From Paeniroseomonas aquatica (lineage in GTDB: Bacteria > Pseudomonadota > Alphaproteobacteria > Acetobacterales > Acetobacteraceae): 64,000 bases of DNA. The stretch lies in the NCBI RefSeq assembly GCF_030409335.1, contig NZ_JAUFPN010000142.1, positions 1 to 64,000 of the forward strand, in the 5' to 3' direction. Of the stretch, positions 1 through 64,000 are shown one piece after another (position 1 is the stretch's first letter; each line of letters begins with the position of its first letter). The position numbers and the translations under genes were made by a program. Under the pieces are notes generated by a model. It was not told the DNA's origin. It did no database searches and saw only the letters and a program-made list of their open reading frames with translations.

Positions 1-1
1 G

Positions 2-73
2 GGGCTCCGCTTCGCCATCCGCGAAGGCGGCCGCACCGTTGGCGCCGGCGTCGTCGCCAGCATCGTGAAGTAA
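2..73 (+). CDS. tuf: Elongation factor Tu, C-terminal end (partial)
   Basis: Only the last 23 codons are in the window, ending in TAA. The C-terminal peptide contains RFAIREGGRTVGAG, the hallmark of the third beta-barrel domain of EF-Tu, the GTPase that delivers aminoacyl-tRNA to the ribosome. Its place directly before rpsJ matches the usual str operon (rpsL-rpsG-fusA-tuf) to S10 operon junction in Alphaproteobacteria. The 33-bp gap to rpsJ suggests read-through into the ribosomal genes. Confidence 0.95.
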   Translation, partial: GLRFAIREGGRTVGAGVVASIVK

Positions 74-106
74 CGTCAGGCTCAGTCAAGGATCGGTCCG
101 CTTATC

Positions 107-415
107 ATGGACAGCCAGAATATCCGTATCCGCCTCAAGGCGTTCGATCACCGCGTGCTGGATGGCAGCACGCGGGAGATCGTGAATACCGCGAAGCGGA
201 CGGGCGCCCGTGTCCGCGGCCCGATTCCGCTGCCGACGGAGATCGAGCGCTTCACCGTCAATCGTTCGCCGCATATCGACAAGAAAAGCCGCGAGCAGTT
301 CGAAATCCGCACGCATCGCCGCCTGCTTGATATCGTCGACCCCACTCCGCAGACCGTGGACGCGCTGATGAAGCTCGACCTGGCCGCCGGCGTGGACGTC
401 GAGATCAAGCTGTAA
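107..415 (+). CDS. rpsJ: 30S ribosomal protein S10
   Basis: A 102-residue protein of normal S10 length. It starts at the ATG before [14 protein letters not shown] and carries the typical [25 protein letters not shown] core. S10 sits in the 30S head and also forms the NusB-S10 antitermination module. It is the first gene of the S10 operon, followed 21 bp later by rplC. An AAGGA-like ribosome-binding site lies near position 88. Confidence 0.98.
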
Positions 416-436
416 GGCCAGGGGGAGTTTACTGCC

Positions 437-1123
437 ATGGCCGCCAAAACCGGCCGCACCGGCCTTATCGCCAGGAAGCTGGGCATGACCCGGCTGTTCA
501 ACGACGATGGCAGCACGGTCCCCGTGACCGTACTCCATCTCGATGAGGTGCGCGTCATTGCCCGCCGTACCACCGAGACCGACGGCTACGATGCCGTGCA
601 GCTCGGCATCGGCGTGGCGAAGCCGAAGAACGTGACCAAGGCCAATCGCGGGCATTTCGCGAAGGCCGGGGTCGCGGCGCCGAAGAAGGTCGTCGAGTTC
701 CGGGTGGGTGCCGATGCGGCGCTCGAGCCTGGCGTGGCGCTGACCGCGGCGCATTTCGTGAAGGGTCAGATCGTCGACGTGACCGGCATCTCGCAGGGCA
801 AGGGTTTTGCCGGTGCGATGAAGCGCTGGAACTTCGCTGGCCTGGAAGCCTCGCACGGCGTGTCGATCAGCCACCGTTCGCCTGGCTCGACCGGCAACCG
901 TCAGGACCCGGGCAAGACCTTCAAGAACAAGAAGATGGCGGGCCATCTGGGCGTGGAGCGTATCACCACCCAGAACCTCGAGATCGCCGGTTACGATCTC
1001 GACAAGGGCCTGTTGCTGGTGAAGGGCGCGGTGCCCGGCTCCAAGGGCGGCTACGTGCTGGTGCGGGACGCGGTCAAGCGCGCGCGCCATGCCGATGCGC
1101 CCTTCCCGACAGCCGCGGCGTAA
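437..1123 (+). CDS. rplC: 50S ribosomal protein L3
   Basis: A 228-residue protein, slightly longer than the E. coli protein (209). It begins with the [14 protein letters not shown] signature and contains the [20 protein letters not shown] loop that reaches towards the peptidyl-transferase centre. L3 is an early-assembly 23S rRNA binder. GGGGGAG lies just upstream of the ATG. The next gene, rplD, follows within 12 bp. Confidence 0.98.
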
Positions 1124-1135
1124 GGATTGAGTTCG

Positions 1136-1756
1136 ATGCAGGTTCCGGTCATCACGCTGGATAACGGCACGGCAGGCGATATCGATCTGCCGGAGGCGCT
1201 GTTCGCAGCGCAGCCGCGCGCCGATATCATGGCGCGCGTCGTTCACTGGCAGCTCGCCAAGCGGCGGGCAGGTACGCATAAGGTGAAGGGCCTCGGTGAG
1301 GTCTCCGGCACCACGAAGAAGCCCTATCGGCAGAAGGGCACGGGCAATGCCCGTCAGGGTTCGCTGCGGGCGCCGCAGTTCCGCGGCGGTGGCATCGTCC
1401 ACGGCCCGGTCGTGCGCGACCACGGCTACAGCCTGAACAAAAAGGTTCGCCGGCTCGGCCTGATCAGCGCGCTGAGCCAGAAGGCCGCCGAGGGCAAGCT
1501 GGTGGTGCTCGACACCGCCGCCTCCGCCGCCGATGCCAAGACCGCGGTTCTCGCCAAGCAGCTCAAGCAGCTCGGCTGGACCAGCGCCCTGGTGGTCGAC
1601 GCGCAGGTCGACGAGGGCTTCGGCCGCGGCATCCGCAACCTGCCGCATATGCATGTGCTGCCCACCATGGGCGCCAATGTCTATGACATCCTGAACCACG
1701 ACGTCCTCGCGGTCACCCGCGCCGGCATCGCGGCCCTGGCGGAGCGGCTGGCATGA
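1136..1756 (+). CDS. rplD: 50S ribosomal protein L4
   Basis: 206 residues counted from ATG 1136. An in-frame TTG at 1127 would add three residues, but AAGGA at 1122-1126 is well placed (9 nt) for the ATG, so the shorter form was chosen. The tip-of-loop sequence [19 protein letters not shown], which lines the peptide exit tunnel, is present. In enterics L4 also represses its own operon; whether it does so here is unknown. The stop overlaps the rplW start (ATGA). Confidence 0.97.
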
Positions 1757-2091
1757 GCGCGACACAGTCCGCCCCCAAGGTGGCCAAGCCGGTCCTCTCG
1801 AAGGAGCGGATGTACCAGACCATCCTCTCGCCGGTGGTCACTGAGAAGGCGACGCTCCTGACCGAGCGCAGCCAGGTGGTATTCAAGGTCGCGCTCGAGG
1901 CGACCAAGCCGGAGATCAAGGCGTCGGTCGAGGCCCTGTTCGGGGTGAAGGTGCTGGCGGTCAACACCCTCGTGGTGAAGGGCAAGGCCAAGCGCTTCCG
2001 CAACCGGCCGGGTCAGCGTTCCGACTGGAAGAAGGCCGTCGTGCGCCTGGCCGAAGGCCAGAGCATCGACCTGACGACGGGGCTCGCGTAA
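1753..2091 (+). CDS. rplW: 50S ribosomal protein L23
   Basis: 112 residues with a roughly 20-residue N-terminal tail before the L23 core ([14 protein letters not shown]). The core lies at the exit tunnel and docks SRP and trigger factor. The basic loop [20 protein letters not shown] is present. The gene is translationally coupled to rplD by a 4-bp overlap and lies 4 bp before rplB. Confidence 0.97.
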
Positions 2092-2095
2092 CGTC

Positions 2096-2932
2096 ATGGC
2101 ACTGAAAAGTTTCAACCCGGTCACGCCGAGCCTTCGCGGCACCATCCTGGTCAAGCGGGATGAGCTGTGGAAGGGCAAGCCGGTCAAGCAGCTGACGGAG
2201 GGCAAGTCCCACTCCGGCGGCCGCAACAACCATGGCCGCACCACCGTCCGGTTCCGGGGCGGCGGACACAAGCAGACCTACCGCCACGTCGACTTCAAGC
2301 GGAACAGCAAGCTCGGCGTCACCGCGACGGTCGAGCGGCTGGAATACGATCCGAACCGTACGGCCTGGATCGCGCTGGTGAAGTACGCCGACGGCGAGCT
2401 GTCCTACATCATCGCGCCGCAGCGCCTGAAGGCTGGCGACGTAGTCGTCGCCGCCGAGCGTGCGGACATCAAGCCGGGCAATGCCATGCCGCTGGGCTCG
2501 GTCCCGGTTGGCACCATCGTCCACAACGTCGAGCTGAAGCCTGGCGCCGGCGGCAAGATCGCGCGCTCGGCCGGCACCTACGTGCAGCTGGTCGGCAAGG
2601 ATGCCGGCTACGCCCAGGTGAAGCTGATGTCGGGCGAGGTCCGCACCGTCCGCGCCGAATGCATGGCGACGATCGGCGCGGTCTCGAACCCGGACAATTC
2701 CAACCAGCAGATCGGCAAGGCCGGTCGCTCGCGTTGGCTCGGCCGTCGTCCGCATCAGCGTGGCGTCGTGATGAACCCGGTCGACCACCCGCATGGTGGT
2801 GGTGAAGGCCGGACCAGTGGTGGTCGCCATCCGGTGACCCCCTGGGGCAAGCCGACCAAGGGCGCCAAGACGCGCAACAACAAGCGGACGGACCGGCTCA
2901 TTGTCCGTCGCCGCACCGCGACGAAGGGCTGA
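2096..2932 (+). CDS. rplB: 50S ribosomal protein L2
   Basis: 278 residues, the normal L2 length. L2 helps form the peptidyl-transferase centre and the subunit bridge. The conserved HPHGGGEGR segment sits near residues 231-239, including the histidine discussed for catalysis, and the basic tail [16 protein letters not shown] follows. It lies between rplW and rpsS with very short gaps, as in the canonical S10 operon. Confidence 0.98.
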
Positions 2933-2937
2933 GGGCG

Positions 2938-3216
2938 ATGCCGCGCAGCGTATGGAAGGGGCCGTTTGTCGACGGCTACCTGCTGAACAAGGCGGAGGCC
3001 GCGAAGGCCTCGACGCGGAACGAGATCATCAAGATCTGGTCGCGCCGCAGCACGATCCTGCCGCAGTTCGTCGGGCTCACCTTCGGTGTCTACAACGGGA
3101 AGAAGTTCATTCCCGTGCAGGTCTCGGAGAACATGGTGGGCCACAAGTTCGGCGAGTTCTCGCCGACGCGGACCTTCACCGGGCATTCGTCCGACAAGAA
3201 GGCGAAGCGGGGCTGA
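2938..3216 (+). CDS. rpsS: 30S ribosomal protein S19
   Basis: 92 residues, full length for S19. It begins [15 protein letters not shown] and ends with the [19 protein letters not shown] tail characteristic of the family. S19 pairs with S13 in the 30S head. It starts 5 bp after rplB and is followed by rplV 4 bp later. Confidence 0.98.
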
Positions 3217-3220
3217 TCCG

Positions 3221-3622
3221 ATGAGCAAGCCGAAGCACGAACGCGGTCTCCCGGAGACCGAGGCGCAGGCCATCACGAAGAACATTCGTGTCAGCCCACG
3301 CAAGCTCAACCTAGTCGCCGCGCTGATCCGCGGCCGCCGGGCCGATGATGCCGTCGCCACGCTGACCTTCAGCAAGCGGCGCATCGCTCAGACCGTGAAG
3401 AAGACGCTGGAGAGCGCCATCGCCAACGCCGAGAACAACCACCAGCTTGATGTCGATCAGCTGGTCGTTGCCCGTGCCGAGGTGGGCCGGTCCCAGGTGA
3501 TGAAGCGCTTCTCCGCCCGCGGCCGCGGCCGTGCGGCTCGCGTCGAGAAGTGGTTCAGCCACCTGAAGATCGTGGTCGCCGAACAGCCCGCAGTCGCAGC
3601 GGCAGCGCAGGAGGCCGCGTAA
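3221..3622 (+). CDS. rplV: 50S ribosomal protein L22
   Basis: 133 residues from ATG 3221. The open frame extends upstream through rpsS, but L22 homology starts here ([20 protein letters not shown]). The long hairpin tip with [17 protein letters not shown] narrows the exit tunnel and is the macrolide-resistance site in other bacteria. An Ala-rich tail of about 15 residues extends past the usual end. Confidence 0.97.
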
Positions 3623-3623
3623 C

Positions 3624-4301
3624 ATGGGTCACAAGGTCAATCCGATCGGCTTCCGGCTCGGTATCAACCGGACCTGGGACAGCCGCTGGTTCGCGGACGC
3701 CGACTACTCCCGGCTGCTGCATGAGGACCTGAAGCTGCGCGACATGCTGCGCACCCGCCTCAAGGGTGCCGGCGTCAGCCGCGTGGTCATCGAGCGTCCG
3801 GCCAAGAAGCCGCGCGTCACCATCCATGCCGCCCGCCCCGGTGTCGTCATCGGCAAGAAGGGCGCGGACATCGAGGTGCTGCGCAAGGACCTGGCCCGGC
3901 TCGCCGGCGCCGAGGTCTCGCTGAACATCGTCGAGATCCGCAAGCCGGAAATCGACGCGACCCTGGTCGCCGAGAATATCGCGCAGCAGCTGGAGCGCCG
4001 CGTGGCCTTCCGCCGCGCGATGAAGCGGGCGGTCCAGTCGGCCATGCGCCTCGGCGCGGGCGGCATCCGGATCAACTGCTCCGGCCGTCTCGGCGGTGCC
4101 GAGATCGCCCGGATGGAATGGTACCGCGAGGGTCGGGTGCCGCTGCACACGCTGCGCGCCGACATCGACTTCGGCACCGCGACCGCCAAGACCACCTATG
4201 GCTCCTGCGGCGTGAAGGTCTGGATCTTCAAGGGTGAGATCCTGGCGCACGACCCGATGGCGCAGGACAAGCGCGCCGCCGAGCAGGCGCCGCAGCGCTA
4301 A
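3624..4301 (+). CDS. rpsC: 30S ribosomal protein S3
   Basis: 225 residues. It begins [21 protein letters not shown] and carries the KH-domain GxxG loop in [18 protein letters not shown] around residues 73-90, followed by the C-terminal S3 domain ([22 protein letters not shown]). S3 lies at the mRNA entry pore. It directly follows rplV with a 1-bp gap and precedes rplP. Confidence 0.98.
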
Positions 4302-4314
4302 GGGATGATGTGAG

Positions 4315-4737
4315 ATGCTGCAGCCCAAGCGCACTAAGTTTCGGAAGGCCCACAAGGGTCGGATCAAGGGTCTCGCCAAGGGTGGGTTCTCGCTGAGCTT
4401 CGGCGGGTTCGGCCTGAAGGCGTTGGAGCCGGAGCGGGTCACCGCCCGGCAGATCGAAGCCGCCCGTCGCGCGATCACTCGCGCGATGAAGCGCCAGGGT
4501 CGCGTCTGGATCCGGATTTTCCCGGATGTTCCCGTGTCGACGAAGCCGGCCGAGGTCCGTATGGGCTCCGGCAAGGGCGCGCCGGAATTCTGGGTGGCTC
4601 GGATCAAGCCGGGCCGCATCATGTTCGAGATCGATGGCGTGTCGCTCGACACCGCCAAGGAGGCGCTGACTCTCGGCGCCGCCAAGCTGCCGATCCGGAC
4701 CAAGATCGTGTCGCGCCTCGGCGCGGCGGAGGCGTGA
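4315..4737 (+). CDS. rplP: 50S ribosomal protein L16
   Basis: 140 residues starting with the family hallmark [15 protein letters not shown] and containing [20 protein letters not shown] plus [13 protein letters not shown]16 sits near the A site and is a late assembly protein. GGGATGATGTG precedes the ATG. rpmC follows 4 bp after the stop. Confidence 0.98.
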
Positions 4738-4741
4738 GGCG

Positions 4742-4957
4742 ATGACGAAGATTGCGGACATCCGTGCCAAGACCCCGGATGAGCTGCAGACGCAGCTGCT
4801 CGACCTGCGGAAGGAGCAGTTCAATCTGCGCTTTCAGCGGGCCACCGGCCAGCTTGAGGCGACCGGCCGCGTCAAGGTGGTGCGGCGCGATATCGCGCGC
4901 ATCAAGTTCGTAATGTCCGAGCGGAAGCGCTCGGCTCCCGTTCAACCCAAGAACTGA
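4742..4957 (+). CDS. rpmC: 50S ribosomal protein L29
   Basis: 71 residues, normal for L29: a helical hairpin with the core [18 protein letters not shown] and [18 protein letters not shown]. It binds at the tunnel exit next to L23. A 16-bp gap containing GAGAGGAGA precedes rpsQ. Confidence 0.97.
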
Positions 4958-4973
4958 GAGGAGACCAGCGGCA

Positions 4974-5258
4974 ATGCCGAAGCGCGTCCTCACGGGCCGG
5001 GTGGTCAGCGACAAAATGGACAAGACGGTCACCGTCCTTGTCGAACGTCGCGTGATGCATCCGCTCTACAAGAAGTTCATCCGGCGTTCGAAGAAGTACG
5101 CCGCGCATGACGAAGCCAACCTGTGCAAGGAAGGCGACCTGGTGCAGATCGAGGAATGCCCGCCGCTGTCGAAGCGGAAGGCTTGGCAGGTGGTTGTCCG
5201 CAACGGCAGCCCGCTCGCCGCCCCGGCCGAATCCCAGGCTGAAACGGTGTCGGCATGA
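4974..5258 (+). CDS. rpsQ: 30S ribosomal protein S17
   Basis: 94 residues with the S17 OB-fold motifs [20 protein letters not shown] and the conserved [16 protein letters not shown]. The Ala/Pro/Glu-rich C-terminal tail adds about 10 residues to the common length. It overlaps rplN by 4 bp (ATGA), joining the S10 and spc operons without a break. Confidence 0.97.
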
Positions 5259-5623
5259 TCGGCGTCGAAGCCAACCTCGAGGTCGCCGACAACTCCGGTG
5301 CGCGCCGCGTGCAGTGCATCAAGGTGCTCGGCGGCTCGAAGCGGAAGACGGCCAGCGTGGGCGACATCATCGTCGTCTCCGTCAAGGAAGCCATCCCGCG
5401 GGCCAAGGTGAAGAAGGGTGAGGTGCATCGCGCCGTCATCGTCCGCACCGCCTATCCGGTTCGCCGCATCGATGGCACGGCCATTCGCTTCGACAGCAAT
5501 GCCGCGGTGCTCATCAACAAGCAGGGCGAGCCGATCGGCACGCGTATTTTTGGACCGGTGGTGCGTGAGCTCCGGGCACGGAAGTACATGAAGATCATCT
5601 CCCTGGCGCCGGAGGTCCTCTGA
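5255..5623 (+). CDS. rplN: 50S ribosomal protein L14
   Basis: 122 residues, the invariant L14 length. It carries [20 protein letters not shown] at the N-terminus and [24 protein letters not shown] at the C-terminus. L14 lies at the subunit interface and is the target of the silencing factor RsfS. It is the first gene of the spc operon, coupled to rpsQ. Confidence 0.98.
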
Positions 5624-5625
5624 CC

Positions 5626-5946
5626 ATGGCGGCCAAAATCCGCAAGGGTGACCGGGTTCAGATCCTGACCGGTCGTGACAAGGGCAAGAGCGGCGAGGTC
5701 CTCGCCGTGAACCCGACGGAAAAGCGTGCCCTGGTGCAGGGCGTGAACGTGGTGAAGCGTCACCAGAAGCCGCGCGGGATGAATGCCCCGGGCGGTATCC
5801 AGGAGAAGGAGGCGCCGATCCACCTCTCGAACCTGGCGCTGCTCGACCCGAAGTCCGGCAAGCCGACCCGCGTTGGGTTCCGGGTGCTCGACGACGGGAA
5901 GAAGGTGCGCGTGGCGCGGCCCTCGGGTGAGGTGCTTGACGCATGA
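5626..5946 (+). CDS. rplX: 50S ribosomal protein L24
   Basis: 106 residues with an N-terminal KOW motif ([22 protein letters not shown]) and the [20 protein letters not shown] segment. L24 is an assembly-initiator protein. Its stop overlaps the rplE start by 4 bp (ATGA). Confidence 0.97.
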
Positions 5947-6641
5947 GCGATTCGAAGAAGGGCGGCGCTGCCAAGAAGGGCGGCGCCAGCAAGAACAACA
6001 ACGCCACCGCGAAGAAGCCCGAGGCTTCCAGCGAGGGCGGGCGTCCCGTCACGGCGGTCCCGGCCAAGGCCGGCAAGTCGTCCGCCTCGCCGGCCGAGAA
6101 GGCGCGTCTCGCGGTCTTCTACGCCGAGGTGGTCCGGGCGCGGCTGACCGAGGAGTTCGCCTACAAGAACCCCATGGAAGTGCCGAAGCTCGAGAAGATC
6201 GTCATCAACATGGGCGTCGGCGAAGCCGCGGCCGATGGCAAGAAGCTCGACGCGGCAGTCGCCGAAATGACGGCCATCGCCGGCCAGAAGCCGGTGCGGA
6301 CCAAGGCGAAGAAGGCCATCGCGGGCTTCAAGATCCGCGAAGGCCAGGCGATCGGCTGCAAGGTGACACTGCGCAAGGCGCGGATGTACGAGTTCCTCGA
6401 CCGGCTCGTCACCATCGCCATGCCGCGCGTGCGGGATTTCCGCGGCCTCCCGGCCAACCGCGGCTTCGACGGGCGTGGCAACTTCGCCATGGGCCTGAAG
6501 GAGCAGATCGTGTTCCCCGAGATCAACTACGATCGCGTGGACACGGTGCGTGGCATGGACATCCAGTTCGTCACCACGGCGAAGACCGACAAGGAAGCGA
6601 AGGCGCTGTTGACGGCGTTCCAGCTTCCGTTTGCCAAATAG
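5943..6641 (+). CDS. rplE: 50S ribosomal protein L5 with long N-terminal extension
   Basis: 232 residues, against about 180 for typical L5. The L5 core begins near residue 53 and contains [16 protein letters not shown], the [19 protein letters not shown] region and the C-terminal [18 protein letters not shown]. The first 50 or so residues are low-complexity Lys/Gly/Ala/Ser/Asn with no hydrophobic segment. No start codon with a good ribosome-binding site was seen at the core boundary, and the ATGA overlap with rplX supports the long form. L5 binds 5S rRNA in the central protuberance. Confidence 0.96.
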
Positions 6642-6711
6642 CTTTGGCACCAACGTATCTTGGGAAAACCGCCCGCTCGTAAGTGGGCAGGTTCCGGAGG
6701 ATGAAGACCGC

Positions 6712-7017
6712 ATGGCCAAGACTTCGGCAGTCCAGAAGAACAAGCGGCGCGAGAAGCTCTCGCAGACGCATGCCGCCAAGCGCGCCCTGCTGAAAAGCGT
6801 GGTGATGGACCGCACCCTGCCGGTTGAGGAGCGCTTCGAGGCGTCCCTCAAGCTGGCGCAGCTTCCGCGCAACGGCGCCGCCAACCGCGTCCGCCTGCGT
6901 TGCGAGCTGACCGGTCGTGCCCGTGGCAACTATCGTAAGTTCAAGCTCAGCCGGAACATGCTGCGGGAGCTGGCCAATACGGGTCAGCTGCCTGGCGTGA
7001 CCAAGGCCAGCTGGTAA
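6712..7017 (+). CDS. rpsN: 30S ribosomal protein S14 (zinc-independent type)
   Basis: 101 residues from ATG 6712 ([15 protein letters not shown]), preceded by GGAGG at 6696-6700. The frame is open further upstream, but that part has no homology. The long form without the CxxC zinc ribbon is present, with one cysteine only ([21 protein letters not shown]). S14 sits in the 30S head. The 70-bp gap after rplE is longer than its neighbours'. Confidence 0.97.
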
Positions 7018-7029
7018 GGGGGCGGGGAT

Positions 7030-7428
7030 ATGTCTTTGTCCGATCCGCTCGGGGATCTGTTGACCCGAATCCGCAACGCCCAGCGGGCCCGGCAGACGCG
7101 TTGCGTCGCCCCGGCCAGCCGGCTGCGGACCGACGTGCTCGACGTGCTGAAGCGTGAGGGCTACATCCGCGCCTGGCGGGTGGAGCAGGAGCGCCCCGGC
7201 ATCAGCCGCATCGAGATCGAGCTGAAGTATTCGGAAGGCGAGCCCGCCATAAAGGAGATCACCCGCATCTCCAAGCCGGGCCGGCGCGTCTATTCGAAGA
7301 TCAAGGAGCTGCCGAAGTTCTACAACGGGCTCGGCATCTCGATCCTCTCCACGCCCCGTGGCGTGATGAGCGACACCGAGGCCCGCGTCGCCAATGTTGG
7401 CGGCGAAGTCCTCTGCCGCGTGTTCTGA
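7030..7428 (+). CDS. rpsH: 30S ribosomal protein S8
   Basis: 132 residues, normal for S8. It starts [19 protein letters not shown] and has the RNA-binding [13 protein letters not shown] loop near the C-terminus. S8 is a primary 16S binder and, in E. coli, the translational repressor of the spc operon. GGGGGCGGGG lies upstream of the ATG. Confidence 0.98.
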
Positions 7429-7442
7429 GGGAGGGATAGAGA

Positions 7443-7976
7443 ATGTCGCGCGTCGGCAAGTATCCCGTTCCCGTCCCGGCTGGCGTCCAGGTGGCGCTGC
7501 AGGGTCGGACAGTGGTGGCCAAGGGCAAGAACGGTGAGCTCAAGCTCGACCTCACCGATTTCGTGGATGTGGAGATCGGCAACGACCTCGTGGCGGTGAA
7601 GCCGCGCGGCGGCGACCGCCGGGCCCGCACCATGTGGGGCACCACCCGCAGCCTCATCAACAGCATGGTGACCGGCGTCTCCACGGGCTTCACCAAGTCC
7701 ATGGAGATCCAGGGCACCGGCTACCGTGCCGCGGTGCAGGGCAGTGACCTCATCCTGAACCTTGGGTTCAGCCATGAAGTCCGCTATGCGGTGCCGGCCG
7801 GCATCAAGATCACCTGCGAACGCCCGACGGCCATCAAGGTCGAAGGGGCGGACAAGCGCCAGGTCGGTCAGGTTGCCGCCGAAATCCGCGCCTGGCGTGG
7901 CCCGGAGCCCTACAAGGGCAAGGGTGTGCGCTACACCGATGAGCAGATCCTCCGTAAGGAGGGTAAGAAGAAGTAA
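7443..7976 (+). CDS. rplF: 50S ribosomal protein L6
   Basis: 177 residues with the duplicated L6 fold. It starts [16 protein letters not shown] and has the conserved [28 protein letters not shown]-terminal motif. It binds the sarcin-ricin region. The stop TAA shares one base with the rplR ATG. Confidence 0.98.
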
Positions 7977-8338
7977 TGTCCGACAAGCTCGCATTGCAGA
8001 CGCGGCGCCGGTCCCGGCTCCGCTACCAGCTTAAGATCAAGAGCGGGGGCCGTCCGCGGCTCTCCGTCTTCCGCTCGGGCCGGCACATCTACGCCCAGGT
8101 CATCGACGACGCGCAGGGCCGCACCCTCGCCGCCGCCTCCTCCCTGGAGAAGGCGATGCGCGAGGAGCTGAAGACCGGCGCGGACAAGGCAGCCGCCGCG
8201 ACCGTCGGCAAGCTGGTGGCGGAACGCGCCCTGGCCGCCGGGGTCGAGAAGGTCGTCTTCGACCGCGGGCCTTACCTGTATCATGGCCGGGTCAAGGCCC
8301 TGGCCGACGCCGCCCGCGAGGGCGGGCTGTCGTTCTGA
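7976..8338 (+). CDS. rplR: 50S ribosomal protein L18
   Basis: 120 residues. It contains [20 protein letters not shown] and ends with the near-universal [25 protein letters not shown]18 carries 5S rRNA into the central protuberance with L5. The start overlaps the rplF stop by 1 bp (TAATG). Confidence 0.98.
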
Positions 8339-8349
8339 GGATGGCATAG

Positions 8350-9000
8350 ATGGCACGTACCCCCCATAGCGGTGGCGGCGGCGAGCATGGCGGCGGTGGC
8401 GACGGTGATCGTCGTCGTCGCGGCCGCGGCCGCGAGAATGAGAACCGCCAGGAGCGCGGCGACGGCGACGAGCTGAAGGACAAGCTCGTCACCATCAACC
8501 GCGTCGCCAAGGTGGTGAAGGGCGGCCGCCGGTTCAGCTTCGCTGCCCTGGTCGTCGTCGGCGACCAGAAGGGCCGCGTCGGCTGGGGCGCCGGCAAGGC
8601 GCGCGAGGTTCCGGAAGCCATCCGCAAGGCGACCGAGCAGGCCAAGCGCACCATGATCCGCGTTCCCATGCGGGAAGGCCGGACCCTGCACCACGACGTC
8701 CTCGGCGAGTTCGGCGCAGGCCGGGTCATCCTTCGGGCGGCGCCCGCCGGTACCGGCATCATCGCCGGCGGCCCGATGCGGGCGATCTTCGAGACGCTCG
8801 GCATGGGCGACGTCGTCGCCAAGTGCACCGGCTCGACCAACCCGCACAACATGATCAAGGCCACCTTCGCGGCCCTGAACCGCAGCACGAGCCCGCGTGC
8901 CGTCGCCTCCCGGCGCGGCAAGAAGGTCTCGGACCTGCTCGGACCGCGCAAGGACCAGGCCCCGGCGGATGCCGCGGCGCAGGAGGCTGCCAGTGTCTGA
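8350..9000 (+). CDS. rpsE: 30S ribosomal protein S5 with Gly/Arg-rich N-terminal extension
   Basis: 216 residues. The S5 core starts near residue 41 ([19 protein letters not shown]) and includes [17 protein letters not shown] and the C-terminal SRSTSPRAV-like segment. The first 40 residues are a Gly/His then Arg-rich low-complexity tail, about 30 residues longer than in E. coli. S5 shapes decoding fidelity and the mRNA entry helicase. The stop overlaps the rpmD GTG start region. Confidence 0.97.
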
Positions 9001-9184
9001 CGCAAGCAAGCCGACCGTGAAGGTGACCCAGATCGGGTCGCCCATCGGTCGCAAGCCGGGTCAGCGGGAAACGCTGATCGGGCTCGGGCTGAACAAGATG
9101 CACCGTTCGCGGGAGCTGGAGGACACCCCTTCGGTCCGCGGCATGATCCGTAAGGTCGCCCACTTGTTGAAGGTCGGGGACTGA
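8993..9184 (+). CDS. rpmD: 50S ribosomal protein L30 (GTG start)
   Basis: 63 residues read from GTG 8993, chosen because AGGAGG at 8981-8986 lies 6 nt upstream and the L30 sequence begins there ([20 protein letters not shown]). The L30 signature [25 protein letters not shown] is complete. The coding region starts inside the last codons of rpsE and is translationally coupled to it. The open frame runs upstream of the GTG within rpsE, but that part is not L30. Confidence 0.96.
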
Positions 9185-9194
9185 GGACCGCGCA

Positions 9195-9692
9195 ATGAAA
9201 CTGAATGAACTGCGCGACAACGACGGCGCGCGCTACAAGTCCAAGCGGCTCGGCCGCGGCATCGGCTCCGGCAAGGGCAAGACCTCCGGCAAAGGCGTGA
9301 AGGGCCAGAAGGCCCGTTCGGGCGTCGCCCTGAACGGCTTCGAAGGCGGCCAGCTGCCGATCTATCGCCGGATGCCGAAGCGCGGGTTCGTGAACATCTT
9401 CCGCAAGGAATATGCGCCGCTGAACCTCGGCGCGCTGGACAAGGCGATCGAGGAAGGCCGCCTCCCCGCCGGGGAGCCGATCGACGAGGCCGCGCTGCGC
9501 GCGGCCGGCATCGTCCGGGCCGGGACCAAGCTGGCGGGCGTCCGCCTCCTCGGCCACGGCACGTTGAGCCGGGCGGTGACCATCACCGTCTCCGGCGCCT
9601 CGGCCACCGCGGTGGCCGCGGTCCAGGCCGCGGGCGGGACCATCACCCTGCTCGTGCCGCCGAAGGTGGAAGAGGCTTCCGCCGAAGCGTAA
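9195..9692 (+). CDS. rplO: 50S ribosomal protein L15
   Basis: 165 residues, slightly longer than usual. It starts [21 protein letters not shown] and carries the Gly/Lys-rich extension [20 protein letters not shown] that snakes into the 50S core, then the [18 protein letters not shown] motif. It is the last ribosomal gene before secY, from which a 117-bp gap with a strong hairpin separates it. Confidence 0.98.
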
Positions 9693-9753
9693 TGCTTGCC
9701 GCCCGCTTGGGCGCTCGCTACCTAGAGACAGGTTCGTGGCTGCGGCGCCACGG

Positions 9754-9772
9754 CCGGGGGGCTTCCCCCCGG
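9754..9772 (+). promoter_or_regulatory. Perfect GC hairpin between rplO and secY
   Basis: CCGGGGGG (9754-9761), a CTT loop and CCCCCCGG (9765-9772) form a perfect 8-bp stem. No T-run follows, so it is unlikely to be a classical terminator. It sits 37 bp before the secY ATG. A role as an mRNA processing site, an mRNA 3' stabiliser for the ribosomal part, or an attenuator lowering secY relative to L15 is possible, but this is inference from position. Confidence 0.5.
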
Positions 9773-9809
9773 TTGGGGGCGCCGTTGTCGTGAGGAGGGG
9801 TTAAGGTCC

Positions 9810-11168
9810 ATGGCCTCCGCAGCGGAACAGCTTGCGGCCAATCTCAACCTCGGTGTCCTGTCCAAGGCCACCGAGCTGAAGAAGCGCATTTGGTTCACCC
9901 TCGGCGCATTGATCGTCTACCGGATCGGCACCTACGTGCCGGTGCCGGGGGTCGATGCCGGGGTGATGGGTGAGATCCTGCGCCAGCACGGCGGCGGGAT
10001 CCTCGGCATGTTCGACATGTTCACCGGCGGCGCGCTCGGGCGCATGACCGTCTTCGCGCTGAACATCATGCCCTACATCTCCGCCAGCATCATCATCCAG
10101 CTGATGACCGCGGCGGTCCCGGCGCTCGAGACCCTGAAAAAGGAAGGCGAGTCGGGCCGGAAGAAGATCAATCAGTACACCCGCTACCTGACGGTGCTCA
10201 TCGCCATCTTCCAGGCCTGGGGCATCGCGGTGGGGCTGGAGAGCATGCGGGGCAATTTCGGGCCCGCGGTCGGTGATCCCGGGATGTTCTTCCGCATCTC
10301 CTGCGTCATCACCCTGGTCGGCGGGACCATGTTCCTGATGTGGCTGGGCGAGCAGATCACCGCCCGGGGCGTCGGCAACGGCATCTCGCTCATCATCTTC
10401 GCCGGGATCGTGGCCAACCTGCCGCATGCCCTGGTGGCGACGCTCGAGCTCGGCCGGACCGGCGCGCTCTCGACCTTCTTCATCATCTTCTTCCTGCTGA
10501 TCGCCCTCGGCGTCATCGCCCTGGTGGTCTTCGTCGAGCGGGCGCAGCGCCGGATTCCGGTGCAGTACCCGAAGCGCCAGGTCGGCAACCGAATGTTCGG
10601 CGGGGAGAACACCCACCTGCCGCTGAAGCTGAACACCGCCGGGGTCATCCCGCCGATCTTCGCCTCCTCCCTGCTGCTGCTGCCGGCGACGGTCGCGGGC
10701 TTCGCCACCGACCCGAATTCGGACGGCTGGCTGAGCACCATCACCAACGCCCTCGCCCATGGCCAGCCGCTGTACATGGCGCTCTACATGGCGCTGATCA
10801 TCTTCTTCGCCTTCTTCTACACGGCGGTGGTCTTCAACCCCGTGGAGACGGCGGACAACCTGAAGAAGTACGGCGGCTTCGTGCCGGGCATCCGCCCGGG
10901 GCAGCACACCGCCGACTACTTCGACCGGGTGCTGACCCGCCTGACCGCCATCGGCGCCCTCTACCTCTGCCTGGTCTGCATCCTGCCGGAACTGCTGATC
11001 AGCAACTACGGCGTGCCCTTCTATTTCGGCGGCACGTCCCTGCTCATCATCGTCTCGGTAACGATGGACACCGTGGCCCAGGTGCAGTCTCATCTCTTCG
11101 CCCATCAATACGAGGGGTTGATCCGCAAGGCCCGGCTGGGCGGCCGCGGCTCGCCGCGCCCGCGCTGA
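9810..11168 (+). CDS. secY: Protein translocase subunit SecY
   Basis: 452 residues, the usual SecY length, with ten hydrophobic segments. It forms the channel of the SecYEG translocon in the inner membrane. Conserved elements are YRIGTYVPVPGVD in TM1, the plug/TM2 region FDMFTGGALGRMTVFALNIMPYISASI, and the cytoplasmic loop RRIPVQYPKRQVGNRMFGGENTHLPLKLN used by SecA and the ribosome. A GAGGAGGGG purine tract at 9791-9799 precedes the ATG. adk follows 58 bp later. Confidence 0.98.
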   Translation: MASAAEQLAANLNLGVLSKATELKKRIWFTLGALIVYRIGTYVPVPGVDAGVMGEILRQHGGGILGMFDMFTGGALGRMTVFALNIMPYISASIIIQLMTAAVPALETLKKEGESGRKKINQYTRYLTVLIAIFQAWGIAVGLESMRGNFGPAVGDPGMFFRISCVITLVGGTMFLMWLGEQITARGVGNGISLIIFAGIVANLPHALVATLELGRTGALSTFFIIFFLLIALGVIALVVFVERAQRRIPVQYPKRQVGNRMFGGENTHLPLKLNTAGVIPPIFASSLLLLPATVAGFATDPNSDGWLSTITNALAHGQPLYMALYMALIIFFAFFYTAVVFNPVETADNLKKYGGFVPGIRPGQHTADYFDRVLTRLTAIGALYLCLVCILPELLISNYGVPFYFGGTSLLIIVSVTMDTVAQVQSHLFAHQYEGLIRKARLGGRGSPRPR

Positions 11169-11226
11169 TGGGCTACGGCGGGGTTCTGCGGCGGCAAAGG
11201 CCGCGACGTGCATGGGGGGGCGACCG

Positions 11227-11889
11227 ATGAACCTGATCCTGCTGGGGCCGCCTGGGGCCGGCAAAGGCACCCAGGCGAAGCGACTGGAAGATCGCTACGG
11301 CCTGAAGCAGATCTCGACCGGCGACATGCTGCGGGCCGAGGTCCGGTCCGGCAGCGAGATCGGCCTCCAGGCCAAGGCGGTGATGGAACGGGGCGAGCTG
11401 GTCCCCGATGCCATCATCATCGCCATGCTGGCCGAGCGGGTCGCGCAGCCGGACGTCGCCCAGGGCTTCATCCTGGACGGCTTCCCCCGCACCGTCCCGC
11501 AGGCCGAGGCGCTGGACCTGGTGCTCCGGGACAAGGCCATGCCGCTGCACCACGTGATCGAGCTGCAGGTGGATGACGCGGCATTGGTCGACCGCATCGC
11601 CGGCCGCTTCACCTGCGCCCGGTGCGGGGAGGGCTACCACGACCAGTACAAGCCGCCGGCCCAGGCCGGGGTCTGCGACCAATGCGGCCACACCGGGTTC
11701 ACCCGGCGGGCCGACGACAAGGCGGAGCTGGTGGCGGCAAGGCTCGATGCCTACCACCGCCAGACAGCCCCCTTGCTGCCTTACTACGCCGCCCAGGGGA
11801 TCCTCCGGGTGGTGGACGGCATGGCTGAAATGAACGAGGTCGCGCGCCAGGTGGAAGCGATACTCGGTCCGGTGCCGAAGACGGGTTGA
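11227..11889 (+). CDS. adk: Adenylate kinase (zinc-type LID)
   Basis: 220 residues from ATG 11227. An in-frame ATG at 11212 would prepend five residues, but the poly-G tract at 11214-11220 makes a good ribosome-binding site for 11227. It has the P-loop GPPGAGKGTQ (residues 7-16), the AMP site STGDMLR and the DGFPRT motif. The long LID carries C130-x2-C133 and C150-x2-C153, the four-cysteine zinc site absent from E. coli Adk. It catalyses ATP + AMP = 2 ADP. Confidence 0.98.
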   Translation: MNLILLGPPGAGKGTQAKRLEDRYGLKQISTGDMLRAEVRSGSEIGLQAKAVMERGELVPDAIIIAMLAERVAQPDVAQGFILDGFPRTVPQAEALDLVLRDKAMPLHHVIELQVDDAALVDRIAGRFTCARCGEGYHDQYKPPAQAGVCDQCGHTGFTRRADDKAELVAARLDAYHRQTAPLLPYYAAQGILRVVDGMAEMNEVARQVEAILGPVPKTG

Positions 11890-11898
11890 GGCCAAGGG

Positions 11899-11925
11899 TT
11901 GACTCGCGGAAGGGTGCGGTATAGG
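11899..11925 (+). promoter_or_regulatory. Candidate promoter for the alpha operon (rpsM-rplQ)
   Basis: TTGACT (11899-11904) and TATAGG (11920-11925) are separated by 15 bp, in the 183-bp gap between adk and rpsM. The gap is by far the longest inside the ribosomal block, which supports a start of transcription here. The spacer is short for sigma-70; shifting the -10 by one base gives 16 bp. Confidence 0.4.
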
Positions 11926-12072
11926 TCGCACCCCTCGCGGTCAGCGGAAGCCTTCCGGGCATTCCCGGCTGCGCTTTCGCCGTTGGCATCATATTTGGGT
12001 TGATCATGTCGTCGCGGGTGGCCCCGGCCACCCTCGGCGAGAGCAGGAGCGACAGGCTCCAGGAGCTGAGCA

Positions 12073-12450
12073 GTGGCGCGCATCGCCGGAGTGAACATCC
12101 CCACGAATAAGCGCGTGCAAATCTCGCTGCGCTATATCTACGGCATCGGCCCGAAGAACGCGGTCGAGATCTGCAGCAAGCTCGGCATCCCCGAGGACCG
12201 TCGCGTCAACCAGCTCACCGATGAGGAAATCCTCCGCATCCGCGAGTTGATCGACCGCGAATATCGCGTCGAGGGCGACCTCCGTCGTGAAGTTGCGATG
12301 AACATCAAGCGGCTGATGGACATGGCCTGCTACCGTGGCCTGCGCCATCGCCGGGGCCTCCCGGTCCGTGGTCAGCGCACGCATACCAATGCCCGTACCC
12401 GCAAGGGCAAGGCGGTGGCGATTGCCGGCAAGAAGAAGGTGACGAAGTAG
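12073..12450 (+). CDS. rpsM: 30S ribosomal protein S13 (GTG start)
   Basis: 125 residues starting at GTG 12073, with AGGAG at 12061-12065. The N-terminus [20 protein letters not shown] and the C-terminal [19 protein letters not shown] are full S13 hallmarks. S13 contacts S19 and the 50S in the head bridge. rpsK follows after 1 bp. Confidence 0.98.
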
Positions 12451-12451
12451 T

Positions 12452-12850
12452 ATGGCCCGCGATCCCAAGGGCGCCCGCGCGCCCCGCAAGAAGGAACGGA
12501 AGAACATCTCTTCCGGCGTGGCCCACGTGCTCGCCTCCTTCAACAACACCATCGTGACCATCACGGATGCCCAGGGCAATGCCATTGCCTGGTCGTCGTC
12601 CGGCAGCAACGGCTTCAAGGGAAGCCGGAAGTCCACCCCGTACGCGGCGCAGGTTGCCGCCGAAGACGCCGGCCGCAAGGCCCGCGAACACGGGATGGAG
12701 CAGCTGGAGATCATGGTGAGCGGCCCCGGTTCGGGCCGCGAATCGGCGCTGCGCGCCCTCCAGGCGGTCGGCTTCTACGTCACCGCCATCCGGGACGTGA
12801 CGCCCATTCCGCACAACGGCTGCCGCCCGCGCAAGCGCCGCCGCGTCTGA
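12452..12850 (+). CDS. rpsK: 30S ribosomal protein S11
   Basis: 132 residues, normal for S11. It contains [18 protein letters not shown] and the invariant C-terminus [11 protein letters not shown]. It lines the 30S platform near the E site. The order rpsM-rpsK-rpoA without rpsD is the usual alphaproteobacterial alpha operon. Confidence 0.98.
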
Positions 12851-12898
12851 TCCGAAGACGCGTTCGCTGTTTCGTGTGGCTGGCCTAGGAGACTGCTC

Positions 12899-13915
12899 GT
12901 GATCGAGAGGAATTGGCGGTCGCTCATCCGGCCCGAGAAGCTGGGTGTGGAAGTCGGAGCCGACCCCGACCGCACGGCGACCATCGTCGCCGAACCGCTG
13001 GAGCGCGGCTTCGGCATGACGCTCGGCAATGCGATCCGTCGCGTGCTGCTGTCCTCCCTCCAGGGGGCGGCGGTCACCGCGCTGCGCATCGACGGCGTGC
13101 TGCATGAATTCAGCAGCATCCAGGGCGTCCGCGAGGATGTCACCGACCTGGTGCTGAACGTGAAGCAGCTGGCCATCCGGATGCAGGGCGAGGGGCCGAA
13201 GCGCCTCCAGCTCACCGCGACCGGACCCGGCGAAGTCACCGCCGGCCAGATCCAGACCACCGGCGACATCGAGATCGCCAACCCCGATCTGGTGATCTGC
13301 ACGCTGGACGACGGCGCCAAGCTGTCCATGGAATTCACCGTCGGCACCGGCAAGGGCTACGTCCCCGCCGTGATGAACCGGCCGGAGGATGCCCCGATCG
13401 GGTTGATCCCGATCGATGCCATCTACTCGCCGGTGCGCCGCGTGGCCTATCGGGTGGAGCCCACCCGCGTCGGCCAGGTGACGGACTACGACAAGCTCGT
13501 CATGACCGTCGAGACCGACGGCACGGTGGCGCCCGAGGATGCGGTGGCGCTCGCCGCCCGCATCCTGCAGGACCAGCTGCAGCTCTTCATCAACTTCGAC
13601 GAGCCGCGCGAGCGGAAGGTCGAGGAAGAGCGCGACGACCTGCCCTTCAACCGCAACCTGCTGCGCAAGGTCGACGAGCTGGAGCTGTCCGTCCGCTCCG
13701 CGAACTGCCTGAAGAACGACAACATCGTCTACATCGGCGATCTCGTTCAGAAGACCGAGCAGGAGATGCTGCGGACCCCGAACTTCGGCCGCAAGTCGCT
13801 GAACGAGATCAAGGAAGTGCTTGCTTCCATGGGCCTCGGGCTGGGCCTGACCGTGACCGGTTGGCCGCCGGAAAACATCGAAGATCTGGCGAAGAAGCTG
13901 GAAGAGCCGTTCTAG
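12899..13915 (+). CDS. rpoA: DNA-directed RNA polymerase subunit alpha (GTG start)
   Basis: 338 residues from GTG 12899, with TAGGAGA upstream. The N-terminal dimerisation domain includes [25 protein letters not shown]. The C-terminal domain (from about residue 250) keeps the UP-element and activator-binding helix-hairpin-helix segment with [17 protein letters not shown] and [20 protein letters not shown]. It assembles with beta/beta' and contacts regulators. Confidence 0.98.
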
Positions 13916-13945
13916 CCTCCTCGTCAACCCAGGGAAACCAGTACC

Positions 13946-14377
13946 ATGCGTCACGGAATGGCGGGGCGGAAGCTCAACGTCACCTCTACCCACCGGCTCG
14001 CCATGTTCCGCAACATGGCGACCAGCCTGCTGAAGCACGAGCAGATCACCACCACCCTGCCCAAGGCGAAGGAACTGCGTCCCTACGTGGAGCGGATCAT
14101 CACCCTCGGCAAGCGTGGCGGCCTGCATGCGCGGCGCCAGGCCTATGCCCAGATCATGGACGAGAAGGTGGTGGACAAGCTGTTCAGCACCATCGCCGAC
14201 CGTTACAAGACCCGTGCCGGCGGCTACACCCGCGTGCTCAAGGCCGGCATCCGCTACGGCGATGCCGCCTCCATGGCGGTGATCGAGCTGGTCGACCGTG
14301 ACCCGGCCGCCAAGGGCCTGGACAGCGGCCCGAAGATGGAGCGCGCCCTGGAGGCGGACGAAGCCGACGCCGGCTGA
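13946..14377 (+). CDS. rplQ: 50S ribosomal protein L17
   Basis: 143 residues. It starts [23 protein letters not shown] and contains the [22 protein letters not shown] core. An acidic tail of about 20 residues extends past the E. coli end. It is the last gene of the alpha operon and of the whole 14-kb ribosomal block, followed at once by a strong terminator. Confidence 0.98.
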
Positions 14378-14403
14378 GCCTACTCAAAGGATCCGTGCGG
14401 AAA

Positions 14404-14430
14404 GGCGGCAGGGCAACCTGCCGCCTTTTT
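14404..14430 (+). terminator. Rho-independent terminator of the ribosomal block
   Basis: A perfect 9-bp stem GGCGGCAGG (14404-14412) / CCTGCCGCC (14417-14425) with a GCAA tetraloop (GNRA type) is followed by TTTTT (14426-14430). It begins 27 bp after the rplQ stop and ends 7 bp before the stop of the convergent methyltransferase gene. Confidence 0.95.
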
Positions 14431-14437
14431 CATGCCC

Positions 14438-15328
14438 TCAGCCCGGCGCGCCGCGGGCCATCACCACCTCGCCATGCGGCAGGCCCGGCATCGCCGCCAC
14501 GCTCACCGGCTCCAGCCGGCCGGCCTCGGCGATCCGCCAGAAGCCGAACCCCAGCTCCCCGTGCAGCCAGTCGAGCAGGGCGCCGAGGTCGCTGCGCACC
14601 GCCATCATCGGTGCCGACCACTCGGTGACGACGCGCAGCCCGGGCGACCGGGCCAGCAGCGCCCGCGCCCCGCGCAGCACCTGCGGCTCCGATCCCTCGG
14701 CATCCATCCGCAGCAGGTCTAGCGGCGGCCCGTCGGCCAGGGCCGCGTCCAGCGTCACCGCCGGCACCAGCGCCCGGCGCGAATAATTGGCCGCCTCGCC
14801 CTCGAAGGCGAGGTGGCCGCTGCCGATATGCTCGGGGTCGCTGGTGAACTCGACGCTCCCGGCGGCCTCCAGCGCCGCGACCGGGTGCAGCCTCACCCGC
14901 TCCTCCAGCCCGTTCACCGCGAGCGTCGCCCGCAGCAGCGGCAGCACCGCCGGATTGGCCTCGAAGCAGTCGAGCCGGCCGGCGGTGCCCACCGCCTCGG
15001 CCATGGCCAGGGTATGGTAGCCCATGTTGGCCCCGACCTCGGCCACCTGCTGGCCGGGCCGCAGCAGCCGCACCAGCACCGCCTCCACCTCGGCCTCCCA
15101 GATGCCGTGGGTGGCGATATGCGGCGTCAGCCCCAGGTCGCGGGTGTCGAGGAAGATCTTGTGCCCCCGGTGGGTCAGCGCCACCGCCCGCCCCTGGCCG
15201 AGGTAGCAATAGGCCTGGGGCGCCCGGGCCGGCACGGCCTCCGGCGGCGGGGGAAGCGCTTCCGGGCCGCGCCGCAGCCGCCGCAGCATGCCGTGCAGGG
15301 GGGTCGCACCATGCTTCTTCATTGCCAT
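14438..15328 (-). CDS. FkbM-family SAM-dependent methyltransferase
   Basis: 296 residues. The SAM-binding motif I reads VAEVGANMGYHTLAMAEAVG (about residues 92-111), followed by CFEANPAVLPLLRATLAVNG and the LLRMDAEGSEPQVLRGA motif typical of FkbM-type O-methyltransferases that act on polyketides, lipids or glycans. No signal peptide is visible. The ATG at 15328 has GGAGG 11 nt upstream; a second ATG at 15322 is possible. The same frame stays open for 460 codons further upstream, but that is the shadow of the opposite-strand gene. Substrate unknown. Confidence 0.85.
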   Translation of the reverse strand: MAMKKHGATPLHGMLRRLRRGPEALPPPPEAVPARAPQAYCYLGQGRAVALTHRGHKIFLDTRDLGLTPHIATHGIWEAEVEAVLVRLLRPGQQVAEVGANMGYHTLAMAEAVGTAGRLDCFEANPAVLPLLRATLAVNGLEERVRLHPVAALEAAGSVEFTSDPEHIGSGHLAFEGEAANYSRRALVPAVTLDAALADGPPLDLLRMDAEGSEPQVLRGARALLARSPGLRVVTEWSAPMMAVRSDLGALLDWLHGELGFGFWRIAEAGRLEPVSVAAMPGLPHGEVVMARGAPG

Positions 15329-15502
15329 GCCCAGCCCGGCCTCCGCGGTACGCCGGCCATCCGGCGGCCTCCGCCGCACACATGCCCGAGCGTGGCCATC
15401 GCCACAACCAGGCGTTGCCCGCAGGCAGCCCCGCCCCTGCTTGCGTCGCCCCGCGGCGCGGCGGAGACTGCCGGAAGGGCCGGGATCCGGGGGAGACGAC
15501 AG

Positions 15503-16657
15503 ATGAGACACCTGCTGCTTGCCGGCATCGCCGTGCTGGGCCTCGCGGCGGCCGCCCAGGCGCAGCTGCTGCTCTCGGCCAATGACAACAAGATGGTGCT
15601 GGAGAACGGCATGGTCCGCACCCTGCGCGAGCCGGCGCCGGATACGCTGACGGTCATCGACCTCGCCACCAGCCCGCCCAGCATCCGCGCCGAGATCAAC
15701 GTCCCGGCCAGCGTGGTCGGCCCGCCGCTCTCGGTCGCCATCGCCCCGGACGAGCGCCTGGCGCTGGTCACCGCCAACCAGCGGCCGAATCCGGCCGATG
15801 CCGGCAGGTTGGTCCCCGGCACCACCATGGCGGTGGTCGACCTGACCGCCACCCCGCCCCGCATCGCCGCGACCCTGCCGACCGGTGCCGGCCCGGCCGG
15901 GGTTTCGATCAACGGCGCCGGCACCATGGCGCTGGTGGCCAACCGGGCGGAGGGCACGGTCAGCGTCTACCGCATCGCCAATGGCCAGGTGACGGTGCAT
16001 GGCAAGGTCGAGATCGGCCCGGTTTCCTCCGAGGTCTCCCACGTGGCCTTCACCCCGGACGGCCGCCATGCCCTCGTCACCCGCTACGGCGACCATTCGG
16101 TCAACGTGCTGCAGATCGACGGCGACCGGGTGGTGAAGCTGGACCGCGAGATCACCACCGGCGTCCGCCCCTATGGCGTGGCGGTCACCCCGGACGGCCG
16201 CCATGCCGTGGTCGCCAACATCGGCCGCGGCACCGGCGACGCGGATACCGTCAGCCTCATCGACCTGACGCGGGAGCCCTTCCGCGTCGTCGATACCGTC
16301 AGCATCGGCCAGACCCCGGAAGGCATCCAGACCAGCCCCGACAACCGCCACGTCGCGGTCGCGGTCATGAACGGCTCGAACAAGCCCGCCGGCTCGCCCT
16401 TCGCCGGCCGCGGCCTGGTGCGGATGCTGCGGATCGAGAACGGCCGCCTCGCGGTGGTGGCCGAGGCGCAGGTCGGCACCTGGGCGCAGGGCGTCGCCTT
16501 CTCCCCGGATGGCCGCATGCTCTTCGTCGGCAATATGGTCGAGAAGGACATCTCGGTCTTCCGCGTCGCCGAGGACGGCAAGCTGGCCGAGGGCGGCCCG
16601 CGCATCCGGGTCGGCGGCGGCACCGCCGCGCTGCGGGTCGCCGCCCGGCCGCGCTAG
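15503..16657 (+). CDS. Exported YncE-like beta-propeller protein
   Basis: 384 residues with a clear Sec signal peptide (RHLLLAGIAVLGLAAAAQA, cleavage about residue 21). The mature part is built from repeated blades with the turn TPDGRHALV / TPDGRHAVVAN / SPDNRHVAV / SPDGRMLFVGN, the 40-45-residue repeat of seven-bladed YncE/lactonase-like (YVTN) propellers. The cellular role of such proteins is mostly unknown. GGGAGA lies 5-10 nt upstream of the ATG. It diverges from the FkbM methyltransferase across 174 bp. Confidence 0.85.
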   Translation: MRHLLLAGIAVLGLAAAAQAQLLLSANDNKMVLENGMVRTLREPAPDTLTVIDLATSPPSIRAEINVPASVVGPPLSVAIAPDERLALVTANQRPNPADAGRLVPGTTMAVVDLTATPPRIAATLPTGAGPAGVSINGAGTMALVANRAEGTVSVYRIANGQVTVHGKVEIGPVSSEVSHVAFTPDGRHALVTRYGDHSVNVLQIDGDRVVKLDREITTGVRPYGVAVTPDGRHAVVANIGRGTGDADTVSLIDLTREPFRVVDTVSIGQTPEGIQTSPDNRHVAVAVMNGSNKPAGSPFAGRGLVRMLRIENGRLAVVAEAQVGTWAQGVAFSPDGRMLFVGNMVEKDISVFRVAEDGKLAEGGPRIRVGGGTAALRVAARPR

Positions 16658-16704
16658 GTCCCCGGGGAGGGACGGGGCGGGAGGGCCCGGGGCGAACCGG
16701 CCGG

Positions 16705-16734
16705 TTGACCAGCGGCCCATCCGGTCCCTAGCCT
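16705..16734 (+). promoter_or_regulatory. Candidate sigma-70-type promoter for the LLM oxidoreductase
   Basis: TTGACC (16705-16710), an 18-bp spacer and TAGCCT (16729-16734) lie 42 bp before the ATG at 16777 in a 119-bp intergenic gap. The -35 is near consensus, the -10 is moderate. Confidence 0.4.
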
Positions 16735-16776
16735 GATGCCAATACCCCGGTCCGAGACAAGAAAGGCAAACCTCCC

Positions 16777-17973
16777 ATGGCCCATCGCGGTCTGCGCTTC
16801 GGCATCTTCCTGGCGCCTTTCCACCGGGTGGGCGACAATCCGACCCTGTCGCTGGGCCGCGACCTCGAGCTGATCTCCTGGCTCGACAGCCTGGGCTACG
16901 ACGAGGCCTGGATCGGCGAGCATCACTCGGCCGGCTGGGAGATCATCGCCTCCCCGGAGATCTTCATCGCCGCCGCGGCCGAGCGCACCAAGCACATCAT
17001 GCTCGGCTCCGGCGTCACCTCGCTGCCCTACCACCACCCCTTCCTGGTGGCGCAGCGCTTCGTCCAGCTCGACCACATGACCCGCGGCCGCGCCATGCTC
17101 GGCTGCGGCCCCGGCGCCCTGGTCTCCGACGCCTACATGATGGGCATCAAGGCCGAGGACCAGCGCCGGATGATGGACGAGAGCCTCGGCGCCATCATGA
17201 AGCTGCTGGCCTGCGAGGAGCCGGTCACCATGAAGACCGACTGGTTCGAGATGAACCAGGCCCGGCTGCACCTCGCCCCCTATACCTATCCGCATTTCCC
17301 GATCGCGGTCGCCTCGGCGACCACGCCGTCGGGCGTGCAGACCGCGGGCAAGCACGGCGTCGGCCTGCTATCGCTCGGCGCCGGCCTGCCCGGCGGCAAT
17401 GCCAAGCTGGCGGAGTACTGGCGCCAGGGCGAGGCCGAGGCCGAGAAGCACGGCAAGCAGTTCAGCCGCGACGGCTGGCGGCTGGTCATCAACATGCATT
17501 GCGCCGAGGAGGACGAGCGCGCCTTCCGCGACGTCGCCCGCGGCGAACGCATGGAGACGCTCTCCTACTTCAGCGAGACGCTCGGCCGCCCGCCGATGCG
17601 CAGCGAGAACCCGCTGGGCGACGGGCTGAAGGCCGGCACCACCCTGGTCGGCGGCCCGGAGACCATCATCAAGGGCATCCAGCGGCTGCTGGAATACACC
17701 GAGGGCGGTGCCGGCGGCGTGCTGTTCCGCGCCCATGAATGGGCCAACCGCGAGGACACCATGCGCAGCTTCGAGCTCTTCGCCCGCTGGGTCATGCCGC
17801 ATTTCCAGGGCAGCCTGACCATGCCGCTGCAATCCCGCGAATGGTGCAGCGAGAACCGCCAGGGAATCTTCGGCCCCAGCATGAATGCGCTGCGCAAGGC
17901 CTTCGTCGATGCCGGGCAGGAGGTGCCCGACCACATGCGGATGAAGCTCCACACCGGCAAGGTCGAGCTCTAG
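16777..17973 (+). CDS. LLM-class (luciferase-like) flavin-dependent monooxygenase
   Basis: 398 residues of the bacterial luciferase-like TIM-barrel family, which use FMNH2 supplied by a partner reductase. The N-terminus RFGIFLAPFHRVGDNPTLSL, the DEAWIGEHHSAGWE motif, LGSGVTSLPYHHPFLVAQR and MLGCGPGALVSDA resemble the limonene-monooxygenase/alkanal-monooxygenase branch. No flavin reductase lies next to it. AAGAAAGG-like purines lie 14-21 nt upstream of the ATG. Substrate cannot be told from sequence. Confidence 0.9.
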   Translation: MAHRGLRFGIFLAPFHRVGDNPTLSLGRDLELISWLDSLGYDEAWIGEHHSAGWEIIASPEIFIAAAAERTKHIMLGSGVTSLPYHHPFLVAQRFVQLDHMTRGRAMLGCGPGALVSDAYMMGIKAEDQRRMMDESLGAIMKLLACEEPVTMKTDWFEMNQARLHLAPYTYPHFPIAVASATTPSGVQTAGKHGVGLLSLGAGLPGGNAKLAEYWRQGEAEAEKHGKQFSRDGWRLVINMHCAEEDERAFRDVARGERMETLSYFSETLGRPPMRSENPLGDGLKAGTTLVGGPETIIKGIQRLLEYTEGGAGGVLFRAHEWANREDTMRSFELFARWVMPHFQGSLTMPLQSREWCSENRQGIFGPSMNALRKAFVDAGQEVPDHMRMKLHTGKVEL

Positions 17974-17982
17974 GCAGGCGCC

Positions 17983-18003
17983 GGGGGAGGGGTCTCCTCC
18001 CCC
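17983..18003. terminator. Hairpin between convergent genes (putative bidirectional terminator)
   Basis: GGGGGAGG (17983-17990), a GGTCT loop and CCTCCCCC (17996-18003) form a perfect 8-bp stem in the 29-bp gap between the LLM gene and the convergent ABC transporter gene. The last base lies in the TAG stop of the ABC gene. There is no T-run on either strand. Confidence 0.5.
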
Positions 18004-19763
18004 TAGCGCAGCGGCGCCACCACCAGCGCCTTGGCCCGCGGCGCCAGCGGCCCATCGACCATCCGCGCCCCCGCCGGCCCCGCGACCAGCCGCAGCACCC
18101 GGTCATGGTGCCGCACCAGCCCGTCACGGTGGCCGATCGAGACCAGGGTCGAGCCCACCAGCTCCACCGCGAAGAGGCCCATCAGCGCCGCCTGGCCGGC
18201 CTCGTCCACCGCCGAGGTCGCCTCGTCCAGCAGGATCCAATCCGGCCGGTGCAGCAGCAGCCGGGCGAAGCCGATGCGCTGCTGCTGTCCCAGGCTGAGG
18301 CTGCGGTCCCAGCGGCCCTGCTCGTCCAGCCGCCCGACCAGGGCCGGCAGCCCGCAGCGGATCAGCGCCGCCTGCACCGCCGCATCGGCGAACCGGCCGG
18401 CCGGCGCCGGGTAGCTCACCGCCTCCCGCAGGGTGCCGAGCGGCAGGTAGGGCCGCTGCGGCAGGATCATCATCGCCTCGCGCGGCGGCACCCGCACCCG
18501 GCCGCTGCCCCAGGGCCAGAGCCCCGCCGCGGCGCGGAACAGCGTGCTTTTCCCGGTGCCGCTCTCGCCCTGGATCAGCACCCGCTCGCCGGCGCGGATC
18601 ACCGCGCTGGCCTCGGCGACAAGCACCGCCCCGTCGGGGCCGCGCAGCTCCAGCCCCTCGAAGGCCAGCACCGCGGCGCCTTCCTCGACCGCGATGCCGC
18701 CGGCGGCGCCGAGCGCCTCGGCCGCGTCGAGGCTGTCCTCGAGCGCCACGATCCGCTCGACATGGCTGCGCCAGTCGGCCAGCCGCGGCCAGTTCTCCTG
18801 GAACCAGGAGAGCGACTTCACCACCTCGACGAAGGCCTGGGCGAGCTGCATCAGCGCGCCGAGGGTCAGCGCCCCGGCGAAGTAGACGGGACTCGCCAGC
18901 AGCAGCGGCACCACGGCGGCGACCATCCCGTAGCCCGAGCCGAGCCACATCAGCTGCCGCTCGGTCCGCAGCAGCTCGTGCATGGTGCCGACCACGCGGG
19001 CGAAGGCGCCACGCAGCCCGGTCGCCTCGTCCCGGCCGCCGCGGATCAGCGCCACCGCCTCGGCGCTCTCGCGCAGCCGCACCAGGGCGAAGCGATGGTC
19101 GGATTCGGTCTGGTTGCGGCGGATGTTGATGTCGACCAGCGGCCGGCCGATCAGCCAGGTCAGCGTCCCGCCGGCCAGCGCATAGACCACCGCCACCAGC
19201 ACCAGGCTGCCCGGCACCGCGACGCCGCCTAAGCGCACCACGCTCGAGAGCACCCAGAGCACCCCGGCGAAGGAGACCAGGGTCAGCACCGCGTGCAGCA
19301 GGCCGGTCGCCAGGTCGACCGCCATGACCGTCGCCCAGCGGGTATTCTCGCTGATCCGCTGGTCCGGGTTGTCGGCGGCATCGGGCAGCAGCCCCATGCG
19401 GTAGTGGCAGGCATCGGCCAGCCAGCGCTCCTGCAGGTGGTGCACCAGCCAGCGGCGCCAGCGCAGCGCCAGCATCTGCCGCGCCCAGAGCTGCGACACC
19501 GCGATCGCCATGCTGAGGGCGGCCAGCAGCAGGAACAGGCCGACCTGGCCGCTGCTCTGCACCGGGTCGCGCTGCTCGAGCGCGTTGAAGAAGTCCCGGT
19601 GCCAGAGGTTCAGCCGCAGCTGGGTGCCGATCTGCGCCAGGGTCAGGACCAGGGTGGCGGCGGTCAGTCCCCAGGCGGCGGCACGCTCCTCGGAGGCATA
19701 CCAGCCGCGGGCCATGCGCCAGGTGCGGCGGAACGGGCCTTGGGAAGAGGTCGGTTCGGCCAC
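18003..19763 (-). CDS. ABC transporter, fused permease/ATPase of the SbmA/YddA (ABCD-like) family
   Basis: 586 residues from GTG 19763, chosen because GGGAG lies 7 nt upstream; a TTG at 19781 would add six residues. The N-terminal half is a six-helix ABC_membrane_2-type domain (FRRTWRMARGWYASEERAAA start, NLWHRDFFNALE and DNPDQRISEN motifs). The C-terminal ATPase has Walker A GESGTGKST, signature LSLGQQQRIGFARLLL and Walker B DWILLDEATSAVDE. Relatives move peptides, cobalamin or very-long-chain acyl compounds; the substrate here is unknown. It is a stand-alone gene behind a 17-bp palindrome. Confidence 0.92.
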   Translation of the reverse strand: MAEPTSSQGPFRRTWRMARGWYASEERAAAWGLTAATLVLTLAQIGTQLRLNLWHRDFFNALEQRDPVQSSGQVGLFLLLAALSMAIAVSQLWARQMLALRWRRWLVHHLQERWLADACHYRMGLLPDAADNPDQRISENTRWATVMAVDLATGLLHAVLTLVSFAGVLWVLSSVVRLGGVAVPGSLVLVAVVYALAGGTLTWLIGRPLVDINIRRNQTESDHRFALVRLRESAEAVALIRGGRDEATGLRGAFARVVGTMHELLRTERQLMWLGSGYGMVAAVVPLLLASPVYFAGALTLGALMQLAQAFVEVVKSLSWFQENWPRLADWRSHVERIVALEDSLDAAEALGAAGGIAVEEGAAVLAFEGLELRGPDGAVLVAEASAVIRAGERVLIQGESGTGKSTLFRAAAGLWPWGSGRVRVPPREAMMILPQRPYLPLGTLREAVSYPAPAGRFADAAVQAALIRCGLPALVGRLDEQGRWDRSLSLGQQQRIGFARLLLHRPDWILLDEATSAVDEAGQAALMGLFAVELVGSTLVSIGHRDGLVRHHDRVLRLVAGPAGARMVDGPLAPRAKALVVAPLR

Positions 19764-19776
19764 GCCAGTACTCCCA

Positions 19777-19793
19777 TGCAATGCAGCATTGCA
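19777..19793. promoter_or_regulatory. Perfect 17-bp palindrome, candidate operator of the ABC transporter gene
   Basis: TGCAATGC-A-GCATTGCA is a perfect inverted repeat with a single central base. It ends 13 bp before the GTG start at 19763 and abuts a minus-strand TAATAT. This is where a repressor dimer site would be expected. The regulator is not identifiable from the window. Confidence 0.55.
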
Positions 19794-19796
19794 GGG

Positions 19797-19829
19797 ATAT
19801 ACAAAACGATGTGAGGTTTGCTACTCAAA
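19797..19829 (-). promoter_or_regulatory. Candidate promoter of the ABC transporter gene
   Basis: On the minus strand TAATAT (19802-19797) is a good -10 element. The best -35 candidate, TTGAGT (19829-19824), is 21 bp away, longer than the sigma-70 optimum, so the promoter may be weak or activator-dependent. Confidence 0.35.
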
Positions 19830-19842
19830 TGGGGCGGAAATG

Positions 19843-19858
19843 GGGCATCGCTGCCCCG
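19843..19858 (-). terminator. Putative terminator hairpin after uxaA
   Basis: GGGGCA / TGCCCC with a 4-nt loop forms a perfect 6-bp stem 18 bp after the uxaA stop. In the uxaA direction it is followed by ATTTCC, a short T-run, so it would be a weak intrinsic terminator. Confidence 0.45.
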
Positions 19859-19876
19859 ACTGTGACATTCGTGATG

Positions 19877-21409
19877 CTACATCGTGGCGCCGAGAACCCA
19901 GGGCGCGAACTCCGCCCCGCCGAAATCGAAGGACTCGCTCTTCGTCCGCTCGCCGCTCGCGGTCCGCAGCATCTGCCGGAAGATCCGCTCGCCCACCTGC
20001 TGCACCGTCTCCTCGCCGGTGACGATGGTGCCGCAGTTGATGTCCATGTCCTCCGACATCCGCTCGTACATCACCGAATTGGTCGCCAGCTTGATCGAGG
20101 GTGTCGGCTTGCAGCCGAAGACGCTGCCGCGGCCGGTGGTGAAGCAGAGCAGGTTGGCCCCGCCCGCCACCTGCCCGGTCGCCGCCACCGGGTCGTAGCC
20201 GGGCGTGTCCATGAAGACGAAGCCCTTGGCAGTGACGGGCTCGGCGTAGCGCACCACCTCCACCAGGTTGGTCGAGCCGCCCTTGGCCATGGCGCCAAGC
20301 GACTTCTCGAGGATGGTGGTCAGCCCGCCCAGCTTGTTGCCCGGCGACGGGTTGGCATCCATCTCCGCTCCCTCGCGCTCGCAGTAGCGCTCCCACCAGT
20401 GCATCACGTCGACCAGCTTCTGGCCGACCTCGGGGCTGACCGCGCGGCGGGTCAGCAGGTGCTCGGCGCCATAGGTCTCCGGGCTCTCGGACAGGATCAC
20501 GGTGCCGCCGTTCTGCACCACCAGGTCGCTGGCGACGCCGAGCGCCACATTGGCGGTGATGCCGGAATAGCCGTCCGAGCCGCCGCATTGCAGCGCGACG
20601 CACAACTCGCTGACCGGCACCGTGGTCCGCCGCACCGCGTTCGCCTCGGCCACCACCTCGCGCACGAAGTCGATCCCGGCCTGCACGGTCTTCCGCGTGC
20701 CGCCCATCTCCTGGATGTCCATGTTGCGCAGCCGGCCGGAGAGCTTCTGCTCCTCCAGCAGCCCGCCGATCTGGTTGACCTCGCAGCCCAGGCCGATGGC
20801 GATGACGTTGCTGAAGTTCGCATGCCGGGCGAAGCCGCCGAGGGTCCGCCGCAGCAGGGTCAGCGGCTCGCCCTGGGTCATGCCGCAGCCGGTCTTGTGG
20901 GTCAGCGCCACCACGCCGTCGACGTTCGGCCATTCCGCCAGCGGGTCCTCGCCGGTCAGCGGGTTGCGGCGGAAGGCCTGGGCGATCAGCTCCGCCACAT
21001 GCGCCGAGCAATTCACCGAGGTGACGATGCCGATGTAGTTGCGCGTCGCCACCCGGCCATCCGCCCGGCGGATGCCCTGGAAGGTGGCGGGCTCGGCCGC
21101 GTAGACGGTCGGCTTCGCGTCGACGCCCCAGGCATAGTCGCGGGAGAAGTCGCCCATCGCCAGGTTGTGGGTATGCACCCACTGCCCGGGCGAGACCGGC
21201 TCGGTCGTGAAGCCGATGATCTGGCCGTAGCGCTTCACCGCCTCGCCCGGCGCATGGAAGCGCACCGCCACCTTGTGCCCGGCCGGGATGCGGGCGGTGG
21301 CCACCACGTTCGGCGCCACCGGCGTGCCCGGCGGCAGCACCTGCCGGGCGATGACCACGCCATCCTCGGGGTGCAGGGCGATGACGGGCGGCTGGGTGAC
21401 GGCGTCCAT
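19877..21409 (-). CDS. uxaA: Altronate dehydratase / UxaA-family hydro-lyase
   Basis: 510 residues, close to E. coli UxaA (495). The N-terminal 90 residues form a SAF domain (HPEDGVVIARQVLPPGTPV). The catalytic half carries RNYIGIVTSVNCSAHVAELIAQAF, HKTGCGMTQGEPL, CGGSDGYSGITANVALG and CKPTPSIKLATN, conserved across altronate and galactarate dehydratases (iron-dependent loss of water to 2-keto-3-deoxy sugar acids). No uxuA/uxaB/uxaC neighbour is present, so the exact sugar acid is unproven. Confidence 0.88.
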   Translation of the reverse strand: MDAVTQPPVIALHPEDGVVIARQVLPPGTPVAPNVVATARIPAGHKVAVRFHAPGEAVKRYGQIIGFTTEPVSPGQWVHTHNLAMGDFSRDYAWGVDAKPTVYAAEPATFQGIRRADGRVATRNYIGIVTSVNCSAHVAELIAQAFRRNPLTGEDPLAEWPNVDGVVALTHKTGCGMTQGEPLTLLRRTLGGFARHANFSNVIAIGLGCEVNQIGGLLEEQKLSGRLRNMDIQEMGGTRKTVQAGIDFVREVVAEANAVRRTTVPVSELCVALQCGGSDGYSGITANVALGVASDLVVQNGGTVILSESPETYGAEHLLTRRAVSPEVGQKLVDVMHWWERYCEREGAEMDANPSPGNKLGGLTTILEKSLGAMAKGGSTNLVEVVRYAEPVTAKGFVFMDTPGYDPVAATGQVAGGANLLCFTTGRGSVFGCKPTPSIKLATNSVMYERMSEDMDINCGTIVTGEETVQQVGERIFRQMLRTASGERTKSESFDFGGAEFAPWVLGATM

Positions 21410-21470
21410 GGATGGGGGCTCCCTTTGGCCGGCATCCTACCGGATAACGCCGGCGCCTTGGTACCCGGCT

Positions 21471-21872
21471 TCAGGGCCGCGGCGCGGCCGGGGCGAGCGC
21501 TTCCAGGATCCGGCACTCGGCGACGATCCCGTGGCCGCATTGCCCGATCAGCGCATCCAGCTCCGCCCGCAGCGCCGCCAGGTCGGCCAGCTTGCGGTCG
21601 ACCTCGGCCAGGTGGTCGCGGGCGATGGCATCGACCGCCGCGCAGGACCGCTCCCGCTGGTCGGCGAGGTCGAGCAGGGCGCGGACCTGCTCGATGCCGA
21701 AGCCGAGGCTGCGGGCGCGCCGGGTGAAGACCAGGCGCTGCAGGTGGGCCGCGGTATAGGCACGGTAGTTCCCCGCCGTCCGGGGCGGCGAGGGCAGCAG
21801 GCCGATCGTCTCATAGTAGCGGATGGTCTCCGCCGTGGTCTCGGCGGCGCGCGCCAGTTCCCCGATCTGCAT
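21471..21872 (-). CDS. MerR-family metal-responsive regulator (ZntR/CadR-like)
   Basis: 133 residues from the second of two adjacent ATGs (21872), which has AAGGG 7 nt upstream. The MerR helix-turn-helix reads QIGELARAAETTAETIRYYE, with the LGFGIEQVRALLDL wing and a dimerisation coiled coil. Cys77, Cys112, His114 and Cys120 match the C-x-C/H-C pattern of divalent-metal sensors (ZntR, CadR, PbrR) rather than the two-cysteine Cu(I) sensor. It is divergent from a metal transporter and shares a MerR-type promoter with it, so autoregulation and control of the transporter are likely. Confidence 0.9.
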   Translation of the reverse strand: MQIGELARAAETTAETIRYYETIGLLPSPPRTAGNYRAYTAAHLQRLVFTRRARSLGFGIEQVRALLDLADQRERSCAAVDAIARDHLAEVDRKLADLAALRAELDALIGQCGHGIVAECRILEALAPAAPRP

Positions 21873-21882
21873 CATCCGGCCC

Positions 21883-21913
21883 TTGACCCTGTAGCGACTG
21901 CAAGGTCTACCAC
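21883..21913 (+). promoter_or_regulatory. MerR-type promoter/operator with 19-bp spacer
   Basis: TTGACC (21883-21888) and TACCAC (21908-21913) are separated by 19 bp, the lengthened spacer that MerR proteins untwist. Inside the spacer, ACCCTGTAG and CTGCAAGGT form an imperfect dyad (7 of 9 positions pair). It lies 33 bp before the transporter ATG and 11 bp before the regulator ATG on the other strand. Confidence 0.8.
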
Positions 21914-21945
21914 CCCGGCCAGCGCAACGCACCCGAGGTGTCCGC

Positions 21946-22599
21946 ATGGCCTGCTGTCACGATGCGACCTGTTCCGCCACCGCCGATCCCCTGGCGCTCG
22001 ACAGCCCCGGTTGGCGACGGGCGTTGTGGATCGCCCTCGTCGTCAATGCCGGCTTCTTCCTGGCCGAGATGGCCGCAGGTGCCGCCGCCGGCTCGGCCGC
22101 GCTGCAGGCGGATGCGCTGGACTTCTTCGGCGACGCGGCGAATTACGGCATCAGCCTCGGCGTGGCGTCGATGGCGCTGGCCTGGCGGGCGCGGGCCGCG
22201 GCGGCCAAGGGCGCCACCATGCTCGCCTTCGCCGTCTGGGTGCTGGGCAGCACCGTCTGGCACGCGACGCAGGGCACCTTGCCCAGCGCCGAAGTCATGG
22301 GCGTGGTCGGCATCGCCGCCCTCGTCGCCAACGCCGCGGTGGCGCTCATGCTCTATCGCTACCGCGCGGGCGACGCGAACATGCGCTCGGTCTGGCTCTG
22401 CTCGCGCAACGACGCCATCGGCAATGCGGCGGTGGTGCTGGCGGCGATGGGGGTCTTCGGCACCGGCACCGGCTGGCCCGACGTGATCGTCGCCGCGATC
22501 ATGGGCGGGCTCGGGCTCTGGGGCGGCTGGCAGATCATCGGCCATGCCCGGGCGGAGCTGCGCCCGGGTCCCGCCGGCCGCGTGCTGGCCGCGGGATAG
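21946..22599 (+). CDS. CDF-like divalent cation transporter (six-helix, no C-terminal domain)
   Basis: 217 residues, essentially only a six-helix membrane domain. The TM2 motif DALDFFGDAANYG and the TM5 motif SRNDAIGNAAVV match the metal-binding aspartates of cation diffusion facilitators, which exchange Zn/Cd/Co for protons across the inner membrane. The usual cytoplasmic metal-sensing domain (about 80 residues) is missing. The N-terminus starts ACCHDATCSA, with three Cys and a His that may bind metal. GAGGTG lies 6 nt before the ATG. Control by the divergent MerR gene fits metal efflux. Confidence 0.85.
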   Translation: MACCHDATCSATADPLALDSPGWRRALWIALVVNAGFFLAEMAAGAAAGSAALQADALDFFGDAANYGISLGVASMALAWRARAAAAKGATMLAFAVWVLGSTVWHATQGTLPSAEVMGVVGIAALVANAAVALMLYRYRAGDANMRSVWLCSRNDAIGNAAVVLAAMGVFGTGTGWPDVIVAAIMGGLGLWGGWQIIGHARAELRPGPAGRVLAAG

Positions 22600-22608
22600 C
22601 GGGGCGGC

Positions 22609-24282
22609 TCAGGCCGGGTCCTCCTCCTCCACCAGCGCCAGGCGGCTCGGCAGCAGCTCGCCCCGCCGCTCCAGCAGCGGATGCGCGACCACCGCCAGGT
22701 GGCCGCCGACCCGCCGCAGGTCGCGCACCGCATCGAGCAGCAGCCCGGCCGCGCCGCCGCCCTCGGCGATGCCCAGCGCGCCGGCCTCGGCCAGTCGCCG
22801 GGCGGCGTCCCGCTCGGCCGTCCGCAGCCCTTCCTTGCCGCGCACCAGCCGCCGTGCCGCCTCGGCATCCGCCATCATGAAGACCGCGATCGCCAGCCGC
22901 AGCTGGTCCAGCAGGGTCCCGTGCAGCGCCGCGATCTCCCGCGCCGGCTCCGCGCCGAGCGTGACGCCGCGCCGCAGCCGCTTGGCCGCATGCCGCACCA
23001 GGTCGCGCTCGACCACATCCGCCGCATGTTCCAGTGCGATGGCGAAGGCCTGCACCTCGGCCAGCCGCCGCCGTTCCTCCTCGCCCAGCGCCTCCTGGGG
23101 GATGCGGGCGAGGTAGCCATGCACCGCCCGGTGCAGCCCATCGACCACGTCGTCCATCCGGCCGATGGCCCGTGCCGCCTCGCGGTCCTGCCCGCGGAAG
23201 GCCTCGGCCGAGCCGCGCAGCATGGCCTCCAGCTGGTCGGCCATCCGCAGCACCTCGCGCGCCGCATTGGCCAGCGCGACCGAGGGCGTCGCCAGCGCCG
23301 CCTCATCGAGGTAGCGCGGCGCCGCGGCATCGGCCGACGCATCGCGGTCCGGCAGCAGCCGCCGCACCAGCGCGGCGAGGCCGGGCAGCAGCGGCAGCGC
23401 CAGCAGCCCGGTCGCCAGGTTGAAGGCGAGATGCGCATTGGCGACCAGCCGGGCCGGCGCCGCATCCAGCGCCAGCAGCCAGCCGGTCGCCTGCGGCAGC
23501 AGCGCCAGCACCGCCGCGCAGCCGACCAGCCGGTTGATGAGATTGCCCGCGGGCACCCGGAGCCGCGCCCGGTCCTCGCGGTCGCCGCCCGCTTCCAGCA
23601 GCGGGTTCAGCGCGCTGCCGAGGTTGGCGCCGAGCACCATGGCGACCGCCGCCTCCGGCGCCACCGTGCCGCTGCCCGCCAGCCCGGCGACGAAGAGCAC
23701 GCCGGCGACGCTGGAATGCGCCGCCCAGGCGACCACGGCGGCCAGCAGCAGGTTCGGCAGCGGCAGCGCGGCGACCGCCCCGAGCAGGGTCCGCAGGGTG
23801 GGGGAGGCCTCCACCGGCGCCATGGTCGCCACCATCTCGTGCAGCGCCAGCAGCATCAGCCCGAGGCCGATGGCGACCCGGCCGAGGTCGCGCACCTGCT
23901 GCCGCCGGCCGCGGCGGAAGGCCAGCACGCCGGCCAATACCAGCGCCGGGGATATCGCCGTCACGTCGAAGGACAGTAGCTGCACGATCAGCGCGGTGCC
24001 GACATTGGCGCCCAGCATCGCCGCCAGCGCCGGCGCCAGCGCCACCGCCCCGGCCGCGGCGAAGGAGCCGACCATCAGCGCCGTCGCGGTGCTGGACTGC
24101 AGCGCCGCGGTCACCCCGAGCCCGGCGAGGAAGGCCCGGCCGCGGCTGCCGAGCGCGACGCCGAGGGCCTGCTGCAGCCGGCTGCCGAAGGCCCGCTGCA
24201 CCCCGCTCTGGACCATGTGCAGGCCCCAGAGCAGCAGCGCCGCCTCCCCGGCCAATTCCAGCAGCAGCCGTGCCTCCGCCAT
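22609..24282 (-). CDS. Na/Pi-cotransporter-family protein with PhoU-like tail
   Basis: 557 residues. Two inverted Na/Pi repeats carry the signature QSSTATALMVGSFAAAG in the first and HSSVAGVLFVAGLAGSG with LGANLGSALNPL in the second. A C-terminal PhoU-like helical domain covers residues 330-540. Such proteins (YjbB/NptA type) move phosphate across the inner membrane, often outward. It stops 9 bp from the convergent transporter gene and its start is 85 bp from pncA's end. Confidence 0.88.
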   Translation of the reverse strand: MAEARLLLELAGEAALLLWGLHMVQSGVQRAFGSRLQQALGVALGSRGRAFLAGLGVTAALQSSTATALMVGSFAAAGAVALAPALAAMLGANVGTALIVQLLSFDVTAISPALVLAGVLAFRRGRRQQVRDLGRVAIGLGLMLLALHEMVATMAPVEASPTLRTLLGAVAALPLPNLLLAAVVAWAAHSSVAGVLFVAGLAGSGTVAPEAAVAMVLGANLGSALNPLLEAGGDREDRARLRVPAGNLINRLVGCAAVLALLPQATGWLLALDAAPARLVANAHLAFNLATGLLALPLLPGLAALVRRLLPDRDASADAAAPRYLDEAALATPSVALANAAREVLRMADQLEAMLRGSAEAFRGQDREAARAIGRMDDVVDGLHRAVHGYLARIPQEALGEEERRRLAEVQAFAIALEHAADVVERDLVRHAAKRLRRGVTLGAEPAREIAALHGTLLDQLRLAIAVFMMADAEAARRLVRGKEGLRTAERDAARRLAEAGALGIAEGGGAAGLLLDAVRDLRRVGGHLAVVAHPLLERRGELLPSRLALVEEEDPA

Positions 24283-24369
24283 GCCAGCACCCCCGTGGTC
24301 CCAAAGACCCAGGATAGCGCAAAGCGTCCGGATGTCCCGCCCGGCGTGCGCCGGCGGGACCGGCCCGTG

Positions 24370-25026
24370 TCAGCCGGCGAGGTCGCCCGACCGGCAGAAG
24401 CGCACCCCCGCCGCCGCCAGCCGCGCCCTGGCGGCGGCGATCGTGTCGCCGCCCGTGGGCAGCGGCAGCCCGATGCCGCGGCAGGCATCCTCGACGACGA
24501 CCACCGCGAAGCCGAGCCGGGCCGCATCCTCGGCCGAGAAGGCGACGCAATAGTCGGTCGCCAGCCCGCAGAGGAACAGCCGCCGCACCCCGCGGGCCCG
24601 GAGCCAGGCCTCGAGCCCGGTCGCGGTCGCCCGGTCGTTCTCGAAGAAGGCGGAGTAGCTGTCGATCGCCGCGCGGAAGCCCTTCCGCACCACCAGCTCG
24701 ATCCGCGACTGGTCGAGGCCGGGGTGCAGCGCCGCCTCGGCGCTGCCCTGGATGGCGTGGTCCGGCCACAGCGTCTGCGGCCCGTAGGGGAAGGGAATGC
24801 TCTCGAAGGGCTGCCGCCCGGGATGCGCCGAGGCGAAGGAGGCATGTCCCGGCGGGTGCCAGTCCTGGGTGGCGAAGGCATGGGCGAAGGGCCCGGCCAG
24901 CAGCCGGTTGACCGCGGGCACCACCGCATCGCCATCCGCGACCGGCAGCGCCCCGCCCGGCATGAAGCAGGGCTGCACATCCACCACGCCGAGCATGTCG
25001 GCCTCGGGGTCGATCACCAGCGCCAT
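24370..25026 (-). CDS. pncA: Nicotinamidase / pyrazinamidase
   Basis: 218 residues starting at the second of two tandem ATGs (GGGAGG 5 nt upstream). The catalytic triad is visible as Asp16 (VVDVQPCF), Lys115 (VVRKGF) and Cys160 (ATDYCVAF). The metal site is Asp55-His57-His61 in ATQDWHPPGHASF. It hydrolyses nicotinamide to nicotinate for NAD salvage and would activate pyrazinamide. It is divergent from the usg-like gene. Confidence 0.95.
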   Translation of the reverse strand: MALVIDPEADMLGVVDVQPCFMPGGALPVADGDAVVPAVNRLLAGPFAHAFATQDWHPPGHASFASAHPGRQPFESIPFPYGPQTLWPDHAIQGSAEAALHPGLDQSRIELVVRKGFRAAIDSYSAFFENDRATATGLEAWLRARGVRRLFLCGLATDYCVAFSAEDAARLGFAVVVVEDACRGIGLPLPTGGDTIAAARARLAAAGVRFCRSGDLAG

Positions 25027-25195
25027 CATCGCCTCCCCTGGCAGCAGCCCTCATGCCTGAGTGCCAACATACTGAAATACCACAATTTTGTTGCGGCCCC
25101 CCGGCATCCCCATGGCAAGCTTCGCGCTGCAACCACGGAGGACTCGCCTGCCGAACGGCGGTGCATCAGCGAAAGGCCAGCGAAAGGATACCCGC

Positions 25196-25468
25196 GTGCT
25201 GCAGACCCTGGAACGCTTCGTCCACATCCCCGACTGGCGGCTCACCACCGCCGAGATCCTCTATCACATGCCCGACCATCCCGGCGTGCTGCAGACCTTC
25301 GTCTGGCAGAAGATCGACCGGGCCCCGGTCTTCCCCGAGCTGTCCAAATTCCTCGAGTTTTGGCGCCGCGAGATCGAGGGGCCGCTGCATTCCGTCCGGG
25401 TCGCCTCGCCGGCGCTGATCCGCCCGACCGAGCTGCGCTACGCCGACGGCCAGTTCGTCCTGCACTGA
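25196..25468 (+). CDS. Usg-family protein (GTG start)
   Basis: 90 residues from GTG 25196, chosen because AAAGGA lies 8 nt upstream and the Usg sequence begins there. It contains DWRLTTAEILYHMPDHPGVLQTFVWQ and FPELSKFLEFWRREIEGPLHSVRVA, the whole small Usg-like domain conserved in Alphaproteobacteria. Its biochemical function is unknown. The frame is open 36 codons further upstream without similarity. Confidence 0.85.
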   Translation: MLQTLERFVHIPDWRLTTAEILYHMPDHPGVLQTFVWQKIDRAPVFPELSKFLEFWRREIEGPLHSVRVASPALIRPTELRYADGQFVLH

Positions 25469-25499
25469 GTCCACCGGCAGACCCGGCGCGGGGCCGGCC

Positions 25500-26171
25500 T
25501 CACTCCTCCAGGGCCCGCCCCGCCCGGTGCCGCCGCAGCAGCCAGAAGCCGATCCCGACCGAGCCCAGCAGCAGCAGCGCCGAAAGCCCGAGCTGCCAGG
25601 CCCCATCCACCCGCACGCCCTTGCCGAGCAGCGCGAAGACCAGCGTCTGCGGCAGGTAGCCGATCGCCGAGGCGGCGAGGAAGGGCAGCAGCGGGATGCT
25701 CGCCATCCCCGCCAGCAGGTTCAGCGCCAGGTTGTTGCCGACCGGGAGCAGCCGGAGCGCCACGGTGGCCTCGAAGGGGCTGGCCGCCAGCGCGTCCCGC
25801 AGCGGCCGCAGCCGCCGGCCGAAGCGCCCGGCCAGGCGCCGCTCCGCCCAGCCGCGGCCGACCATCAGGGCCCAGCCGTAGGACAGCGCGCAGCCGGCCA
25901 GCTGCCCGGCCAGCGCCAGCCCGGTGCCCGCCACTGCCCCGAAGGCATAGCCGCCGAGGAAGGCGATGCCCTGCCGCGGCGCCCCCACCGCCGTCGCCAC
26001 GCTGCCGAGCAGCAGGAAGATCGCCTCCCCCCACAGCCCCTGGCCGCGGATGTTGCGGTCGACCCATTCGGTGCCCAGCGCCGCGCCCAGCCAGCGCAGC
26101 AGCAGCCCGGAGGCCACCAGCCCGGCCGCCAGCAGCAGCAGCTTGGCGATGGCCCTGGTCCTCGGGCTCAC
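25500..26171 (-). CDS. TVP38/TMEM64-family (VTT/DedA-like) membrane protein
   Basis: 223 residues with about six hydrophobic segments. The core GAPRQGIAFLGGYAFGAVAGTGLAL and LRLLPVGNNLALNLLAGMASIPLLPFL matches the VTT (SNARE-associated) domain family, which includes lipid scramblases and flippases. It starts at GTG 26171, overlapping the stop of the upstream glycosyltransferase (GTGA), so the two are translationally coupled. A joint role in handling lipid-linked sugars is plausible but is inference. Confidence 0.85.
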   Translation of the reverse strand: MSPRTRAIAKLLLLAAGLVASGLLLRWLGAALGTEWVDRNIRGQGLWGEAIFLLLGSVATAVGAPRQGIAFLGGYAFGAVAGTGLALAGQLAGCALSYGWALMVGRGWAERRLAGRFGRRLRPLRDALAASPFEATVALRLLPVGNNLALNLLAGMASIPLLPFLAASAIGYLPQTLVFALLGKGVRVDGAWQLGLSALLLLGSVGIGFWLLRRHRAGRALEE

Positions 26172-26923
26172 GCCCCCGGGCCATCCGCATCGGTGGACTC
26201 GACGACCGGCCGCGCCCCGCGCCGCTGCAGCCAGGCGACGCCCATCAGGTCGAACAGGCTCACCGCCAGCCGGTCCAGCGTGCCGTAGTTCGAGGCGCCG
26301 CGGGTGCGCGGCCGGTGGTTCACCGGCTCGCTCACCACCGTCCCGCCCTGGCGCAGCACCAGCGCCGGCAGGAAGCGGTGCATGTGGTCGAAGTGCGGCA
26401 GCGCGAGGAACAGGGCGCGCGGGAAGACCTTCAGCCCGCAGCCGGTATCCGGCGTCGCATCGCCCAGCAGCCGGGCGCGGATGCGGTTGGCGATGCGGCT
26501 CGAGCGCCGCTTCACCCAGCTGTCCCGCCGGGTCACCCGGTGGCCGGCGACCAGCAGCATCGCCCCGCCGGCCTCGGCCCGGGCGAGCATGCGCGGGATG
26601 TCGGCCGGGTCGTTCTGGCCGTCGCCGTCGAGGGTTGCGATCCAGGTGCCGCGCGCCGCCCGCACCCCGGTGATGACCGCGGCGGACTGGCCGCAGCTCG
26701 CGCGGTGCCGGAAATGGCGCAGCGGCGCGCCCGCCGCCGCCGCCCGCAGCGCCGCCGGCGTCGCATCGGTGGAGCCGTCGTCGACATAGACGATCTCATG
26801 CGCGACGCCGGCCAGCGCGGCCTCGATCTCGGCGACCAGGGGCGCGATGTTCGGCGCCTCGTTGCGCACGGGGATCACGACCGACAGGAGGGGTGTTGGG
26901 GTCGTGCCGGGGGCAGGGTGCAT
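26168..26923 (-). CDS. GT2 glycosyltransferase, dolichyl-phosphate-mannose-synthase-like
   Basis: 251 residues. The GT-A fold shows SVVIPVRNEAPNI, YVDDGSTD and LDGDGQNDP (DxD motif), then TPDTGCGLKVFPRALFLALPHFDHMHRFLP, the pattern of polyprenyl-phosphate mannose/glucose transferases. It has no membrane helices of its own. It is the first gene of a two-gene unit with the VTT protein and is divergent from ctaA. Confidence 0.88.
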   Translation of the reverse strand: MHPAPGTTPTPLLSVVIPVRNEAPNIAPLVAEIEAALAGVAHEIVYVDDGSTDATPAALRAAAAGAPLRHFRHRASCGQSAAVITGVRAARGTWIATLDGDGQNDPADIPRMLARAEAGGAMLLVAGHRVTRRDSWVKRRSSRIANRIRARLLGDATPDTGCGLKVFPRALFLALPHFDHMHRFLPALVLRQGGTVVSEPVNHRPRTRGASNYGTLDRLAVSLFDLMGVAWLQRRGARPVVESTDADGPGA

Positions 26924-27036
26924 CGCCGCGGTGCGGTAGCAGCCGGTGCCGCCAAGGGCAAGCCGCGGCCCCGGGTGCCCTGCTGCTGCGCGTGCCGCGC
27001 GGCGCTTCGCTTGATGCCGGATCGGCCCGGCCTGCC

Positions 27037-27049
27037 TATACTGTATCCA
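27037..27049 (+). promoter_or_regulatory. -10 element placed for a leaderless ctaA mRNA
   Basis: TATACT (27037-27042) lies 6 bp before the A of the ctaA ATG, so transcription would start at or within a base of the start codon. No Shine-Dalgarno sequence lies between. A TTGATG at 27011-27016 is the nearest -35 candidate, but with a 20-bp spacer. Confidence 0.45.
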
Positions 27050-28122
27050 TGCCCTTCGATGCTCCCTCCCGGACCCCCTCCCGCGCCCGGGCGATGCCGC
27101 GCGCCATCGCCCTCTGGCTGCTCGCCGTGGCCGGCATGGTCTGGGCCATGGTCGCCATCGGCGGCGCCACCCGGCTGACCGGCTCGGGCCTCTCGATCAT
27201 GGAATGGGCGCCGCTCTCGGGGGCGCTGCCGCCGCTGTCGGCGGCGGAGTGGGACCGGCTCTACCAGCTCTACCGCGGCATCCCGCAATACGCGCTGGTC
27301 AACCAGGGCTTCGGGATCGAGGGCTTCAAGCAGATCTTCTGGCTGGAGTGGATCCACCGCTTCTGGGGCCGGCTGATCGGCCTCGCCTACGCGCTGCCGC
27401 TGGCCTGGTTCTGGCTGCGCGGCCGCATCCCGGCCGGGCTCAAGCCGCGGCTGCTCGGGCTGCTGGTGCTGGGCGGGCTGCAGGGCGCGGTCGGCTGGTT
27501 CATGGTCGCTTCGGGCTTCGAGGCGGACCGCACCGCGGTCTCGCCCTATCGCCTCGTCATGCACCTCGGCCTGGCGCTGCTGCTCTTCGCGGCGCTCACC
27601 TGGACCGGGCTGGCGCTGCTGCGGCCGCGGCCGGCGGTGGCCGAGCCGGCCTTCGGCGGCCTCCGCCGCCAGGTGAAGGCGGCGGCCTGGCTGCTGGTCG
27701 GAGCCATGCTGGCGGGCGGCTTCGTCGCCGGCAACCGCGCCGGGCTCGACTACAACACCTTCCCGCTGATGGCCGGACGGCTGGTGCCCGAGGGCTACTG
27801 GGGGCTGCAGCCGGGCTGGACGAATCTCACCACCAATATCGCCACGGTGCAGTTCAACCACCGCCTGCTGGCGACCCTGGCCGGGCTGGCCGCGCTGGGG
27901 GCGGCCTTCGCCGCCTGGCGCCGGCTGCCGCCCGGCTTCGCCCGCAGCGCCTGCCTCGGCCTCGGCGCCGCGGTGCTGCTGCAGTACGGGCTCGGCGTCG
28001 CCACCCTGCTGGCCATGGTGCCGGTCTGGCTCGGCACCCTGCACCAGGCCTGCGCCGTGCTGGTGCTCGGGATGGCGCTGCTGGCGCTGAACGGGCTGCG
28101 CGGGCCGGAGCGGCGGCATTGA
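27049..28122 (+). CDS. ctaA: Heme A synthase (CtaA/COX15)
   Basis: 357 residues and eight membrane segments, of the alphaproteobacterial/mitochondrial COX15 type. It oxidises the C8 methyl of heme O to give heme A for aa3-type cytochrome oxidase. The four conserved histidines are in EWIHRFWGR, RLVMHLGLA, QFNHRLLA and TLHQACA; GGATRLTGSGLSIMEW is the N-terminal family signature. ATG 27049 is the start of similarity; the upstream in-frame extension is not homologous. The next gene starts at its stop codon. Confidence 0.95.
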   Translation: MPFDAPSRTPSRARAMPRAIALWLLAVAGMVWAMVAIGGATRLTGSGLSIMEWAPLSGALPPLSAAEWDRLYQLYRGIPQYALVNQGFGIEGFKQIFWLEWIHRFWGRLIGLAYALPLAWFWLRGRIPAGLKPRLLGLLVLGGLQGAVGWFMVASGFEADRTAVSPYRLVMHLGLALLLFAALTWTGLALLRPRPAVAEPAFGGLRRQVKAAAWLLVGAMLAGGFVAGNRAGLDYNTFPLMAGRLVPEGYWGLQPGWTNLTTNIATVQFNHRLLATLAGLAALGAAFAAWRRLPPGFARSACLGLGAAVLLQYGLGVATLLAMVPVWLGTLHQACAVLVLGMALLALNGLRGPERRH

Positions 28123-31100
28123 GCAGGACCGCCGCCGGGCCCGGCATGGCCGGCGAGGCGGCGCTCCTCGCGCATCCCGTGCTGGCCGCCCTGCGGCAGG
28201 GCATCGCGGTGTTCGATGCCGCCGCCCGGCTGGTCGCCGCCACCCCGCGCGCCGTCGCCCTCGGCGAGCTGGACCCGGCGCCCGGCGCCCCGCCCGCGAC
28301 CCCCGAGCCCGGCCAGGCCCGCATCCGGCCGGACGGCACGGTGGTGGCGGTCACCTCGGACCCCCTGCCGGATGGCGGCTGCGTCGTCACCTACACCGAC
28401 GTCACCGCGCAGGCCGCGGCCGAGGCGGCGCAGCGCGCGGAGGCCGGCCAGCTGCGGGCGACGCTCGATGCCCTGCGGCAGGGCGTCGCGGTCTTCGGGC
28501 CGGACCGGCGGCTGGTGGTGATGAACCGGCTGGCCCGGCGCCTCAGCGGCACCCCGGAAGGCTTCCCGCTGCCCGGCGCGCGATTCGACGAGGTGGTCGA
28601 TGCCCAGGCCGCCTCCGGCCTGTTCGGCGAGGGCGCCGCCGGGCTGGCGGAAGCGGCCCGCATCAAGCGGCTCGATCGCCGCCAGCCCATCCGCTACCAG
28701 CGCGCGACCCCCGGCGGCGAGGTGATCGAGGTCACCTCCGACCCGACGCCGGACGGCGGCTTCGTGCTGAACTTCATGGACATCACCGCCCGCGCCCAGG
28801 CCGAGGCGGCGGCGCGGGAGAGGGCCGGGACCCTGGCCGCGGCGCTGGACGCCATGCGGCATGGCTGCCTGATCTTCGACCCGGACCGGCGGCTGCTGGT
28901 CGCCAATGCCCAGGTCGCCGAGATCTGCGGCCTGTCGCCCGGGGATCTCGTCCCCGGCTGCAGCCGCGAGGCGTTCCTCCGCCTGCAGCTGGCCCGCGGC
29001 CTCCTGGGCGAGGGCGCCGCGGGCGAGGCGCGGCTGCGCGAGGTTCTGGCCCGCGACCCGCGCCAGCCCGGCAGCGAACGCCGCCGGCTGCCGAACGGCC
29101 GCTTCGTCGAGATCCTCTGGGCGCCGACCGAGGCGGGCGGGCAGGTGGTCACCTTCGCCGACATCACCGCCCTCGCCACCGCCAAGGCGGCGGCGCGGGA
29201 CCATGCCGCCCTGCTGCAGACCATGCAGGATTCGATGCGCCACGGCATCGCCCTGTTCGGCCCCGACGCCCGCCTCCTCATGGCCAATTCCCAGGCCGCC
29301 GAGCTGGCCGGGCTGCAGCCGGGCGACGTCGTGCCTGGCATGGCGGTCGCCGCGCTCAATGCCATCCGGCTGCGGCGCGGCGTCTTCGCCTCGGCGGCGG
29401 CGGCGGCGGCGGCCAGCGCCCGCGACCGCCGCACCCCGCACCGGTCCCGCCGCACCCTGCCCGACGGCCGGGTGGTCGAGGGCGCCTCCGACCCGACCCC
29501 GGACGGCGGCTTCGTCCTGACCTGGACGGATGTCACCGCGCTGTCCCGCGCCGATGCGGCGGCGGCGCAGCGGGCCGCCACGCAGCAGGCGATGATCGAG
29601 AACATGCGCACCGGCGTCGCGCTCTTCGGCCCCGGCCGGGAGCTGCTGGCGGCCAATCGCCTGGCCGAGCAGATGGTCGGCTACGAGCCCGGGGCGCTGC
29701 GGCCCGGCCGGCGGCTGGACGAGCTGGTGGCGGCCCAGGAGGTCGGCATGTTCACCGGCGACGCCGCCCTCGACCGGAGCTACCGGACCCTGGCGGTGGA
29801 GGCCGACCGGTCGCGCCCGCTGCGCTACACCCGGCCCTCCCGCGACGGCCGGGTGCTGGAGGTCGCCTCCGACCCGATGCCGGACGGCGGCTTCGTCGTC
29901 ACCCTCTCCGACATCACCGCCCTGGCCCGGGCCGAGGCGGAGGCCAAGCAGCGGGCGGCCATGCTGCAGGCCGCGCTCGATACCATGCGGCACGGGATCA
30001 TGCTGTTCGGGCCGGACCGCCGGCTGCTCGCCTCCAATGCCCTGGCCCGCGAGATCGGCGGGCTGCAGGCGGAGGAGCTGCGGCCGGGCATCCTGCTCGA
30101 GGACCAGCTTCGCCGGCAGCACGCCCGCGGCATGTACGGGCCGGGAGCCGAGGGCGACGGCAACCTGGCCCGGCTGCTGGCGGCGGATCGGGGCAGGCCC
30201 TGGCGGCGCACCCGGCGGATGCCCGACGGCAAGGTGGTCGAGGTCTACAGCGACCCGACCCCGGACGGCGGCTTCGTCGTCAGCTTCACCGACGTCACCG
30301 CCCGGGCCCTGGCCGAGGCAGATGCGCGGCAGCGCGCCGCCACCCTGCAGGTGACCCTGGACAACGTGCGGCACGGCATCGCCATGTACGGGCCGGACCG
30401 CCGGCTGCTGGTCGCCAACCGGCTCGCCGGGCCGCGGCATGGCCTGGACGACCTGCACGGCCGGGCCGGCGTGGCCTTCGACGCGCTGGTCCGCGAGCAG
30501 CAGGCGCTCGGCCTCTTCGGGCCGGAGCCGGAGGCGGCGCGGACCGCCGCCGAGTTGATCGGCATCGACCGCTCCCGGCCGATCCGCTACCGGCGCCGGA
30601 TGCCGGACGGGCGGGTGCTCGACATCGGCTCCGACCCCACCCCGGATGGCGGCTTCGTCGTCACCACCTCCGACGTGACCGACCTGGAGCAGGCCAAGGC
30701 CGAGGCCTCGGAGCGGGCCGCGGTGCTGCAGGTGATGCTCGACAACCTGCGGCACGGCATCCGCTACTTCGGCCCGGACCACCGACTGATCGCCTTCAAC
30801 AACCTGGTCGACGCGCTGACCGGGAATGCGCCGCAGGCGCTGAGGGTCGGCATCGGCTTCGAGGCGCTGCTGCAGTGGCAGGCCGAGCAGGGGATCTTCG
30901 GCGATGCCGAGGCGACCGCGGCGGCGCTGCGCATGGGCCATACCCTGAACCGGGGCGTGCCGGCGCGCTACGTGCGGCGGACGCCGCAGGGCCGGATCCT
31001 CGAGGTCACCTCCAGCCCGACGCCGGACGGCGGCTTCGTCGTCATCCACGCCGACGTCACCGAGCTGCTGGAGGCCCAGGGCGCCGCCGCGGACCGGGCG

Positions 31101-32948
31101 GCGCTGCTGCAGGTCATGCTGGACAGCATGCGCCACGGCATCGCGCTGTTCGACCGCGACTGCCGGCTGCTGACGGCCAATGCGCTGGTGGCCGAGCTGA
31201 TCGGCATCCCCGCCGCCGCGCTGCGCCCCGGCCGGCAGGCGGCCGAGCTGCTGCGGGAGGCGGTGGAGGCCGGGATGATGACCGAGGCGGCGCTGCAGGC
31301 GGTGCTGGAGGAGGCGCTGGAGGAGGGCCCCACCCGGCCGTCGCGGCGCAGCCGGCAGCGGCCGGACGGCCGGGTGATCGAGGTCTTCTGCGACCCGACG
31401 CCGGACGGCGGCTTCGTCGTCACCTACAGCGACGTCACCGCGGTGACCCTGGCCGAGGCGGCGGCGCGCGAGCGCGCCGGCATCCTGCAGGTCATGCTCG
31501 ACAACATCCGGCACGGCATCTGCTACTACGGCGCGGACCGCCGGGTGATCGCGGCCAATGCCCTGGCCGCCGAGCTGGCCGGACATCCGCCGGGGGCGCT
31601 GCGCCCGGGCCGCAGCCTCGACGCGCTGGTCGAGGAGCAGCTGGCGCTGCAGGTGCTGGGCGGCGACAGCGCCGCGGTGGCGCGGATGGCCCGCGAGATG
31701 GACCGCAGCCTGCCGGCGCGCTACGTCCGCCCCTGTCACGACGGCCGCATCCTCGAGGTCACCTCGGACCCGACCCCGGACGGCGGCTTCGTCGTCACCT
31801 CCTCCGACATCACCGCCCTGATGGATGCCGAGCAGGCGGTGCGGCATCGCGCCGACATCCTCCAGGCCATGCTGGAGAACAGCCGCCAGGGCATCATGCT
31901 GTTCGACCTCGAGGGCCGGGTGGTGGCGGCCAACGGCATGGCCGCCGCGCTGAACGGCCTGCCGCCGGAGGCGCTGCAGCCGGGGCGGCACATCCACGCC
32001 ATGATCGCCGACCAGGCGGAGGCCGGCTACTTCGATGCCGAGGTGCTGGGCGAGGCGCTGTCGCTGGTGCCGCGGGACCGGCCCTGGCCGGTGCCCTATA
32101 CCCGGCAGCGGACGCTGCAGCATGGGCGGATCATCGAGGTCACCACCGACCGCGCCGGCGAGGCCGGCTATATCCGCAGCTACCGCGACATCAGCGACGA
32201 GCAGCGGGCGCGCGCCGAGCTGGAGCGGGCGCGCGACGCTGCCGAGGCCGCCAACAAGGCCAAGTCCCGCTTCCTGGCGACGATGAGCCACGAGCTGCGG
32301 ACGCCGCTGAACGCCGTCATCGGCTTCTCCGAGGCCTTCATGGTGGACCGCGACCCGGTGCGCGGCCGGGACTACGTGCAGTCCATCCATGAGGCGGGGC
32401 GGCACCTGCTCTCGCTGATCGACGACATCCTCGACGTCACCCGCTCGGAGACCACCGGCTTCGCCGTCGTCGAGGGCCGGGTCGACCTCGGCGCGCTGGC
32501 CGGGGGCGTGGTGCGGGTGATGCAGGCGACCGCGGCGACCGCCCAGGTGGCCATCCAGGCGGCGCTGCCGGCGATCCTGCCGCTGGTCCGGGCCGACGAG
32601 CTGCGGCTGCGCCAGGTGCTGCTGAACCTCGTCGCCAATGCGGTGAAATTCACCCCCGCCGGCGGCACGGTGACCCTCGGCGCGGCGATCGAGCCGGGCG
32701 GCGACCTGCTGCTGCGGGTGTCCGATACCGGCATCGGCATGGCGGCCGCCGACATCCCCCGCGCCTTCGAGGCCTTCACCCAATTGGATTCATCGCTCTC
32801 CCGCCGCTTCCCCGGCTCGGGGCTCGGCCTATATCTGTCCCGGGCGCTGGCGGAGGCCCAGGGGGCCACGCTGACCCTGGAAAGCGCCCCCGGCGCCGGC
32901 ACCACCGCGGTGCTGCGCATCCCCAAAGCCCGCCTGCTGGCCGATTGA
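28119..32948 (+). CDS. Giant soluble histidine kinase with 11 tandem PAS modules
   Basis: 1609 residues from TTG 28119, which overlaps the ctaA stop (TTGA) and has GGAG 8 nt upstream; ATG 28146 is the alternative without a placed ribosome-binding site. Eleven PAS (PAS_7-like) modules of about 126 residues run from residue 20 to about 1365; module 1 is shortened. Most carry (M/L)RHGI, a GPDRRLL-type turn and DPTPDGGFVV, and are joined by Ala/Glu-rich signalling helices. HisKA follows with SHELRTPLNAVIGF (His1391), then HATPase with an N box LLNLVANAVKF, G1 DTGIGM and G2 GSGLGLYLS. There is no membrane segment, receiver domain or adjacent response regulator. Ligands are unknown. Confidence 0.9.
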   Translation: MSRTAAGPGMAGEAALLAHPVLAALRQGIAVFDAAARLVAATPRAVALGELDPAPGAPPATPEPGQARIRPDGTVVAVTSDPLPDGGCVVTYTDVTAQAAAEAAQRAEAGQLRATLDALRQGVAVFGPDRRLVVMNRLARRLSGTPEGFPLPGARFDEVVDAQAASGLFGEGAAGLAEAARIKRLDRRQPIRYQRATPGGEVIEVTSDPTPDGGFVLNFMDITARAQAEAAARERAGTLAAALDAMRHGCLIFDPDRRLLVANAQVAEICGLSPGDLVPGCSREAFLRLQLARGLLGEGAAGEARLREVLARDPRQPGSERRRLPNGRFVEILWAPTEAGGQVVTFADITALATAKAAARDHAALLQTMQDSMRHGIALFGPDARLLMANSQAAELAGLQPGDVVPGMAVAALNAIRLRRGVFASAAAAAAASARDRRTPHRSRRTLPDGRVVEGASDPTPDGGFVLTWTDVTALSRADAAAAQRAATQQAMIENMRTGVALFGPGRELLAANRLAEQMVGYEPGALRPGRRLDELVAAQEVGMFTGDAALDRSYRTLAVEADRSRPLRYTRPSRDGRVLEVASDPMPDGGFVVTLSDITALARAEAEAKQRAAMLQAALDTMRHGIMLFGPDRRLLASNALAREIGGLQAEELRPGILLEDQLRRQHARGMYGPGAEGDGNLARLLAADRGRPWRRTRRMPDGKVVEVYSDPTPDGGFVVSFTDVTARALAEADARQRAATLQVTLDNVRHGIAMYGPDRRLLVANRLAGPRHGLDDLHGRAGVAFDALVREQQALGLFGPEPEAARTAAELIGIDRSRPIRYRRRMPDGRVLDIGSDPTPDGGFVVTTSDVTDLEQAKAEASERAAVLQVMLDNLRHGIRYFGPDHRLIAFNNLVDALTGNAPQALRVGIGFEALLQWQAEQGIFGDAEATAAALRMGHTLNRGVPARYVRRTPQGRILEVTSSPTPDGGFVVIHADVTELLEAQGAAADRAALLQVMLDSMRHGIALFDRDCRLLTANALVAELIGIPAAALRPGRQAAELLREAVEAGMMTEAALQAVLEEALEEGPTRPSRRSRQRPDGRVIEVFCDPTPDGGFVVTYSDVTAVTLAEAAARERAGILQVMLDNIRHGICYYGADRRVIAANALAAELAGHPPGALRPGRSLDALVEEQLALQVLGGDSAAVARMAREMDRSLPARYVRPCHDGRILEVTSDPTPDGGFVVTSSDITALMDAEQAVRHRADILQAMLENSRQGIMLFDLEGRVVAANGMAAALNGLPPEALQPGRHIHAMIADQAEAGYFDAEVLGEALSLVPRDRPWPVPYTRQRTLQHGRIIEVTTDRAGEAGYIRSYRDISDEQRARAELERARDAAEAANKAKSRFLATMSHELRTPLNAVIGFSEAFMVDRDPVRGRDYVQSIHEAGRHLLSLIDDILDVTRSETTGFAVVEGRVDLGALAGGVVRVMQATAATAQVAIQAALPAILPLVRADELRLRQVLLNLVANAVKFTPAGGTVTLGAAIEPGGDLLLRVSDTGIGMAAADIPRAFEAFTQLDSSLSRRFPGSGLGLYLSRALAEAQGATLTLESAPGAGTTAVLRIPKARLLAD
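28470..32210 (+). repeat. Ten tandem ~378-bp coding repeats (PAS modules 2-11)
   Basis: Module starts fall about 126 codons apart between 28470 and 31878. The best preserved block is the DNA for SDPTPDGGFVVT, recurring with mostly synonymous changes (for example near 28738, 29488, 30247, 30632, 31393 and 31768). Modules 3 and 11 have lost this motif. The pattern indicates repeated in-frame duplication followed by drift. Confidence 0.85.
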
Positions 32949-32961
32949 TTGGAGCCACCCC

Positions 32962-34404
32962 ATGCCGCTCGACACGCCGCTCTCGGTCACCGACCGCCTG
33001 TTCTTCGCCGACGACCAGCTCGACCGCGCCGGGACGGAGGCGCTGGTGCAGTCAGCCCTGGCCGGGGCCGAGGACGGGGAGCTCTTCCTCGAGTACTGCG
33101 AGAGCGAGGGCATCTCGCTCGACGACGGCCGCATCCGCTCCGCCACCTTCGACGCGACGCGGGGCTTCGGCCTGCGCGCCGTGGCCGGCGAGGCCGCCGG
33201 CTACGCCCATTCCGGCGAGATGACCGAGGCGGCGCTGAAGCGCGCGGCCGAGACGGTCGGCGCGGTGCGGCAGGGCTATTCCGGCACGCTGGACCTGGCG
33301 CCGCGTGCGACCAACGCCCGGCTCTACGGCGACGGCAACCCGCTGACCCTGCTCGACTTCGGCGCCAAGACCGCGCTGCTCGGCGAGATCGACGCCTTCG
33401 CCCGGGCCCGCGACCCGCGGGTGAAGCAGGTCATGGCCTCGATCTTCGGCGAATGGCAGGCGGTGCAGATCATCCGTGCCGACGGTACCCGCGTCGCCGA
33501 CATCCGCCCGCTGGTGCGGCTCAACGTCGCGGTGGTGGTCGAGCAGGACGGCCGGCGCGAGACCGGCAGCCACGGCCTCGGCGGGCGGTTCGAATACGGC
33601 CGCATCCTGACCGAGCAGGTCTGGCACGGCGCGGTCGACGAGGCGCTGCGCCAGGCGCTGGTCAACCTCGACAGCGTCCCGGCCCCGGCCGGGGAGATGG
33701 AGGTGGTGCTCGGCCCGGGCTGGCCCGGGATTTTGCTGCACGAGGCGATCGGCCATGGGCTGGAGGGCGACTTCAACCGCAAGAAGACCAGCGCCTTCGC
33801 CGGCCTGCTCGGCCAGCGCGTCGCCTCGCCGGGCGTCACGGTGATCGACGACGGCACGATGCCGGACCGCCGCGGCTCGCTCACCGTCGACGACGAGGGC
33901 ACGCCGAGCCACCGCACCGTGCTGATCGAGGACGGCATCCTGGTCGGCTTCCTGCAGGACCGGCAGAACGCCCGGCTGATGGGCATGGACCCGACCGGCA
34001 ACGGCCGCCGCCAGAGCTACGCCCATATCCCGATGCCGCGGATGACCAATACCGTCATGCTCGGCGGAACCCATGCGCCGGAGGAGATCCTGCGCGGGGT
34101 CAAGAAGGGCCTCTACGCCGTGAATTTCGGCGGCGGGCAGGTCGACATCACCTCGGGCAAGTTCGTCTTCTCGGCGAGCGAGGCCTACCTCATCGAGGAC
34201 GGCAAGCTCGGCGCGCCGGTGAAGGGCGCGACCCTGATCGGCAACGGGCCGGACAGCCTGACCAAGGTGACCATGGTCGGCAACGACATGGCGCTGGACG
34301 CCGGCATCGGCACCTGCGGCAAGCAGGGCCAGGGCGTGCCGGTCGGCGTCGGCCAGCCGACCCTGAAGCTGGCCGGGCTGACGGTCGGCGGGACCGCCGT
34401 GTGA
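32962..34404 (+). CDS. tldD: Metalloprotease TldD
   Basis: 480 residues, the normal TldD length. It carries the zinc-binding HEAIGHGLEGD motif (His260 to His265) and the C-terminal CGKQGQGVPVGVGQPTLK signature. With TldE (PmbA) it forms a protease that matures modified peptides and degrades CcdA-like antitoxins. TldE is not in the window. GGAG lies 7-8 nt before the ATG. The GTG of the next gene overlaps its stop. Confidence 0.95.
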   Translation: MPLDTPLSVTDRLFFADDQLDRAGTEALVQSALAGAEDGELFLEYCESEGISLDDGRIRSATFDATRGFGLRAVAGEAAGYAHSGEMTEAALKRAAETVGAVRQGYSGTLDLAPRATNARLYGDGNPLTLLDFGAKTALLGEIDAFARARDPRVKQVMASIFGEWQAVQIIRADGTRVADIRPLVRLNVAVVVEQDGRRETGSHGLGGRFEYGRILTEQVWHGAVDEALRQALVNLDSVPAPAGEMEVVLGPGWPGILLHEAIGHGLEGDFNRKKTSAFAGLLGQRVASPGVTVIDDGTMPDRRGSLTVDDEGTPSHRTVLIEDGILVGFLQDRQNARLMGMDPTGNGRRQSYAHIPMPRMTNTVMLGGTHAPEEILRGVKKGLYAVNFGGGQVDITSGKFVFSASEAYLIEDGKLGAPVKGATLIGNGPDSLTKVTMVGNDMALDAGIGTCGKQGQGVPVGVGQPTLKLAGLTVGGTAV

Positions 34405-34871
34405 GCATCCGCCCGGCGCGGGCCGGGGAGGCGCCGCGCCTCGCCGCCATCGTCGAGGCGGCCTATGGGCCCTGGGTGCCCATCGTCGGGCGCCGGCCCT
34501 TCCCGATGCAGGACGACTACGCCGCCCGCATCGCCGCCGGCCAGGCCTGGGTGCTGGAGGATGCGGGCGCCATCGCCGGGCTGGTGGTGATCGAGCGGGA
34601 GGCGGATCACCTCCTGCTCGACAACATCGCCATCGACCCGGCCCGGCAGGGCCGCGGCGACGGCCGGGCGCTGCTCGACTTCGTCGAGGCGGAGGCGCGG
34701 CGGCTCGGGCTGGCCGAGGTGCGGCTCTATACCAACCTGCTGATGGAGCGGAACATCGCGCTCTATGCCCGCCGCGGCTACGCCGAGACGGGGCGGCGGC
34801 AGGAGCAGGGCTTCGCCCGGGTCTTCATGGCCAAGAGCCTCAGCGGTTGCGCCGCCAGAGCTCCTCGCTGA
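34401..34871 (+). CDS. GNAT-family N-acetyltransferase (GTG start)
   Basis: 156 residues starting at GTG 34401, overlapping the tldD stop (GTGA). The GNAT acetyl-CoA site is IDPARQGRGDGRALLDFVEAEA, followed by EVRLYTNLLMERNIALYARRGY, typical of the family. The acceptor is unknown. Coupling to tldD suggests co-expression. Its last 32 bp overlap the end of the convergent tspO gene. Confidence 0.85.
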   Translation: MSIRPARAGEAPRLAAIVEAAYGPWVPIVGRRPFPMQDDYAARIAAGQAWVLEDAGAIAGLVVIEREADHLLLDNIAIDPARQGRGDGRALLDFVEAEARRLGLAEVRLYTNLLMERNIALYARRGYAETGRRQEQGFARVFMAKSLSGCAARAPR

Positions 34872-35394
34872 GCAGGGCGGCGAAGCCGATCCAGCCGGCG
34901 TAGGGCACCGCCAGCAGCGCGGCGGGGCGGTCGACGTGGCGGGCGGCCTCGACATAGGCGGCGGCATTGGCGGTGGTCAGCACCGCCTCGGCGGTGGCGG
35001 CACCGCGGTCCCGGCGGCCGAAGCCGAGCCACATCCAGAGCGCGTTCAGGACCTGGATGCCGAACCAGTGGCCCAGCGCCCGGTCGCGGGCCGGCGACTT
35101 CGGCGCGTTCCAGATGCGCCAGCCCGAGAGGGTGAGGGCGCCGTAGAGCGGTAACCAGACCACGAAGGCGGCATCGGGCGGGTTGAAGGGCGGCTTCTCC
35201 AGCCGCTTGTAGTCGGCGCGGATGCGCGGGTGGTTGGGCGAGGGCGAATAGCGCGCGGCCACCAGGGCGGAGGCGAGCACCGCCCCGGCGGTGACGGCGA
35301 GGCCGAGGCCGAGGTCCCGGTCGCTCAGCGGGCGGGCGTTGCCGGGCTTGGCGATGCGTTGGATCAGCGCGTTGGGGATGAGGTCGCCGGGCAT
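34840..35394 (-). CDS. TspO/MBR-family membrane protein
   Basis: 184 residues with five hydrophobic helices. The conserved YKRLEKPPFNPPDAAFVVWLPLY and ALGHWFGIQVLNALWMWLGF segments identify TspO/MBR, a tetrapyrrole/sterol-binding protein that in Rhodobacter tunes pigment genes to oxygen. The match to short TspO is imperfect at the N-terminus (about 25 extra residues). It overlaps the convergent GNAT gene by 32 bp; CTCAATT repeats lie 57-163 bp upstream of its start. Confidence 0.8.
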   Translation of the reverse strand: MPGDLIPNALIQRIAKPGNARPLSDRDLGLGLAVTAGAVLASALVAARYSPSPNHPRIRADYKRLEKPPFNPPDAAFVVWLPLYGALTLSGWRIWNAPKSPARDRALGHWFGIQVLNALWMWLGFGRRDRGAATAEAVLTTANAAAYVEAARHVDRPAALLAVPYAGWIGFAALLSEELWRRNR

Positions 35395-35450
35395 CGGGTG
35401 GTCTCCGCCGTTCGGGCGAGAAGCGCCTAGCCTCGGGGGCGGTTCCCCGG

Positions 35451-35500
35451 CCGCTCAATTCGGCTCAATTTCCCTCAATTCCGCTCAATTCGGCTCAACC
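35451..35500 (+). repeat. Five 10-bp-phased CTCAATT direct repeats upstream of tspO
   Basis: Five consecutive decamers read ccgCTCAATT, cggCTCAATT, tccCTCAATT, ccgCTCAATT and cggCTCAAcc. The exact 10-bp period puts every box on the same DNA face. They lie 57-106 bp upstream of the tspO start in an otherwise very GC-rich region. Confidence 0.9.
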
Positions 35501-35540
35501 GGCTTCGCCTAACCCACTGATATGGCATGATTTTGGTCGC

Positions 35541-35558
35541 GGAATTGAGGAATTGAGG
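35541..35558 (-). repeat. Two inverted CTCAATT copies facing the decamer array
   Basis: GGAATTGAGGAATTGAGG holds two copies of the same box in inverse orientation, 8 bp apart, 41 bp after the direct array. The region between (35501-35540) is AT-richer than its surroundings. Confidence 0.85.
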
Positions 35559-35602
35559 GTTTTACCGGCCACCCGCCGCCGGGATGCCGTAGGCAGGTAT
35601 TC

Positions 35603-36871
35603 CTATAAACCGCCTTCCGCCAATTGGCAAGCCCGGCCTGTCCGGGCGGGCCATGCCGCGATGCGGCGGTCGATCAGCCGCTCGACCGCGCCGGCGATCG
35701 CCTGCACCGCGCGGCGCTTGTAGGGGTAGAGCCCCGGCCGGTCCCAGCCATGGACGATCATGCCGGTCTCGACCTCGAACAGCACCAGCCGCCCGTCGGG
35801 CAGCAGGCCGCAGTCGATGCCGCAGTAGTCGAGGCCGATGCGCGCGGCGATGCCCTGCAGGGCGCGGCGCGCCGGGGCCGGGAAGGCCGCCGCGAAGTCG
35901 CCGAGGAAGCGGGCTTCCTCGGCCCGCTTCCAGGGGGCCAGCTCCATGCGGGCGTTGTAGTACCAGATGGTCCAGTCGTCGTGCACCGCCAGGTGGCAGG
36001 GCCAGGGCTCCCCGTCGACCAGGATGATGCGGTACTTGCGCCAGTGGCCGTCGGCGCTGCGGTAGTCGACGAAGGGGGCGAGGTGGCAGCGCGCCGCCTC
36101 GGTCCGGCGGAGGTAGGCCGCCAGCGCCGCCGGCCCGTCGAGCCGCGCGAGGCCCTGCCCGGCGTGCGAATGCTCCGGCCGGATGATGACCGGCCAGTCG
36201 AGCGCCGGCCCGGCCTCGAGCGCCGCGCGGTCCAGCAGCGCCTGCGGCGGCACCACCGCATCGGCCAGGCCGCGCAGCCGTTCCGCCACGCCCTGGCGGG
36301 AGAGGGCGGCGATGCCGGCGCCGCTGTTGATGACCGGCACGTCCAGCGCCGCGGCCAACCGGTCCGCGGCGGCCAGGGCCTGATGGTGGCGGGGATCCTC
36401 GGCGATGGCGATGAAGACGCAGTCGAAGGCCGGCGGCGGGCCGGCGAAGGCGGCGGCGGGGTCGCGCAGCACCGTCGCCGGATCGGTCAGCCAGAGGGTG
36501 TGGAGCTCGATCTCGGGCGCCTCCAGCAGGGCGCCGAGCGGCAGGTTCGCCTGGAAGTCGCCCGGCGCCGCCAGCGCCAGGATGCGGCGGCGCGGGGCGG
36601 GGCTGAAGCGGGTGGTGACGGGGTCCTCCCGCAGCGCCGCGCGCAGGGCGCGGGCGGCGGGGTCCGGCTCGCCCAGCACCTGGCAGACCTCCCAGAGCAG
36701 GTACTGCGCCCGCCGCCGCTCGGCCGGGTCCTCCGCCGCCCGGTCCAGCACGGCGCGGGCGGCGCGCCATTCCTCCCGCGCGACGTAGTCGAGGGCGCGG
36801 CCGAGCAGCGGGCCGGGGGGCAGGCGGTCGCGGTCCCGCGGGCCGAGGGCGGAGTGGACGTAGCGGTCCAT
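35603..36871 (-). CDS. ATP-grasp-fold protein with TPR-like N-terminus
   Basis: 422 residues. Residues 25-85 look like a helical TPR-type repeat (REEWRAARAVLDRAAEDPAER). From about residue 120 there is an ATP-grasp-like architecture: WPVIIRPEHSHAGQGLARL resembles the Gly-rich loop, WRKYRIILVDGEPWPCHLAV the lysine/acidic segment, and LDYCGIDCGLLPDGRLVLFEVETGMIVHGWD the metal-binding end. RimK-type ligases join acids to amines; the real substrates are unknown. It lies at the edge of the EPS locus, in the same direction as the downstream tspO but 208 bp from it. Confidence 0.65.
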   Translation of the reverse strand: MDRYVHSALGPRDRDRLPPGPLLGRALDYVAREEWRAARAVLDRAAEDPAERRRAQYLLWEVCQVLGEPDPAARALRAALREDPVTTRFSPAPRRRILALAAPGDFQANLPLGALLEAPEIELHTLWLTDPATVLRDPAAAFAGPPPAFDCVFIAIAEDPRHHQALAAADRLAAALDVPVINSGAGIAALSRQGVAERLRGLADAVVPPQALLDRAALEAGPALDWPVIIRPEHSHAGQGLARLDGPAALAAYLRRTEAARCHLAPFVDYRSADGHWRKYRIILVDGEPWPCHLAVHDDWTIWYYNARMELAPWKRAEEARFLGDFAAAFPAPARRALQGIAARIGLDYCGIDCGLLPDGRLVLFEVETGMIVHGWDRPGLYPYKRRAVQAIAGAVERLIDRRIAAWPARTGRACQLAEGGL

Positions 36872-36976
36872 GGTCTGGCGAAGTCCCCCCCTGCGGCGAT
36901 GCCCGGCCCGGAAGGGCCGGCGCCGAGGCTGGGGCAGGGAGGTGGAGGAAGCCTTAAGCCGGCCGTCGCCGCGCGC

Positions 36977-37999
36977 TCAGTCGGTCAGCCGGTCGACCGG
37001 CGGGATGCGCCGCAGCACCAGCCGCTTCAGCAGCACCGGCACCCCGAGCCCGAGCGCCATGGCGACCGCGACATGCAGCGGGAACCAGGCCTCGGTCCAG
37101 CCGATGCCGCCGGCGATCAGCACCGCCTTGCCGCCGCCGATCGCCAGGGTGTTGAAGAGGTAGATCGCCATGGCGTAGCGCCCGAGCGCCAGCGGCCATT
37201 GCCAGGCCGAGACCGGCGGCCGGCGGATGGCGCCGTGCAGCGCCGGGATGCAGAGCAGGCCGCAGAGCACCATCGACCAGCGCGCATCGAGCCATTCCAG
37301 CTCGGCCGCGGCGATGCCGAGGGCGAAGGCCGCCCACCAGAGGGGTTGCCAGGCCTCGAAGGCCGGCAGCATCCGCCCCTGCCGTTCCGCCACCCAGAGC
37401 CCGGCGGCGAAGAACAGGAAGTGGCTGGCGAAGCGGTCGAGGTAGACGAGGGGCGGGACCTCGAGGAATTGCAGCGCGAGGCCGAGCAGCACCAGCCCGG
37501 TGCTGCCGAGGCGCCGCAGCAGCAGCGCCACGATGGTGCAGAGGAACAGCACCAGCAGGTACCAGACCGAGAGGGCCGGGCTACGCGCCGTGGTGAGGAA
37601 GAGGTCACGCAGGCCACCCCCCAGCCCCTCCGGCGGGTTGTCGACGTAGACGAGCTGCAGCGCCACCAGCTTGGCGGCGAGGATGAACAGCCCGATGCCG
37701 AAGAACGGTACCAGCAGCCGGACCGCCCGCTTGCGCAGCGCCGCCGGCCAGGCCGGCGGGGCGGTCGCCAGCAGCCCCGAGAGCACCACCACCGTGCCGC
37801 TGAGGTAGAGGAAGAAGGGCATGTGGAAGCGGTAGATCGCGAAGCGCACCGGCTCGTACCAGGTGTTGCCCTCGGGGGCCTGCTGCGCCACCACATGGCC
37901 GAAGACGACCAGCAGGATGGCGATGCCGCGGGCACGGTCGAGGTCGAGCCGGCGTTCCCGCGAACGCGGGACCGCCGGGCGGGAGGCGCCCTGATCCAT
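36977..37999 (-). CDS. Acyltransferase-3-family membrane protein
   Basis: 340 residues with about ten membrane helices. LDLDRARGIAILLVVFGHVV and RFAIYRFHMPFFLYLSGTVV give the acyltransferase-3 (OafA/ExoZ/NodX) signature, the family that adds acetyl or succinyl groups to surface glycans. It starts at ATG 37999, 5 bp after the stop of the O-antigen-ligase-like gene, so the two are probably one operon. The same frame stays open upstream, antiparallel to nothing real, and was discarded. Confidence 0.85.
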   Translation of the reverse strand: MDQGASRPAVPRSRERRLDLDRARGIAILLVVFGHVVAQQAPEGNTWYEPVRFAIYRFHMPFFLYLSGTVVVLSGLLATAPPAWPAALRKRAVRLLVPFFGIGLFILAAKLVALQLVYVDNPPEGLGGGLRDLFLTTARSPALSVWYLLVLFLCTIVALLLRRLGSTGLVLLGLALQFLEVPPLVYLDRFASHFLFFAAGLWVAERQGRMLPAFEAWQPLWWAAFALGIAAAELEWLDARWSMVLCGLLCIPALHGAIRRPPVSAWQWPLALGRYAMAIYLFNTLAIGGGKAVLIAGGIGWTEAWFPLHVAVAMALGLGVPVLLKRLVLRRIPPVDRLTD

Positions 38000-38004
38000 G
38001 CCGC

Positions 38005-39408
38005 TCACCCGGGCCTTGGCTGGCGCCAGGTAAGGGTATCGGCGGCATGGCGGACGCTGCCGCGGCCATGCGGGGTCTGGCCGCGCAGGCCCTGCTTCGC
38101 CTCGGCCCGGCCGCGGGCGAGGATGGCCCCGAACAGGCAGAACTGCATGACCGAGGTGGTGGCGATCAGGGTGTTGTCGAAGCCGCTGTGGAGCAGCACG
38201 CCGGCCAGGGCGGCGCGCAGCACCAGCTTCTCGGCCGGGGCGAGGTTGCGCGAGCCGCCCCAGATCCAGGCGATCAGCGCGATGAAGATCAGGGCGCAGC
38301 CGATGATCCCGCCGTCCACCGACAGCCGCAGGTACTCGTTGTGCGCGGCGGTGCTGCCGAGCAGCTTGATGAGCGGGTCGTCCGGATTGACGAGCAGCTT
38401 GCCGGCGCCGAGGCCGAAGCCGAACAGCGGCCGGGCCTCGATCGCCTCGATGAAGTAGGGCCACATCAGGTCGCGGCCCGAGCTGCTGCTGCCCTGGTCG
38501 ACGAAGCGGCCGAGGGCGAAGACCAGCACCGGGCCGAGCAGCAGCAGGCCGGGGACCATGCTGCCCATGACCAGGTCGACCTTGCGCTTCATCGGGAAGA
38601 GCTTGTTGTCCGAGAGCAGGAAGATGCAGAGCATGAAGAGGATCACGGCGCCGAGCGGGGCGCGGGCCTGGGTCGCCAGCAGGATGGCGAGGTTCATGCC
38701 GGCGATGATGATCCAGCGCAGCTTGAAGCCGCGCAGGTACTCCAGCATGGCGGCGAAGATGGCGGTGCTGCAGAAGCCGGCGAGGAAGGGCGCGGTATGC
38801 ATGCCCTGGAAGCGGCCGAGCAGGTCCATGGCGGGGTAGAGCCCGGCGACCGTGGTCAGCAGGCTGGTGAAGGCGCTGATGATCGGCACCAGCGTGGCGC
38901 CGCGGATGACGGTGGTCCAGATCCGCTTCGGCGCCATGGCGAAGGCCAGCACGAAGGGCGCGGTGGAGCCGATGAAGCTCCGCACCATCTCGGCGTTGCT
39001 GACGATCCGGCCGATCGGCAGGATCACGATGCTCATCACCGCGATGACGGTGAAGGCGAGGAAGGGCCAGTTGATGGCGCTGGCCGGGCCGTAGCGGATG
39101 AGCAGCGCGCCGGCCAGGGCGAAGGGCACCACCTTGACCACCGCGGCGCCGAGCGCGGCGGTGGCGCCGCCCGAGCCCGCGAACATGCCGCCGTCGAGCT
39201 GGATGTCGAGACCGATGCCGTAGGTCAGCACCAGCAGGGCGACGATCGCCTGCGGGAACTGGTACATCGCCAGCGCGCCGAGGGTGAGCACCATCAGCGG
39301 CAGCAGCAGCAGCAGGTATTCCGGTTGCAGCAGCGCGAAGAGCAGCATGCCGGCGGCGCCGCAGACGGCGATGAGGACCTGCCCGGCGGGCGATGTGAGT
39401 GTGAGCAT
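38005..39408 (-). CDS. O-antigen ligase / Wzy-like polymerase
   Basis: 467 residues from ATG 39408 (a TTG at 39447 would add 13). There are about twelve hydrophobic helices, a large periplasmic loop, and the Wzy_C-type motif SSSSGRDLMWPYFIEAIEARPLFGFGLGAG with AHNEYLRLSVDGGIIG. Family members join lipid-linked oligosaccharides into polymers or onto lipid A. With the sugar transferase at 50237 it points to a Wzy-type EPS. No strong ribosome-binding site is visible. Confidence 0.85.
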   Translation of the reverse strand: MLTLTSPAGQVLIAVCGAAGMLLFALLQPEYLLLLLPLMVLTLGALAMYQFPQAIVALLVLTYGIGLDIQLDGGMFAGSGGATAALGAAVVKVVPFALAGALLIRYGPASAINWPFLAFTVIAVMSIVILPIGRIVSNAEMVRSFIGSTAPFVLAFAMAPKRIWTTVIRGATLVPIISAFTSLLTTVAGLYPAMDLLGRFQGMHTAPFLAGFCSTAIFAAMLEYLRGFKLRWIIIAGMNLAILLATQARAPLGAVILFMLCIFLLSDNKLFPMKRKVDLVMGSMVPGLLLLGPVLVFALGRFVDQGSSSSGRDLMWPYFIEAIEARPLFGFGLGAGKLLVNPDDPLIKLLGSTAAHNEYLRLSVDGGIIGCALIFIALIAWIWGGSRNLAPAEKLVLRAALAGVLLHSGFDNTLIATTSVMQFCLFGAILARGRAEAKQGLRGQTPHGRGSVRHAADTLTWRQPRPG

Positions 39409-39647
39409 GCGGCGCGTCTTGTCCCACAGGGCATCCGGCCCGGCCAATCAGCGTTGTGTCATGCGGCTACCCAAGAGCGTGACCGAAGGTGGCCTGCCTG
39501 GCATCCGGGCGACATAAGGCCGTGTTGGCACGGGGTTGCGATCAGCCTTGGGTAGGCCAGGGCTTCACGGTAGTCCAGCGCTTTGGCAAGACCAACGTGT
39601 GGATGAGCCGGATGGACCGGGGCCGCGGACAGGAGACAGCAGGGCGC

Positions 39648-40781
39648 ATGCAGAAGGAATTGCCGACGGCGACGGGTGCGGCGCCGCGCGACACGGCGCT
39701 GACGCGGCTGCGCTTCTTCCTGATCGGCTGGGTGATCCTCTATCACCTCGATCTGCCGCTGCAGGTGGGGGCGGCGCTGCCCTGGCTGCGGCCGCTGCTC
39801 GGGCACGGCTACCTCGGGGTGGACGGCTTCTTCCTGCTCTCGGGCTATGCGCTGTGGCTCGGCTACGGGGCGCGGCCGCCGGTCGGCTGGGCCGGGGCCA
39901 AGGGCTTCCTGCGCCGGCGCTTCGCCAAGATCTGGCCGCTGCATGCGCTGGCGCTGCTGGCGCTGGCCGGGCTGGTGGCGGCGGCGAGCCTCGCCGGCCT
40001 CGACATCCGCAGCCCGGAGCGCTTCGGCCTGCGCGAATTCCTGCTGCAGCTGACCCTGACCAACGCCTGGGAGACCACCCGGGTGCATGCCTGGAACTAC
40101 CCCTCCTGGGCGCTGTCGGTGGAATGGGCGGGCTACCTCGCCTTTCCCCTGGTCATGGCCGGGCTGGTGCGGCTGCCGCGGCCGGCGGTCTGGCTGCTGC
40201 CGCTGGCCGGGATGGCCGGGCTCTGGGTGCTGTCGGAGGCGACGCCGGACTACGGGCTGAACCGGACGCTGCACCTCGGGCTGGTGCGGTTCGGGCTGGA
40301 ATTCGCGGTGGGCCTCGGGCTCGGGCGGCTGGCGACGGAGGGGCGGCTGCCGCGGCCGCTGCTCTGGGCGCTGCTGCCGGCGCTGCCGCTCGGCCTCTGG
40401 CTGTACCTCGATGCGCTGGCGGTGCTGGGCCTGGCGGTGCTGGTGCCGCTGCTGCACCGGCAGGCGGCCCCGGGCAGGCCCGTCGCCGCCGCCGTCCCGG
40501 GCGCGGCGCCGCACCGGCCGGACCTGCTGCTGCGGCTGGGGGAGGCGTCCTTCGGCATCTACCTCTGCTGGGTCTTCATCGAGGCGGCGCTGGTGCTGGT
40601 GCTGCGGCTGGCCGACCCCGGCCTCGCCGGGCGGATCGGGCTGATGCTGGCGGGCTTCGCCGGCAGCCTGGTGGCGGGCTGGCTGGCCTGGCGCTTCATC
40701 GAGGTGCCGGCGCATGCCTGGCTGCTGCACCGCGGCCGGGCGGGCGCCGCCGCGGCGCGGCCGCTGAAGGCCTCGCCCTGA
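39648..40781 (+). CDS. Second acyltransferase-3-family membrane protein
   Basis: 377 residues from ATG 39648; AGGAG lies 12 nt upstream, and in-frame ATGs at 39603 and 39612 are alternatives. RLRFFLIGWVILYHLDLPLQ, GYLGVDGFFLLSGYALWLGYG and WALSVEWAGYLAFPLV are acyltransferase-3 signatures, with about ten helices. It probably O-acylates the polymer made by this locus. It is transcribed opposite to the Wzy-like gene and converges on the GH5 gene. Confidence 0.85.
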   Translation: MQKELPTATGAAPRDTALTRLRFFLIGWVILYHLDLPLQVGAALPWLRPLLGHGYLGVDGFFLLSGYALWLGYGARPPVGWAGAKGFLRRRFAKIWPLHALALLALAGLVAAASLAGLDIRSPERFGLREFLLQLTLTNAWETTRVHAWNYPSWALSVEWAGYLAFPLVMAGLVRLPRPAVWLLPLAGMAGLWVLSEATPDYGLNRTLHLGLVRFGLEFAVGLGLGRLATEGRLPRPLLWALLPALPLGLWLYLDALAVLGLAVLVPLLHRQAAPGRPVAAAVPGAAPHRPDLLLRLGEASFGIYLCWVFIEAALVLVLRLADPGLAGRIGLMLAGFAGSLVAGWLAWRFIEVPAHAWLLHRGRAGAAAARPLKASP

Positions 40782-40787
40782 GGCGCG

Positions 40788-40829
40788 CCTGGCGCCCGGG
40801 CAGTAAGGGGGCGCCTAGCGCCCGGGCAG
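40788..40829 (+). repeat. 16-bp direct repeat between convergent genes
   Basis: CCTGGCGCCCGGGCAG (40788-40803) and CCTAGCGCCCGGGCAG (40814-40829) differ at one base and are 26 bp apart. The second copy forms the end of the GH5 gene, including its TAG stop. Each contains the self-complementary GCCCGGGC. Confidence 0.7.
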
Positions 40830-41735
40830 CAGGCCGGGCCGCGGCACCGGCTCGTCGCCGGACTGCAGGCGCCACCAGCCGCCGTGGCTGTAGGACCAGA
40901 GGGTGGCGGGCAGGCCGAGCTGCCGCAGCGCGGGCAGGGACTGGGCGAGGTCGGCGGCGAAGGCCTCGCGGTCCGTCTCGTGGCCGAGGGCGCCGCCGAG
41001 CTCGGCCACCACCACCGGCAGGCCGTGGCGGTCCCGCCAGGCGGCGGCGGGGGCGAAGCGGGCGGTGACGGCGGCGGTGTCGCCGCCCTGGTAGTCGTGG
41101 ACCTCCGCCATGGTGCCGGGGTCGGCCGGCGGGGTGCATTCCAGCAGCGACCCGACGCTGCACCACTCCCGGCCGCCCCACATCAGCAGGTGGTCCGGCG
41201 CGGCGTGGCGCAGGACCCCGAGCAGGCGGTCCCGCACCGGCAGCCAGCTCGGGGTGTCGTCGAAGACCGGCTCGTTCAGCGCGGCCAGCACCACCGTGGC
41301 GGGGTCGCAGCGGGCGGCGAGGAAATCCGCCCGGGCGCGCAGCGCCGCCCAGTCCTGGGCCTGCCAGGGATTCGACTGGTAATAGAAATCCGCCAGCCCC
41401 AGCAGGATCGTCAGCCCCGCGGCCTGGGCATCCTGCACCGCTTCGGCGAAGAGGCCGGGGATCTCCATGCCGGCGCCGGTCTTGCCGACCTCGGGGATGA
41501 ACATCCGGACGTGGTCGAAGCCGGCGGCGCGGAAGTCCCGCCACCAGGCACGGCCGAGCCGGCGCGGGTGGTTGTCCCGCGAGATGGCGAACCAGCGTTC
41601 GAGGTTGGCGCCGAGCTGCAGCCCGGCGATCCTGACGCGGATCGGGGCGAAGGCCTGCGCCGCGGCCCGCCGGGGCCGGGCGAGGGCCAGGCCGGCCGGC
41701 GCCGCCATCAGGCGGCGGCGGGCGATCCCGGCCAT
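40815..41735 (-). CDS. Exported GH5-type glycoside hydrolase (cellulase family)
   Basis: 306 residues. The N-terminus ARRRLMAAPAGLALARPRRAAAQA looks like a signal peptide with an RRR start. A (beta/alpha)8 GH5 pattern follows: GFDHVRMFIP, VVLAALNEPVFDD with the catalytic acid Glu, EVHDYQ, and VVVAELGGALGHE with the nucleophile Glu. GH5 enzymes cleave beta-glucans and related chains. It is the last gene of an operon with a type I secretion pair, suggesting it trims or releases the local EPS. Confidence 0.82.
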   Translation of the reverse strand: MAGIARRRLMAAPAGLALARPRRAAAQAFAPIRVRIAGLQLGANLERWFAISRDNHPRRLGRAWWRDFRAAGFDHVRMFIPEVGKTGAGMEIPGLFAEAVQDAQAAGLTILLGLADFYYQSNPWQAQDWAALRARADFLAARCDPATVVLAALNEPVFDDTPSWLPVRDRLLGVLRHAAPDHLLMWGGREWCSVGSLLECTPPADPGTMAEVHDYQGGDTAAVTARFAPAAAWRDRHGLPVVVAELGGALGHETDREAFAADLAQSLPALRQLGLPATLWSYSHGGWWRLQSGDEPVPRPGLLPGR

Positions 41736-41739
41736 CGGC

Positions 41740-42015
41740 TCAGCCGAAGCGGAAGGAGCCCGGCACCGTCGGCGCTTCCGCCACGGCCGGGGCGGCAGGG
41801 GCCTGCTGCTCCTTCATCTTGCTCTCGACCTGCTTCAGCAGGTTGAGCAGGCTGTTGGCCATGGAGGGCAGCTGGACCAGCGGCACCACCAGCTGGCCGG
41901 CCGGCACCGGCTTCCCGTCCGGGCCGGTCTGCGCCAGGGTCAGCCGGGCGACGCCGTAGGTGACGCTGGCGTCGAGGATGCCATCGGCAAAGAGGGTGGT
42001 GCGGCTATCGGCCAT
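41740..42015 (-). CDS. Small unknown protein of the T1SS operon
   Basis: 91 residues, not recognised. The ILDASVTYGVARLTLAQTG beginning is beta-like; VVPLVQLPSMANSLLNLLKQVESKMKEQ is an amphipathic helix; the tail is Ala/Pro-rich and ends SFRFG. There is no signal peptide, no transmembrane helix and no RTX repeat. The middle faintly resembles DUF3467 proteins, but this is weak. It lies 30 bp after the HlyD gene and 4 bp before the GH5 gene, so it is co-transcribed. Confidence 0.7.
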   Translation of the reverse strand: MADSRTTLFADGILDASVTYGVARLTLAQTGPDGKPVPAGQLVVPLVQLPSMANSLLNLLKQVESKMKEQQAPAAPAVAEAPTVPGSFRFG

Positions 42016-42045
42016 GCGACGGTGATCTCCTGAGGCGGTCCCGGG

Positions 42046-43497
42046 TCACTGTTCCCGGAAGGCGCGGTGGAAGCTGTCACGGATCGGCTGGGTGATATAG
42101 CGGAAGAAGCTCCGCTCGCCGATCTGCACATGGGCCTCCACCGGCATGCCGGGGGTGAGGAAGACGTTCGGCAGCTTCGCCAGCTGCTCCTGGTCGATGA
42201 GGACGTAGGCCCGGTAGTACTGCTGCCGGCTTTGCTCGTTCGTGGTCACGTCCGCCGCGACCCAGGTCACCTGGCCGTGCAGGTAGGGGACCAGCCGCTG
42301 CTTGAAGGCGGGCAGGCGGATCTCGGAGCGCAGGCCGGGGTAGACCACGTCGATGTCGTAGGGCTGGACGTTCACCTCGGCGATCAGCCGGTCGTGGTCG
42401 GGGACCAGGTCCATCACCGGGTCGCCCGGCTTCACCACCGCGCCCAGGGTGAAGAAGCGCTGGTTCACCACCGTGCCGCTCTCCGGCGCCACGATCTCGC
42501 GCCGGGTCATGACGTCGGCGGCGGCGCGCAGCTTCTCCTCGGCCTCGGCGAGCTTGCCGCGGACGTCGCGCAGCTCGAGCGAGTTGTCCTGCATCCGCTG
42601 CTCCTCGGTCTGCTGGATCTGCCGGCGGGCCTCGGCGATGGCGCCGTTGGCGCGGTCGATCTGGCCGTTCAGGTCCTCGATGCTGCCATCGAGCCCGGCG
42701 GAGCTGCGCTGCAGCGCCAGCAGCTGCGGCAGCCGCTGCAGGCCCTGGCTGACCAGGGTGCGGGTCATCTCCTCCTCCTGCTTGATCAGCGCGAGCTGGC
42801 GGCGGGTGGAGGCGAGCTGGCCGCGGGCGCCGGAGATGACGGCGGTCTGCTGGTCGATGCGCGACTGCAGCACCTGGACCTGGCTGAGCAGGCTGGCGGT
42901 CCGCGCCTCGAACAGGGCGCGCTGGCCGGCCATGCTGTCCATGGCGCGGGCGTTGGTGCTGGCCCGCAGCTCCGGCGGGAAGGTGATGTCGCGGGCCCTG
43001 GAGAGCTCGGCGGTCAGCCGGGCGTCCTGGGCCATGAGCGCCCAGCGCTGGGCGCGCTGGGTCTCGAGGCTGGCATCCGCCTGGATGTCGTCGAGCCGCA
43101 TGAGCACCTGGCCCTGCTCGACCTTGGCGCCGTCGCGGACCAGCATCTCGCGGATGATGCCGCCCTCGAGGTGCTGGATGGTGCGGCGGCTGCCCTCGAC
43201 CTTGATGACGCCGGGGGCGATCGAGGCCTCGGCCAGCGGGGCGAAGACCGCCCAGGCCAGGCCGCCGACGACGAAGACCAGGAAGACCAGCAGCCCGAAG
43301 ATCAGCGTGCCGCCGGTGCGCGGCGCCGCCGCGTCCAGCAGCGGGTTGAAGGGGAAGGGCGGCAGGCCGCCGGTGCTGAGGCCGCGGCTGCCGGGCACCA
43401 GGGCGCGGCCCAGGGGCGCGGCGGTGAGGGCGGTCGCGGGCCGCGCCACCGTGGCGGGCACGGCGGCGGCATCGGGCGTGTCGGTGGTGGCGCTCAT
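42046..43497 (-). CDS. HlyD/PrtE-family type I secretion membrane-fusion protein
   Basis: 483 residues from ATG 43497, overlapping the end of the ABC gene (ATGA). A Pro/Ala-rich cytoplasmic tail of about 60 residues precedes one membrane helix (TLIFGLLVFLVFVVGGLAWAVF). The lipoyl half-motif APGVIKVEGSRRTIQHLEGGIIREM is followed by a long coiled coil (residues 130-310), the second half-motif EIVAPESGTVVNQRFFTLG, and a C-terminal PGMPVEAHVQIGERSFFRY. It links the inner-membrane ABC protein to an outer-membrane TolC-type channel. Confidence 0.92.
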   Translation of the reverse strand: MSATTDTPDAAAVPATVARPATALTAAPLGRALVPGSRGLSTGGLPPFPFNPLLDAAAPRTGGTLIFGLLVFLVFVVGGLAWAVFAPLAEASIAPGVIKVEGSRRTIQHLEGGIIREMLVRDGAKVEQGQVLMRLDDIQADASLETQRAQRWALMAQDARLTAELSRARDITFPPELRASTNARAMDSMAGQRALFEARTASLLSQVQVLQSRIDQQTAVISGARGQLASTRRQLALIKQEEEMTRTLVSQGLQRLPQLLALQRSSAGLDGSIEDLNGQIDRANGAIAEARRQIQQTEEQRMQDNSLELRDVRGKLAEAEEKLRAAADVMTRREIVAPESGTVVNQRFFTLGAVVKPGDPVMDLVPDHDRLIAEVNVQPYDIDVVYPGLRSEIRLPAFKQRLVPYLHGQVTWVAADVTTNEQSRQQYYRAYVLIDQEQLAKLPNVFLTPGMPVEAHVQIGERSFFRYITQPIRDSFHRAFREQ

Positions 43498-45263
43498 CGG
43501 GCGGCACTCCCTTCGAGGCGGGCCAGCGGCGGGGCGCCGGGCGGCATGTCGGCGGGGCGGGGCGGGTTCATCAGGCGCTTCAGCACCTCGGCGCGGGGGC
43601 CGAACATCTCCATCGCGCCATCCTTCAGCAGCAGCACCTTGTCGACGCCCTGCACCAGGGTCGGCCGGTGGGAGACCAGCACCACGGTGGTGCTCTGGGC
43701 CTTCAGCCGCTCCAGCGCGGCGGTCAGCGCCGCCTCGGAATCGCCGTCGAGGTTGGAGTTGGGCTCGTCCAGCACCACCAGCTTGGGCCGGCCGAACATG
43801 GCCCGGGCCAGGCCGATGAGCTGGCGCTGGCCGCCCGAGAGGTACTGGCCGCTGTCGCCGATCTCGGTCTCGTAGCCGTTCGGCAGGCGCAGGATCATGT
43901 CGTGGCAGCCGGCGAGCTGGGCGGCCTCGTAGACCGCCTCGGGCTCGGCTTCCGCCATCCGGGCGATGTTGCGGAAGACCGTGCCGTCGAACAGCTCGAC
44001 ATCCTGCGGCAGGTAGCCGACGTGGCGGCCGAAGTCCTCGCGCAGCCACTGGTAGACGTCGGCGCCGTCGAGCCGGACGGTGCCGGCCGAGGCGGGCAGG
44101 GTGCCGATCAGCATGCGGATCAGCGTGGTCTTGCCGGCGGCAGACGGCCCGATGATGGCCAGGCTCTCGCCCGGGGTGAGGGAGAAGTTGACGCCCTTGA
44201 TCATCGCAACGCCCTGGCCGGGGAAGGCATAGGAGACGCGTTCGACCGAGAGCTTGCCGGTCGGTTCGGGCAGCGGCAGCCCGGGCGGGCGCAGCCGCGG
44301 CAGCGCCAGGAAGGACTGCAGCCGGCGGAAGGACTGCCGGGCCTGCACGAGCTGCTTCCAGCCGCCGATCATCTGCTCCACCGGGGCGAGGGCCCGGCCC
44401 ATGATGATGGAGCCGGCGATCGAGGCGCCGGAGGTGAGCTCCTGCTGCAGCACCAGGTAGGCGCCGACGCCGAGGATGGCGATCTGCACCCCGAGGCGGA
44501 AGAACTTGGTGGCGGCGACCAGCAGGGCGGCGCGGTCGGCGGCGCGCTGCTGCGGCGCGGTCATGGCCGCGACCGATTCCCGCCAGCGGCCGATGACCGA
44601 GGGCAGCATGCCCATGCTGTCGATCACCTCGGCGTTGCGGGAGATGGCGTCCGCCCGGCGCTGGCTCGACATCGCCGCGGTATTGGCCTCCTTCAGCAGC
44701 GCCGAGGTCGAGACCTCGCTCGCCAGGGTCAGGCCGAACAGCAGCACGGCGCCGCCGAGGGCGATGTAGCCCATGACCGGGTGCAGCAGGAAGATGACCC
44801 CGATGTAGATCGGCACCCAGGGGATGTCATAGAGCGAGAGGGCGCCGGGCGAGCCGAGGTAGCCGCGGCAGACCGCCAGGTCGCGCAGCGCCTCCATCCG
44901 GTAGGGCCGGCCGCGCAGCGTGCTCTCGAGCGCCCGGACGAAGCCCTCGGGGGCGACCCGGTGCTCGATCCAGGTGCCGATCCGCTGCATGACCTTGCCG
45001 CGCACCGCCTCCAGCATGGCCAGCACCGCGACCGCGGCGATGGCGATGATCGAGAGATAGAGCAGGGTGTCCAGCACCCGGGTGGCCAGCACCCGGTCGA
45101 AGACCTGCATCATGTAGACCGAGGTGGTGAGCTGCAGCAGGTTCACCACCCCGCTGAACACCCCGACGATCAGGAACTGGCTGCGGCAGGCCTTGAGGGC
45201 GCGGCGGAGCGGGGTATCCGCTGCCATGTCGACGCCGCCGGGACTCATACGGGTGAGGGACAT
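43494..45263 (-). CDS. Type I secretion ABC permease/ATPase (PrtD/HasD-like)
   Basis: 589 residues. There are six membrane helices in the first half (SQFLIVGVFSGVVNLLQLTTSVYMMQVFDRVL is the family start, no C39 peptidase domain). The ATPase has Walker A GPSAAGKTTL, signature YLSGGQRQLIGLARAM and Walker B LVVLDEPNSNLD, where the N-S-N-L-D form is typical of PrtD. It exports proteins with C-terminal secretion signals. It is coupled to the HlyD gene and preceded by a small membrane-protein gene 3 bp upstream. Confidence 0.93.
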   Translation of the reverse strand: MSLTRMSPGGVDMAADTPLRRALKACRSQFLIVGVFSGVVNLLQLTTSVYMMQVFDRVLATRVLDTLLYLSIIAIAAVAVLAMLEAVRGKVMQRIGTWIEHRVAPEGFVRALESTLRGRPYRMEALRDLAVCRGYLGSPGALSLYDIPWVPIYIGVIFLLHPVMGYIALGGAVLLFGLTLASEVSTSALLKEANTAAMSSQRRADAISRNAEVIDSMGMLPSVIGRWRESVAAMTAPQQRAADRAALLVAATKFFRLGVQIAILGVGAYLVLQQELTSGASIAGSIIMGRALAPVEQMIGGWKQLVQARQSFRRLQSFLALPRLRPPGLPLPEPTGKLSVERVSYAFPGQGVAMIKGVNFSLTPGESLAIIGPSAAGKTTLIRMLIGTLPASAGTVRLDGADVYQWLREDFGRHVGYLPQDVELFDGTVFRNIARMAEAEPEAVYEAAQLAGCHDMILRLPNGYETEIGDSGQYLSGGQRQLIGLARAMFGRPKLVVLDEPNSNLDGDSEAALTAALERLKAQSTTVVLVSHRPTLVQGVDKVLLLKDGAMEMFGPRAEVLKRLMNPPRPADMPPGAPPLARLEGSAAR

Positions 45264-45266
45264 GCG

Positions 45267-45689
45267 TCAGCCTGCCAGGAGGCCGGTGATACCGGCCAGG
45301 GTTTGGGGGTGAAGCGCGAGCCAGCCCGCCGCGGCCGCGACCAGGACCAGGGCGAGGAGATTGGCGGCCAGCAGCCGCAGGAAGCCGGGCGGCCGCGGCA
45401 GGTGGCCGAGCTGCTCCCGCACCGCCTCCTGCTGCAGCCGCTCGACGTTGTTGTGCAGGGTGCGGAAGGCGTGCTCGGTCAGCGCCACATCGGCCTCCTG
45501 CCGCAGCCGGGCGACGGTTTCCGGCTCGGCATCGGCCTGGCGCTCGGCGGCCAGGGCGAAGGCGACGAGGCCGGTCAGCCGGTCGGCCTCCGGGCTGCCC
45601 TGGAACGCGGCGAGGTCGATCGGGCGGGGGGCGGCTTCAGCCGCGTCCGCACCGGGTGCACCCGGCCGGAAGGTTTCGACGCTGGCCAT
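45267..45689 (-). CDS. Small tail-anchored unknown protein heading the T1SS operon
   Basis: 140 residues from ATG 45689 (GGAG 7 nt upstream); not recognised. Residues 30-100 are a charged helical region (PEADRLTGLVAFALAAERQADAEPETVARLRQE). A single hydrophobic helix (FLRLLAANLLALVLVAAAAGW) lies near the C-terminus, leaving only about 20 residues after it. No signal peptide was seen. It starts the operon ending in the GH5 gene and may regulate or anchor the secretion complex; this is inference from position only. Confidence 0.7.
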   Translation of the reverse strand: MASVETFRPGAPGADAAEAAPRPIDLAAFQGSPEADRLTGLVAFALAAERQADAEPETVARLRQEADVALTEHAFRTLHNNVERLQQEAVREQLGHLPRPPGFLRLLAANLLALVLVAAAAGWLALHPQTLAGITGLLAG

Positions 45690-46103
45690 TGCAAGGCTCC
45701 ATCCTGGGCCGCCCAAGGGGGAAAAGGTGTCGCGTCCGCCGCTGGGCCCGCGTGGGGCGGATCGGCGGGGCGGATCGGCGGGACCTTCCCGTCAGGCGCG
45801 AATAACTGATCTTCCGGCACCAGGACTGAGATTTGCCTGGGCCGGGTGGCATCCGGCGGGAATACGCACCGCCCACGCGGCGAATTGCAACCCCCTTCGG
45901 GCCGCCTGAATCGACCGTAACCATAACACGATGCGCCTCCGCCCCCGCCTACGCTGCCAGGGGAGGGGAAAACCGCGGCAACCGTGCCACATCCCGCCAA
46001 AACCCGGCGCCGGAGGGGGCTGCCAGGACAGTTTGTGTTTGTTTCGGGCATACTGGGCAGCGACCTCGTGCTAGGCAGGTCAGGGGCGCAGCATGGCGGG
46101 GCA
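45690..46103. other. 414-bp divergent intergenic region in the EPS locus
   Basis: It holds no supportable gene and separates the leftward T1SS operon from the rightward outer-membrane-protein gene. The stretch 45890-45935 is AT-richer than the rest and could carry promoters. A 13-bp tandem duplication lies at 45754-45779. No clear -35/-10 pair was found. Confidence 0.6.
45754..45779 (+). repeat. 13-bp tandem duplication in the T1SS upstream region
   Basis: GGGGCGGATCGGC occurs twice head to tail (45754-45766, 45767-45779). It lies 65-90 bp upstream of the first gene of the T1SS operon. Confidence 0.8.
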
Positions 46104-47393
46104 ATGGTGGTGAAAAGGTTTCCAGGGTCGGGTTTCCGGTGGGTCTCCCGTGGGGTGTTCTGGGGATTGACCCTGGCGGCGATGCCGCTGGGCGAGGCCT
46201 ATGCGCAGATCGGGGCCGCGTCCGACACGGCGCGGGGCGTCACGGTGCAGAGCCGGGCGCGGCCGGACTACGACCCGCTGGGCGTGCGGCTGGGCGGCTA
46301 CCGGCTGGACGGCGCGGTCGAGATCGCCCCGGGCTGGGACAGCAACCTGTTCGGCCGCAAGAACAATGTCGTCTCCGACGGCTTCGTCGACGAGCGGGCG
46401 AACGTCGACCTCCGCACCGACTGGACGACCCATGCCCTCGGGGCTTCGGTCACCTCCGACAACCGGCAGTACTTCAGCCGCTCGGCGCTGAACTACAACG
46501 ATTGGACCATCGGCGGCTTCGGCAAGTACGACTTCAACGCGACCACCAATGTCACCGCGCAGTACCGCCACTACCGCGAGCACCTCGACGTCTACAATTT
46601 CGACGTGCAGCGGGCCGGCATCACCCAGCCGGTGCCTTATAATTCGGACGAGGTCGCGGTGCTCGGCCAGACCGCCTTCAACCGGCTGGGCCTGCAGGCC
46701 CTCGGCGTGTACCGGAGCTTCCAGTTCGAGGACGCGACGGTCGGCGGGGTGCAGAACCAGCTCTCGGCGCAGAGCTTCAACACCGTCATCGGCTCGCTGG
46801 GCGGCAGCTACTCGCTGGCGCCGGGCCGGGCGGTGAACGCGGTCTTCCGGGTGCAGGACATCAGCTACTCCGATGCCCTGACCCGCGGCCGCGACAGCTT
46901 CACCTGGGAGGCCCTGGGCGGCTTCCAGTACGACTTCGACGGCGTCTGGCAGGCCCGCGTCGCGGTCGGCTGGCGGCAGCGCGAATACCGCGCGGCCAAC
47001 ATCAAGACCCTGCAGGGCCCGGCGGTGGAAGCCGTGCTGACCTGGGCGCCGACCCAGCTGACCACCCTGCGCTTCAACGTGAACCGGACCATCGAGGAAT
47101 CGATCCGGGCCGATGCGGTGAGCTTCCAGCGGACCCAGGCGGGCATCGGGGTCGATCACGAATACCTGCGGAACATCATCCTTGGTGCCGATCTCCGCGC
47201 CGACCGTCGTGAGTATGAAAGCCCGAACCAGCAGGTGACTGACGCGTTGGCCACCGTGTCAGCACGCTATCTGCTGAATCGGAACATGCAACTGATCGGG
47301 ACCTATACCTATGTCCGGCGAATCGAGACCAGTGCCGGTCTGGATGAGTACTCGCGGAACCTCGTCCAGCTTCGGCTCCGCTTCGCCCTCTGA
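46104..47393 (+). CDS. Outer-membrane beta-barrel protein (BBP2-like) of the EPS locus
   Basis: 429 residues from ATG 46104, with signal peptide VSRGVFWGLTLAAMPLGEAYAQ ending near residue 33. The rest alternates short amphipathic beta-strands (YRLDGAVEIAPGWDSNLFGR, ATTNVTAQYRHYREHLDVYN) and ends in a C-terminal strand with Phe at the third-last position (RLRFAL). This fits the putative beta-barrel porin 2 family found in EPS clusters as an export pore. The last 230 bp are visibly less GC-rich than the rest. It overlaps the next gene by 50 bp in another frame. Confidence 0.82.
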   Translation: MVVKRFPGSGFRWVSRGVFWGLTLAAMPLGEAYAQIGAASDTARGVTVQSRARPDYDPLGVRLGGYRLDGAVEIAPGWDSNLFGRKNNVVSDGFVDERANVDLRTDWTTHALGASVTSDNRQYFSRSALNYNDWTIGGFGKYDFNATTNVTAQYRHYREHLDVYNFDVQRAGITQPVPYNSDEVAVLGQTAFNRLGLQALGVYRSFQFEDATVGGVQNQLSAQSFNTVIGSLGGSYSLAPGRAVNAVFRVQDISYSDALTRGRDSFTWEALGGFQYDFDGVWQARVAVGWRQREYRAANIKTLQGPAVEAVLTWAPTQLTTLRFNVNRTIEESIRADAVSFQRTQAGIGVDHEYLRNIILGADLRADRREYESPNQQVTDALATVSARYLLNRNMQLIGTYTYVRRIETSAGLDEYSRNLVQLRLRFAL

Positions 47394-48135
47394 GGGTAGC
47401 CGGGTCCGGCTTCTGGGCCATGATTTCGCCAACCTGTCGATGCCGGACGTGGTCGCCCAGCTGGTGGCCCGTCCTCCGGGGGCACCCTTCGGCTACGTGG
47501 TGACCCCCAATGCGGACCATCTGGTCCGCATCGCGCGCGAGCCGCGCATCCGCCCGCTCTACGACGACGCCTGGATGCGGCTGCTCGACAGCCGGGTGGT
47601 GGCACAGCTCGGCCGGATGGTCGGGCTGCCGGTCCCGGCGGTGGTGCCGGGCAGCGACCTCACGGCGCGGCTGGTCGAGCAGGAGATCGCCCCGGACGAG
47701 CCGGTGACGGTGCTCGGCCTCGAGCCGGCGGCACTGGCGCGGCTGGTCGAGCGCACCGGGCTGCGGCGCATCGCCCATCACAACCCGCCGATGGGCTTCG
47801 AGCGCGATCCAGGTGAGTTCGAGGCGGCGGTCCGCTTCATCGAGGAGCATCCGGCGCGCTTCACCTTCCTTGCGGTCGGCTCGCCCCGGCAGTGCATGGT
47901 GGCGCACAAGGTGGTGGAACGCGGCCGGGCGACCGGCCTCGGGCTCTGCATCGGCGCGAGCCTGCTCTTCCTGACCGGGGAGGAAAGGCGGGCCCCGGTG
48001 CCGGTGCAGAAGGTCGGCCTGGAATGGGCCTGGCGGCTGGCGCAGGACCCGAAGCGGCTGGCGCGGCGCTACCTGGTGGATAGCCCGGCGATCATCGGCC
48101 TGCTGCGGCAGGAAGCCCGCAGCCGCAAGGCCTGA
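47344..48135 (+). CDS. WecG/TagA/CpsF-family glycosyltransferase
   Basis: 263 residues from ATG 47344. Family signatures are VVTPNADHLVRIAREPRIRPLYDDAWMRLLDS, VVPGSDLTARLVEQ and FLAVGSPRQCMVAHKVVERGRATGLGLCIGASLLFLTG. Members add a sugar (for example ManNAcA) to a lipid-linked acceptor during surface-polymer assembly. The start lies 50 bp inside the upstream beta-barrel gene in another frame. The upstream ATG 47311 is possible, and no good ribosome-binding site supports either. Confidence 0.87.
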   Translation: MSTRGTSSSFGSASPSEGSRVRLLGHDFANLSMPDVVAQLVARPPGAPFGYVVTPNADHLVRIAREPRIRPLYDDAWMRLLDSRVVAQLGRMVGLPVPAVVPGSDLTARLVEQEIAPDEPVTVLGLEPAALARLVERTGLRRIAHHNPPMGFERDPGEFEAAVRFIEEHPARFTFLAVGSPRQCMVAHKVVERGRATGLGLCIGASLLFLTGEERRAPVPVQKVGLEWAWRLAQDPKRLARRYLVDSPAIIGLLRQEARSRKA

Positions 48136-48166
48136 GCTGACCCGGCCCCCTCGGGGCGCTCAGCTC
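48134..48166. terminator. Nested hairpin overlapping both convergent stop codons
   Basis: GAGCTGA (48134-48140) pairs with TCAGCTC (48160-48166), and inside it GCCCC (48145-48149) pairs with GGGGC (48153-48157) around a CTC loop. The stop codons of both convergent genes (48133-48135 and 48160-48162) lie in the stem. Only TT follows on the plus strand, so termination may be partly Rho-dependent. Confidence 0.6.
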
Positions 48167-49194
48167 TTGGCGGCGCTCGGCAGGGCCGAGAGGATCTCGG
48201 CCCGCACCCGCTTCGCCATGCCGCCCCGGTGGGCCGCGTCGTTGGCCGCGATATAGGCCTGCGCCGCGGGGGTCAGCCGGTAGAGCGCCTCCTGCCCCGC
48301 CGGCGGGCGGAAGGCGCGGGCCAGCTTGAGCGCGGCGAGGCCGGCCCGCAGGCCCTGGCCCAGCACCCCGTTGCGGGCGCCCTTCACCTGATAGGCCAGG
48401 AAGCGCGGCATCAGCGCCAGGGCGCCGGTGCCGTATTTCATCCCGATATAGAGCCGGTTGCGGACGAAGTGGAACCAGCGGGTGCCGGACCAGGAGAAGC
48501 GGTGCTCGCCGCTGACCTTGTGCCGCACCGCGATGTCGCCGCGGTAGCGGATGCGCTGGCCGGCATTGATGGCCCGCAGGGCGAAGTCGAACTCCTCCCA
48601 GCAGAAGAACAGGGCGTCGTCGTAGCCGCCGGCGGCCTCGAAATCGGCTCGGCGGATCCCATGGCCGGCGCCGACGAAGGTGACTGCGTCGAAGGCCCCG
48701 GCGGCGCGCGGCAGCAGCGAGGGGGGATAGCCCCAGGAGGAGAGATCCTCCGCCCCGGTGGCGAAGACCTGGATGCGGCAGGCGACGGCGGCGATGTCGG
48801 GCTCGTCGTCCAGCGCCTCGACGGCGCGGGCGAGCGTGTCGGCCGTGGCGAATTCGGCGTCGTTGTCGAGGGCGAAGACACAGCGGCCGGTGCCGAGCGC
48901 GGTGGCCCGGTTGCGGCCGCCGGCGACGCCCCAGTTGCGGTCGAGCCGGACCAGCGTCGCATCCGGCGCGTCCCCCACCGCCGCGGCGAGCAGGGCGAGG
49001 TTCTCCGGCTTGCTGCCCTGGTCGGCGACCCAGACATGCTTGGCCAGGCCGGTCTGGGCCCGGGCGGAGGCGATGGCGGCGATGGTGTCCTCGGCCCGGT
49101 CCAGCGCCAGGATGATCACGTCGGCGTCGGTCCTGCCCGGCGGCCCGGCGGCGCCGGCGACGTGGACCGGCGCGGGATAGGGGCCGAGGCTCAT
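48160..49194 (-). CDS. GT2 glycosyltransferase (rhamnosyltransferase-like)
   Basis: 344 residues from ATG 49194, overlapping the upstream gene's stop (ATGA). GT-A motifs are DVIILALDRAEDTIAAIASA, WVADQGSKPEN, VRLDRNWGVAGGRNRA, FALDNDAEFA (DxD) and FFCWEEFDFALRAI, the ED-type catalytic site of cell-surface-glycan GT2s. No membrane helices are present. It is the third gene of the leftward operon begun by the polyprenyl-phosphate sugar transferase. Confidence 0.88.
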   Translation of the reverse strand: MSLGPYPAPVHVAGAAGPPGRTDADVIILALDRAEDTIAAIASARAQTGLAKHVWVADQGSKPENLALLAAAVGDAPDATLVRLDRNWGVAGGRNRATALGTGRCVFALDNDAEFATADTLARAVEALDDEPDIAAVACRIQVFATGAEDLSSWGYPPSLLPRAAGAFDAVTFVGAGHGIRRADFEAAGGYDDALFFCWEEFDFALRAINAGQRIRYRGDIAVRHKVSGEHRFSWSGTRWFHFVRNRLYIGMKYGTGALALMPRFLAYQVKGARNGVLGQGLRAGLAALKLARAFRPPAGQEALYRLTPAAQAYIAANDAAHRGGMAKRVRAEILSALPSAAKS

Positions 49195-50213
49195 GCCTGG
49201 CCTTCGAAATCCGGCCCGGGCACCGCCAGGTAGGCGATGCGCTTGGCCTCCTGCCGGCCGCGGGTGACCGTGTCCAGGATCAGGCCGCAGGCGAAGGACA
49301 GGAAGGAGAGCAGCACCAGGCCGGTGGCAAGCACCGCCGTCGGCAGCCGCGGCACCAGGCCGGTGGCGATGAAGGTCTGCAGCAGCGGCGCCGCCAGGAT
49401 CAGCGCCAGCAGCAGCAGAAGCGCGCTGGCGGCCGAGAAGAACATCAGCGGCCGCTCGCGCTGCACCAGGGTGACGATGGTCCGCAGGATGCGGAAGCCG
49501 TCGCGGTAGGTGTTCAGCTTGCTGGTGGAGCCGGCCGGGCGCTCCTTGTAGGCGGAGGCGACCTCGCCGACCGGCAGCATCAGCTCGAGCGCATGGACGG
49601 TGAACTCGGTCTCGGTCTCGAAGCCCGAGGCCAGGGCGGGGAAGCTCTTGACGAAGCGGCGGGAAAAGACCCGGTAGCCCGAGAGCATGTCCGAGATGCG
49701 GTCGCCGAAGACCCAGCGGACCATGCCGGTCAGCACCGCGTTGCCGAACTGGTGGCCCGGGCGGTAGGCGGCGGCGGCGATCTCCTCCGGCGTGATGCGG
49801 ATGCCGGTCACCATGTCCAGCCGCTGGGCGAAGAGCTCGCGCAGCATGGCCGGGGCTGCGGCGGCATCGTAGGTGTCGTCGCCGTCGACCAGGACATAGG
49901 CATCGGCCTCGATGTCGGCGAACATCCGGCGGACCACGTGGCCCTTGCCCTGGAGGTTCTCGGTCCGCACCACGGCGCCGGCGGCGCGCGCCGCGGCCAC
50001 CGTGCCGTCCTTCGAGTTGTTGTCGTAGACGTAGACGGCGGCCTGCGGCAGGGCGGCGCGGAAGGCGGCGACCACCCGGGGGACGGCCACCTCCTCGTTG
50101 TAGCAGGGGATCAGGATGGCGATGCGGGGCCGCGCCCCGCCGGCCCCGGGAAGGGGCGCCGGGCGGGGCGCAGCGGTGACGGTGTCGCGTGACAAGGTGT
50201 CGGTGGCGGTCAA
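49191..50213 (-). CDS. GT2 glycosyltransferase with two C-terminal membrane helices
   Basis: 340 residues. RIAILIPCYNEEVAVPRVV, YVYDNNSKDGT and VLVDGDDTYD (DxD) give a GT2 catalytic domain; RISDMLSGYRVFSRRFVKSFP follows. Two hydrophobic helices lie at about residues 255-315. This is the layout of polyprenyl-phosphate glycosyl transferases or membrane-bound EPS glycosyl transferases. It starts 23 bp after the sugar transferase gene and couples to the next GT2 gene. Confidence 0.88.
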   Translation of the reverse strand: MTATDTLSRDTVTAAPRPAPLPGAGGARPRIAILIPCYNEEVAVPRVVAAFRAALPQAAVYVYDNNSKDGTVAAARAAGAVVRTENLQGKGHVVRRMFADIEADAYVLVDGDDTYDAAAAPAMLRELFAQRLDMVTGIRITPEEIAAAAYRPGHQFGNAVLTGMVRWVFGDRISDMLSGYRVFSRRFVKSFPALASGFETETEFTVHALELMLPVGEVASAYKERPAGSTSKLNTYRDGFRILRTIVTLVQRERPLMFFSAASALLLLLALILAAPLLQTFIATGLVPRLPTAVLATGLVLLSFLSFACGLILDTVTRGRQEAKRIAYLAVPGPDFEGQA

Positions 50214-50236
50214 ATGGCGTCTCCGGTGGTTCGGCG

Positions 50237-51754
50237 TCAGCAGGCGTTGCGCATGCGCGCCACGGCCAGCAGGGTCCGGACCAGGATGGTAAGGTCGAGC
50301 CAGGGCGACCAGGTGTCGATATACTCGAGGTCGCTCTCAACCCGTCGGATCAATTTCTCTTCCGTCTCGGTCGGGCCGCGCCAGCCGCGGACCTGGGCCA
50401 GGCCGGTGAGGCCCGGCTTGACCCGGTGGCGGGCGGCGTAGCGGACGGCCACCTCCTCGAAGGGGCGGCCGCCGGCGCGGGTGCCGGGGGCATGCGGGCG
50501 GGGCCCGATGAAGGACATCTCGCCGCGCAGCACGTTCAGGATCTGCGGCAGCTCGTCCAGCGAGGTGCGGCGCAGGATGGCGCCGACCCGGGTGACGCGG
50601 GCATCGCCGGCCGAGACCTGCTTCTTCACCGTGTGGTCGAGGGCGTCGTTGTACATCGTGCGGAACTTCAGCACGTAGAAGTGGGTGTTGTTGAAGCCGG
50701 TGCGGCGCTGGCGGAAGAAGACCGGGCCGGGGCTGTCGAGCTTGATGGCCAGCGCGATGAGCGCCATCGGCGCGGCGGCGACCGCCAGGCCGATGCCGGC
50801 GAGGAGGTAGTCCTCGATGGACTTCACCACCGCGCCCCAGCCGCGGATCGGCCGGTCGGCCAGCCGCAGCAGGCGCAGGCGCTCGGCCTCCGGGCCGGCC
50901 TGGCCGGCGCTGCGATAGGCCATCAGGTCGGGGGCCAGGCGGATGTCCACCGGATAGTCGCCGAACAGCCGCAGCAGGGCCACCAGCCGGGCCTCCGCCG
51001 CCCAGGGCAGCGCGAGGATGATCTGGTCGACCTCGCCGCGGCGGATCATGGCGCAGAGCTGCTCGATCGAGCCGAGGTAGGGCAGGCCGTTGCGGTGGCC
51101 GCGCGGCTGGTGCGGGCGGCGGTCGTCGACCAGCCCGAGCAATTCGATGCTGCGGTCCTGCCGGCCGCGCAGGGCGGCGACGAAGCGGGAGGCCTGCGGC
51201 CCGTCGCCGACCACCACGGCGCGCTGCCGGGTGCGGTCGGCCGCGGCGCGCAGGGCGAGGGCGGCGGCCAGCCGGCCGCTGAGCAGCGGCGGCGTGGCGA
51301 AGGCCAGCCAGAACAGGGCGAGGGCAGGGGGGAAGGAGACCTGGGCGTCGAGCACCATGGCCGCGAGCGACAGCCCGCCGCCGGCCAGGGTGAGCCCGGC
51401 CAGCGCGGCGAGCGCCGCCTTGCGGCTGCCGTAGAGCGCGGCATGGCCGTAGCCGCCGACCACGCCGATCAGGCAGGGGCCGAGCAGCGAGAGGAAGCCG
51501 ATCAGCGCCGCATCCGGCCGGCCGGCCGGCGTCGGCAGGGCCTGCAGCGCGACTCCGGCCGCGGCGATCGCCAGGCCGTCGAGCAGCGCCACCAGGCTGG
51601 CCAGCAGGATCGGCGGCAGCGGCGCCTGCAGCGGATCCTGCCGCCGGGCGGCGGTGCGGGCATCCGCGGCGAAGCGGCCCCAGCCGGCATCCGCCATGGC
51701 GGGGATCAGCTGGCGGGCGCCGGGCCGGGTTTCAGGGGGCATCACGCCGGGCAT
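50237..51754 (-). CDS. Polyprenyl glycosylphosphotransferase (EPS-initiating sugar transferase)
   Basis: 505 residues. There are four N-terminal membrane helices, a Rossmann-like cytosolic domain ([20 protein letters not shown]), then the WbaP/WcaJ-type catalytic domain with [52 protein letters not shown] and [19 protein letters not shown]. It transfers hexose-1-phosphate onto undecaprenyl phosphate to begin the repeat unit. AAGGAG lies 7 nt before the ATG. It is the first gene of a three-gene leftward operon with the two GT2 genes. Confidence 0.93.
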
Positions 51755-51868
51755 GCGATTGCTCCTTTTGAGCAGGGCGCACCGTGGCGCAGGCTTGGGC
51801 TGGGCAGGCCGGGGCGCAGGCTGCCGCAGGGGATCGGGACCAGGGTCTCGGGCATCACGTCCAGGTCC

Positions 51869-52360
51869 TCAGGAGGTCTTGCTGTCGCTGAACACGAAGC
51901 GCCGTGCCAGCAGGAAATTGCCGAGCAAGCCAGCGAGGGAACCCGCCGCGACCCCGAGCACGGGATGCGCTGCGACCAGCGGCACGCTGGCGAGGAGCGC
52001 CGCATAGGTCCCGTAGTTGCAGGCGAAGCCAAGAAGATTGACCAGCAGAAAAAGTCCCCATTGGCGGGCGGCGGCCCGGCCGGCGGGCCGGGCGGCGTCG
52101 CGGAAGGTCCAGGCGCGGTTGAGCGCGAAGGTCGTGCTCGCCGCGGCCAGGTAGGACAGCACCCGGCCGAACCAGGGGCCGGTGCCGAGGGCGATGCCCG
52201 CCACCAGCACGCCGGCATCCACCACGAATCCGGCCACGCCGACCACGCCGAAGCGCAGCAGCTCGCGCCCCATCCGCCGGGCGGACGGGGAGAGCCAGCG
52301 GGCAAGGGCGGTACGAGGACCTTGGGTGGGCGTAACGATGCCGGAAGTGGCGGCGGTCAT
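51869..52360 (-). CDS. GtrA-family membrane protein
   Basis: 163 residues from ATG 52360 (AGGA 8 nt upstream); further upstream in-frame starts are less well supported. There are four hydrophobic helices with the family motifs LLRFGVVGVAGFVVDAGVLV, TTFALNRAWTFRD and GNFLLARRFVFSD. GtrA proteins are thought to flip or hold polyprenyl-phosphate-linked sugars during glycan modification. It lies 114 bp upstream of the sugar transferase gene, in the same direction. Confidence 0.88.
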   Translation of the reverse strand: MTAATSGIVTPTQGPRTALARWLSPSARRMGRELLRFGVVGVAGFVVDAGVLVAGIALGTGPWFGRVLSYLAAASTTFALNRAWTFRDAARPAGRAAARQWGLFLLVNLLGFACNYGTYAALLASVPLVAAHPVLGVAAGSLAGLLGNFLLARRFVFSDSKTS

Positions 52361-53091
52361 GCGGTGCATCCTGAATGCGGATTGCATACGCCGCGACAGG
52401 GTTTCAGACAAACCACGGCGCGGTGACAACGGCTCGCTGATGCCTGGATACACCCAATTTCTCCGTCACTTTTTGCGGCGCAGCATGGGAATGAAGGCAA
52501 GGCGTGCGGCATGCGATCGAGGCTCCTCCGGAACGTGAAGTATGGGACCTGGATGTGACGGAGATGCGGCAGGTCGCAACGCGGAATGTTTCTTGAGTGT
52601 CAATGCTGAATTACACCCATTGGCGCCCGCCGCGCGATCACCGGATGTCGAGCGCCTGTCGCATTTCGGGGAGCGATCATTTCGTTGTTGGTGTCGTCCC
52701 TGCCCGGTCCGCGGATGCGGTTCCGGTTGCAGTGCAGCATGGCCATGCACCCAACGCAAAAGGCGTGACGTTGCAATGAAACTTCGCGTCCTTGGGGAAG
52801 ATTGGCCTTGGCGGCGCCGCCCGCGCCCCGCCCGGCGCTCCGGGCCGCGGCGAGGCCGCCACCGCAGGCCATGCGGCACCGGCGCATCCACCGCGACAGC
52901 GGGCGGCCGAGGCCGGATGGGCCACTGCCGGTTGCGGTGGCGGCACGCACGGCCGCAGCTGAAATTCCCGCCGTCTCCGCAACCTCGGGTCGGACGGCGG
53001 CAAGGCCGCGCCCCGCCGGACGGATTACTGCTTCGCTCCCGCCGGGAATCGGGTAGTTTCTGTACCGTTCCAGCTCCGGGGAGTGTCACGC
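52361..53091. other. 731-bp region without a supportable gene
   Basis: This lies between the divergent gtrA-like gene and the first solute-binding-protein gene. Open frames in it (for example a plus-strand ATG at 52776 and the minus frame 52466-53089) are Arg/Gly/Pro-rich and look like GC-driven noise. The part 52440-52640 is AT-richer (TTGAGT near 52592), compatible with promoters, but no convincing -35/-10 pair was found. Confidence 0.6.
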
Positions 53092-54678
53092 ATGTTCCGA
53101 CGCGGTGTCTTGGGTGGGGCGGCGCTGGCCGGCGCCGCCATGGTCCTGCCGAAGCCCGCCCTGGCGCAGCCCGCGGCGTCGCGGGTGCTGAAATTCATCC
53201 CCCAGGCCAATCTCTCCACCATCGATCCGTTCTGGACCACGGCCTATATCGCCCGCAACCATGCCTACATGGTCTACGACCAGCTCTATGCCGTGGACGA
53301 CGACTACAAGGTCCACCCGGCCGCCGCCGCCGGCCATGTGGTGGAGGACGAGGGCCGCCGCTGGGTCTTCACCCTGCGGCCGGGGCTGCGCTTCCACGAT
53401 GGCGAGCCGGTGCGGGCACAGGACGCGGTCGCCAGCATCCAGCGCTGGGCCCGGCGCGATGCCTTCGGCCAGCGGCTGCTGACCCAGACCGAGGAGATGG
53501 CGGCGCTCGACGACCTGCGCTTCCAGATCCGGCTGAAGAAGCCCTTCCCGATGATGCTGGACGCCTTCGCCAAGGTGACCACGCCCTGCCTCTACATCAT
53601 GCCGGAGCGGGTGGCGCGGACCGACCCCTTCCAGCAGATCACCGACGCGACCGGCAGCGGCCCGTACCGATTCCGCCGGGACGAATGGGTGCCCGGCGCC
53701 AAGGCGGTCTGGGAGCGGAACGCCGCCTACCAGCCCTTCGGCGAGGGCGTGGCGCGCAACACCGCCGGGCCGCATGTGGCGCATTTCGACCGCGTCGAGT
53801 GGCACGTCATCAACGACCCCGGCACCGCCGCGGCCTCGGTCCAGTCGGGCGAGATCGACTGGTGGGAGCAGCCGACGGCCGACCTGTTTCCCTCGCTCGC
53901 CCGCAACCGCAACGTGGTGGTCGAGGTCGCCGACCCCATGGGCCTGATCGGCACCTTCCGGCCGAACCACCTGACCGCGCCCTTCGACAACCCCGCCGTC
54001 CGCCGCGCGGTGCTGACCTGCATCAGCCAGATGGACATGATGACGGCGGTGATCGGCGACGACCCGAAGCTGAAGCGGGACAAGGTGGGCTTCTTCGCCC
54101 CGGCCTCGCCCTTCGGCACCACGGCCGGGCTCGAGGCCTACAGGGGCAGCATCGAGCAGGCGCGGCGGGAGATCCAGGCGGCCGGCGCCATGGGGCAGAA
54201 GCTGGTGCTGATGAACGCCACCGACCTCGCCAGCATCAATGCCTGCGGCCTGGTCGGCGCCGACCTGTTCAAGCGGATGGGCTTCGACGTCGATTACGTC
54301 GCCACCGACTGGGGCACGGTGGTGCAGCGCCGGGCGAGCCGGGAGCCGCTGGAGAAGGGCGGCTGGTCCGGCTTCTTCACCTTCTGGTCGGCGGTCGACC
54401 ACTGGAATCCGGCCGGGCACAACGCGCTGCGCGGCAACGGCGCCCAGGCCTGGTTCGGCTGGCCCGACATCCCCGAGATCGAGCGGCAGCGCGATGCCTG
54501 GTTCGATGCGCCGGATGCCGCCGCGGCCAAGGCGGCGACGGATGCCATCAGCCGCGCCGCCTTCGAGGGCGTGCCCTACGTCCCGACCGGGCAGTACTTC
54601 CAGCCGACCGCCTATCGCCGCAGCCTGACCGGGGTGCTGAAGGGGCCGCCGCTGTTCTGGAACGTCCGCCGCGCCTGA
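53092..54678 (+). CDS. ABC solute-binding protein, family 5 (array member 1)
   Basis: 528 residues from ATG 53092 (GGGGAG 8 nt upstream; a GTG at 53083 is less likely). The RR-type signal FRRGVLGGAALAGAAMVLPKPALAQ suggests Tat export. The SBP_bac_5 hallmark FTLRPGLRFHDGEPVRAQDAVASIQRW is present, then SGPYRFRRDEW and the DWWEQPTADLFPSLARNR pocket region. Such proteins bind di/oligopeptides, nickel, opines or glycosides in the periplasm. It has no permease or ATPase partner in the window. A GC hairpin follows 2 bp after the stop. Confidence 0.9.
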   Translation: MFRRGVLGGAALAGAAMVLPKPALAQPAASRVLKFIPQANLSTIDPFWTTAYIARNHAYMVYDQLYAVDDDYKVHPAAAAGHVVEDEGRRWVFTLRPGLRFHDGEPVRAQDAVASIQRWARRDAFGQRLLTQTEEMAALDDLRFQIRLKKPFPMMLDAFAKVTTPCLYIMPERVARTDPFQQITDATGSGPYRFRRDEWVPGAKAVWERNAAYQPFGEGVARNTAGPHVAHFDRVEWHVINDPGTAAASVQSGEIDWWEQPTADLFPSLARNRNVVVEVADPMGLIGTFRPNHLTAPFDNPAVRRAVLTCISQMDMMTAVIGDDPKLKRDKVGFFAPASPFGTTAGLEAYRGSIEQARREIQAAGAMGQKLVLMNATDLASINACGLVGADLFKRMGFDVDYVATDWGTVVQRRASREPLEKGGWSGFFTFWSAVDHWNPAGHNALRGNGAQAWFGWPDIPEIERQRDAWFDAPDAAAAKAATDAISRAAFEGVPYVPTGQYFQPTAYRRSLTGVLKGPPLFWNVRRA

Positions 54679-54680
54679 CC

Positions 54681-54700
54681 GCCCCCGCCTGACGGGGGGC
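54681..54700 (+). terminator. GC hairpin after array member 1 (weak terminator or processing site)
   Basis: GCCCCC (54681-54686) and GGGGGC (54695-54700) pair around an 8-nt loop, starting 3 bp after the stop of member 1. No T-run follows. It could lower read-through to members 2-5 or stabilise the first message. Confidence 0.35.
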
Positions 54701-54786
54701 ACAACCTCCGGTCCGGCTTGCAGGGGCGGCCGCGCCGGGCTTCACTCCGCGGCAACGGCCGCGAGACGGCTCCGGGGAGACAATCG

Positions 54787-56379
54787 ATGCTTCGACGCAA
54801 CCTATTGGGCGCCGGCGCGGCGGCCGGGGCTTCCAGCCTGCTGCCACGCTTCTCGATCGCGCAGCCGGCGAACAGCCGGGTGCTGCGCTTCATTCCGCAA
54901 TCCGACGTCGGCACGCTCGATCCGATCGTGACCACCGCCTATGTCACGCGGAACCACGCCTTCCTGATCTGGGACACGCTCTACGGCCTGGACGCCGACC
55001 TCAAGCCGCAGCCGCAGATGGTCGAGGGCCATGTGGTCGAGGACGACGGCCGCCGCTGGACCCTGACCCTGCGGCCCGGGCTGAAATTCCACGACGGCGA
55101 GCCGGTGCGTGCGCAGGATTGCGTCGCCTCGATCAAGCGCTGGCAGCGGCGCGACCCGCTGGGCCAGGAGCTGGCGGCCCGGACCGACGACCTGCTGGCG
55201 ACCGACGACCGCACCATCGTCTTCCGGCTGAAGAAGCCCTTTCCGCTGCTGCCGGATGCGCTGGGCAAGGTCGGCACCCCCGTGCCCTTCATGATGCCGG
55301 AGCGGCTGGCCAATACCGACCCCTTCCGCGCGGTGACCGAGTTCATCGGCAGCGGCCCCTTCCGCTTCAAACCCGATGAGCGGGTCCAGGGCAGCCGCTT
55401 CGTCTATGAGCGCTTCGCCGACTACAGGCCGCGCGAGAGCGGCACCCCGGCCTGGACCTCCGGCCCGAAGCGGGCCCTGGTCGACCGGGTGGAGTGGCGG
55501 GTGACGCCGGACAGCGCCACGGCCTCCGCCGCGCTGCAGTCGGGCGAGGTGGACTGGTGGGAGAACCCGCCGAACGACCTGCTGCCGCCGCTGCGCCGGG
55601 CGCGCGACATCGTCATCGACATCCCCGATCCGACCGGGCAGCTCGGCTTCGCGCGCTTCAACCATCTGCACGCGCCCTTCAACAACCCGAAGCTGCGGCA
55701 GGCGCTGCTCGGCGCCATCAACCAGGCAGACTTCATGACCGCGGCCTTCGGCGATACCAAGGGCGCCTGGCGCGACAAGGTCGGCTTCTTCCCCGACGGC
55801 ACGCCCTTCGCCAGCGATGCCGGCATGGCGGCGCTGACCAGCCCGCGCGACCTGGAGAAGGTGAAGCGGGAGGTGGCCGCCAGCGGCTACAAGGGCGAGC
55901 CGGTGGTGCTGCTCGGGGCCACCGACTTCCCCATCATCAATGCCCTCTGCCTGGTCGGCGCCGACCTGTTCAAGCAGGTGGGGCTGAACGTCGACTACGT
56001 CTCCTCCGACTGGGGCACCGTGGTGCAGCGCCGGAACAGCCGGGAGCCGGTGGAGAAGGGCGGCTGGAGCGTCTTCTTCACCTACTGGGCCGGCTTCGAC
56101 ACGCTGGGCCCCGGGGTGAACCAGACGCTGCGCGGCAACGGCACCAACGGCTGGTTCGGCTGGGCGAGCTCCGAGCGGCTGGAGGCCAAGCGGGCCGAGT
56201 GGTTCGACGCGCCGAGCCTCGCCGCGCAGCAGCAGGCGGCGCGGGAGCAGCAGGCGATCGGCTTCGAGGAGGTGCCGGCCCTGCCGCTGGGCCAGGCCTT
56301 CGTGGCGACCGCCTATCGCCGCAACCTGGTCGACCTGCCGAAGGGCCCGCCCTTCTTCTGGAATGCGAGGAAGGTGTGA
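54787..56379 (+). CDS. ABC solute-binding protein, family 5 (array member 2)
   Basis: 530 residues; GGGGAGA lies 7 nt before the ATG. The signal is LRRNLLGAGAAAGASSLLPRFSIAQ (RRNLL, Tat-like). The core LRPGLKFHDGEPVRAQDCVASIKRWQRRD and the later DWWENPPNDLLPPLRRAR align directly with member 1, as does VVQRRNSREPVEKGGWS near the C-terminus. There is no lipoprotein cysteine. It ends 2 bp before member 3, so the two are surely co-transcribed. Confidence 0.9.
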   Translation: MLRRNLLGAGAAAGASSLLPRFSIAQPANSRVLRFIPQSDVGTLDPIVTTAYVTRNHAFLIWDTLYGLDADLKPQPQMVEGHVVEDDGRRWTLTLRPGLKFHDGEPVRAQDCVASIKRWQRRDPLGQELAARTDDLLATDDRTIVFRLKKPFPLLPDALGKVGTPVPFMMPERLANTDPFRAVTEFIGSGPFRFKPDERVQGSRFVYERFADYRPRESGTPAWTSGPKRALVDRVEWRVTPDSATASAALQSGEVDWWENPPNDLLPPLRRARDIVIDIPDPTGQLGFARFNHLHAPFNNPKLRQALLGAINQADFMTAAFGDTKGAWRDKVGFFPDGTPFASDAGMAALTSPRDLEKVKREVAASGYKGEPVVLLGATDFPIINALCLVGADLFKQVGLNVDYVSSDWGTVVQRRNSREPVEKGGWSVFFTYWAGFDTLGPGVNQTLRGNGTNGWFGWASSERLEAKRAEWFDAPSLAAQQQAAREQQAIGFEEVPALPLGQAFVATAYRRNLVDLPKGPPFFWNARKV

Positions 56380-56381
56380 GC

Positions 56382-57974
56382 ATGCAGCGTCGATCCCTGT
56401 TGGCCGGCGTCGCCGGCGCCGCCGCAATCACCCCCGCCTGGCCGCGCTTCGCCATCGGCCAGAACACCGCGGCACGCACCCTGAAGTTCGTCCCCCAGGC
56501 CAACCTCACCAGCCTCGATCCGATCTGGACCACGGCCAACGTCACACGCAACCACGCCTGGCTGGTCTATGACGTGCTCTACGGGATGGATGCGGAGTTC
56601 CAGCCGCAGCCGCAGATGGCCGAGGGGCACAGCGTCGCGGACGACGGCCGGGCCTGGACCTTCACGCTGCGCAGCGGCCTCCGCTTCCACGACGGCGAGC
56701 CGGTGCGGGCCACGGATTGCGTCGCCAGCCTGAAGCGCTGGATGAAGCGCAACTCCAACGGCCAGAAGCTGGAGCCCGTGGTCGACGAGCTGGCGGCGCT
56801 GGACGACCGGCGGCTGCGCTTCAAGCTGAAGCGGCCCTTCCCCCGGCTGCTGGCCTCGCTCGCCAACCCGTCCAACCCGGCCGCCTTCATCATGCCGGAG
56901 CGGATCGCCCGGACCGACCCCTTCCAGCAGATCCGCGAGACGGTGGGCAGCGGGCCGTTCAAATTCCTCGCCAGCGAGTACAACTCCGGCAGCTTCGCCG
57001 CCTATGAGCGGAACGCCGCCTACCAGCCGGCCTCGGGCGCGCCGAGCCTGACCGCGGGGGCGAAGGTCGCCCACTTCGACCGCGTCGAGTGGCACATCAT
57101 CACCGATGCGGCGACCGCCTCGGCGGCGCTGCAGAACGGCGAGATCGACTGGTACGAGCAGCCGCCGCCGGAGATCCAGCAGCTCTTCCGGCGCAACCGC
57201 GCCATCACGGTGGAGGCGATCGACCGCCTGCCCAATCCGGCGGTGCTGCGCTTCAACCACCTGCACCCGCCCTTCAACGACAAGAAGATGCGCCAGGCCC
57301 TCCTGCCGGCGGTCAGCCAGACCGACTACATGACGGCGATCGTGGGTCCCGACCCGGCGCTCTATTCCGACACCATGGGCACCTTCACCCCGGGCACGCC
57401 GCTGGCCAACGACGCCGGGATGGCGGCGCTGACGGGGCCGCGCAGCATCGCCCGCTCCAGGGCGCTGCTGAAGGAGGCCGGCTATACCAACCAGCCCATC
57501 CGGCTGATCGGCCCGACCGACATCCTGGCGCCGGCGGCGATGACCCAGGTGGCGGGCGACATGTTCCGCCAGCTGGATGTGAACCTCGACTTCGTCCTGA
57601 CCGACTGGGGCAGCGTGGTGCAGCGGCGGGCGAGCCGGGAGCCGCTGGAGAAGGGCGGCTGGAGCGTCTTCCTCACCGCCTTCGCCTCCTTCGAATTCGC
57701 CGACCCCTCGGGCAATTTCCCGTTGCGCGGCAATGGCGCGGGCGCCTGGTTCGGCTGGCCGACCATCCCCCGGCTGGAGGAGCTGCGCGACGCCTGGTTC
57801 GACGCGCCGGACCTCGACAGCCAGAAGAAGCTGGCGCGGGAGATCCAGCTCACCATGCTGGACGAGGTGCCCTACATCCCGGTCGGCGCCTATACCTCGA
57901 TGACCTCCTTCCGGCGCAACCTGACGGGGCGGGTGCCGGGCTTCGCGCTGTTCTGGAACATCAGGCGCGGATGA
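56382..57974 (+). CDS. ABC solute-binding protein, family 5 (array member 3)
   Basis: 530 residues with the Tat-like signal QRRSLLAGVAGAAAITPAWPRFAIGQ. The hallmark LRSGLRFHDGEPVRATDCVASLKRWMKR is followed by MPERIARTDPFQQIRETVGSGPFKF and DWYEQPPPEIQQLFRRNR. The pocket segment differs from members 1 and 2 (YEQPPPEIQ against WE-P-DL), which hints at different ligands. It overlaps member 4 by 4 bp (ATGA). Confidence 0.9.
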   Translation: MQRRSLLAGVAGAAAITPAWPRFAIGQNTAARTLKFVPQANLTSLDPIWTTANVTRNHAWLVYDVLYGMDAEFQPQPQMAEGHSVADDGRAWTFTLRSGLRFHDGEPVRATDCVASLKRWMKRNSNGQKLEPVVDELAALDDRRLRFKLKRPFPRLLASLANPSNPAAFIMPERIARTDPFQQIRETVGSGPFKFLASEYNSGSFAAYERNAAYQPASGAPSLTAGAKVAHFDRVEWHIITDAATASAALQNGEIDWYEQPPPEIQQLFRRNRAITVEAIDRLPNPAVLRFNHLHPPFNDKKMRQALLPAVSQTDYMTAIVGPDPALYSDTMGTFTPGTPLANDAGMAALTGPRSIARSRALLKEAGYTNQPIRLIGPTDILAPAAMTQVAGDMFRQLDVNLDFVLTDWGSVVQRRASREPLEKGGWSVFLTAFASFEFADPSGNFPLRGNGAGAWFGWPTIPRLEELRDAWFDAPDLDSQKKLAREIQLTMLDEVPYIPVGAYTSMTSFRRNLTGRVPGFALFWNIRRG

Positions 57975-59545
57975 TCGCCCGGCGGGGACTGCTGGCGGCG
58001 GGGGCGGCGGCGGTCGCCGCACCCGCGGTGGCGCAGCGGGCGAGCGTGCTGCGCTTCGTGCCGCAGGCCGACCTCGGCGGGCTGGACCCGGTGGCGGTCT
58101 CCTCCAACGTCATCCGCAACCATGGCTACATGGTCTGGGACACGCTCTACGGCACCGACAATGCCTTCCGGGTCTTCCCGCAGATGGCCGAGGGGCATGT
58201 CTTCGGCGACGACGACCTGACCTGCACCATCACCCTGCGGCCCGGGCTGGCCTTCCACGACGGCGAGCCGGTGCGGGCCGGGGATTGCGTCGCCAGCATC
58301 GCCCGCTGGATGCGGCGCAGCCCGATGGGCCAGGCCCTGGCGGCGCGCACCGATGCGGTGGAGGTGGTGGACGACCGGCGCTTCCGCTTCCGCCTCAAGC
58401 GGCGCTTCCCGCTGCTGATCGAAGCGCTGGGCGTGCCGGCCAACCCTTCGCTGTTCATCATGCCGGAGCGGCTGGCGAAGACCGATCCCTTCCAGCAGAT
58501 CCGCGAGCCCATCGGCAGCGGCCCCTTCCGCTTCCTGATAGACGAGTTCCGCCAGGGCAGCCGCGCGGTCTGGGCCAGGAACGAGGCCTATGTGCCGACC
58601 AGCGGCGGCGGCGCCGGCATGACCGCCGGGCCGAAGGTGGCGCATTTCGACCGGATCGAGTGGGCCATCATCCCCGATGCGGCGACCGCCGCCGCGGCGC
58701 TGATCAACAACGAGGTCGACTGGTTCGAGCAGATGGGGCCGGAGATCCAGCAGCTGCTGGGGCGCAACCGGGGCATCCAGCTCGAGCCGATCGACCCGCT
58801 GCCGCTGCCGGGGCAGTTCCGCTTCAACCATCTGCAGCCGCCCTTCGACAATCCAGGCATCCGCCGCGCCTTCCTGCATGCGATCAGCCAGGAGGATTTC
58901 ATGACCGCGATCGTCGGGCCCGACCCGACGAAATTCGAGACCGGCTGCGGCTTCTTCACCCCGAACGGCCCGATGGCGAATGACGAGGGCCTCGGCCCGC
59001 TGCAGGGGCCTCGCAGCATCGAGCGCGCCAGGCAGGCGCTGCGCGAGGCCGGCTACAGGGGCGAGCGGGTGCGGCTGCTCGGCACCACCGACATCAACTC
59101 CACCACGGCGCAGGCGCAGGTGGCGGCCGACCTGCTGCGGCGGCTCGACCTCAACCTCGATGTCGTGCTGACGGATTGGGGGACGGTCGCGCAGCGGCGG
59201 ATGAACAAGGGGCCGCTGGATGCCGGCGGCTGGTCGATCGCCTGCTTCGCCTCCTCAGGCATGGATTTCATCAACCCCATCACCCACAACCAGCTGCGCT
59301 CGGACGGCGCCGCGGCGGCGCCGGGCTGGCCGGACCTGCCGGAGGTGGAGCGGCTGCGGACGGAGTGGCTGGATGCGCCGGACCTCGCTTCGCAGCAGGC
59401 GCTGGCGCGGCGGATCCAGGCGGCGGCGATGGACGGGCTGCCCTATATCCCGACCGGCGCCTACTACTCGATCACGGCGCATCGCCGGAGCCTGGTGGAC
59501 CGGGTGAAGGGTTTCGCGATCTTCTGGGGCATTCGGAGGGCCTGA
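57971..59545 (+). CDS. ABC solute-binding protein, family 5 (array member 4)
   Basis: 524 residues, starting at an ATG that overlaps the stop of member 3. The short signal is IARRGLLAAGAAAVAAPAVAQ. The core LRPGLAFHDGEPVRAGDCVASIARWMRR leads to DWFEQMGPEIQQLLGRNRGIQ, closest to member 3 in the pocket segment. The C-terminal block reads AQRRMNKGPLDAGGWSI, a divergent form of the VQRRASREPLEKGGWS block of its siblings. Confidence 0.9.
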   Translation: MIARRGLLAAGAAAVAAPAVAQRASVLRFVPQADLGGLDPVAVSSNVIRNHGYMVWDTLYGTDNAFRVFPQMAEGHVFGDDDLTCTITLRPGLAFHDGEPVRAGDCVASIARWMRRSPMGQALAARTDAVEVVDDRRFRFRLKRRFPLLIEALGVPANPSLFIMPERLAKTDPFQQIREPIGSGPFRFLIDEFRQGSRAVWARNEAYVPTSGGGAGMTAGPKVAHFDRIEWAIIPDAATAAAALINNEVDWFEQMGPEIQQLLGRNRGIQLEPIDPLPLPGQFRFNHLQPPFDNPGIRRAFLHAISQEDFMTAIVGPDPTKFETGCGFFTPNGPMANDEGLGPLQGPRSIERARQALREAGYRGERVRLLGTTDINSTTAQAQVAADLLRRLDLNLDVVLTDWGTVAQRRMNKGPLDAGGWSIACFASSGMDFINPITHNQLRSDGAAAAPGWPDLPEVERLRTEWLDAPDLASQQALARRIQAAAMDGLPYIPTGAYYSITAHRRSLVDRVKGFAIFWGIRRA

Positions 59546-59549
59546 CGCC

Positions 59550-61127
59550 ATGCAACGACGCAGCCTGATGCAGGCGGGGTTCGCGGCCGCCGCGCTCCCC
59601 GCGCCGGCCTTCTCCCAGGGGGCCGCGGCGCGCACCCTCCGGGTGATCCCGCAGGCCAACCTGACCAGTCTCGATCCGGTCTGGACCACGGCGGTGGTGA
59701 CGCGGAACCACGCCTTCCTCACCTACGACCAGCTCTGCGCCCAGGACGCCAAGGGCGAGATCCAGCCGCAGATGGCGGAGGGCTGGGTCACCGAGCCGGA
59801 TGGCCTGGCCGTGACCTTCACCCTGCGGCCCGGGCTGCGCTTCCACGATGGCGAGCCGGTGCTGGCGCGCGATTGCGTCGCCAGTATCAAGCGCTGGGCG
59901 CGGCGCGACCCCTTCATGCAGGTGCTCTCGGCCCAGGTGGCCGAGGTGGAGGCGCTGGACGACCGGCGCTTCCGCTTCCGGCTGAAGAAGCCGGTGCCGC
60001 TGCTGCTGCTGGCCCTCGGCCAGACGCAATTCCCCTGCTTCATCATGCCGGAGCGCATCGCCCGGACCGATGCCTTCCAGCAGATCCGCGAGCCGATCGG
60101 CAGCGGGCCCTTCCGCTTCCTGAGCGACGAGTGGAACCCCGGGCAACGCTCGGTCTGGGCCAAATTCGACGGCTACGTGCCGCGCGAGGGGGCGGTCGAC
60201 GGCCTCGCCGGCGGGCGGGTGCCGCGGCTGGACCGGGTGGAATGGACCGTCATCACCGACCCCGCGACGGCGGCCAGCGCCATGACCACCGGCGAGCAGG
60301 ACTACTGGGAATATCCGCTGCACGACCTGCTGCCGCTGCTCCGGCGCAACCGCCAGGTGGTGGTGGAGCAACGCCTGCTGGATGGCACCTATGGCATCTG
60401 CCGCTTCAACACGCTGCACCCGCCCTTCGACAACCCGGCCATCCGCCGCGCGGTGGCGATGGCGGTCGACCAGCGGGACTACCTGCGCGCTGTCGCCGGC
60501 AACGAGGCGGGCGGCTGGGAGGCCTGCGAGGGCGTCTTCACCTGCGGCACGCCGCTGGCCAACGAGGCCGGCAGCGAGGTGCTGAAGACGCATGACATCG
60601 ACAAGGCCAAGGCGGCGCTGGCCGCGGCCGGGTACAACGGCGAGAAGGTGGTGCTGGTCGCGCCGGGCGACTATCCGCAGATCAACGCGCTGTCGCTCGT
60701 CACGGCCGATGTGCTGCGCCGGCTGGGGATGAACCTCGAGGTCGTCTCGACCGACTGGGGCACGCTGATCCAGCGGCGGGCAAGCAAGGAGACGGTGGAG
60801 AAGGGCGGCTGGAGCATCATCCACACCACAAGCTCCGGCCAGAGCCTCAGCCTGCCGGTCTTCCACCTGTTCCTCCGCGCCAATGGGCCGCAGGCCTGGT
60901 TCGGCTGGCCGGAGGATGCCGAGATCGAGCGGCTGCGCGCCGCCTGGACCGAGACCGGCGACGCCGCCGAATCGCGTCGCATCGCCGAGGCGCTGAACCG
61001 GCGGGCGATGGAGGTGATGGCCTATGTGCCGCTGGGCTTCTACTGGCAGCCCTCGGCCTGGCGCCGCAACGTGACCGGCGTGTTCAAGTCGCCGGTCACC
61101 GCCTTCTGGAACATGGGCAAGACCTGA
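59550..61127 (+). CDS. ABC solute-binding protein, family 5 (array member 5)
   Basis: 525 residues, starting 4 bp after member 4. The signal is QRRSLMQAGFAAAALPAPAFSQ. The core LRPGLRFHDGEPVLARDCVASIKRWARRD is followed by DYWEYPLHDLLPLLRRNRQVV, which groups it with member 6, and IQRRASKETVEKGGWSI. It carries the same MPERIARTDAFQQIREPIGSGPFRF hinge block as members 3 and 4. Confidence 0.9.
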   Translation: MQRRSLMQAGFAAAALPAPAFSQGAAARTLRVIPQANLTSLDPVWTTAVVTRNHAFLTYDQLCAQDAKGEIQPQMAEGWVTEPDGLAVTFTLRPGLRFHDGEPVLARDCVASIKRWARRDPFMQVLSAQVAEVEALDDRRFRFRLKKPVPLLLLALGQTQFPCFIMPERIARTDAFQQIREPIGSGPFRFLSDEWNPGQRSVWAKFDGYVPREGAVDGLAGGRVPRLDRVEWTVITDPATAASAMTTGEQDYWEYPLHDLLPLLRRNRQVVVEQRLLDGTYGICRFNTLHPPFDNPAIRRAVAMAVDQRDYLRAVAGNEAGGWEACEGVFTCGTPLANEAGSEVLKTHDIDKAKAALAAAGYNGEKVVLVAPGDYPQINALSLVTADVLRRLGMNLEVVSTDWGTLIQRRASKETVEKGGWSIIHTTSSGQSLSLPVFHLFLRANGPQAWFGWPEDAEIERLRAAWTETGDAAESRRIAEALNRRAMEVMAYVPLGFYWQPSAWRRNVTGVFKSPVTAFWNMGKT

Positions 61128-61203
61128 GCCCGGTTGCGTGCCGCCGCCGGCTGGGGCATGGGGGGCGGCGGCCGCTGGAAGAGCCGCCCGGGAGGAACGC
61201 CGC

Positions 61204-62784
61204 ATGCATCGTCGCACCCTGCTGCAGGGCTCGGCCCTGGCCCTGGCGGCCCCGCGCCTGGCCGCGGCCCAGGGCAATGCGCGGACCCTGCGCTTCGTGC
61301 CGCAGGGCAACCTGGCGAACATCGACCCGGTCTGGACCACGACCACGCTGGCCCGCAACCACGGGCTGATGGTCTACGACACGCTGTTCGGCCTCGGCCA
61401 GGACTTCCAGCCGAAGCCGCAGATGGCGGCGGCGCACGAGGTCTCGGCCGATGGGCTGGTGCACAAGGTCACCCTGCGGCCGGAGCTGCGCTTCCACGAC
61501 GGCGAGCCGGTGCTGGCGCGCGACTGCATCGCCTCCATCGCCCGCTGGTCGAAGCGCGACGTGCTCGGCCTGCGGCTGGCGGCGCTGCTCGAGGAGATGC
61601 GCCCCGGCGCCGACGACGCCTTCGAGATCGTGCTGAAGCGGCCCTGGCCGGGGCTGGCCTGGGCGCTCGGCAAGCCCTCCGCCAATATCTGCGCCATCAT
61701 GCCCGAACGGGTGGCGAAGACCGATCCCTTCACCCAGATCACCGACTTCGTCGGCTCCGGCCCCTTCCGCTTCCGCCGCTCGCAATGGGTGCCCGGCAGC
61801 CTCGCCGCCTACGAGCGCTTCGCCGGCTACGTGCCGCGGGACGAGCCGGCGGATTTCCTGGCCGGCGGCAAGCAGGTGCATTTCGACCGGGTGGAATGGC
61901 GGGTGATGCCCGACCCCGCGACCGCCGCCGCGGCGCTGCAGAACAACGAGGTGGACTGGTGGGAGACCCCGCTGGCGGACCTGCTGCCGCTGCTGCGGCG
62001 GAACCGCGACATCGCCATCGAGGTGGTGAACACCGCCGGCGCGCTGGGGATGCTGCGCTTCAACCACCTGCACCCGCCCTTCGACAAGCCGGGCATCCGC
62101 CGCGCCATCCAGGCCGCCATCGACCAGAAGTCCTTCATGCAGGCGGCGCTCGGCGAGGATCCGGCGCTGTGGCAGGTGCCGGCCGGGGCCTTCACCCCGG
62201 GGACGCCGCTGGCCAACGACACCGGGCTCGAGGCCATGACCGCGCCGCGCGACCCGGAGGCGGCGAAGCGGGCGCTGGCGGCGGCGGGCTACCGGGGGGA
62301 GAAGGTGGTCATCCTCTCGCCGACCGACTTCCCGACCATCAATGCCCTGTCCGAGGTGGCGGCGGATACGCTGCGGCGGATCGGCATGGCGGTCGACCTG
62401 CAGTCCATGGACTGGGGCACGCTGGTGCAGCGCCGGACCAAGCGGGAGGCCCCGGACCAGGGCGGCTGGAACATCTTCTGCACCACCTGGGAGGGGCTCG
62501 ACGTCTCGGTGCCCGGCAGCCACCAGCCGATCCGCGGCAACGGCACCGACGGCTGGATCGGCTGGGCGACCAGCCCGCGGCGGGAGGCGCTGCGTGATGC
62601 CTGGTTCGACGCGCCCGACCTGGCCGCCGAGCGCCGCATCGCCGGCGAATTGCAGGCGCTGGTCTGGGAGGAGGCGCCCTTCATCCCGCTCGGGCTGCTG
62701 CGGCCGCCGCAGGCCTACCGGCGCAGCCTAACCAATATCGTCACCGGCGGGCCGCCGCTGTTCTGGAACGTGAAGCGGAGCTGA
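61204..62784 (+). CDS. ABC solute-binding protein, family 5 (array member 6)
   Basis: 526 residues from ATG 61204 (GGGAGGAA 6 nt upstream); the in-frame extension to 61138 is not homologous. The signal is HRRTLLQGSALALAAPRLAAAQ. The core LRPELRFHDGEPVLARDCIASIARWSKRD leads to DWWETPLADLLPLLRRNRDIA. A 76-bp gap separates it from member 5. It ends with the shared C-terminal RRSLTNIVTGGPPLFWNVKR. Confidence 0.9.
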   Translation: MHRRTLLQGSALALAAPRLAAAQGNARTLRFVPQGNLANIDPVWTTTTLARNHGLMVYDTLFGLGQDFQPKPQMAAAHEVSADGLVHKVTLRPELRFHDGEPVLARDCIASIARWSKRDVLGLRLAALLEEMRPGADDAFEIVLKRPWPGLAWALGKPSANICAIMPERVAKTDPFTQITDFVGSGPFRFRRSQWVPGSLAAYERFAGYVPRDEPADFLAGGKQVHFDRVEWRVMPDPATAAAALQNNEVDWWETPLADLLPLLRRNRDIAIEVVNTAGALGMLRFNHLHPPFDKPGIRRAIQAAIDQKSFMQAALGEDPALWQVPAGAFTPGTPLANDTGLEAMTAPRDPEAAKRALAAAGYRGEKVVILSPTDFPTINALSEVAADTLRRIGMAVDLQSMDWGTLVQRRTKREAPDQGGWNIFCTTWEGLDVSVPGSHQPIRGNGTDGWIGWATSPRREALRDAWFDAPDLAAERRIAGELQALVWEEAPFIPLGLLRPPQAYRRSLTNIVTGGPPLFWNVKRS

Positions 62785-62970
62785 GCGCCGGCCGCCGCCG
62801 GTGGCACGCGCCATGCAAGCACCGGGCGGGTTAGGGCAGGGTTCGGGCCGGACCGTCGCCGCGGCCGGAACTTGATGCTGCGCGCCGCTGGCGCGATGCC
62901 CAAGGATGCGGCAGGCTGATGTGAAACCGGGCGGGGTAATCCGTCCGGACTGGGAGCTGAGGGACACGAC

Positions 62971-64000
62971 ATGGATCGCAGGAATTTCCTGAAGGGGACG
63001 GCCGCCGCCGGCCTGGTGGGTGCGTCTGCCGGCCTGGCCGGGCCGGCGCTGTCGCAGGGCGCCGCCGCCCGCACCCTGCGCTTCGTGCCGCAGGCGAATC
63101 TGGCCAATTTCGACCCGATCTGGGGCACCCAGTACGTGGTGCGCAACGGCGCCGCGATGGTCTGGGACACGCTCTACGGCTTCGACGCCGAGCTGAAGCC
63201 GCAGCGCCAGATGGCCGAGGCCGAGCAGGTCTCGGCCGATGGGCTGACCTGGGACTTCCGGCTGCGCCCGGGGCTGAAATTCCACGACGGCAGCCCGGTG
63301 CTGGCCAAGGACGTGGTCGCCAGCCTGACCCGCTGGTCGGCCCGCGACCCGATGGGCCAGATGCTGAAGGCGATCCAGCAGGAGCTGGTCGCGGTCGACG
63401 ACCGCAACGTCCGCTGGGTGCTGAAGAAGCCCTACCCCAAGATGCTGATGGCGCTGGGCAAGAATTCCACGCCGATGGCCTTCATCATGCCGGAGCGGCT
63501 GGCGAAGACCGATCCCTTCACCCAGGTGGCCGAATTCATCGGCAGCGGGCCGATGCGCTTCAAGCGCGACGAGTGGAACCCCGGCGCCCGGGCGGTCTTC
63601 GAGAAATTCGCCGACTACGTCCCGCGCGACGAGCCCAGCTCCTGGCTCGCCGGCGGCAAGCGCATGGGCGTCGACCGGATCGAGTGGCTGGTGATGCCGG
63701 ATGCGGCGACGGCCTCCGCCGCGCTGCAGAACGGCGAGGTCGACTGGTGGGAGAACCCGATCACCGACCTGGTGCCGCAGCTCCGCCGCAACCGCAACCT
63801 CCGCGTCGACATCGCCGATCCGCTCGGCAACATCGGCACCTTCCGGATGAACCACACCACCACGCCCTTCAACGACGTGAAGGCGCGCCGCGCGGTGCTG
63901 ATGGCGATGAGCCAGGAAGACTACATGCGGGCGCTGGTCGGCGACGACGACAAGCTGTGGAAGCCGCTGCCGGGCTACTTCACCCCGGGCACGCCGCTGT
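62971..64000 (+). CDS. ABC solute-binding protein, family 5 (array member 7, cut by window end)
   Basis: The first 343 codons are present; the frame stays open to the window edge. The signal DRRNFLKGTAAAGLVGASAGLAGPALSQ is a consensus Tat motif (RRNFLK). The core LRPGLKFHDGSPVLAKDVVASLTRWSARD is followed by DWWENPITDLVPQLRRNRNL, closest to member 2. GGGAGCTGAGGG lies 9-20 nt upstream of the ATG. It sits 186 bp after member 6, the largest gap in the array. Confidence 0.9.
   Translation, partial: MDRRNFLKGTAAAGLVGASAGLAGPALSQGAAARTLRFVPQANLANFDPIWGTQYVVRNGAAMVWDTLYGFDAELKPQRQMAEAEQVSADGLTWDFRLRPGLKFHDGSPVLAKDVVASLTRWSARDPMGQMLKAIQQELVAVDDRNVRWVLKKPYPKMLMALGKNSTPMAFIMPERLAKTDPFTQVAEFIGSGPMRFKRDEWNPGARAVFEKFADYVPRDEPSSWLAGGKRMGVDRIEWLVMPDAATASAALQNGEVDWWENPITDLVPQLRRNRNLRVDIADPLGNIGTFRMNHTTTPFNDVKARRAVLMAMSQEDYMRALVGDDDKLWKPLPGYFTPGTPL

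Follow-up and report, generated by a model that had tools for sequence, protein, structure and literature searches.

The seven tandem family-5 solute-binding protein (SBP) genes at the end of the window (the whole 64,000-nucleotide stretch of DNA analyzed) can be interpreted with good confidence as the receptor part of a single Dpp-type ABC importer operon, in which SBPs with ligand sets of their own would share one DppBCDF translocator and to which a molybdenum hydroxylase is linked. The locus is an enlarged yet recognizable transport system, not a routine operon.

Results

SBP array and the transporter genes past the window edge

All seven genes encode proteins of the SBP_bac_5 family (Pfam PF00496, E 7.6e-52 to 9.5e-67; 177–226 bits versus a cut-off of 32.4) and lie head to tail, the successive gaps from SBP 1 to SBP 7 being 108, 2, −4, 4, 76, and 186 bp (Table 1). 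These values agree with the range of −4 to 186 bp given in a preliminary description of the window, which was also correct in assigning to all members an RR-type signal peptide (an RR pair near the N-terminus in 7/7) and a common FHDGxPV core (FHDG(E/S)PV in 7/7). It had counted seven full-length paralogues of about 525–530 residues; the seven are real, but SBP 7 runs past the window edge, and the lengths range from 524 to 533 residues. SBP 5, the sole SBP modeled, is predicted to adopt the two-lobed cluster C fold (AlphaFold mean pLDDT 90.3), with Foldseek matches to 8vdx, YliB/GsiB, AgaA, DppA, OppA, and NikA.

The reported absence of transporter genes proved to be an artefact of the window edge. 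When the contig was extended past position 64000, as had been proposed, the array was found to end at seven SBPs and to be followed, 26 bp after the end of SBP 7 and on the same contig and strand, by a complete dppBCDF set (64599–68497; remaining gaps −1, 4, and −4 bp), the very arrangement that had been named beforehand as decisive against a transporter-less array. The two permease genes and the two genes for oligo_HPY-tailed ATPases, adjoining on one strand, have the composition of a Dpp/Opp-type importer. Because consensus scans, which may not suit a GC-rich genome, detected neither a promoter-like site nor, on the coding strand, a terminator-like one (the single terminator-like site lies on the opposite strand, inside dppF), co-transcription rests on gene spacing. 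Rfam gave no match over 51000–64000 (e.g., to a molybdenum-cofactor riboswitch) and just two weak matches, far under the gathering scores, over the downstream extension.

Downstream of dppF lies a coxSLM trio (69015–72816) of the "form II" type of molybdenum hydroxylase, with [2Fe–2S], Mo-cofactor, and FAD subunits and the AYRGAGR motif characteristic of that form. Identity with a true (form I) aerobic CO dehydrogenase was rejected, as the CoxL encoded here is without the (A/S)YRCS(F/L)R motif and scores 663.5 bits against the 991-bit cut-off of NCBIfam CO_dehy_Mo_lg.

Table 1 Genes of the SBP array, importer, and hydroxylase
Gene	Coordinates	Strand	Assignment
SBP 1 (class S1), 528 aa	53092–54678	+	SBP_bac_5; class S1 clade
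SBP 2 (class S2), 530 aa	54787–56379	+	SBP_bac_5; tree
SBP 3 (class S3), 530 aa	56382–57974	+	SBP_bac_5; S4 is the sister class
SBP 4 (class S4), 524 aa	57971–59545	+	SBP_bac_5; tree
SBP 5 (class S5), 525 aa	59550–61127	+	Without the acidic amine-anchor residue of DppA
SBP 6 (class S6), 526 aa	61204–62784	+	SBP_bac_5; tree
SBP 7 (class S7), 533 aa	62971–64572 (cut by the window edge at 64000)	+	SBP_bac_5; dppB-adjoining class
dppB	64599–65540	+	BPD_transp_1 (Pfam)
dppC	65540–66466	+	NCBIfam Opp/Dpp/Nik permease models, every score below cut-off
dppD	66471–67463	+	ABC_tran and oligo_HPY (Pfam)
dppF	67460–68497	+	ABC_tran and oligo_HPY (Pfam)
coxS	69015–69518	+	Form II coxSLM
coxL	69617–72007	+	Form II coxSLM
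coxM	72022–72816	+	Form II coxSLM

Conservation of the locus in relatives

In many members of one bacterial family, the importer lies beside the molybdenum hydroxylase. The 80 named loci compared are the best 80 of 109 relatives found with SBP 5 as the query, a choice that places class S5 in every one of them, and they include some near-identical strains or MAGs. SBPs are followed by dppB(CDF) in 73 of these loci, the contig end cutting 5 and the permease being absent from 2 (L109, with S5–S6, and L139, with S5 alone), though 7 and 10 kb, respectively, follow there; all four dppBCDF genes were read behind the array in 67. The gene preceding dppB is of the SBP 7 class (S7) in 73/73 loci with dppB, and complete arrays hold from 3 to at least 9 SBPs, as sized in the 63 loci with dppB and sufficient upstream sequence (17 loci left out). 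Wherever at least 800 bp were left, dppF is followed by coxS (66/66 named loci); coxL is present at the locus in 58 of 65, and in 7 named loci coxS and coxM occur without a local coxL. Loci L048–L053 stem from the same genomes as six named loci, and the 94-record set double-counts some genomes.

Among 150 genomes of the family, the permease was detected in 83, all inside the 89 with the SBP clade, a distribution uncorrected for phylogeny, and clade SBPs occur without a detected permease in 6, three of which are <90% complete; SBP counts from this search are lower bounds, at most nine candidates per genome having been scored. With coxL defined by E 1e-300 or better, a threshold that also lets in a few relatives of 59–65% identity, 12 genomes have coxL without the permease, 12 have the permease without coxL, and 71 have both, on different contigs in 23 and further away on the same contig in 3.

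Age and ligand pockets of the SBP classes

Pairwise identity between the array SBPs is only 46–57%, whereas position orthologues within the genus are 83–92% identical, bar one SBP 3 at 73–74%. In a quick tree (SH-aLRT support only, long orphan branches), all seven fall in one clade and the positions form their own cross-genus clades, class S1 uniting SBP 1 with Roseicella and Neoroseomonas positions; locus L179 fits the position classes poorly. Both results contradict a recent tandem amplification, and on this sequence evidence the array positions are old orthologue classes of ancient split. The earlier suggestion of amplification followed by ligand change thus survives in part: the single clade and the class-specific residues at ligand-anchor columns agree with it, but the split is ancient and the clades span genera. 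The tree does unite the seven, but with scattered paralogues interleaved among them; of the pocket-segment classes then drawn, SBPs 3 and 4 do form a clade, but the other multi-member class does not, and SBP 7 reads WENPITDLVP, not DLLP.

In a class alignment built with author-chosen identity thresholds, a first cut-off for class specificity (0.8 or more in every class) yielded zero columns. Under a looser one set afterwards (mean of at least 0.88, at least four residues), 7 of the 12 columns ranked most class-specific are no more than 8 residues away from R383 or D436 of DppA (p = 2.4e-6). The acid corresponding to D436, which contacts the ligand amine in DppA, is kept in SBPs 1, 2, 3 (as Glu), 4, 6, and 7 and is Ser in SBP 5, with an alignment gap beside the column; Asp or Glu occupies this column in every aligned member of each class except S5, where it does so in just 7/80. 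R383, which contacts the ligand carboxylate, is replaced by Ala, Pro, or Thr in all seven array SBPs, in a gapped region. The NCBIfam DppA equivalog, with its 1005-bit cut-off, gives SBP 5 47.5 bits and SBP 7 45.1 bits and does not list SBP 1. The class-specific residues at DppA ligand-anchor sites support the view that each position may have distinct ligands.

Scattered SBPs of the array clade

The genome holds 22 SBPs of the clade, namely the seven of the array and 15 scattered singly (14 to 31 in total per genome in the genus), versus one permease of the array type. No BCDF-like match was detected in the stretch around 12 of the 15 scattered members, nor near 10 of the 12 examined (of 16) in a congener. 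As 15 more clade SBPs are scattered but only one such permease is present, this permease may be the translocator for some 22 receptors.

Discussion

In the proposed mechanism, each of the periplasmic SBPs 1–7 would bind a separate range of small organic ligands and pass these on to one common translocator, DppBCDF; the gene order is observed, and sharing of the permease is inferred. Residue patterns that vary from one position to the next, yet are largely fixed within each position across genera, suggest that the seven specificities were already separate before these genera diverged and have stayed so. DppBCDF would probably also serve most of the 15 scattered clade SBPs, and, to judge from the conserved linkage, the form II hydroxylase encoded behind dppF probably oxidizes at least one imported compound or product.

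An ordinary di-/tripeptide importer with spare receptors, as in Pseudomonas aeruginosa, beside which the hydroxylase would be incidental, is an unlikely reading but one to be taken seriously, given that the amine-holding acid is kept in six of seven positions, that the DppD-type ATPase is nearest to the NCBIfam dipeptide/oligopeptide ATPases (below cut-off), and that DppA1–A4 of P. aeruginosa are described to bind di- or tripeptides (PMC12728205). It is opposed by the loss of the R383 counterpart in all seven SBPs (shared, however, by OppA and GsiB), by scores far below the NCBIfam DppA and OppA cut-offs for every member, by the invariable coxS linkage, and by the neighbors of some scattered clade members, which include dimethylformamidase-like, M20, luciferase-like monooxygenase, and Mo-hydroxylase genes. 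Redundancy, with all seven copies retained for the sake of dosage or differential expression and sharing one ligand range, is improbable: the seven do have a core fold family and roughly half of their residues in common, but the other half differs, the class-specific residues concentrate at the ligand-anchor columns, and the much closer resemblance of position orthologues within the genus points to divergent, conserved roles.

Whether the array permease extends its service beyond its seven neighbors is more finely balanced, and use of other permeases by the scattered SBPs is a possibility that we consider somewhat less probable than its opposite. About 16 other DppB-like loci exist in the genome, one of which (C61:193900) has no SBP_bac_5 match alongside, the scattered members L042–L045 lie outside the array clade in the tree, and the two permease-less named loci carry class S5 SBPs; on the other hand, the remaining permeases are remote in sequence (at most 254 bits, compared with 661), most of them with an SBP_bac_5 gene within ~6 kb, and the array-type permease co-occurs with the SBP clade across the family. 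The distant-permease, chemoreceptor, and storage roles offered in the preliminary description lose their basis because the complete dppBCDF lies immediately downstream; a stand-alone role of the SBPs, as adaptors for chemoreceptors or as stores of ligand, is hardly credible with a complete transporter directly behind the array, both here and in every named locus in which all four genes were read.

Going beyond the importer operon with its own diversified receptors, we tentatively propose that one DppBCDF could be the hub for all ~22 ligand-diversified SBPs, feeding the form II hydroxylase, and that the ligands could be small amine- or amide-bearing compounds, not peptides. If true, this would offer an initial clue to the elusive substrate of form II cox enzymes, and a permease accepting cargo from some 20 receptors would imply SBP–permease docking far looser than in the usual one-to-one picture. 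The recurrent importer–coxSLM link offers a testable route to that substrate via the ligands of the array SBPs.

It is worth comparing the locus with known systems. No title or abstract start describing such an array appeared among the papers on Roseomonas, Belnapia, Acetobacteraceae SBPs, orphan or multiple SBPs, or molybdenum hydroxylases together with dipeptide transporters, a body from which subscription papers were mostly excluded. The form II CoxSLM, or putative Mo-CO dehydrogenase, whose activity is described as unresolved in the accessible text of one report (PMC13240472), likewise has three subunits and AYRGAGR, but in most of the relatives examined here its genes come immediately after an SBP array and importer. 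8VDX, known here by its entry title as an SBP of Bordetella bronchiseptica RB50, has the same fold as SBP 5 and 42% identity to it. Orphan SBPs, encoded away from the genes of the distant transporter that they use, are said to be common (Thomas 2010, cited in PMC3223731); here, ~15 SBPs of one clade per genome face a single candidate permease. Of 72 ABC gene clusters in R. palustris, a single SBP is stated for 61, two SBPs for nine, and three for one (PMC3223731). Borrelia burgdorferi OppA1–5 similarly combine five binding proteins with one transporter system, but with two permease pairs, essential peptide uptake, and a different lineage, according to the portion available (PMC5736914). The closest precedent is DppA1–A5/DppBCDF of P. 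aeruginosa, in which several homologous family-5 SBPs, there with distinct ligand profiles, likewise adjoin one dppBCDF; in the available text on that system (PMC4206461; PMC12728205), however, four SBPs lie at the locus and one elsewhere, compared with seven and 15 here, the SBPs keep a Gly-Asp-Asn pocket motif, unlike those of the array, and no mention is made of hydroxylase genes such as those beside the present importer.

The array and its operon

The seven tandem family-5 solute-binding proteins (SBPs) of the preliminary description are borne out: the SBP_bac_5 genes lie head to tail, encode proteins of 524–533 residues with pairwise identities of 46–57%, and are separated, from SBP 1 to SBP 7 in order, by 108, 2, −4, 4, 76, and 186 bp. 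SBP 7 is truncated at the window edge, the window covering the first 64,000 of the 79,516 bases of the contig (C49, genome G000). The accompanying claim that transporter genes are lacking, for which a complete dppBCDF immediately downstream had been named as the refutation, does not survive reading of the contig past 64,000, where dppB starts 26 bases beyond SBP 7 and is followed by dppC, dppD, and dppF with overlaps or minimal gaps; the apparent absence was therefore a window-edge effect. We regard the SBP and dppBCDF genes with high confidence as forming an operon, and they are presumably co-transcribed. Behind dppF follow a 121-residue protein, which matches nothing in Pfam or NCBIfam and has a relative in 25 of 80 related loci, and the form II molybdenum hydroxylase genes coxSLM. 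The sugar-transfer genes upstream of the array we take to be GtrA-like, WbaP-like, and two GT2-like genes; a relative of the GtrA-like gene occurs in 52 of the 80 loci. Elsewhere in the window, a gene pair resembles the ABC ATPase and membrane-fusion protein of a type I secretion system (translations judged by eye), and one open reading frame is unusually long.

Location of the features discussed (C, contig of genome G000; L, fetched locus, L031 covering C49 beyond the window)
Feature	Position	Strand	Remark
Long open reading frame	C49 27204-32948		1914 aa
Type I secretion-like pair	C49 42046-45263	minus	
Sugar-transfer genes	C49 48160-52453	minus	upstream of array
SBP 1–7	C49 53092-64572		
121-aa protein	C49 68502-68867 (L031 6503-6868)		between dppF and coxS
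coxS, coxL, coxM	C49 69015-72816 (L031 7016-10817)		outside window
SBP_bac_5 match, internal TGA stop	C42 11966-12946		
DppB-like gene	C61 193900-194814		
Scattered SBP with second Mo-hydroxylase large subunit	L045 2566-4815		about 30 bp apart
S5–S6 SBPs	L109 3659-6726		MAG
S5 SBP	L139 10001-11584		Roseomonas acroporae

Conservation in relatives

Gene content and gene order are conserved in the Acetobacteraceae/Roseomonadaceae group, as sampled by 80 loci fetched with SBP 5 (the best 80 of 109 relatives), so that its class, S5, is present in all by construction. In 73 loci at least one SBP precedes dppB, with dppC, dppD, and dppF next in that sequence unless the contig stops first, and in all 73 an SBP of the SBP 7 class stands immediately 5′ of dppB. 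Five loci are cut off by a contig end, and in two no dppBCDF match occurs in the next 7 kb (L109) and 10 kb (L139, with S5 alone); their SBPs were perhaps relocated from an array or are its remnant. Among the 63 loci with enough upstream sequence, arrays contain three (11 loci), four (15), five (23), six (6), seven (5), or eight (3) SBPs, and that of Siccirubricoccus phaeus (L072) at least nine, reaching the edge of its locus; seven SBPs are therefore near the upper end, and not unique. In ABC gene clusters of R. palustris, one SBP was reported in 61 of 72, two in nine, and three in one (PMC3223731).

In every locus that extends at least 800 bp past dppF (66 loci), coxS lies 3′ of dppF on the same strand at a distance of 94–1201 bp, and coxL is next in 58 of the 65 with at least 2300 bp; the other seven (L120, L121, L123, L124, L125, L129, and L140) keep coxS and coxM, and a search of five of these genomes found elsewhere, at best, coxL relatives of 50–60% identity. 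Across 150 family genomes (coxL threshold, E 1e-300 or better), coxL and the permease occur together in 71, with coxL 3.6–5.7 kb downstream on the same strand in 45, farther away on the same contig in 3, and on another contig in 23; 12 genomes have coxL only and 12 the permease only. The link is strong where the array exists and is not obligatory. The array CoxL carries the AYRGAGR motif and falls under all listed NCBIfam cut-offs (669 bits against 790 for glyceraldehyde dehydrogenase and 663 against 991 for CO dehydrogenase); form II activity is termed unresolved in a 2026 survey (PMC13240472). The placement of coxSLM suggests a role connected with the array.

Age of the array

In a tree of 99 SBPs, the positions form their own cross-genus clades (support 99–100 for S1, S5, S6, and S7), S3 and S4 are sister classes (support 99), and the single SBPs of simple operons group with SBP 7; L179 does not sort cleanly into the position classes. 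Eleven of the 15 scattered SBPs of genome G000 fall within the 87-row array clade (support 82) and four outside, array and scattered members interleaving. A recent amplification is rejected on these cross-genus clades and interleaved members: the position classes and the array are old.

Steps in array size are seen in 40 further loci read around DppB relatives, 20 from the wider class (L141–L160) and 20 from family genomes. The wider-class loci have one SBP before dppB in 16, two in one, and none directly before in three, and no coxSLM match in any. Among the family loci, SBP 7 stands alone with dppBCDF in L174, L178, and L180 and with coxSLM in L176; two SBPs with coxSLM occur in L161, L162, and L171–L173, three SBPs in L163 and L164, and longer arrays in L166 and L179. 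Six of the 20 (L168, L174, L175, L177, L178, and L180) have no coxSLM match, and coxL alone of the three genes is absent from L167 and L170.

One permease, many binding proteins

Genome G000 has 55 SBP_bac_5 matches, 22 of them of the array clade (each at least 313 bits; next match, 91), and one permease of the array type (661 bits; next, 254). One SBP_bac_5 match, on C42 and with an internal stop, is perhaps a decayed copy. In the fetched stretches, some short at contig ends, 12 of the 15 scattered SBPs have no BCDF-like match nearby; two (L035 and L039) have one weak match each in opposite orientation, and one (L042) lies near a different importer equipped with its own SBP. Congener G005 has 16 scattered SBPs; of the 12 fetched, 10 likewise have none, one is near a B–C pair of a different type, and one has a weak D-like match. 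The eight genomes of the genus, one 75% complete, hold 14–31 clade SBPs each. The clade is present in 89 of 150 family genomes and the permease in 83, all among those 89 (Fisher p = 1.5e-35, phylogeny ignored). These counts suggest that the SBPs share the permease; the DppB-like permease on C61, which has no SBP_bac_5 match beside it, is a possible alternative partner of the scattered SBPs. Our confidence in the hub role of the array permease and in the hydroxylase link is lower than in the operon or in ligand diversification.

Ligands of the binding proteins

Class-specific residues are concentrated around the ligand-anchor columns. In an alignment that combined this array with the 80 loci (18, 11, 67, 14, 80, 43, and 75 sequences for S1–S7), 12 of 494 columns were class-specific (mean within-class conservation of at least 0.88 and at least four residues between classes), and seven of the 12 lie within eight residues of DppA R383 or D436, vs 34 of all 494 (p = 2.4e-6); a stricter cut-off, applied first, gave zero columns. 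In DppA, R383 is reported to hold the ligand carboxylate and D436 its amine (PMC12136057). The amine-anchor position is Asp or Glu in every aligned member of S1–S4, S6, and S7, and in the 80 S5 members it is Ser (62), Ala (8), Asp (7), or Thr (3); these residues make cationic-amine ligands likely for six positions and a different kind of ligand likely for SBP 5. Classical dipeptide binding is not supported by the carboxylate anchor, the arginine being missing in all seven SBPs, although OppA and GsiB also lack it. The AlphaFold model of SBP 5 (71-row alignment; mean pLDDT, 90.3) matches 8VDX of Bordetella bronchiseptica first (42% identity) and then YliB/GsiB, AgaA, AapF, and sialic-acid, dipeptide, and nickel receptors, so that the predicted fold by itself does not identify the ligand. 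Ligand diversification among the SBPs is proposed with moderate confidence.

Twenty genes neighbouring scattered SBPs were run against Pfam. Of the neighbours that share the direction of their SBP, a dimethylformamidase-like gene and a polysaccharide-deacetylase-family gene each lie 4 bp away, an M20 peptidase gene overlaps, a luciferase-like monooxygenase gene lies at about 80 bp, and a second Mo-hydroxylase large subunit at about 30 bp; an amidase gene is convergent to another scattered SBP. Neighbours of the other scattered SBPs show no obvious link, e.g., carbonic anhydrase and apparent ribosomal protein genes (by eye). This setting is compatible with small nitrogen-containing nutrients, without proving them.

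Comparison with known systems

That several SBPs serve one DppBCDF is a principle already established in P. aeruginosa, where four SBPs close to dppBCDF and one more at a different place have been reported (PMC4206461), with distinct ligand profiles (PMC12728205). Five OppA proteins are described in Borrelia (PMC5736914), and orphan SBPs are considered common (PMC3223731). The literature, searched by title and abstract start, yielded no description of such an array. Compared with these systems, the present one differs in its larger scale, with seven to at least nine SBPs per operon and about 15 more dispersed, and in its ancient order and coxSLM tail.
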